IMG/VR virus record: IMGVR_UViG_3300025118_000143
Coordinates: 1-24,475 of that record
DNA: 24,475 nt
Source: a virus
Strand: one strand, 5' to 3'
Position numbers and translations under genes: made by a program
Notes under the pieces: model-generated
The model's input: the letters and a program-made list of their open reading frames with translations, nothing else
The model's database searches: none
Told to the model about the DNA's origin: nothing
Part shown: positions 1 to 24,475 of the stretch, piece after piece
Layout: each line of letters opens with the position of its first letter
How positions within the stretch are numbered: the first letter of the stretch is position 1

Positions 1-90
1 GAGGTTGTAATTCCTTCCTATGAGATTAGTGATAACTGGGACAACCCACACTATAACAACTGGTTAAAAGCCGGTGGTTGGAAAGACTAA
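1..90 (+). CDS. C-terminal end of an unidentified upstream protein (partial)
   Basis: Frame 1 is open from the first base of the window and ends at TAA 88-90, giving the last 29 residues of a protein whose start lies outside. The tail is rich in Asn, Trp and Tyr and ends in GGWKD. The stop codon overlaps the ATG of the next gene (TAATG), the tight coupling seen across this genome, which supports it as a real gene end. The family cannot be identified from 29 residues. Confidence 0.7.
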   Translation, partial: EVVIPSYEISDNWDNPHYNNWLKAGGWKD

Positions 91-356
91 TGGACATACA
101 AAAGATTGCTACCTACGGAACTGCTGCTGCTGTTGTTGGTACTGGTAGTATTGTTGGTGGCGGTAGCATTATAGATCAACAAAGGGGTGGACCTGAGAAG
201 AGACAAGAAGCTCAGATAACTGAGCTTCGTATGGTAGTAAGAGAAGAAATTAAGAAGGCAATGTGGGAAGCATGGCCAGAGAATACTGGTGGTGTAAAAG
301 GATTAAACAAACCAAACCCTAACGGCGATTACCGTACACAAACACCACCGAGATAA
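90..356 (+). CDS. Small membrane-anchored protein, unknown function (88 aa)
   Basis: An 88-residue protein of unknown function. I chose the ATG at 90 over the TTG at 78 because it overlaps the preceding stop codon as TAATG and yields a natural N-terminus. Residues about 6-28 are Ala/Val/Gly-rich and hydrophobic, consistent with one membrane segment. Residues about 33-60 are charged and probably helical (Glu, Arg, Lys and Gln). The last 22 residues form a polar Gly/Pro/Asn tail that is repeated almost exactly at the end of the 43-aa protein at 986-1117. It is the first of five short plus-strand genes, most with a single membrane segment, so a shared envelope or virion role is possible but not shown. 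Confidence 0.75.
   Translation: MDIQKIATYGTAAAVVGTGSIVGGGSIIDQQRGGPEKRQEAQITELRMVVREEIKKAMWEAWPENTGGVKGLNKPNPNGDYRTQTPPR
287..348 (+). repeat. 62-base direct repeat, copy 1 (C-terminal tail cassette)
   Basis: Matches 1045-1106 at 61 of 62 positions; the only difference is C against A in the stretch accaaaMcctaac. Both copies lie at the 3' end of a small reading frame and are read in the same frame, so they encode the same tail apart from one Asn/Lys change. Confidence 0.95.
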
Positions 357-359
357 ATA
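352..359 (+). promoter_or_regulatory. Putative T4-type late promoter (GATAAATA)
   Basis: GATAAATA matches the T4 late promoter core TATAAATA at 7 of 8 bases. It ends 20 bases before the ATG of the 200-aa gene. The same spacing is seen for the box before the CP12-like gene. It overlaps the stop codon of the 88-aa gene. Inferred from motif and position only. Confidence 0.5.
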
Positions 360-379
360 GGAAAAGTTGATAGTGTATT

Positions 380-982
380 ATGAAGGCAGTAGTTGACACT
401 GTTAAAAACATAATCTCTCCTGAACAGAATTGGTCACAGTTCTTGATGAAGATTGTAGGTGTGGGAGTAGTAGCAGGTATAGGATTCGCAGGATTCCAAG
501 TCTATACTGGTTCACAAGAAGAGGAAGAAGGACCAGATGATGCTATTGAGGTTATCTTTGAGGAGATACCAGAGAAGAAATTGCAAGTAGAAGAGATATT
601 AAATGACTTAACCAGAAGCAATAGAGATATTAATTCCGTATGGTTATATGATTGGCCAGATGCAAGAAATATAGTTCCTGTTTTTAACTCACCACGTAAT
701 GCTAGAGACCCATTACCAAGTGGGTATTGGATGCCTGGTGATGAAAGAGTTATAGGAAGTTTTGTTCTAGGTTCTTGTACAAGATTAGATAGAAAGTTCC
801 CTAACGCAGCCTGCCCCATTATGGGAAAAGAAGATGCCTGGGGGGTTCTTGTTGTAGAGTATATTAAAGCTCCAGAAGATGATCCTCTGTGCATTTTACC
901 GAACAAGTCTTGTGTAAGACCTGCTAAGGTAGCTTCTATGAAAATCAGTGAGATACTTTACTTATTAGAAAATAAAAAGTAA
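380..982 (+). CDS. Membrane-anchored protein, unknown function (200 aa)
   Basis: A 200-residue protein I do not recognise. Residues about 21-43 form one strongly hydrophobic segment, followed at once by an acidic run (QEEEE, residues 46-50), so the bulk is probably a soluble domain tethered to a membrane by its N-terminus. The soluble part has four cysteines, at about residues 133, 145, 172 and 178, which could form disulphides if the domain faces the periplasm. A late-promoter-like box ends 20 bases upstream. The next small gene begins four bases after its stop. The antisense 134-aa frame at 502-906 is a shadow. Confidence 0.8.
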   Translation: MKAVVDTVKNIISPEQNWSQFLMKIVGVGVVAGIGFAGFQVYTGSQEEEEGPDDAIEVIFEEIPEKKLQVEEILNDLTRSNRDINSVWLYDWPDARNIVPVFNSPRNARDPLPSGYWMPGDERVIGSFVLGSCTRLDRKFPNAACPIMGKEDAWGVLVVEYIKAPEDDPLCILPNKSCVRPAKVASMKISEILYLLENKK

Positions 983-985
983 GTA

Positions 986-1117
986 ATGATCCCTGACATT
1001 GGTAATATTAATGTTAGTGTGAATGGGATACCTCTAGTGGGTATTGGTGGTGTAAAAGGATTAAACAAACCAAAACCTAACGGCGATTACCGTACACAAA
1101 CACCACAAAGAAAATGA
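986..1117 (+). CDS. 43-aa protein sharing its tail with the 88-aa protein
   Basis: A short gene starting at ATG 986, four bases after the previous stop, and ending at TGA 1115-1117, which overlaps the next ATG as ATGA. The first half begins MIPDIGNINV and resembles the start of the 295-aa protein (also MIPD...). The second half is almost identical to the last 22 residues of the 88-aa protein (GGVKGLNKPxPNGDYRTQTP). Coupling on both sides and the precise in-frame shared tail argue that it is translated. Function unknown. Confidence 0.7.
   Translation: MIPDIGNINVSVNGIPLVGIGGVKGLNKPKPNGDYRTQTPQRK
1045..1106 (+). repeat. 62-base direct repeat, copy 2 (C-terminal tail cassette)
   Basis: Second copy of the 287-348 repeat, 61 of 62 bases identical and in the same reading frame. 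The copies are 758 bases apart. Confidence 0.95.
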
Positions 1118-1326
1118 ACTTATTAAATACATTTGCTGCTGCATCATTAGATCTTAATGAAGCATGGAACCTTTCATGGGGTGAAGGTATTCAGTTTATA
1201 CTGGTACTTGCCTTTGTGTATTGGTTGAAGGTGAAGATAGATACAAGAGCAGGTCTTGGTAAGAAAAAACTAAGACAGTTAAAGACAGTCATTAAAGAGG
1301 CAATCCAAGAAGCCAATGATACCTGA
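1114..1326 (+). CDS. Single-pass membrane protein, unknown function (70 aa)
   Basis: A 70-residue protein whose ATG overlaps the preceding stop codon (ATGA). Residues about 26-40 are hydrophobic with aromatics (FILVLAFVYWL), followed by a basic helix (KKKLRQLKTVIKEA) that would lie on the cytoplasmic side by the positive-inside rule. Its 3' end overlaps the start of the 295-aa gene by 11 bases. The layout of a membrane segment followed by a charged helix resembles the 88-aa protein, but the sequences are not clearly related. Function unknown. Confidence 0.75.
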   Translation: MNLLNTFAAASLDLNEAWNLSWGEGIQFILVLAFVYWLKVKIDTRAGLGKKKLRQLKTVIKEAIQEANDT

Positions 1327-2203
1327 TAATGTAGGAATACAAGGAAATCCGAATATAGGTATCAGAGATATCCATATTCGAAAACCTTATATAGGTCAAA
1401 TTGGTGATGCTAGAGTGTGGATGATACAACCACCACAAGCAATACCAGTAGAAGTCCCTGTTACTGTATTTGTTGGAAATCCTATTGTTAATATGCCTGG
1501 TTGTGTAGAAACACACGAAGAAAATACCAGGGATAATAAAAATATGAACCTGGTGAATGATGATCCAAAAGGAGTAACTATATTATGCGATTCTGGTGCT
1601 CCCAGTATGCATTCTATTGATTATCAAGCAGATAAACTACAATGGCAAACTTTTTATGCTCCAGAAGAACTAACAGAAGGAGTAAATACTGGTGATCCTC
1701 CTGTAGCACCTACCCCAGAGACTCCTGAACCCCCCAGCACGCCTCCTCAAACAGCAGAAGATGTAGAATGTCCTCCACCCAATGCTAGACGTGTTGGAGA
1801 CTTAAATCAGGCAGGTACAGAGAGAGTAAAGGAATATAAACTAATCCAAGAAGGAACAATATGCGAAACTGTGTGGGAACCTATTCCCTTTGTTGATCAA
1901 TATTTGCCTAGTCCAGCTATTGTAACAACTACTGCGACCATTGCGGCGGTGGCAACTGGATCGGCCCTCCTAGCAAAGCCTCTGGCTGATCTTCTTCTAA
2001 AGGTTGTGAAGCCGGTTGTGAAAAAGGCCATCGGAGCCGTGCAAAAAATCCTTGGGAAGACGCCTTACCGCTCAACTCAATCTGAGATTCGGACGAATAA
2101 GTATCGGGAGAAGAAGGGACTTCTTGGGATAAATTTTGCGAAACAACATCAGAAGGCTGAGAAGGCTGAGAAGGAACGGAAGAAGAAGGAGTCTCAAAAG
2201 TAG
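1316..2203 (+). CDS. Conserved-type cyanophage protein, Pro-rich linker and C-terminal membrane segment (295 aa)
   Basis: Begins MIPD, overlapping the previous gene by 11 bases. From the N-terminus it has: a beta-rich Ile/Val/Pro region with the motif IVNMPGCVE at about residues 58-66; a proline-rich linker at about 125-157; a hydrophobic segment at about 199-222 (IVTTTATIAAVATGSALLA); an amphipathic stretch with KPLADLLLKVVKP; and a very basic Lys/Glu/Arg tail. I recall similar proteins in other T4-like cyanophages but no assigned function. The last 275 bases overlap, on the opposite strand, the 3' end of the exported protein gene at 1929-3035. That stretch looks richer in G+C than its surroundings. 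Membrane attachment is an inference. Confidence 0.8.
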   Translation: MIPDNVGIQGNPNIGIRDIHIRKPYIGQIGDARVWMIQPPQAIPVEVPVTVFVGNPIVNMPGCVETHEENTRDNKNMNLVNDDPKGVTILCDSGAPSMHSIDYQADKLQWQTFYAPEELTEGVNTGDPPVAPTPETPEPPSTPPQTAEDVECPPPNARRVGDLNQAGTERVKEYKLIQEGTICETVWEPIPFVDQYLPSPAIVTTTATIAAVATGSALLAKPLADLLLKVVKPVVKKAIGAVQKILGKTPYRSTQSEIRTNKYREKKGLLGINFAKQHQKAEKAEKERKKKESQK

Positions 2204-3035
2204 GTTTAGGTAAAGTATGATTATGAGGAATAATAGTTCCGGGAGGCGTCATAACTACCACATCCGCACATATAGATGCATAGGGGCTTTTGGGGTGGAA
2301 CATTATTCCCGCTTTCATGAGTTCCCCACAGTTCTTCAAACGGGCTATCTCAAAGTCTAATCGCTTGTTCGCTGTTAATTGCTTCTGTTGATTAATTTGA
2401 GTTATTGCTGCTTGCTTACAAAGATTCTGTAACTTCCTATCAAGTGGTAAGGAAAGAGTAGCAGATAATCCAAGGTTAAAATTATTATTAGCAGTCATAT
2501 CAGTACGTACTGGTTTTTGCCAAACTACCTCACCAGGATTGTCAGGAATACCATCAGGTCCATCTACTTCTACCTCAATCTGCATATCATCTCCATCATT
2601 CCACCAACGATCTGCATTACCGTCTTCATCTACATCATATTTGGGATCATTGGGATCTGTTCTTACCCTATCATCATACCAATCTTCCCAAGGATAGTTC
2701 TTTACCGTAACAGTCTGAGTTGTAGTTCTACCAGTGAAATCTGTATTATTGTATTGCGGTTGATTATATGTCCTTTCGAATGGATCCTTCCATGAATTAC
2801 TATATTGGATATATGGCGTAAAGTTAGCAGTAGGACCCTGACAACTTATCGCATTACCATACGTATTAGTTACGTATGGACCTTGGAGCACCTGTATGGC
2901 TTGATTGGTTACCGAGCCAGAGGAGTTCGCAATCGGATTAGCAGTAGCTGATACTCCACCAACACTCTCTGCTAATGCAATACCAGGATTAACTATACCT
3001 ACAAAAGTTGCTGCTATTGCGTAAACGTACTTGTT
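1929..3035 (-). CDS. Exported protein with Ca-binding-like loop; start codon unresolved
   Basis: The frame is open from ATG 3329 to the stop at 1929, but the first ~98 residues from 3329 read as an Arg/Asn-rich shadow of the 156-aa gene. Natural protein sequence begins at NKYVYAIAATF (3035), a signal-peptide-like stretch ending in IALA before ESVGG. No ATG, GTG or TTG is in frame between 3329 and GTG 2891, which would remove the signal; the codon just before NKY is CAC. Features after the signal: an Asp-rich segment with DVDEDGNADRW, like EF-hand or thrombospondin-type calcium loops; a helical Gln/Lys/Ala region (LTANKRLDFEIARL); and a Ser/Pro/Gln-rich tail lying antisense to the 295-aa gene. 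A -1 shift from the 156-aa frame would also reach it. Role unknown. Confidence 0.65.
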   Translation of the reverse strand, partial: NKYVYAIAATFVGIVNPGIALAESVGGVSATANPIANSSGSVTNQAIQVLQGPYVTNTYGNAISCQGPTANFTPYIQYSNSWKDPFERTYNQPQYNNTDFTGRTTTQTVTVKNYPWEDWYDDRVRTDPNDPKYDVDEDGNADRWWNDGDDMQIEVEVDGPDGIPDNPGEVVWQKPVRTDMTANNNFNLGLSATLSLPLDRKLQNLCKQAAITQINQQKQLTANKRLDFEIARLKNCGELMKAGIMFHPKSPYASICADVVVMTPPGTIIPHNHTLPKPTFETPSSSVPSQPSQPSDVVSQNLSQEVPSSPDTYSSESQIELSGKASSQGFFARLRWPFSQPASQPLEEDQPEALLGGPIQLPPPQWSQ

Positions 3036-3484
3036 GTGTCTGTGACGCTTTCTATAGTGGTTGTTCTTTGAATTATTGTCTGGTTGGTCATACCGGGCCC
3101 TGAATAACTCTGGGTAAATTGAAAGGCCGCTCCTGGATCTGATATTGTGAAACTTCCTGCGCTGTCCAAATCCAAGGAATCGAACGAACTTGTCACGCTT
3201 CCTGTTGCCCCGTCTGTTCCTGACACTGAACCCACTGCTGGAGTCACCGTCACACTTGTTGTATTCACATTGGGGTTCAACGCTGCTCCGTTGTTTTCTA
3301 TTCCTACCCCAGTCACTGTGTATTCCCATCCTGTCCTATAGTCAATTGAGTTAATAGTTTCTGTCACGGTAGAACTTGTCTCCGTATGGGTCGTCATCGA
3401 GCCCTGGCTGAAGTTCGGGACCACTGGCACCGCAAGGACTTTTGCGGGCATTAATAACAAAAATAGTAGAAGAAACTTCTTCAT
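3014..3484 (-). CDS. Small exported protein, paralogue of the 171-aa neighbour (156 aa)
   Basis: Starts with a textbook signal peptide: MKK, then LLLFLLLMPAKVLA with likely cleavage after ALA-type residues at about 19. The mature part is Thr/Ser/Gly-rich, beta-like and free of cysteine. Two segments match the upstream 171-aa protein: a Tyr-Thr-Val-x-Gly segment near the start (WEYTVTG against STYTVSG) and a GAAFQFTQSY segment against GSAFSFSESY. The start lies seven bases after the stop of that paralogue. The 3' end overlaps the signal-like start of the next exported gene by 22 bases in another frame. Codon choice is richer in G+C than the baseplate genes. Function unknown; a surface or virion component is possible. 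Confidence 0.8.
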   Translation of the reverse strand: MKKFLLLFLLLMPAKVLAVPVVPNFSQGSMTTHTETSSTVTETINSIDYRTGWEYTVTGVGIENNGAALNPNVNTTSVTVTPAVGSVSGTDGATGSVTSSFDSLDLDSAGSFTISDPGAAFQFTQSYSGPGMTNQTIIQRTTTIESVTDTTSTFTQ

Positions 3485-3490
3485 TCTACT

Positions 3491-4006
3491 TTAACGTACT
3501 GTTATCTCACTAACAAATTGTCCCGTAGCTGAGGTGCCAGCACCACCGGCTGTTAGAGTCATGGCACCCGCACTGGTAATAGTACCAGCCAATGTACCAG
3601 CAACACCACCGGAAGAAACGAAACTTGTACCGTATGCTGGCATATCAGCCACAACACCAGCAGTTACGTCAACACCAGCTCCCATTGCTGCTATCGCGTC
3701 CCCTTGGGTGTATGATTCGCTGAACGAAAATGCCGAGCCAGCTGTATTAACATCATACGTACCAACGTCTAATGTTGGTGCAGCAGTAGCACTACCGGCA
3801 GTTAGAGCACCGAAGTGTCCACTGTTGGAAGTATCGACTTTAATATTAGAACCAGATACCGTATAAGTTGATCCCAGCCTCGTGCCACTTGTGTAAGCAC
3901 CGTCAACTGCAAGTTGAGTTGATGTCGTCAATCTATGGACCAAATCAGCACGTACTGAAGTCGCTCCTAGGAATAATAAAGAAGTCATTAGTAAGATCTT
4001 CTTCAT
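3491..4006 (-). CDS. Small exported Ala/Gly/Thr-rich protein (171 aa)
   Basis: Begins with a clear signal peptide (MKKILLMTSLLFLGATSVRA, cleavage likely after residue 20). The mature chain is rich in Ala, Gly, Ser and Thr with alternating beta-type pattern and no cysteine, suiting an extracellular or periplasmic beta structure. It is a divergent tandem paralogue of the 156-aa protein downstream, from which it is separated by six bases. The antisense 110-aa frame at 3534-3866 is a shadow caused by repetitive codons. No enzyme motif is visible and I do not recognise a named family. Confidence 0.8.
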   Translation of the reverse strand: MKKILLMTSLLFLGATSVRADLVHRLTTSTQLAVDGAYTSGTRLGSTYTVSGSNIKVDTSNSGHFGALTAGSATAAPTLDVGTYDVNTAGSAFSFSESYTQGDAIAAMGAGVDVTAGVVADMPAYGTSFVSSGGVAGTLAGTITSAGAMTLTAGGAGTSATGQFVSEITVR

Positions 4007-4054
4007 TGTGTAAACACGTTAATTGCTTTATTAATATATAGGTGCTTTTACTAC

Positions 4055-4603
4055 TTAATCAGTATTATACCAAAGAGATAGCACAAATCTTTCTGCATCC
4101 TCTACCTTACTAACATAATGTAAATATTGAGAATTTGAGAATATTAGTAGTTTTCCAACCTCAGGTTTTACTCCAAAATCCTCAAATATAGTGTCCCCAC
4201 CCTTAAAGTCATCATTAAGATATAACATAGCAGCAAAAATATCTGGATTATGAATATTATTATCATCCAAATGAGGTTTCATAAAAGTTCCAGGTGGCCA
4301 CCTCACAACCCCAACATAGTCTAAATTCGATTTCTGCTCAAATGTCTTGCAGAGTGAATTTACCCTTTCTATCACTCCGGCAAATATTTCATCATTTGTA
4401 GCTTTTATGTCTGTAGGGTCAACATCCCCACCAAGATATACTGCTGTATGATCCTTCCAATCTACTGTAGTTAGATATGTGTCTCCTCCTCTCTCTTCAC
4501 ATCCATAAGGCATTTCCTTCTTATTTGCCTTTGAATGACTTATGAATAATTCACAAATATCGGGATTTATAAAATTTTCTTCAATATAACGTATTTTACC
4601 CAT
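4055..4603 (-). CDS. 2OG-Fe(II) oxygenase, prolyl-4-hydroxylase-like
   Basis: A 182-residue protein with the features of the 2-oxoglutarate/Fe(II) dioxygenase superfamily (P4Hc type). The iron ligands are readable as H111 and D113 in the PHLDD motif and H162 in YLHYVSKV; R172 (ERFVLSLWY) is the expected 2-oxoglutarate-binding basic residue. The family hydroxylates proline or other side chains, or nucleic-acid bases, using O2 and 2-oxoglutarate. Such genes are common in T4-like cyanophages but their substrates are not established. The ATG overlaps the end of the 50-aa gene upstream by eight bases, so the two are probably co-translated. It has no signal peptide, so it would act in the cytoplasm. 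Confidence 0.88.
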   Translation of the reverse strand: MGKIRYIEENFINPDICELFISHSKANKKEMPYGCEERGGDTYLTTVDWKDHTAVYLGGDVDPTDIKATNDEIFAGVIERVNSLCKTFEQKSNLDYVGVVRWPPGTFMKPHLDDNNIHNPDIFAAMLYLNDDFKGGDTIFEDFGVKPEVGKLLIFSNSQYLHYVSKVEDAERFVLSLWYNTD

Positions 4604-4748
4604 TTACACGAAATCCACCATTTTTCCATTTCCCAAAATACTCAAAATCCGGTATTTTGGGTTTTTTAATAAACTTATCGTTTTCTATCTTATATCCATA
4701 ATATTCACATATTTCCAAATAAAATTTTGAGTATTTACTGGTGTTCAT
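4596..4748 (-). CDS. Small basic/aromatic protein, unknown (50 aa)
   Basis: A 50-residue protein starting at ATG 4748 (MNTSKYSKFY...), rich in Lys, Tyr and Phe. The frame stays open upstream to 4895, but that extension crosses a terminator hairpin and the 3' end of another gene and encodes a Cys/Trp/Arg-rich shadow, so I chose the internal ATG. It overlaps the 2OG oxygenase start by eight bases and sits just after the terminator-like element, so it heads a two-gene unit. Function unknown; a partner of the oxygenase is possible by context only. Confidence 0.55.
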   Translation of the reverse strand: MNTSKYSKFYLEICEYYGYKIENDKFIKKPKIPDFEYFGKWKNGGFRVNG

Positions 4749-4753
4749 TGTTT

Positions 4754-4831
4754 TAAAAAAGTAATAGGGCAAAAAATGCCCTGACTTTTTTTTCGGGCTT
4801 TTATGGAACCAAAAATCGAAATAATATATCA
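4754..4831 (-). repeat. 78-base 3'-end element, copy A
   Basis: Aligned without gaps to 12197-12274, 59 of 78 bases agree. The right end is a perfect 20-base match (4812-4831) that starts, on the minus strand, at the TGA stop of the glycine-zipper gene. The left end (AAAAAAGTAATAG and following) is also nearly identical. The middle has diverged, yet each copy keeps A-run/T-run pairing. Its position exactly at a gene end suggests a 3'-UTR or terminator module. Confidence 0.85.
4755..4793. terminator. Bidirectional intrinsic terminator hairpin
   Basis: Stem AGGGCA (4766-4771) pairs with TGCCCT (4777-4782) around a five-base loop. On the plus strand it is followed by eight T (4786-4793). On the minus strand it is followed by ATTAC and then six T (complement of 4755-4760). 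For the minus operon this would end transcription of the glycine-zipper gene before the 50-aa/oxygenase pair. A further CGGGC just right of the T run can compete for the same stem, so alternative folds exist. Confidence 0.7.
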
Positions 4832-5272
4832 GCCTCCATCTACAGCACACCCTAACATAGCACCACCGACAATGCCTGTAGGTATTGCCCACCATCTGTC
4901 CTTACCACGGGAACCAAACCCTGCTAGTCCACCACCTAGGAGTCCACCTACAACTGTTCCATCAGAACAATCATTAGTATCTACATCCTCATAGACAGTA
5001 ACGTGCCTCCGATAAGTGGGGTGACGATGAGACTGATGTCCTACGTTTGAATTAGGATCCTCTTGGTACGTTGGAGTATTCTCACAAGGAACCTCAACGG
5101 TTTCCTTCCACGACTTCACGTATCCAGGATCATTTTCAGTACCTGGTACATATTCTTCTCTGTACTCACTCTTAAAACAAGTACGTTGATTGGACCATCC
5201 TGCTTGTGACTCACCTGCTATTGCTGGAGTACAAGCACTAAGGGCAATAAGGGCAGCGAGTGCGATTTTCAT
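4829..5272 (-). CDS. Exported glycine-zipper protein, possible lipoprotein (147 aa)
   Basis: The N-terminus MKIALAALIALSAC is a signal peptide with a lipobox-like LSAC (Cys14); an alternative signal peptidase I site follows AIA at residue 19. The mature protein has a Tyr/Glu-rich middle with cysteines at 32, 63 and 102. It ends in two glycine-rich hydrophobic stretches (about 107-120, GGLLGGGLAGFG, and 132-142, TGIVGGAMLGC), the pattern of glycine-zipper two-helix proteins such as the 17-kDa surface antigen family. Those insert in or bind membranes. The start overlaps the stop of the 68-aa gene as ATGA. The 78-base 3'-end element begins at its stop codon. The phage role is unknown; action on the host outer membrane is an inference. 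Confidence 0.8.
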   Translation of the reverse strand: MKIALAALIALSACTPAIAGESQAGWSNQRTCFKSEYREEYVPGTENDPGYVKSWKETVEVPCENTPTYQEDPNSNVGHQSHRHPTYRRHVTVYEDVDTNDCSDGTVVGGLLGGGLAGFGSRGKDRWWAIPTGIVGGAMLGCAVDGG

Positions 5273-5475
5273 GATTTTACAGAAGGTTCAGCGTATACAA
5301 GGAGTTCATCATCTATATCATCCAATACCTCACGGCATAGTTTAAGGACATCCATAAACTGTTCTACAGTCTCACAATTGACTTCTTTCTCGCTACCATC
5401 GCTGCTAAAGAGATAGAAACTACGAGAAGTCGTGTTGACTACACAACGAGTTAGATAAGCGTCATCCTCAGACAT
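5269..5475 (-). CDS. Small acidic protein, unknown (68 aa)
   Basis: A 68-residue acidic protein. The N-terminal half looks beta-like (AYLTRCVVNTTSRSFYLFSS) and the C-terminal half helical and acidic (VEQFMDVLKLCREVLDDIDDE). No motif that I recognise. A sigma70-like promoter (TTGACA, 17 bp, TAATAT) lies just upstream, and its stop codon overlaps the start of the glycine-zipper gene. It therefore appears to head a small transcription unit separate from the late baseplate operon. Confidence 0.7.
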   Translation of the reverse strand: MSEDDAYLTRCVVNTTSRSFYLFSSDGSEKEVNCETVEQFMDVLKLCREVLDDIDDELLVYAEPSVKS

Positions 5476-5498
5476 AGATCATTCTTCATTACCCTTAT

Positions 5499-5527
5499 AT
5501 ATTACAGGAACCCCCTGGGTTTGTCAA
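5499..5527 (-). promoter_or_regulatory. Sigma70-like promoter for the 68-aa gene
   Basis: On the minus strand TTGACA (complement of 5522-5527) is followed by 17 bases and TAATAT (complement of 5499-5504), 24 bases before the start codon. The spacer holds the inverted repeat AACCC-AGG-GGGTT, which could be an operator or a short hairpin. The -35 box overlaps the stop of the 83-aa gene. The -10 matches the consensus at 4 of 6 bases. Confidence 0.5.
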
Positions 5528-5775
5528 TACCGTTGTGGCAGTTTCTCTTGTGGCACATCAAGTGCGTTTGCTTCTACAATATAATAGCAGTCAACATTGT
5601 TCCCTGAAGCAGATTGAATATTGATTTTACGTCCATAATCAATTGACTTAACAAACAACTCTTGCCACACTGAAACAGGTGTCAAATGAACAACAATTGA
5701 GTCCACATCAACTGTACCAACCCAATCCTCTGGGACATTGATAAGATTACCTCTTAATCGTCCTGTAAATCTCAT
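5524..5775 (-). CDS. Free-standing short copy of the C-terminal domain of the 247-aa protein (83 aa)
   Basis: The whole 83-residue protein aligns with residues about 139-220 of the 247-aa product upstream. Matched segments include FTGRLRGNLINVPEDW with YTRGRCRNKKEILLPDYW, SIVVHLTPV with SISVQLQPI, and NVDCYYIVEA with PIDCFYHVYA. The larger protein carries the usual CIEGPE...RG lead-in to this domain; here that lead-in is missing. I recall the domain at the C-terminus of many cyanophage virion and tail-fibre-like proteins. The small copy may cap, trimerise with or compete with the larger one; this is inference. Confidence 0.75.
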   Translation of the reverse strand: MRFTGRLRGNLINVPEDWVGTVDVDSIVVHLTPVSVWQELFVKSIDYGRKINIQSASGNNVDCYYIVEANALDVPQEKLPQRY

Positions 5776-5796
5776 AATATGTTAACAGATAGAATA

Positions 5797-5825
5797 ATTA
5801 TATCACTTAGTTTGGATATTTACAA
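5797..5825 (-). promoter_or_regulatory. Possible promoter before the 83-aa gene
   Basis: On the minus strand TTGTAA (complement of 5820-5825), 17 bases, then TATAAT (complement of 5797-5802). The overlapping TATAATTA also matches the T4 late core at 7 of 8 bases, so class is uncertain. It overlaps the stop codon of the 247-aa gene. Confidence 0.35.
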
Positions 5826-6546
5826 CCCCTTTGTATTGTGGGTCGTTATACTCATGAGTATCAGGGTAGTCTTCCCATGATTCCCCCTGATACTCTGTAA
5901 TAAGAGCATTCACGTCCTTTCTCTCTGCATACACGTGATAGAAGCAATCAATAGGCATGCCACCATTGGACTGAAGATATATCTTATCCTTATCCCATCG
6001 CTTCACAATAATATCCTGATGTGCTCCAATAGGTTGTAACTGAACTGAAATACTATCCTCATGAACCAAGTCCTTCCAATAATCTGGAAGAAGAATCTCT
6101 TTCTTATTCCTACATCTTCCTCTAGTATATACTCCAACCTCAGGTCCCTCAATACAAGCATATCTTAATCTCCACCCATCTTCTCCTGATGGATGCTTCA
6201 TATCAAATGGTTTTGGTCTACCGTCTGCAGCACTAAACCTCTTCCTTAAGTCACCAATACCAGCACCGAAGTGTGCATTACCCTGAACTATTAAAGGATA
6301 CTTACCACCACCTGCAATAGTTTGACCACCATATACAGTTACTGCTCTTCTACCTTTCTGTTCCTTACTGGTAGCAACCATAAGGGTTGACTGACCATAA
6401 CCAAATTGCTCTGCACCTATAGAAACACATCCAGAAGCACCTATACTTCCTGGTATTCCCCAGTTACCAGAACCAAGACCACCTTCTTCATGACATCCAA
6501 CAATGAGATGCTTATGAACTAATTGATCGTCAAAAGACCAAGCCAT
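5803..6546 (-). CDS. Virion-type protein with cyanophage C-terminal CIEGPE domain (247 aa)
   Basis: The N-terminal ~110 residues are Gly-rich with short beta-like stretches. From about residue 113 comes a domain with PFDMKHPSGEDGWRLRYACIEGPE, split here as PFDMKHP (113-119) and YACIEGPE (129-136), then GVYTRGR, LLPDYW, DCFYHVYAERKDV and EYQG. I recall this domain at the end of structural and tail-fibre-like proteins of marine T4-like phages. The start ATG abuts the stop of the needle-like gene, and the 83-aa short copy follows. The context is the end of the baseplate operon, so a spike- or fibre-associated virion protein is likely. Exact role unknown. Confidence 0.7.
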   Translation of the reverse strand: MAWSFDDQLVHKHLIVGCHEEGGLGSGNWGIPGSIGASGCVSIGAEQFGYGQSTLMVATSKEQKGRRAVTVYGGQTIAGGGKYPLIVQGNAHFGAGIGDLRKRFSAADGRPKPFDMKHPSGEDGWRLRYACIEGPEVGVYTRGRCRNKKEILLPDYWKDLVHEDSISVQLQPIGAHQDIIVKRWDKDKIYLQSNGGMPIDCFYHVYAERKDVNALITEYQGESWEDYPDTHEYNDPQYKGVVNIQTK

Positions 6547-7134
6547 TTAATTTACCGCTCCTGCTACAACTACTTGACAATGCCCTTTCTTACCACGTCG
6601 GGTACTATATGAATTCATGTTACAAATACCTGTAATAAAATCAGTTTCTACGTCACCTAACAATCTTAATAAATTATTAGACTGACATGTGAGAGTTTGT
6701 GTTCCAGTTATCTTAATGATACTGGACTCCATCATAATCTGTTGATTAGTCTTGAGAGTGAAGTTACCATTCTCATTAGTGTCACCTCTAGCCTCGAAAT
6801 TTATATTCGTTGCCTTAACATTCAAATCACCATCCTGGATATCAATATTTAGATTACCACTCTCCACTTGAATATTAAATGTAGCAGCATCATCTTCAAG
6901 GTCTTGTCCTACCTTGATATGCATGCCACCAGGTGCTTCAGCAGTAGTCCTACCTGCCCTCTTTCCACTTGCATCCATTACTATGAAATGACGTGGATCA
7001 TAACTATTCTCCAGCATCACAGCATGCCGAACATTATCTTCAGAGACACCACCAAATGACAATCTACCATCAACGGTGGTTTTACTCCAAGCGAAGATGG
7101 TATTCAGTCCAAATAGTCCTATCGGTTTTCCCAT
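6547..7134 (-). CDS. Needle-like beta-repeat protein, possible central spike component (195 aa)
   Basis: Residues about 86-162 contain repeated alternating beta strands such as FNIQVESGNLNIDIQDGDLN, then NVKATNINFEA, NFTLKTNQQIMME and SIIKITGTQTLTC. This is the type of repeat that builds the triple-stranded beta-helix needle of T4 gp5C and VgrG spikes. The gene follows directly after the gp5-like hub gene (TAATG overlap), and that hub protein shows no such beta-helix of its own. I infer that the needle is encoded separately here. The N-terminal ~80 residues could attach it to the hub and the C-terminal 30 residues could form the tip. No His-x-His PAAR-type motif is evident. Confidence 0.6.
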   Translation of the reverse strand: MGKPIGLFGLNTIFAWSKTTVDGRLSFGGVSEDNVRHAVMLENSYDPRHFIVMDASGKRAGRTTAEAPGGMHIKVGQDLEDDAATFNIQVESGNLNIDIQDGDLNVKATNINFEARGDTNENGNFTLKTNQQIMMESSIIKITGTQTLTCQSNNLLRLLGDVETDFITGICNMNSYSTRRGKKGHCQVVVAGAVN

Positions 7135-10100
7135 TAACTTTCTTTAATAAAGATATTCTTACCGACACAATCAATGACTTCAACCATTTTAAGAGGCGAA
7201 AGTTCAGCATCAGTAGGTTCTTCTACCTTCAAGGTGAGTTCGATATCAGCCCCTGCTCCATATTTAGTCGTAATATCCACTTCTGGATACTTAATGAAAG
7301 GTCCATAAGGAGGAGGTCCACATGTAATAATACCACCAGTTGGAGTTAATGTAAAGGGTACAGTTTCTCCACCAATACTAATCTGATCTCCACCAGTATA
7401 TCCAGTACCACAAGTGGTAATTTTAACTGCCTTTCCTACCAAAATCTTAGGTTCACCTCCACTAGGTGGTTTCTTAGGTGTCTCAGAAGGAGCAGTTATC
7501 TCTCCACCACAAGGTAATATATAACCTATATTAGTTGCTGCCCTAAAGGATGAGCGAACTTCTTCTACGTATTCCGTGGCCCAATCACAATAAGTTTGCT
7601 CATTAACTATAGGACCCCCCTTCCTTGCAGCCTCAATGAAACCTTTCCATATATCTTTCTTCATACATGCAAACGCACCTGAATGAGGTTTCTGATTAAG
7701 ATTATTAGAATAACTTACATAATCTTCCTCTGATAGAGGAATAACCTTTTTAGTTCTTGTCTTCTTAGTATCTGGTTTGCTTACAGAGTTTACAGAAATA
7801 GTATGAGTCTCATTACCTCTTTTATTATCACTCTGAGTCCACGTTGTACCACCAATAGTAAGACTCTCTAATGATTTGCCTGATGTATTAGGATTATCAT
7901 TCCAATCATATTTTAATGTAACTGTTCCAGTTCCTTTAACTTCCAGTGCAGTACCATTATTATTGAACTTAACAGATACTCCACCCGTAGTACTCATAAT
8001 AGTAAGAGAAGCATTGATATCAAACCCACCTGCTGAATCATCATCAAACTCAAGTCTCTTACTATTAGAGAAGCGTTTATCACCAGGAGCCTTCAATCCA
8101 TTATAGGTAATAGGAACTGAAGATTGTCCTTTAACACCAGGAACTATATACTCTTCTGATTCACAACTCAAACCCTTTCTATATCTCTTAAGTTGGTTCA
8201 AGTAATTCTGAACCCAATGTTCCATACCACCCTTATCAACATACTTTCTTGCTTCCTTGTATGGTGTCTCATTATGGTAATCTGTTTTACGTACCTTATT
8301 TTTGTCACCAACCTCATTATAAACTTTAACAATCTCACGTATAAGAGTGTTCCTTTCTGAACCAATAATATGTCCCCACTGCTCAGAATAAGTCTCAACA
8401 CCATTCTTCTTCCTAAACCACCTACACTTCTGATAATCTGCGTTATCATCCCTTTGAGTTTCTGGGTTACATGGAAGAGCAGTCTTTATAATCTCTTGCT
8501 GCTCTACATTAGTAGATAATCCCTGCCCTATAACCTCTGCCTTATCATCATCATAGGTACAAATAGTAATATACATTTCATATAATCTACCTGCTTTATC
8601 ATTACACCTTTTCTTAACAACCTCTCCATTAAACCAGTCCTCACTACCAGTTACAAATTTAAGATCAATAAGTCTATACCATTTTGTCTTAGTCGTATCA
8701 ATACCTTGACTATAACCATACCCCTGTGGAGTACTATAAACTTCTACTTCATAATCATATACAAAATACCTGTAGTTATTCTTTTGAATATTATATGGGT
8801 CTGCCTGCTGCTCAACAGTCATTCCACTATTATGATTATAAGCACCTCTGAACTTTAACCTAGTTCCATCAGCAAGATCTGCTCTCCATGGATCAAGAGT
8901 TCTATAATTCTGTCCAAGAACATTCTTTCTTTGTCCTCCTCCCTTTACTTTTTCATTAGCAACAAACCCTTCAGCACCTATCTTAGTCTGTTCCCAAGTT
9001 TGTAATCCTGCTGTACCAAACTTACCATGATCTTCAATCGGTGTCCCATTAATACTACGTAACTCTGCTTCCTTAAACAGATTTAATATCTCTGTGTTAC
9101 CCCCAATTTCTGGATTGATATTCATCCAGTTACCCGTCTGGAATTCCAGGATATTACTAACCTTTCTATCAGTAACAGCATCACGAAGACTAAGGATAGG
9201 TCCAGCACCAAGACGAGATCCATCTGTTACCTTTGCGAAACCTTTATAACCTTTCCTTAAGTTAATCTGAATAGACTTAATCTTACCTGGTTTCTTACCA
9301 CCACTATTCATTACAGGAAGTTGTCCCCATGATGGGTCATCCAACAACTTCTGCATGTTCCTGCCTATCTTTCCTTGCTTATGAACTAAGAAAGCACTTG
9401 ATTGTCCCCTGTCAGGATCACCCTCAAGATAGTATCTAATATCTGCATTACTAAATCCTGCTGCCTTTGCATTCCTTAAATCATCACCAGCACCAAATCC
9501 ATTATCAACAACACCAGTATCTGCTCCCTGGGGCCCAGGAATAATCTTCTTCCCACCACGATGATCAAAGTTATGCATCAACCGAAGTGCTGCATAGTCA
9601 ACAATATTACTACCCGCTGGTGGAACTATAGACTTTCCATCTGTTGTTATAGCACTAGTAGGAAGCATACACTTAGTACCAGTGGGTAGATAAACCACAC
9701 CTCCTGGTGGTACTGAAATTCCAGTACCAGGTTCAAATGGATAGAAATTACCCTCCTTATCCTTTATGATAGTACTATTTCCCTCTGCATATGTTCTACC
9801 ACTACCACCAACACTACCATCAGGAGCACCTAAGTAATTGGAACCAGGTTCAAGTACATCAATATCTTTAATAGCATATGTCCATGGTGTATTAGTTTTA
9901 TCAGGATTATCCCAATCTAAATCTGCTTTTACAACTCCGCCTTTCCCTTTACCACTAGTATCATCAACCACACAGTAAGGAATCTCACTAAACCCTTTAC
10001 CACCCCTTGTTAGTTCAACAGAAAGAATCTCTCCATCACTTCCGATTACAGGATTAGCAGTAGCACCATTACCATTACCACCAAATATAGTTATCTTTGG

Positions 10101-11909
10101 TGGACCATTCTGTGAAGGTCCAGTCTCACAACTACCACCTGCTAACCTTTGTCCTCCTATCTGCTTATCAAATGCTAACTTAACAAGTGCTCCACCACCA
10201 GGGAAAACAATATCAGCAGCAAGAGCAGCAGCATCAAGTGTATCTCCCTGCTCTAAGAATGACTTTGCTACATTAAGTACTGACTCTCCTGTTGTACCAG
10301 GCATAGACTGAATCCCTGGTAAATTCTTTGCAAGGTTAAGAGTATCAGTAATCCCACCTATTCCACCAAGTTTAGAGAGATTTAAATTATCACTATTGAT
10401 AGCAGTATTAAAAATACTATTGTTATTCAGAAAACTACTACCACCTTTTACCAATGCTCCACTAGCAGGTATAGCAGCAGCAATATTCTCAAGAATGTTT
10501 CCATCCTTTACTTGAGAAGGTATCTCCGCCAGAGAACCAGCAAGAGCACTAATATCCTTTATCTTTGTTGCAGGTATAGGTTTCTCTCCTTCCATCAATT
10601 TCTTATAAGAGGTACTGAAATTAGCAATACCATCTAGGTTAATAGAAATACCACCAAAGGCATTCAATCCTTTGGTCATCAAACCACCAATAGTTCCTCC
10701 CATATCAGGAGGAAAATCTCCACCTGACGCTGCTGATAAGACACTATTAACAGGCCCCATCATCTTATTCATAGTACCATCAAGTTCAGCAATAGTCTTA
10801 CCAACTAATGCACCTGTATAGGATTCAGCAACACATGGTGGTTGACTAACAATCTTATTAGCAGCATCTTTAATAAAACCAGCAGCATTTCCTGGTAACT
10901 TATCAACCATTCCATTAAAACTACCAATAACACCACCAATAGCATCAGCATATTCTTCCTTCACCTTAGCCATCTCAGACAACTTACCAAACGTTGCAAC
11001 ATTTGACATCATTTTAGATGTTGCTTCAAGTGTTGCTGCTCTCATCTTCTCCGTTCTATCCTTCTGATCAGTTGCAATGATGCGTGATGCTCTCTTCTGC
11101 TCACGCTCCATTGTTTTATCAAAAAGTTTATTCGTAGAACCATCGACCTTTATACCATCATGTGCTTTAACAAATGTTTCTATCTTTGATAGGCGTTTCA
11201 TCACCTTATCAGTACCCGCAAAGGGATTACGATCATCAGAATTATCTGCTGCCGTCATGTCACCTGTTGCTTGCAGATTATCGTGACGTGACTTAGATGC
11301 TTTAGCACGAACATCTTCAGCCGCACCCCTCTCAAGTCTTACTACCTCTGTTGGTACTGTCTGTGTTCTTTTAACTCCTGTATTACCTACCTCAGTAGTA
11401 GCATCTCCTACTGGTTGTCTTTCAACTGTACCATCTTTCTTTAAATCTGATAAAGGTGCAACTCTCTTGTTACTAAACCCACTAAAAGGTTCGAACCTAC
11501 TTGTTTCAGGTACACTATCTCTCCAATCATTCTGTGTGGATTTATCCATCACACCAATGATTACTGGTTGCTGTCCATCTTCTCCATCTAAGAAGAATCC
11601 AAACACCCACTCACCACCAGTAAAAGCAAGTGATTCAGAGAAACCACCTGTTCCTCCACCCGCACTGGTAGGCATCAAACAATATGCCCAGGGCAAATCA
11701 TCATTCTTAAGATCATTCTTACTATCAGTATGCCACCCAAGAATTGATACCTTTACCCTCCTCTTAAATCCAGGGAGGTCTGATAAAAGATCAACAGGAA
11801 GTGGAGGGTAATTATCCCTCCAGGTTTCTGCTTCACATACCTGGCCAAGCCACCATATGAAACCATCCTTACCGATGTTATTATTCTTTAACAGACCCTC
11901 ATCAATCAT
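7134..11909 (-). CDS. 5: Very large gp5-like baseplate hub protein (1591 aa)
   Basis: Residues about 15-130 form a gp5/VgrG-type OB-fold: a strand with RRVKVSILGWH, then LPWAYCLMPTSAGGGTGG, GEWVFGFFLDGEDGQQPVII and GVMD, closely paralleling T4 gp5 (PW...P.TSA...G...V.G.FLDG). About 240-600 is helical and Ala/Gly-rich, almost tape-measure-like. Near 620-720 and again near 1500-1540 are Gly-rich strands of the type GxGYxxGD. About 1280-1375 looks like a beta-sandwich. I find no lysozyme domain, unlike T4 gp5 (575 aa), and no terminal beta-helix. The ATG overlaps the CP12-like stop codon as ATGA. It should sit at the centre of the baseplate on the gp27-like hub. Confidence 0.8.
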   Translation of the reverse strand: MIDEGLLKNNNIGKDGFIWWLGQVCEAETWRDNYPPLPVDLLSDLPGFKRRVKVSILGWHTDSKNDLKNDDLPWAYCLMPTSAGGGTGGFSESLAFTGGEWVFGFFLDGEDGQQPVIIGVMDKSTQNDWRDSVPETSRFEPFSGFSNKRVAPLSDLKKDGTVERQPVGDATTEVGNTGVKRTQTVPTEVVRLERGAAEDVRAKASKSRHDNLQATGDMTAADNSDDRNPFAGTDKVMKRLSKIETFVKAHDGIKVDGSTNKLFDKTMEREQKRASRIIATDQKDRTEKMRAATLEATSKMMSNVATFGKLSEMAKVKEEYADAIGGVIGSFNGMVDKLPGNAAGFIKDAANKIVSQPPCVAESYTGALVGKTIAELDGTMNKMMGPVNSVLSAASGGDFPPDMGGTIGGLMTKGLNAFGGISINLDGIANFSTSYKKLMEGEKPIPATKIKDISALAGSLAEIPSQVKDGNILENIAAAIPASGALVKGGSSFLNNNSIFNTAINSDNLNLSKLGGIGGITDTLNLAKNLPGIQSMPGTTGESVLNVAKSFLEQGDTLDAAALAADIVFPGGGALVKLAFDKQIGGQRLAGGSCETGPSQNGPPKITIFGGNGNGATANPVIGSDGEILSVELTRGGKGFSEIPYCVVDDTSGKGKGGVVKADLDWDNPDKTNTPWTYAIKDIDVLEPGSNYLGAPDGSVGGSGRTYAEGNSTIIKDKEGNFYPFEPGTGISVPPGGVVYLPTGTKCMLPTSAITTDGKSIVPPAGSNIVDYAALRLMHNFDHRGGKKIIPGPQGADTGVVDNGFGAGDDLRNAKAAGFSNADIRYYLEGDPDRGQSSAFLVHKQGKIGRNMQKLLDDPSWGQLPVMNSGGKKPGKIKSIQINLRKGYKGFAKVTDGSRLGAGPILSLRDAVTDRKVSNILEFQTGNWMNINPEIGGNTEILNLFKEAELRSINGTPIEDHGKFGTAGLQTWEQTKIGAEGFVANEKVKGGGQRKNVLGQNYRTLDPWRADLADGTRLKFRGAYNHNSGMTVEQQADPYNIQKNNYRYFVYDYEVEVYSTPQGYGYSQGIDTTKTKWYRLIDLKFVTGSEDWFNGEVVKKRCNDKAGRLYEMYITICTYDDDKAEVIGQGLSTNVEQQEIIKTALPCNPETQRDDNADYQKCRWFRKKNGVETYSEQWGHIIGSERNTLIREIVKVYNEVGDKNKVRKTDYHNETPYKEARKYVDKGGMEHWVQNYLNQLKRYRKGLSCESEEYIVPGVKGQSSVPITYNGLKAPGDKRFSNSKRLEFDDDSAGGFDINASLTIMSTTGGVSVKFNNNGTALEVKGTGTVTLKYDWNDNPNTSGKSLESLTIGGTTWTQSDNKRGNETHTISVNSVSKPDTKKTRTKKVIPLSEEDYVSYSNNLNQKPHSGAFACMKKDIWKGFIEAARKGGPIVNEQTYCDWATEYVEEVRSSFRAATNIGYILPCGGEITAPSETPKKPPSGGEPKILVGKAVKITTCGTGYTGGDQISIGGETVPFTLTPTGGIITCGPPPYGPFIKYPEVDITTKYGAGADIELTLKVEEPTDAELSPLKMVEVIDCVGKNIFIKES

Positions 11910-12160
11910 TCGTCGTATACTCTACACTCAAATGCATCTGGATGATTCTCACAATATTGATCAAGTTTCTTATCTTGATGTCTTAAATGATAATCATTAA
12001 TACCAGTTTCAGGTTCATCACCTTTATGATACTCATCATAAAAAGCGTGAGCCGTTTTCAAATCTTCCTCAGTGTACTCAAGCATACCGTGATTGATGTG
12101 CTCTTTCTTGTCCTTAGGATCTATATAGACCTCGTGGTCTAAATCGTGCTTAGTAGTCAT
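11906..12160 (-). CDS. CP12-like protein (84 aa), C-terminal GAPDH-binding motif only
   Basis: The C-terminus YCENHPDAFECRVYDE (residues 69-84) matches the C-terminal motif of CP12: two cysteines (C70, C79) with eight residues between them, Pro-Asp-Ala in the loop, and ECRVYD at the end. In CP12 this disulphide loop and tail bind GAPDH and, with PRK, shut down the Calvin cycle. Cyanophages are known to carry cp12 as an auxiliary metabolic gene. The first ~65 residues are acidic and His-rich and lack the N-terminal cysteine pair and the AWD-VEEL core of full CP12. A late-type box lies 21 bases upstream and the stop overlaps the gp5-like start (ATGA), so it is expressed with tail genes. Confidence 0.7.
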   Translation of the reverse strand: MTTKHDLDHEVYIDPKDKKEHINHGMLEYTEEDLKTAHAFYDEYHKGDEPETGINDYHLRHQDKKLDQYCENHPDAFECRVYDE

Positions 12161-12180
12161 AGGGTAGTCCCATACAATCG

Positions 12181-12188
12181 TATTTATT
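12181..12188 (-). promoter_or_regulatory. Putative T4-type late promoter (AATAAATA)
   Basis: On the minus strand the sequence reads TATAATAAATACG; AATAAATA matches the late core TATAAATA at 7 of 8 bases. The box ends 20 bases before the ATG of the CP12-like gene, as in the box at 352-359. An overlapping TATAAT exists, but no -35 hexamer is seen 16-18 bases upstream. It would drive the CP12-like, gp5-like and downstream genes. Confidence 0.55.
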
Positions 12189-12196
12189 ATACTATA

Positions 12197-12274
12197 TAAA
12201 AAAGTAATAGAGCAAAAAATTACCGCGATTTTTTTACCGGCTATTTCTTGTTTGAAAATCGAAATAATATATCA
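12197..12274 (-). repeat. 78-base 3'-end element, copy B
   Basis: Gapless match to 4754-4831 at 59 of 78 bases, with a perfect 20-base block (12255-12274) starting at the TGA of the gp27-like gene. The middle differs: the GGGC stem of copy A is lost, and AAAAAAT (12214-12220) can pair with ATTTTTT (12228-12234) instead. It lies between the hub gene and the late box of the CP12-like gene, where a 3' end plus new start would be expected. Confidence 0.85.
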
Positions 12275-13618
12275 AGGGCGTGCTGCTTTCTGAACCCCAA
12301 AAGAATCACGAATCAAATTCATTGTAGTCCAGGACCTATCAGGTGTAACCTTATGGCACAGACTAGAGATTAAATAGAGTCCACTCGTCTCCTTACTAGG
12401 ACGCTCTGTCTTCGTACCAAGACTAGGGAACTCACACCACACTGTTTCACCTGCCTTCAATGAAAAATTAGCCTCCACCATAACATCCACACTAACAGAA
12501 AAGATTTGATTATATCTAGTGATTGCCTGAACCATTCTCTCCTTCACCTTATCATTAGTCTCTTCCTTTTTCAACTTCCATTGAGCAAGTTGTTTAATAC
12601 CTGCTATACCACCAGGACCAACCATAGTTCCAACATCAAGGATAGAACTCAATCCTCTAGTAGGACCTGCTCTAAATTCTTTTGCAACAAAATCCAATTC
12701 ATTACCAGCAGTCTTAACATTATTCTTTTGCTCCTTAGTCATAGAAAAATCAGTCTTCTTTACCTCAAAGGTAAAAGGATTAAGGAATAAAAACGTAGCA
12801 TCATAAGCACCAACAGCAAGTTTCTCCTGCACATTAATATTCTTATTCACATTATACACGAATATCTTTTCATATCCTTCTTTCTTTTTATCTGTTTGGG
12901 TAAACTCATACTTACCAGAATTTTTCTTATCTGCACTCCCACCACCTTGTGTTGGTCCAACTAAAGTATCAATAGACTTAAACTTATATCCATCTTGTGT
13001 CTCAAAGAAAAAGAACCCAGCAGTCTTTCCATACCCTTCTGTTGGGATAGACTTAGTTCCTAACCAAGTCAGGGTATAAAAACATTTCTTGATATTACCA
13101 ATAAAATTATAAGAATTTGATGTCTCCTCAATATCATTTTTCTTATTAGTCTTGAGAACATTCTTAAGAATGTTCTTTATAGTCTCAGAAATCTTACCAC
13201 TATATCTTTTAACTACTCTTGCCTGCTCATTAGCAAGGAACTCTTTGGTACATAAGTCCATAGCAAAAACATTTCTAGTAGTATCTCCAAGAGCATCTCT
13301 AACAGTATTCACATAGAATGCATCCTCTTTACCAACATACTTTAATATGTTACCTTTTGGATCTTTTAAGTTAACTCTTACTGCTTCACCACCTCTAACT
13401 GGTAATCCATTCAATAAATCTTTCATATTCTTCCCATCACCAACAGTATTACCTGTGTCACCTACTACTATAGTAGCACTAACATGATTAGAAAGAATGC
13501 TTTCATAATAAGTGAACTCTATCGTTCCTGTAGATATATCAATACCCTTTCCACTCTTCCAACCAGTGATTGAGAGTTCTTTAAATTCTACCTTCTGTTG
13601 TTTTTGTTTTGCTGCCAT
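12272..13618 (-). CDS. 27: gp27-like baseplate hub protein (448 aa)
   Basis: A 448-residue protein in the place expected for the hub gene, slightly longer than T4 gp27 (391 aa). The N-terminus is a hub/VgrG-type beta domain (KELSITGWKSG, TIEFTYYESIL, HVSATIVVGDTG), followed by AVRVNLKDPKGN and a second domain with FAMDLCTKEFLANEQARV. The C-terminus has the usual strand VWCEFPS and GLYLISSLCHKVTPD. T4 gp27 forms a trimeric torus that joins the tail tube to gp5. Its ATG overlaps the preceding stop (ATGA), and the 78-base 3'-end element begins at its stop. The assignment rests on these patterns and gene order, since overall similarity to T4 gp27 is weak. Confidence 0.7.
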   Translation of the reverse strand: MAAKQKQQKVEFKELSITGWKSGKGIDISTGTIEFTYYESILSNHVSATIVVGDTGNTVGDGKNMKDLLNGLPVRGGEAVRVNLKDPKGNILKYVGKEDAFYVNTVRDALGDTTRNVFAMDLCTKEFLANEQARVVKRYSGKISETIKNILKNVLKTNKKNDIEETSNSYNFIGNIKKCFYTLTWLGTKSIPTEGYGKTAGFFFFETQDGYKFKSIDTLVGPTQGGGSADKKNSGKYEFTQTDKKKEGYEKIFVYNVNKNINVQEKLAVGAYDATFLFLNPFTFEVKKTDFSMTKEQKNNVKTAGNELDFVAKEFRAGPTRGLSSILDVGTMVGPGGIAGIKQLAQWKLKKEETNDKVKERMVQAITRYNQIFSVSVDVMVEANFSLKAGETVWCEFPSLGTKTERPSKETSGLYLISSLCHKVTPDRSWTTMNLIRDSFGVQKAARP

Positions 13619-15897
13619 CAGTCTTTATACAATTTAGCAAGCATCATTGCTTTAGAAAAGGACTCAGTAGTCTCGTATCTATTTAATGGAGTAAGTGATG
13701 ATACAGAAGAACCACCTCTAGCACCACCACCTTGCATTTGCTTTGTAGGAATAGGTATTATCCCACCCTTACCACCAGCACCAGGTTTATCATAAGATGC
13801 AGACTCACTAATACCACCAGCAGCACTGCTAGCACTAGCACCTGCATCAGAGGATGGTTCTATACTCTCAGGTTTAGTAGCATCCTTGTCCTTAGGTACT
13901 GCTGGTGCAGCAGCAGCATCTGTTGGAGAAGTACCTTGTGCACCTTCCCCTGGGAAGAATGACTTAATTAATAAAGGCCACATCGCAAAGGGATTAAGCA
14001 ACATGAAAAAATTAGGTATCTTTGTAACTAACTCCGATCCCTTATCTCTGAGGAAGGGGAATAACATTCCAGCAACTGTTTGCCTACCAGCACCTTTTTC
14101 AATAGGAATACTATATTCCTTCTTAAAGTTCTCCCAGAACCTTGAGAACCCAGCAGCAATCCACTTACCAATCGCCACAGCAATACCACCAAGGGCCTTC
14201 GCCGCCATAGGTACTGCTGAACCCAACAACCACCAGAATACTTTTAATGCTCCACCACCTAGTCCTTTTAATATACCCCACAATCCACCACCAGTAATGA
14301 AATTCCATAGAAGTGAGACTGCTTTACCACCCAGTTTAAGGATGTCCCATATTAATCCAGTCGGACTAAAGATCCACGCTGCTAACTTCAACAATCCTCC
14401 AGCACCTTTACCCAATAATCCTAACAATCCATCTGGTGAGAACAACCAACCTACCACCTTACCTATACCACCAAAGACATTCCCTAAGAACTTCCATATT
14501 CCACCACTAGCAACAAAATTCCATACTGCTTTACCTAAATTACCAACACCTGTAAAGATACCACCAATAACCTCTTTAAATCTATCAACAGCAGCACCCC
14601 ATCCTTTACCCATAAAACCTTCATACAATAACTCACCAATAAAAGTACCTACTCCTTCACCTACTAACAAAAGAAGTGGTGCAAGGACTGCTCCAATACC
14701 TGTTGCTGATGCAAGTCCACCAAGTGCTGCACCTAATGCTCCACCTAATGATGCACCCAATCCCATAAAGATTGCTTTACCAATAGGTTCACCAGCTAAT
14801 ATTTGAGTGACTGCAACAATAAGAGGTCCAATGACAGGGAACTTGGCAAACTTACCAACCATCTTCAACCCTCCCATTAACTTACTACCTAATTTACCAA
14901 CACTCTTTGCTGCTCCACCAATTACCTTACTACTACTCTTCAATATCCTCCTAGTAGCAGGGCCTGCTTTCCTAGCAACATTTGCCTTGACCTTTGAACC
15001 AAACCTCTTCGCCTTATTAATATTAGCACGTGCTTTCTTCGCTTGTAATCTCTTTCTTGCTGCTTTTGTTCTATCTGCCTTAGTTAATTTCCCCTTAGGT
15101 TTTGGGCCCTTCGTCTTGGACATCTTTTTGATGCGGCCCTTAGCTGAAAGAACAGCAAACGCAGCAAACGCTGCCTCCATTAAAGGAACCTTCTTCTGAA
15201 TCTCAGTAATATTCTTGATTAAGGATGCTTTCTGCGCTTCTTCTGGGTCAGTACCCAAAAGCATACTAACAACAGCCGTTCCCGCAGTAGCAATCCATGC
15301 TACCGCATGAAAGATAGGAGTAACGATTGCTAATATACCCCTACCAATCTTACCAATCCATTCTACAACAGTCGCAACAAAACCAAGTATCTGAGGTAGA
15401 TATTGTATTAACCATCCCGTTACTATAACACCCATTATCTCTACTATAGTACCCCATAAGGATGATACACCACTCTTAGATGCTACTGCACCAACAACAT
15501 TACCAATGCCCTTCGCTGCTCCTTCTAACCAACTTTCTTTTGCTAGTCTTTTTTGTTTCTGAGCCTTGTCTGCATCCTTCTCTGCTTTCTTCTTCTTTGC
15601 ATTTGATTCTTTCGCAAGGGCTCTTTCTATAGCAAAGGTTGTACTCCAAACCTCTGCTAATGCTCCTTCAATAGGACTTTCACCTTTTGGTGCTGGTTCT
15701 GTTCCCTTCTCAGGTTTTACCGCTACAACCTTAATGATGCCACCAGCAGGTGAAGGAACTAATGCACCTCCTTTTGATTTACCAGACTTCTCTTTAGTTT
15801 GCTGCATCTTACCAGCAAACTTTTTAGGATCAACCTTCTTACTCTTCTTTACTATTCCACCTACCCCTTTGGCAAGCCCTCCAAGCATTCCTATCAT
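13618..15897 (-). CDS. Tape-measure-like protein 2 with Trp/Gly-rich tandem repeats (759 aa)
   Basis: A long hydrophobic, Gly/Ala-rich protein. Residues about 75-125 are a Lys/Ala/Glu coiled-coil-like stretch, followed by SLWGTIVEIMGVIVTGWL (146-163), which matches SLWETIIQMLSVVVVGWG of the 653-aa neighbour. About 260-340 is very basic (Lys/Arg/Ala). About 345-425 is membrane-like with GASLGGALGAALGGLASATG. About 453-580 has roughly five tandem units of 22-26 residues, each with a Trp-hydrophobic core and Gly turn (KAVWNFVASGGIWKFLG, KVVGWLFSPDGLLGLLG, LKLAAWIFSPTGLIWDILK, AVSLLWNFITGGGLWGILKG, LKVFWWLLG). These are tape-measure traits. The gene lies between gp51 and gp27, and T4 has gp29 in the same operon. 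Function inferred. Confidence 0.6.
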   Translation of the reverse strand: MIGMLGGLAKGVGGIVKKSKKVDPKKFAGKMQQTKEKSGKSKGGALVPSPAGGIIKVVAVKPEKGTEPAPKGESPIEGALAEVWSTTFAIERALAKESNAKKKKAEKDADKAQKQKRLAKESWLEGAAKGIGNVVGAVASKSGVSSLWGTIVEIMGVIVTGWLIQYLPQILGFVATVVEWIGKIGRGILAIVTPIFHAVAWIATAGTAVVSMLLGTDPEEAQKASLIKNITEIQKKVPLMEAAFAAFAVLSAKGRIKKMSKTKGPKPKGKLTKADRTKAARKRLQAKKARANINKAKRFGSKVKANVARKAGPATRRILKSSSKVIGGAAKSVGKLGSKLMGGLKMVGKFAKFPVIGPLIVAVTQILAGEPIGKAIFMGLGASLGGALGAALGGLASATGIGAVLAPLLLLVGEGVGTFIGELLYEGFMGKGWGAAVDRFKEVIGGIFTGVGNLGKAVWNFVASGGIWKFLGNVFGGIGKVVGWLFSPDGLLGLLGKGAGGLLKLAAWIFSPTGLIWDILKLGGKAVSLLWNFITGGGLWGILKGLGGGALKVFWWLLGSAVPMAAKALGGIAVAIGKWIAAGFSRFWENFKKEYSIPIEKGAGRQTVAGMLFPFLRDKGSELVTKIPNFFMLLNPFAMWPLLIKSFFPGEGAQGTSPTDAAAAPAVPKDKDATKPESIEPSSDAGASASSAAGGISESASYDKPGAGGKGGIIPIPTKQMQGGGARGGSSVSSLTPLNRYETTESFSKAMMLAKLYKD

Positions 15898-17858
15898 TAT
15901 TCTACAATACTATACATTGATTTAGTAACCAACGTTGAGAAGTTACGTTCATCTATTGGTGAGAACATTGGAGGTGGTCCACTATCTTCTCCACCACCAC
16001 TAGCACTACCAGAACCCTTACTACCACTAACTCCTGCTATAGTACCAGCATTACTCTTCTCTCCAGTACTAGGAGGATTATTAATTAACTGATCAGCACT
16101 CTTAGAACTAGCATCACCTTGTGCTTTAATCATTGCACCAATAGCACCAACACCAGCACCAACCAGTGCTCCAGGTGGTCCTGCTAATGCCATACCAACT
16201 AAGGCACCCTTAGTAGCACCAGCATTCAACATCTTCTTAATTGCATCAGTAAATTTACCAGCAATCATTCCCATTATTCCACCTGGTTCATCACTATCTT
16301 TCTTAACTTTTCCTCCACCCCAGTATGTCTTAATATTATTTGCTGCTCCAGGTTTATTTGTACCACCACCAGCAAGATTCATATTTGCAAAAGTATCAGA
16401 ACCAAACTTATCTACAGCACCCTTACTCATAACAAACTCACCAGGAGCAGCAGCAATCAACTGTGTATCTCTTCCTGCTCCACTAATTCTTTGTCCTGAA
16501 GATGAGGTAACATCGCCACCACCATCCATTAGTCCACCACCAGCAGCATAAGTTATACCATTAGCACGTCTGGGTAAGTTACTACCACCACCAGCAGCAT
16601 TCATTCCTTCAAGTAATCCTCCACCCCACATCGTGACAGCATTTCTGCTCATAACAAACTCACCAGGTGTGAGCATAGCAGGAACAGTATCTGTTCCCTT
16701 TGTTAATCCACCACCAGAATACTTCTTCACTTCATTCTGTGCAGTCTCTATCCTCTCTCTTAACTGAGTTTCTTTTACTTCTCCACCACCAGAAAATGCA
16801 CCTTCAAAAGGATTTCTACCGTGACTAGGACTTGAGAGATCTGGACTTGGATTAAGTGGTACATTTAAACCACTACCAAAAGTATTTGCTGTGAAACTCT
16901 CATCACCTACCACTTCTCCCGCGTTCTCTTCACCCTTACGTCCAAGCATAGCAGCACCACCTATCAATGCTGCCAATCCTATACTCGCAGCTATAGCTGG
17001 GTTCGCTGCTGCCCACGTGAATAACTTACCAGCAAAACTCCACAACCCTTTAATCAAACCAGCTGCACCTTTTATTAAAGACGCAGTGAACACTGCAAGT
17101 TTTGCAAACAACCCAAGTCCAACAAGGAGGAGAAGTCCTTTAAGAATAGGAGGTAACGTTACAGTTATAAACTCTTTAAGATTCTCTACTGCATCTTTAT
17201 TCTGAGGATTCTGAAACCAATCAATTATCTTACCAACTCCCCAACCAACAACTACCACAGAGAGCATCTGAATAATAGTTTCCCAAAGACTAGTGATTGG
17301 TTTAGCCATTGTCTTAGCAAAACCAGGTATCCCTATTTTCTTTGCCTTACCCTCCTTACCTTCTTCCTTACCTTTTCTCTTTGCTTTCTCTTTCTCCTGT
17401 CCCTTCTCAGCAGCAGCATCCTCTGCTATATCTGCACGTGTCTCTAAGATACCAAGAATTCTCTTAACACTCTTACCAATACCATCAAGCCATTTCTTTA
17501 TACCTAATGTGCCCTCCTCTTCTGGGACAGGTGCAAAAGTGGTACCCGTTAATAACTTTTGACTCTTAGGTTTTGCAACAGAAGAACCAGTACCACCAAA
17601 AGATATATTAGGATTCTTTTTCTTTTCTAAAACTTTATCAAGGAAAGACTTAAACTTAATCGGATCACCCTTCTTCTTAAATGCTTCCTTCCTTTGCTCT
17701 TTTGTTAATGGGTGTCCCTTATATGTTCCGTCCCTTGTTACTTCTTCTACAACATTAAAAAACTTATCTGATTTAATCTTTTTCTTATGACGACCAGCAT
17801 CCTGCGGAGAAACAGGAATTCCCTCTCTAGTATTTCTAATAAGATCGTCCAGATTCAT
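15897..17858 (-). CDS. Tape-measure-like protein 1 with PGEFVMS repeats (653 aa)
   Basis: The N-terminal ~110 residues are basic. A charged coiled-coil-like segment spans about 120-175, then SLWETIIQMLSVVVVGWG (190-207) and hydrophobic helices at about 235-305. The C-terminal half is Gly-rich and carries two copies of a motif typical of phage tape-measure proteins: PGEFVMSRNAV then LLEGMNAAGGGSN (398-427) and PGEFVMSKGAV then FANMNLAGGGTN (472-501). A Gly/Ala stretch follows at about 549-577. It shares architecture with the 759-aa neighbour, so they are probably paralogues. Its start overlaps gp51 by 23 bases and its stop overlaps the next start (TAATG). A role in setting tail length or in tail assembly is inferred. 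Confidence 0.6.
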   Translation of the reverse strand: MNLDDLIRNTREGIPVSPQDAGRHKKKIKSDKFFNVVEEVTRDGTYKGHPLTKEQRKEAFKKKGDPIKFKSFLDKVLEKKKNPNISFGGTGSSVAKPKSQKLLTGTTFAPVPEEEGTLGIKKWLDGIGKSVKRILGILETRADIAEDAAAEKGQEKEKAKRKGKEEGKEGKAKKIGIPGFAKTMAKPITSLWETIIQMLSVVVVGWGVGKIIDWFQNPQNKDAVENLKEFITVTLPPILKGLLLLVGLGLFAKLAVFTASLIKGAAGLIKGLWSFAGKLFTWAAANPAIAASIGLAALIGGAAMLGRKGEENAGEVVGDESFTANTFGSGLNVPLNPSPDLSSPSHGRNPFEGAFSGGGEVKETQLRERIETAQNEVKKYSGGGLTKGTDTVPAMLTPGEFVMSRNAVTMWGGGLLEGMNAAGGGSNLPRRANGITYAAGGGLMDGGGDVTSSSGQRISGAGRDTQLIAAAPGEFVMSKGAVDKFGSDTFANMNLAGGGTNKPGAANNIKTYWGGGKVKKDSDEPGGIMGMIAGKFTDAIKKMLNAGATKGALVGMALAGPPGALVGAGVGAIGAMIKAQGDASSKSADQLINNPPSTGEKSNAGTIAGVSGSKGSGSASGGGEDSGPPPMFSPIDERNFSTLVTKSMYSIVE

Positions 17859-18015
17859 TTTGCTTTTGTTTCTCCTTCTCTTCTTCTAGGTGTTGTTTGA
17901 GAAGACTAACGTAGACATCACGCTCCCAAGGGATCATGTTCTCTATCTCCGTTAAGCTGTATTTATGATACTGCATCAAGGCAAAATTAATTCTAAAATA
18001 ACTCTCCAAACTCAT
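17836..18015 (-). CDS. 51: gp51-like baseplate hub assembly protein (59 aa)
   Basis: A short gene from ATG 18015 to TAG 17836, starting 11 bases after the gp26 stop and overlapping the tape-measure-like gene by 23 bases. The product starts MSLESYFRINFALMQYHKYS, continues with IENMIPWERDVYVSLL and ends in a Glu/Lys/Gln-rich helix. I recognise this as the small cyanophage protein annotated as gp51, the catalyst of baseplate hub assembly in T4. The order gp26-gp51 is the same as in T4, and the IPWERDVYV core is characteristic. It is shorter than T4 gp51. It may act as a chaperone for the tape-measure/hub complex (inference). Confidence 0.82.
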   Translation of the reverse strand: MSLESYFRINFALMQYHKYSLTEIENMIPWERDVYVSLLKQHLEEEKEKQKQNESGRSY

Positions 18016-18026
18016 ATAGGAGAGTG

Positions 18027-18752
18027 CTATGCGAAAAAACTTGCTAACCCCTCAAGAGTCACCGTGTTCTTCTTCTTAGTTTTAGGATTAGTCACCTCAA
18101 TTTCATAAGAAAGTTTGGGCATAGTCTCAAAGAACTTCTCAATAGATTGGAACTGTGATGAGTTCAACTGCTCTAAGAAATCAGATAGTTCTTTCTTACT
18201 ACACTCAGAAGTAGTCCATGCTTCTTCTTCACTGTAGATAGTATCAATACATGATGCAATCAAATCAAAAGATTGATCAAGTTGAGAACCCTTACTAGCA
18301 TTCACATCAAAGTTAGCCTGAATGAATTGATCCAAAGAAGGATACTTCATCTTCATACTAAGAGTATCATCAAGGGGAATGGTATCGTTATGTTCCTTAT
18401 CTTTCTGCACTAAAATCTCATCAATAGGTATCGTTACATCTACTGTAGTAACTTCATCATCAGGACATGTTACCTGAACTTCAACTTCCTCACCAACAGA
18501 CTTACCTCTGATGTTAAGGAACAAGTATTCAATATCAAACGTAGGTAGTTTCTCTACTTTAATACCCTTTGTTTTGATACAAGACTTAAGAACTTCTTTT
18601 ATTGCTCTTGTTATACTCTTAGTATCCTCACTCTCCATAGCAAGAACTAAAAGCTTCTCTTCTTTAACTAAGAAAGGTCTATAAACAATCAATTCTCCAC
18701 TGGACGGCAACTCAAGTTCATAAGTTGGCGTCGCAATCTTTGGTAATGGCAT
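18027..18752 (-). CDS. 26: gp26-like baseplate hub protein (241 aa)
   Basis: The N-terminus PTYELELPSSGELIVYRPFLVKEEK (read here as PTYELELPSSG at 8-18 and YRPFLVKEEK at 24-33) is the hallmark of the T4 gp26 family (T4-like baseplate hub). Length 241 is close to T4 gp26 (208). The chain continues with the LPTFDIEYLFLNIRGKSVGE region and a Val/Thr-rich beta part, then an acidic helical half. It sits between a tail-tube-like gene and gp51. No good -35 is visible upstream; a TATAATAT stretch lies in the 39-base gap before it. Confidence 0.88.
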   Translation of the reverse strand: MPLPKIATPTYELELPSSGELIVYRPFLVKEEKLLVLAMESEDTKSITRAIKEVLKSCIKTKGIKVEKLPTFDIEYLFLNIRGKSVGEEVEVQVTCPDDEVTTVDVTIPIDEILVQKDKEHNDTIPLDDTLSMKMKYPSLDQFIQANFDVNASKGSQLDQSFDLIASCIDTIYSEEEAWTTSECSKKELSDFLEQLNSSQFQSIEKFFETMPKLSYEIEVTNPKTKKKNTVTLEGLASFFA

Positions 18753-18791
18753 AATAACCCAATAAACAAATCACTATATTATATATAAGGG

Positions 18792-19793
18792 TTAGCCTGA
18801 CTTTGCACGTGCCTTAGATAATGCTTGGTCGCCAGCAGTAGCACCAGTACCACCACGTTGTCCTTTAGCATTTATAGTAACGTTCTGTCCTTTAATGGCC
18901 GCATTCGTCATATCTGTTACATCAGTTTCTCTATTAATAGAGTCACCTCCTCTTGAGACACCAGTTATACTATCTGTTCCTGATACTTTCTCACCTTCAG
19001 TACTTTGCCAATTAGAATTTGCTCCAACACGTCCTCCTCCCGCTGATGGATTCTCACCAATGCTAGCAGTAGCCTTAAGTGCTTGGTTCCCAGAAGTCCT
19101 AGAAGATGCTGCAGGAGTCCTTCTAACACCTGTCTTATCAGTTATATATCTTTCGTATGCAAAAGTAACAGTAAACTCTAGGTTAGCAGAAGGATCATAT
19201 GATACCTGTGTAGAAGATATGTTCTGAGGAAATGCATTAATGAATGTATAAGTTATCTCCCCTGGACTTTGGAAATGATAAGTAGCAGGTCGTGTATCAC
19301 CTCTTACATTACTGAACCCAGCAATACCAGCATTATCTTTATTAAATTTATATAAAAATAACGAATTACGATAATTTTCTGGGTACGATGCCTTGTAATA
19401 TGTGTTAGAACTAGTACTATTATCTCCCTGCAGAGGCAAAATGTATTCCATCCACCCCTCAAAAGCATAGAGTGCCTGATAATTAGAATCAATAAAGAAA
19501 GTTAAGTCTATCGTTCCATCATATGCTCTCTTATATGCATGCTTCTGTGTAACGCCATAGAAATCATTAGAAATATCATGTGTTGCTATTGAAGAACCAG
19601 GAATAGAAGTTGCTTTACAAAGCATTCCCATCTCATTCAGTATTTCAGTATTGATACCACTAGCAGACAAAAAACTCTTTACACCTGGCGGCCAAACTAT
19701 ATGAGCTCGGTACTGACTCGACTGAGCAATGCTTCCGAACTTACTTAAGAAATCGTGTGTACTATACTTGGTACCTGGTATGTTGCCAGCCAT
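18792..19793 (-). CDS. 54: Tail-tube-fold protein, gp54-like tail tube initiator (333 aa)
   Basis: Shows the tail-tube (gp19/gp54-type) pattern: CKATSIPGSS (about 72-81), a strand-rich region with YDGTIDLTFFIDSNYQALYAFEGWMEYI (split: YDGTIDLTFFIDSN and FEGWMEYI), then QNISSTQVSYDPSANLEFTV and FAYERYI. T4 gp54 has the same order, with YRAMQDWV in the middle and a final ...VTFAYR strand. Length 333 is near T4 gp54 (320) and well above gp19 (about 163). The C-terminal ~100 residues are Gly/Ser/Thr-rich and look disordered. It lies in the baseplate operon next to gp26 and diverges from gp4 across a 34-base gap. A plain gp19-like paralogue cannot be excluded. Confidence 0.6.
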   Translation of the reverse strand: MAGNIPGTKYSTHDFLSKFGSIAQSSQYRAHIVWPPGVKSFLSASGINTEILNEMGMLCKATSIPGSSIATHDISNDFYGVTQKHAYKRAYDGTIDLTFFIDSNYQALYAFEGWMEYILPLQGDNSTSSNTYYKASYPENYRNSLFLYKFNKDNAGIAGFSNVRGDTRPATYHFQSPGEITYTFINAFPQNISSTQVSYDPSANLEFTVTFAYERYITDKTGVRRTPAASSRTSGNQALKATASIGENPSAGGGRVGANSNWQSTEGEKVSGTDSITGVSRGGDSINRETDVTDMTNAAIKGQNVTINAKGQRGGTGATAGDQALSKARAKSG

Positions 19794-19827
19794 CTAAATA
19801 TGTTATGGTGTTTTCCCTATACTATGT

Positions 19828-20265
19828 ATGTCGTATAAAGGTAGGTTTATACCAACTAAACCAAATAAGTACAAAGGTGACATAAGAAACATTGTTTATA
19901 GGTCCCTTTGGGAACTGAAATTTATGAAATGGTGTGATCGTAATGTAAATATATTAGAATGGGGAAGCGAAGAGTTCTTTATACCCTACAAATCTCCACT
20001 TGATAATAGAGTTCACCGTTACTTCCCTGACTTCTACATGAAAGTTCAAGAGAGTAATGGTAAAGCAAAAAGATATGTGATTGAAGTTAAACCGATGAAC
20101 CAATGTGTTCCTCCTATTAAAGGAAGGAAACAAAAGAAAACATTCATCCGTGAAGTGACTGAGTATGCTAAGAACCAAGCAAAATGGAAGGCAGCAAAGT
20201 CTTTCTGTGAAGATAGACAATTAACCTTTAAAGTCGTTACGGAAAAAGAACTTGGCATTAGATAA
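19828..20265 (+). CDS. 4: gp4 head completion protein, nuclease fold (145 aa)
   Basis: Clear relative of T4 gp4 (150 aa), which is needed to finish filled heads before tail joining. Shared motifs are YKGRFIPTKPNKYKGD, NIVYRSLWELKFMKWCD, EWGSEEFFIPY and HRYFPDFYMK. PD at 67-68 followed by VIEVKP (E86, K88) and a preceding E29 form a PD-(D/E)xK nuclease signature, so it is probably a head completion nuclease. An ATG at 19824 reads into a stop after four codons, so the start is ATG 19828. It is the first plus-strand gene after the divergent junction and overlaps the next gene by 14 bases. In T4, gene 4 also lies just before gene 53. Confidence 0.92.
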   Translation: MSYKGRFIPTKPNKYKGDIRNIVYRSLWELKFMKWCDRNVNILEWGSEEFFIPYKSPLDNRVHRYFPDFYMKVQESNGKAKRYVIEVKPMNQCVPPIKGRKQKKTFIREVTEYAKNQAKWKAAKSFCEDRQLTFKVVTEKELGIR

Positions 20266-20623
20266 ACCTTATAGCAATAGAGTAACACCTATACTTAAAA
20301 CCCTTATAGGAACTGAAGATGCTGATGATCTAATGATAGATGTGATTGGTGCTCTAAGTGATACAGTAACACCAGTACCTGACTTAGGAAACTACTACAC
20401 CTTCATCTACAAAGCAAAGACTCCTAACATTACATACGATACTAATCCTTTGGTTGCTGTAACAGAATACATGCCCAATGGGTTCAAAGGTTTTAACTTT
20501 CACTGGGGAACAATGAGAAACTATACCTTCTTAGAGGTAGTAGGACAGTTATATTATGTAAACCCAATAGAGATAGATGAGTTAAAAACAATTCCTTATC
20601 AAAATTTTATTCTAAATAACTAA
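20252..20623 (+). CDS. Conserved-type phage protein between gp4 and gp48, unknown (123 aa)
   Basis: A 123-residue protein starting at a TTG codon inside the end of gp4 (14-base overlap). The N-terminus, DKPYSNRVTPILKTLIG, is probably helical. The core has GNYYTFIYKAKTPNITYDTN, PLVAVTEYMPNGFKGFNFHWG and LYYVNPIEIDEL, ending in YQNFILNN. The motif GFxGxNFHWG with the preceding PLVxVT is one I have seen in uncharacterised proteins of T4-like marine phages, but I know no function. Next ATG choices would remove the conserved-looking N-terminus, which supports TTG. Its 3' end contains the late-type box for gp48. Confidence 0.75.
   Translation: MALDKPYSNRVTPILKTLIGTEDADDLMIDVIGALSDTVTPVPDLGNYYTFIYKAKTPNITYDTNPLVAVTEYMPNGFKGFNFHWGTMRNYTFLEVVGQLYYVNPIEIDELKTIPYQNFILNN
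20611..20618 (+). promoter_or_regulatory. Possible T4-type late promoter (TCTAAATA)
   Basis: TCTAAATA matches TATAAATA at 7 of 8 bases and ends 15 bases before the GTG start of gp48. It overlaps the end of the 123-aa gene. Position fits, but the motif is short. Confidence 0.35.
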
Positions 20624-20633
20624 AAAGATTATA

Positions 20634-21896
20634 GTGGCAACTGTAACTAAGACACTACCAATACCAGGGAGTAAGAGTACACCTCGTAATAAAACACGAG
20701 CCAGTATTTCTTTTGACCCAGCAAATCCTAATGCTCCAAAGACTCTTACTGTTACAAGTATAGTAACTAATAAACGAGGAAGAACAACATCATCATCAGA
20801 TGCTACCTATACTCAAGGTGCTGATGGTATGTTTAGAAATAGTGCTGGAACATTATGGGAAGGAGAGTATGATAAAGGTGGTGGATTAGTAAGACAGTCG
20901 ATGGGTAAGACAATCAATGCCGCTAATGTAAGTGATGCAACAGTAGATAAATGGGGTGCAGACGCTACAGGACTTAATAAAAAAGAGAAAGAAGGTGGTA
21001 GTGTTGCTGATGGAAAAGATAAAGGTACCACCACAACTGTTCCCCAAAGCAAAAGGAATACCCCTCAACATAATAAGAACCATGGTAATCTACGTTACCC
21101 ACTAACTCTTCTTAAGAATACAGATTTCATGAAGATTACCACGTATAAGTACGTGCCTGGTGGATTGAAGCATGGAAGTAGACCTAGTGAAAGAGCGAAA
21201 ACACCACTAGGTAATGTAATCCTTCCTATCCCACCAGGATTAACTGACGCAAACAGTGTTTCTTGGGGTGATCATACTATGAATGCTGCTCAAATGTTCG
21301 CTGCTAGGGAAGCAAAGGGGGCTATGGGTGCAGATGATCCCACAAAAGCAGTCGCAGACACTGTAACAAAAGCAATGGAGGTAGCGAGAAATGATCCAAA
21401 CTCCAAAAATGTGATGCAGAATTATCTGCTAAGTCAGGTTAGTGCTCTAGGTGCAACGACAAACCAGCTGAGTGCTAGAGATTCAGGACAAATACTCAAC
21501 CCAAACTTAGAATTATTATTCGGTGGTCCTACTCTTCGTTCATTTAGTTATTCATTTAGACTAACTGCTAGAAGTTCAAGAGAATCAGAGACAATTGTAA
21601 AAATCATACGTATGTTCAAGCAAAGTATGGCTGTCCAAGGTGGTGCTACTGGAATATATCTAGAGTCTCCTAACACATTCCAAGTTGAATTCTTTGATGG
21701 TAAGGGAAAACCACATAGATTCATAAACAAATTGAAGATGGCTGCTATGACTAGTTTCAATGTTAACTATGTTCCAGACGGGACTTACATGACTTATGAT
21801 AACTCTGCTATGACTGCCTATGAAATACAACTTGGATTACAAGAGACAGAACCAATAATCAGTAATGATTATACAGGCGACGGTATAGGATTCTAA
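20634..21896 (+). CDS. 48: gp48-like baseplate tail tube cap protein (420 aa)
   Basis: Starts at GTG 20634. The N-terminal ~140 residues are Thr/Ser/Lys-rich and look flexible. The middle holds LRYPLTLLKNTDFMKITTY and ILPIPPGLTDANSVSWGDHT, the usual lead into the tail-cap family. The C-terminal ~135 residues contain LFGGPTLRSFSYSFRLTARS, SETIVKIIRMFKQSMA and FDGKGKPHRFINKLKMA, which resemble T4 gp48 and gp54. T4 gp48 (364 aa) binds the top of the hub and starts the tail tube. One base separates its stop from gp53. The antisense frames at 20813-21083 and 21548-21760 are shadows. A gp54 label would be the main alternative, since the two T4 proteins share a fold. Confidence 0.8.
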   Translation: MATVTKTLPIPGSKSTPRNKTRASISFDPANPNAPKTLTVTSIVTNKRGRTTSSSDATYTQGADGMFRNSAGTLWEGEYDKGGGLVRQSMGKTINAANVSDATVDKWGADATGLNKKEKEGGSVADGKDKGTTTTVPQSKRNTPQHNKNHGNLRYPLTLLKNTDFMKITTYKYVPGGLKHGSRPSERAKTPLGNVILPIPPGLTDANSVSWGDHTMNAAQMFAAREAKGAMGADDPTKAVADTVTKAMEVARNDPNSKNVMQNYLLSQVSALGATTNQLSARDSGQILNPNLELLFGGPTLRSFSYSFRLTARSSRESETIVKIIRMFKQSMAVQGGATGIYLESPNTFQVEFFDGKGKPHRFINKLKMAAMTSFNVNYVPDGTYMTYDNSAMTAYEIQLGLQETEPIISNDYTGDGIGF

Positions 21897-21897
21897 A

Positions 21898-22557
21898 ATG
21901 TCAAACTACTTCAGTCAACTTCCAAACTTCGAATACATCTCTCGCATCAACGAGAGAAAATCTAATAGTGATTACCTCCCAGTAAAGAATCTCTTCCGTC
22001 GTGGAGTGATACGTGAAGATATCTTTAGTGACTTCATGACGTTCACCAAATATAAAATTGAAGGAAACGATCGCCCTGATGCTGTAGCATATAAAATCTA
22101 TGGTGATGAAGACTTTGATTGGATAATCCTTGCTGCAAATAATATTATTAACGTAAGAGATGAATGGCCTCTATCACAAAACGATTTCCATAACTATCTC
22201 ATTGAAAAATATGGAGACGAAACATACTTGGATAATATAAAGCACTATGAGACAGAGGAAATAAAAGATTCAAAAGGAAAGATTTTTATACCAAAAGGTA
22301 AGATAGTAGATTCTACTTTCAAGTTTACCTTCTTAGATTCTGGTACTAATAGACTTGTTGAAGTAAGTCCTATACAGGGTATTAGTTATCGTACATATGA
22401 AGAAAGACTCCAGGATGATAAAAGGAATATCAATCTCCTGGAGCCTAAGTATATTAATATGATTTTAGATGATATTGAGACTGTCCTCGAATACGAACCC
22501 TCAAGTGAATATATCAACCCAAGATTAAAACGAGGAAGTAATCCCAACCTGGGTTAG
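21898..22557 (+). CDS. 53: gp53-like baseplate wedge protein (219 aa)
   Basis: Close in length to T4 gp53 (196 aa) and carrying the family pattern. NYFSQLPNFEYISR is followed by PVKNLFRRGVIREDIFSD and then DRPDAVAYKIYGDEDFDWII, with the LAxNNIINVRDEWPLS segment after it. The protein joins the wedge to the central hub in T4. It starts one base after the gp48 stop and ends TAG at 22557, directly against the stop codon of gp32 on the other strand with no spacer. The second half contains a perfect 7-base inverted repeat (CTCCAGG/CCTGGAG, 22408-22443) with a 22-base loop, probably chance. Confidence 0.9.
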   Translation: MSNYFSQLPNFEYISRINERKSNSDYLPVKNLFRRGVIREDIFSDFMTFTKYKIEGNDRPDAVAYKIYGDEDFDWIILAANNIINVRDEWPLSQNDFHNYLIEKYGDETYLDNIKHYETEEIKDSKGKIFIPKGKIVDSTFKFTFLDSGTNRLVEVSPIQGISYRTYEERLQDDKRNINLLEPKYINMILDDIETVLEYEPSSEYINPRLKRGSNPNLG

Positions 22558-23436
22558 TTATTCCTCAGCAAGTTTTTGGAAATAACTAAGAGCATTATCC
22601 TCATCAGCATCAGGTGCTGAGGCAACTGCTGCTGCGGCAACAGGTGTCTGGACATCTTCTTGTACAACTTCCTCATCAAGACGAGGGCGTTGTGCTTGCT
22701 TCTGTCCTAGTACAGACTTCAAACGCTTCTCTAAATCTTCATATGATTTGAAGTTAGATTGAGCAGTGAATTCTGAAACGGAATACTCCTTCTTCCAGAG
22801 TGCTTCGAGTGCATCATCGTCATCAAGAAGAGGTGACGGAGAATCAAACTCTGACTTATCATAATTCCAGTAACCATCCACCTTGCGTATCTTAAGCTTG
22901 AAGTTTGCTCCAGCCCAGAAATCAAATGGATTAATTGCTTCTTCATCTTCAAACTCTGGTTGCATTGCTGCAGTTAGTTTGTCAAAGATTTTCTTACCAA
23001 ACTTAAAGAGGAATACTCCTCCTTCATTATGAGGGTTAACTGGATCCTTAACAACGTAGATGTTAGCGAAGTAAGAAAGCTTACGCTTCTGCTTACGAAC
23101 AACATCCTTATCAGATTCATTACCACTGTTCCATAAGTCACGATTGTACTCAGAAACTGGGTCCTTACCACCATTAGTAGTCAGGGAGTTTTCAATGTAC
23201 CATCCACCTGGTCCTTGGAAAGCATGGGAATAAACCTTTGCCCAAGGTAGGTCCTCACCATCAGGTGCAGGAAGGAATCGGATAACGGCATAACCATTAC
23301 CGGTTTTATCCAGTTCTGGTTTCCAGAGACGCTCATCAGCACCACCTCTGGTGGTACTTGTCTTCTCAATCTCCTTAACTAATTTGGAGGTGAGCGAACC
23401 GAGAGAAGACTGTTTCTTTAGACTTGAAAAAGACAT
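22558..23436 (-). CDS. 32: gp32-like single-stranded DNA-binding protein (292 aa)
   Basis: Matches T4 gp32 (301 aa) in order and motif. The basic N-terminus (SSLKKQSSLGSLTSKLVKE) serves cooperative binding. The core has VIRFLPAPDGEDLPWAKVYSH, WYIEN, KLSYFANIYVVKDPVNPHNEGG and FKFGKKIFDKL. The C-terminus is acidic (DEEVVQED and ADEDNALSYFQKLAEE) and recruits other replication proteins. The T4 zinc site is gone: where T4 has three cysteines after WYIE, this protein has none, and the whole chain contains no cysteine. gp32 coats ssDNA in replication, recombination and repair. A perfect sigma70 promoter lies 45-73 bases upstream. It follows gp59 and gp33; T4 has the three genes clustered in a different order. 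Confidence 0.95.
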   Translation of the reverse strand: MSFSSLKKQSSLGSLTSKLVKEIEKTSTTRGGADERLWKPELDKTGNGYAVIRFLPAPDGEDLPWAKVYSHAFQGPGGWYIENSLTTNGGKDPVSEYNRDLWNSGNESDKDVVRKQKRKLSYFANIYVVKDPVNPHNEGGVFLFKFGKKIFDKLTAAMQPEFEDEEAINPFDFWAGANFKLKIRKVDGYWNYDKSEFDSPSPLLDDDDALEALWKKEYSVSEFTAQSNFKSYEDLEKRLKSVLGQKQAQRPRLDEEVVQEDVQTPVAAAAVASAPDADEDNALSYFQKLAEE

Positions 23437-23480
23437 AGATTTGGCTTTTGTTTTGAGATTTGGCTTGTGTGTACCTAGAC

Positions 23481-23509
23481 ATTATAGAATCAATTGTTAC
23501 TGCTGTCAA
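23481..23509 (-). promoter_or_regulatory. Perfect-consensus sigma70 promoter for gp32
   Basis: On the minus strand TTGACA (complement of 23504-23509), exactly 17 bases, then TATAAT (complement of 23481-23486). Every base of both boxes fits the consensus. It overlaps the last codons of gp33, and the start of gp32 lies about 45 bases downstream of the -10 box, leaving a leader of roughly 38 bases. Confidence 0.8.
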
Positions 23510-23828
23510 CCTGTTGTTGCATAACGTCAATCATCTTTTCCATATTGGTAAAGACAATAGACATATCAACATCTTTGGGCATGCCCATCATAACAGCAGA
23601 CTGTTGGATATTATCCTTCATCTTTTGTGCTTGGGGATCATCTGACAAACTCATGCGAGTGTAGAGTATCCTTTGCTTCTCCAGAAGTTCTTGAAGAATT
23701 TCAATGTGTTCTGCTTTGTCTTCATTGTTCATCTGGGGGAAATTAAAGACACTACCATAAACTTCTTCTTGAAGTTCTTGGATGTCTGTCATCTCTTTCC
23801 GGACTACTTCTGAATCAAAGAAACTCAT
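23490..23828 (-). CDS. 33: gp33-like late transcription coactivator, DUF1825-like (112 aa)
   Basis: A 112-residue helical protein between gp59 and gp32, where cyanophages carry the gene called 33. T4 gp33 (112 aa) bridges RNA polymerase and the sliding clamp to activate late promoters. Direct similarity to T4 gp33 is not evident by eye. The N-terminus FFDSE (residues 3-7), the later RILYTRMSLSDDPQA and the GM...M..M....MQQQ ending resemble my memory of DUF1825, a family of small cyanobacterial proteins. Its ATG overlaps the gp59 stop (ATGA), and its 3' end carries the gp32 promoter. Role assigned by position and cyanophage precedent. Confidence 0.75.
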   Translation of the reverse strand: MSFFDSEVVRKEMTDIQELQEEVYGSVFNFPQMNNEDKAEHIEILQELLEKQRILYTRMSLSDDPQAQKMKDNIQQSAVMMGMPKDVDMSIVFTNMEKMIDVMQQQVDSSNN

Positions 23829-24406
23829 AATATAATCTCCTGTAGAACTTTTTTATACTTGGGTACATTAATATTTAGGAAGGGTTGGTACTTTTTTATC
23901 CGTCTGCTGACGGTTTCCCACACTGGGTCTTTCAACTCTTTATCGAAGTTTTTAACGTACCCAAATATTCTATCACATATCACCAGAGTTTCAAGTGTAG
24001 TGTACCCACCTAAGTATCTTTTTAATATGTGAGGGTGTCCATTAGTACAATCAAACACCTCATCTACCTCCCTATCAAAGAGAGAATCAGCATCCTCTTT
24101 GAACACATAAGATAGTGACTGAACCTTCTTCTGCCACTGTTTATAATTCCTATCTCCTTCCTGCATTATCTCTCCTATCCATAGCGTCTCTGGATTCTTA
24201 CAAGAGACAAAGTTTGCTACAAAATAATCCTCAATCTCTTTATCAGGACGTTGGCGAGACATCTTCTCAAAAAAGTACCTGTCCTTACGCTTATGAAATG
24301 CTTGTACGGTAGCACGGGACCTTCCACAGTACTTGTGGTAATCATACTTATCCTTGGTGAAGTGGTTCTTCATCGCCAGATAAGTTTTATAACATTCGAA
24401 TGGCAT
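23825..24406 (-). CDS. 59: gp59-like helicase loader (193 aa)
   Basis: Shares the T4 gp59 pattern (217 aa): YKTYLAMKNHF (T4 YKLYLMIKQHM), KYDYHKY (T4 KYDVIKY), KRKDRYFFEKMS (T4 KRRDKYFFQKLS), a WIGEI/WIGDI site and VWETVSRRIKKYQPFLNIN near the end. gp59 loads the gp41 helicase onto gp32-coated forked DNA. I chose ATG 24406 over the adjacent GTG 24409 because it overlaps the upstream stop as TGATG, the coupling used elsewhere here; AGAAGG upstream could serve as ribosome binding site. It overlaps gp33 by four bases. The product is slightly shorter than T4 gp59 at the N-terminus. Confidence 0.9.
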   Translation of the reverse strand: MPFECYKTYLAMKNHFTKDKYDYHKYCGRSRATVQAFHKRKDRYFFEKMSRQRPDKEIEDYFVANFVSCKNPETLWIGEIMQEGDRNYKQWQKKVQSLSYVFKEDADSLFDREVDEVFDCTNGHPHILKRYLGGYTTLETLVICDRIFGYVKNFDKELKDPVWETVSRRIKKYQPFLNINVPKYKKVLQEIIL

Positions 24407-24474
24407 CACCTGCCTTCTCTAGATTTGTTTCTAATGGTAATGTGGTTTCCTTCTATTTCAAAATCTAAGTAATC
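24406..24474 (-). CDS. C-terminal end of an unidentified gene upstream of gp59 (partial)
   Basis: From the window edge the minus strand reads a 22-residue tail (DYLDFEIEGNHITIRNKS, then REGR) and stops at TGA 24406-24408, overlapping the gp59 ATG. The coupling supports a real gene end, but the family cannot be named. Confidence 0.55.
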   Translation of the reverse strand, partial: DYLDFEIEGNHITIRNKSREGR

Positions 24475-24475
24475 T

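Follow-up and report, generated by a model that had tools for sequence, protein, structure and literature searches.

A T4-GC 63-type cyanophage cp12 in a recurrent slot between tail protein and gp5 genes

The analysed stretch of viral DNA, hereafter the window, comprises 24,475 nucleotides (IMG/VR record IMGVR_UViG_3300025118_000143, positions 1 to 24,475) and carries on its minus strand a short open reading frame at 11906..12160, which begins with an ATG at 12160, stops at 11906 and encodes a protein of 84 residues (MTTKHDLDHEVYIDPKDKKEHINHGMLEYTEEDLKTAHAFYDEYHKGDEPETGINDYHLRHQDKKLDQYCENHPDAFECRVYDE). Its matches to Pfam CP12 and phrog_2603 and its identity with PSSM2_066 assign the gene as cp12 of the T4-GC 63 / phrog_2603 type. 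Two structural genes flank it on the same strand: a tail protein gene at 12272..13618, upstream, in the position of T4-GC 15 (phrog_350 tail protein, E 2.3e-87), and a gp5-like baseplate hub / tail lysozyme gene at 7134..11909 (phrog_1922, E 4.8e-65). The ATGA coupling of cp12 to the hub gene noticed in the first-pass annotation is real and constitutes an overlap of the two reading frames. The hub protein is very long (1591 aa); hub family matches cover residues 1-705 only, and residues 1274-1384 match head/virion-protein PHROGs, which suggests an added C-terminal domain. Elsewhere in the window, a 2OG-Fe(II) oxygenase gene, a type common in cyanophages, lies at 4055-4603 (minus strand; PF13640, E 5e-11), and three nearby minus-strand ORFs within 3014-5272 (3014-3484, DUF6322; 3491-4006; 4829-5272) start with signal-peptide-like sequences. 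The converging ORFs at 1316-2203 (plus) and 1929-3329 (minus) overlap by about 275 bases, and the true start of the longer one is probably internal, at a stretch resembling a signal peptide. Scans of the window for Rfam families and tRNAs gave no hits.

The C-terminal end of the short protein (LDQYCENHPDAFECRVYDE) contains Cys70 (codon 11953..11951) and Cys79 (codon 11926..11924) with eight residues between them. The proposal that this end is the CP12 C-terminal disulphide motif has been borne out by a profile search, in which the Pfam CP12 match reached 32.6 bits (curated cut-off 22.7, E 1.4e-7), and by the structural database, where the significant PDB matches were CP12 chains only (3zdf, 6gfo, 5nmu, 3qv1, 6kez, 2lj9, 3b1j), that is, CP12 chains of GAPDH complexes and related entries, the remaining matches being weak and at chance level. 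The Pfam alignment joins residues 60-83 to profile positions 47-70 of 70, hence the C-terminal part of the domain only, and the CP12 assignment rests on about 24 C-terminal residues. The phrog_2603 match (E 3.8e-19) spans residues 3-84, while a search of NCBIfam with the protein found nothing. Across all six frames of the window the CP12-tail pattern is found a single time, and 60 shuffles do not contain it at all. The structure predicted from the alignment was uninformative (mean pLDDT 50.5), and such a low value is to be expected for a conditionally disordered protein.

Among phage records, tblastn returned PSSM2_066 (P-SSM2) and PRTG_00050 (P-SSM5) at 69% identity, and the similarity to PSSM2_066 is nearly full length (residues 4-84, E 1e-27). 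The P-SSM2 record labels this 267-bp gene as T4-GC 63, which Sullivan et al. listed as the CP12 of P-SSM2 in 2010 (PMC3037559). IMG/VR holds 59 relatives with 66-90% identity. All 29 aligned family members match Pfam CP12 at E<=1, and both cysteines (70 and 79), H73, P74, D75, E78, V81 and Y82 are invariant among them. Purifying selection is strong, with pairwise dN/dS against the window gene of 0.06-0.18 for pairs with unsaturated synonymous sites. CP12 family membership is thus shown, at the level of sequence, through the C-terminal hairpin. Three contigs of metagenome-assembled genomes titled Actinomycetota, Flavobacteriales and Gammaproteobacteria (L078, L079, L080) also encode this phage type of CP12 at 64-88% identity; they are probably phage contigs wrongly binned.

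The first-pass annotation regarded the rest of CP12 as absent. This is correct for the classical N-terminal half: the N-terminal cysteine pair was not found in the window protein, whose only cysteines are Cys70 and Cys79, and the AWD_VEE core is likewise missing from its sequence, whereas classical CP12 of plants, S. elongatus and Thermosynechococcus (PDB 3b1j, 6gfo, 6gve, 3qv1, 6kez) has both in addition to the C-terminal GAPDH-binding hairpin common to the two. However, such an absence is normal, and the N-terminal part is not featureless. When the S-CREM1 CP12 was used as a query against 386 cyanobacterial genomes, 58 had a match, and all 30 of the matching proteins that were examined contain just two cysteines and lack the AWD motif; lack of the classical half is therefore the norm here. 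C-terminal-only forms, including those of cyanophages, are described in a CP12 review (PMC3906501). The marine picocyanobacterial protein (CP12-C or C(M), PMC3906501) shares the hairpin, the two cysteines and the lack of AWD with the window protein but is shorter, without the phage-specific N-terminal block and the INDYHxRHxDK segment. A profile-profile comparison of the window family with 30 host and 7 phage CP12s gave a match over 50 columns (probability 97.3, E 1.7e-11), while the upstream part alone, with the hairpin removed, gave E 0.12; homology of the middle part to host and GC337 CP12 is possible on this evidence.

Conservation within the family is concentrated in two blocks. The C block (residues 54-84, 11909..12001, minus strand) combines the INDYHxRH segment with the CP12 hairpin and aligns with CP12 chains in GAPDH complexes of known structure. 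The N block (residues 5-29, HDLDHEVYIDPKDKKEHINHGMLEY; 12074..12148, minus strand) is rich in histidine and specific to this phage type of CP12. In 29 sequences the N block has 15 invariant positions out of 25 and the C block 17 out of 31, against 2 out of 24 in the linker between them, and seven histidines of the window protein are invariant. Among phage records the N block is confined to the family of the window protein; it has no counterpart in host CP12 and no homology to a known binding module or family. CP12 of P-SSM2 and P-SSM5 (T4-GC 63; phrog_2603) possesses both the N block and the hairpin. The T4-GC 337 proteins (S-SM1, P-HM2, S-CREM1, Sf-CH8, S-TIM5; phrog_627) share the hairpin, but their N-terminal half is of the marine-host type (SIDEHI...RHxxEEL..L..Y) and lacks the HDLDHEVYIDPKD block. 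In the phrog_2603 proteins of ACG-2014f, RB11-B and S-B05, the C block KI(S/D)DWHxRHxDKxLDxFC is held in common with the window protein, while the N-terminus is shorter and different.

Late co-expression of a metabolic gene with tail parts had seemed unexpected in the first reading. The place beside gp5 is, however, a usual one for cp12 in cyanomyoviruses: known cyanophages, and over half of the relatives, repeat the order tail protein, cp12, gp5. A homologue of the window tail protein occupies the same slot in many cyanophages. In Sf-CH8, a GC337-type cp12 is enclosed by the tail protein gene and gp5 and briefly overlaps each of them, an arrangement close to that of the window; in S-SM1, S-MbCM6 and S-CREM1, the same tail gene is followed by cp12, and one or a few genes then intervene before gp5; and by coordinates it directly follows the tail gene also in S-H25, ACG-2014e, ACG-2014b, S-IOM18 and S-RIM12. 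The hub begins within about 100 nt after cp12 in 30 of the 59 IMG/VR loci and in four of six single-cell virus contigs, and 0.9-1.8 kb downstream in eight more relatives. In locus L037, cp12 precedes ORFs of 133 and 651 aa resembling, by length and position only, the baseplate-wedge pair adjacent to cp12 in P-TIM68. Other placements also occur: cp12 lies among small non-structural genes in loci L028, L040, L052, L057, L058 and L075 and in P-SSM2, where PSSM2_066 is found near pebS and, unlike the window gene, does not adjoin gp5, and the phrog_2603 gene of ACG-2014f is not beside the tail gene. The interval between the tail protein gene and gp5 is a landing slot conserved for cp12, and residence there does not signal a structural role.

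A promoter-like site precedes cp12 on the minus strand (12181..12191, 27-31 nt before the start codon), where a AATAAATA box at 12188..12181, 27-28 nt before the ATG, is overlapped by a TATAAT at 12191..12186. Over the 50 nt preceding cp12, ATAAATA has a density of 7.8 per kb, in comparison with 0.22 over the loci, a 36-fold difference. Of the distinct cp12 upstream regions, 12 of 19 outside the strict slot contain the motif, as do 4 of 22 within it, where short gaps are the rule. The 440 kb hold five TATAAT/ATAAATA composites, four of them upstream of cp12; the window supplies one of these four, and the pattern had been picked after seeing the window. The late promoter motif of cyanomyoviruses is NATAAATA, and their middle mode of expression has been proposed to stem from early and late promoters that overlap (PMC2984593). 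The statement that the gene sits behind a late-type box is accurate as regards the presence of the box, but the box does not fix late timing: ATAAATA was also found upstream of the P-HM2 cp12, which belongs to the middle expression cluster and ranks among the most highly expressed in light (PMC5082946). Where an intergenic gap exists, as in the window, a promoter-like box of its own may allow transcription of cp12 independently of the tail operon. A stretch of about 60 nt ahead of cp12, within 12190-12271 (minus strand), shows strong conservation with L015, the nearest backbone relative. This stretch was considered as an RNA element (folding z-score -0.67) and as a repeat (its 25-nt core recurs in the L015 contig and in no other viral contig), and both ideas were dropped.

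The window gene is, very probably, a cyanophage cp12 of T4-GC 63 type that would act as a Calvin-cycle inhibitor and whose position does not point to a structural role. The earlier suggestion of a slimmed Calvin-cycle inhibitor agrees with the family placement, with the occurrence of the CP12-C type in phages and marine picocyanobacteria and with T4-GC 63 having already been called CP12; GAPDH binding, redox dependence and the metabolic effect would follow from what is known of the family. By analogy, with Cys70 and Cys79 oxidised, the CP12 tail would fold and dock on the host photosynthetic GAPDH (Gap2). Docking would inhibit GAPDH, with or without bridging to phosphoribulokinase, and the resulting slower Calvin cycle would spare NADPH and ATP and might favour pentose-phosphate flux for phage nucleotide synthesis.

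The alternative raised in the first-pass annotation, reuse of the motif in the virion, would make the protein a small baseplate or hub component produced together with gp5, its hairpin serving assembly or disulphide stability. The tight linkage to gp5, the ATGA overlap and the order tail, cp12, gp5 in about half of the relatives are consistent with such a role. A virion part fitted to the hub is, however, opposed by the way in which these genes diverge. For 25 loci with the slot, cp12, the hub N-terminus and the tail protein were compared in a Mantel co-divergence test. The divergence of hub and tail was correlated (rho 0.72, p 0.0005), while that of cp12 was correlated neither with the hub (rho 0.04, p 0.33) nor with the tail (rho 0.14, p 0.10). 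The shortness of cp12 is not the cause, since agreement between hub and tail persists (0.56-0.74) when they are cut down to 100-column slices. On average, pairs of cp12 proteins are 73% identical, as against 39% for N-terminal hub sequences and 33% for tail proteins. L015, the relative with the closest backbone, has a hub 78% identical to that of the window and yet a cp12 only 79% identical, and in L008 the corresponding values are 30% and 88%. Rate differences alone would not yield such discordance, so cp12 seems to move between phages while keeping to a fixed slot and, judged from these comparisons, to behave as an independent metabolic cassette. The presence of the same gene among small non-structural genes in P-SSM2 and several IMG/VR loci also argues against a virion role. 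Within the portion of PMC3037559 covered, the proteins detected in S-SM1 virions include the flanking GC15 and gp5, but CP12 is entered under carbon metabolism. Virion reuse thus finds no support beyond gene order and appears most improbable.

A second alternative is a refinement of the Calvin-cycle inhibitor more than a contradiction of it. The protein may be a two-part regulator. GAPDH would be bound by the C block, as in CP12, and the invariant N block would contact a second partner, be it phosphoribulokinase, a different host protein or a metal, and would either stand in for the PRK-binding N-terminal half of classical CP12 or hold the complex shut in the reducing conditions of light-grown cells. 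Invariance in the N block equals that in the C block, and the linker joining them varies; the seven invariant histidines of the protein and the confinement of the N block to this family among phage records point the same way; against this, it is without homology to a known binding module, and its function is entirely conjectural. We consider the two-part arrangement rather unlikely, and the same doubtful standing applies to the more specific idea that the histidine-rich block is a phage-specific contact or metal site in place of the PRK-binding half. If true, it would perhaps allow Calvin-cycle shutdown in light. In any case, a conserved N block without a CP12 counterpart may mean that this type of CP12 does something more than, or different from, other CP12s. 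As for a non-functional remnant or a chance resemblance to CP12, the match is indeed short and limited to part of the domain, but this idea is left with next to no credibility by the 59 IMG/VR relatives, by cysteines that never vary, by strong purifying selection and by a Pfam score above the cut-off, and it is refuted by the conservation.

The window cp12 is largely already known, both its T4-GC 63 type and the location of cp12 near gp5 having been recorded in 2010 (PMC3037559). The seeming paradox of a metabolic gene within a late tail operon is removed, as the slot has long been used by cp12. Both cyanophage CP12 families in PHROGs, 627 and 2603, carry the label 'unknown function', and many phage records name the gene hypothetical; this labelling is an annotation gap that keeps a common metabolic gene out of sight in many phage genomes. 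A possible middle timing of cp12, conferred by the composite early/late-type box, is a question that could repay work. The N block is the less described part of this phage CP12 type, absent from the CP12s described in the literature covered, and it could repay experimental work.
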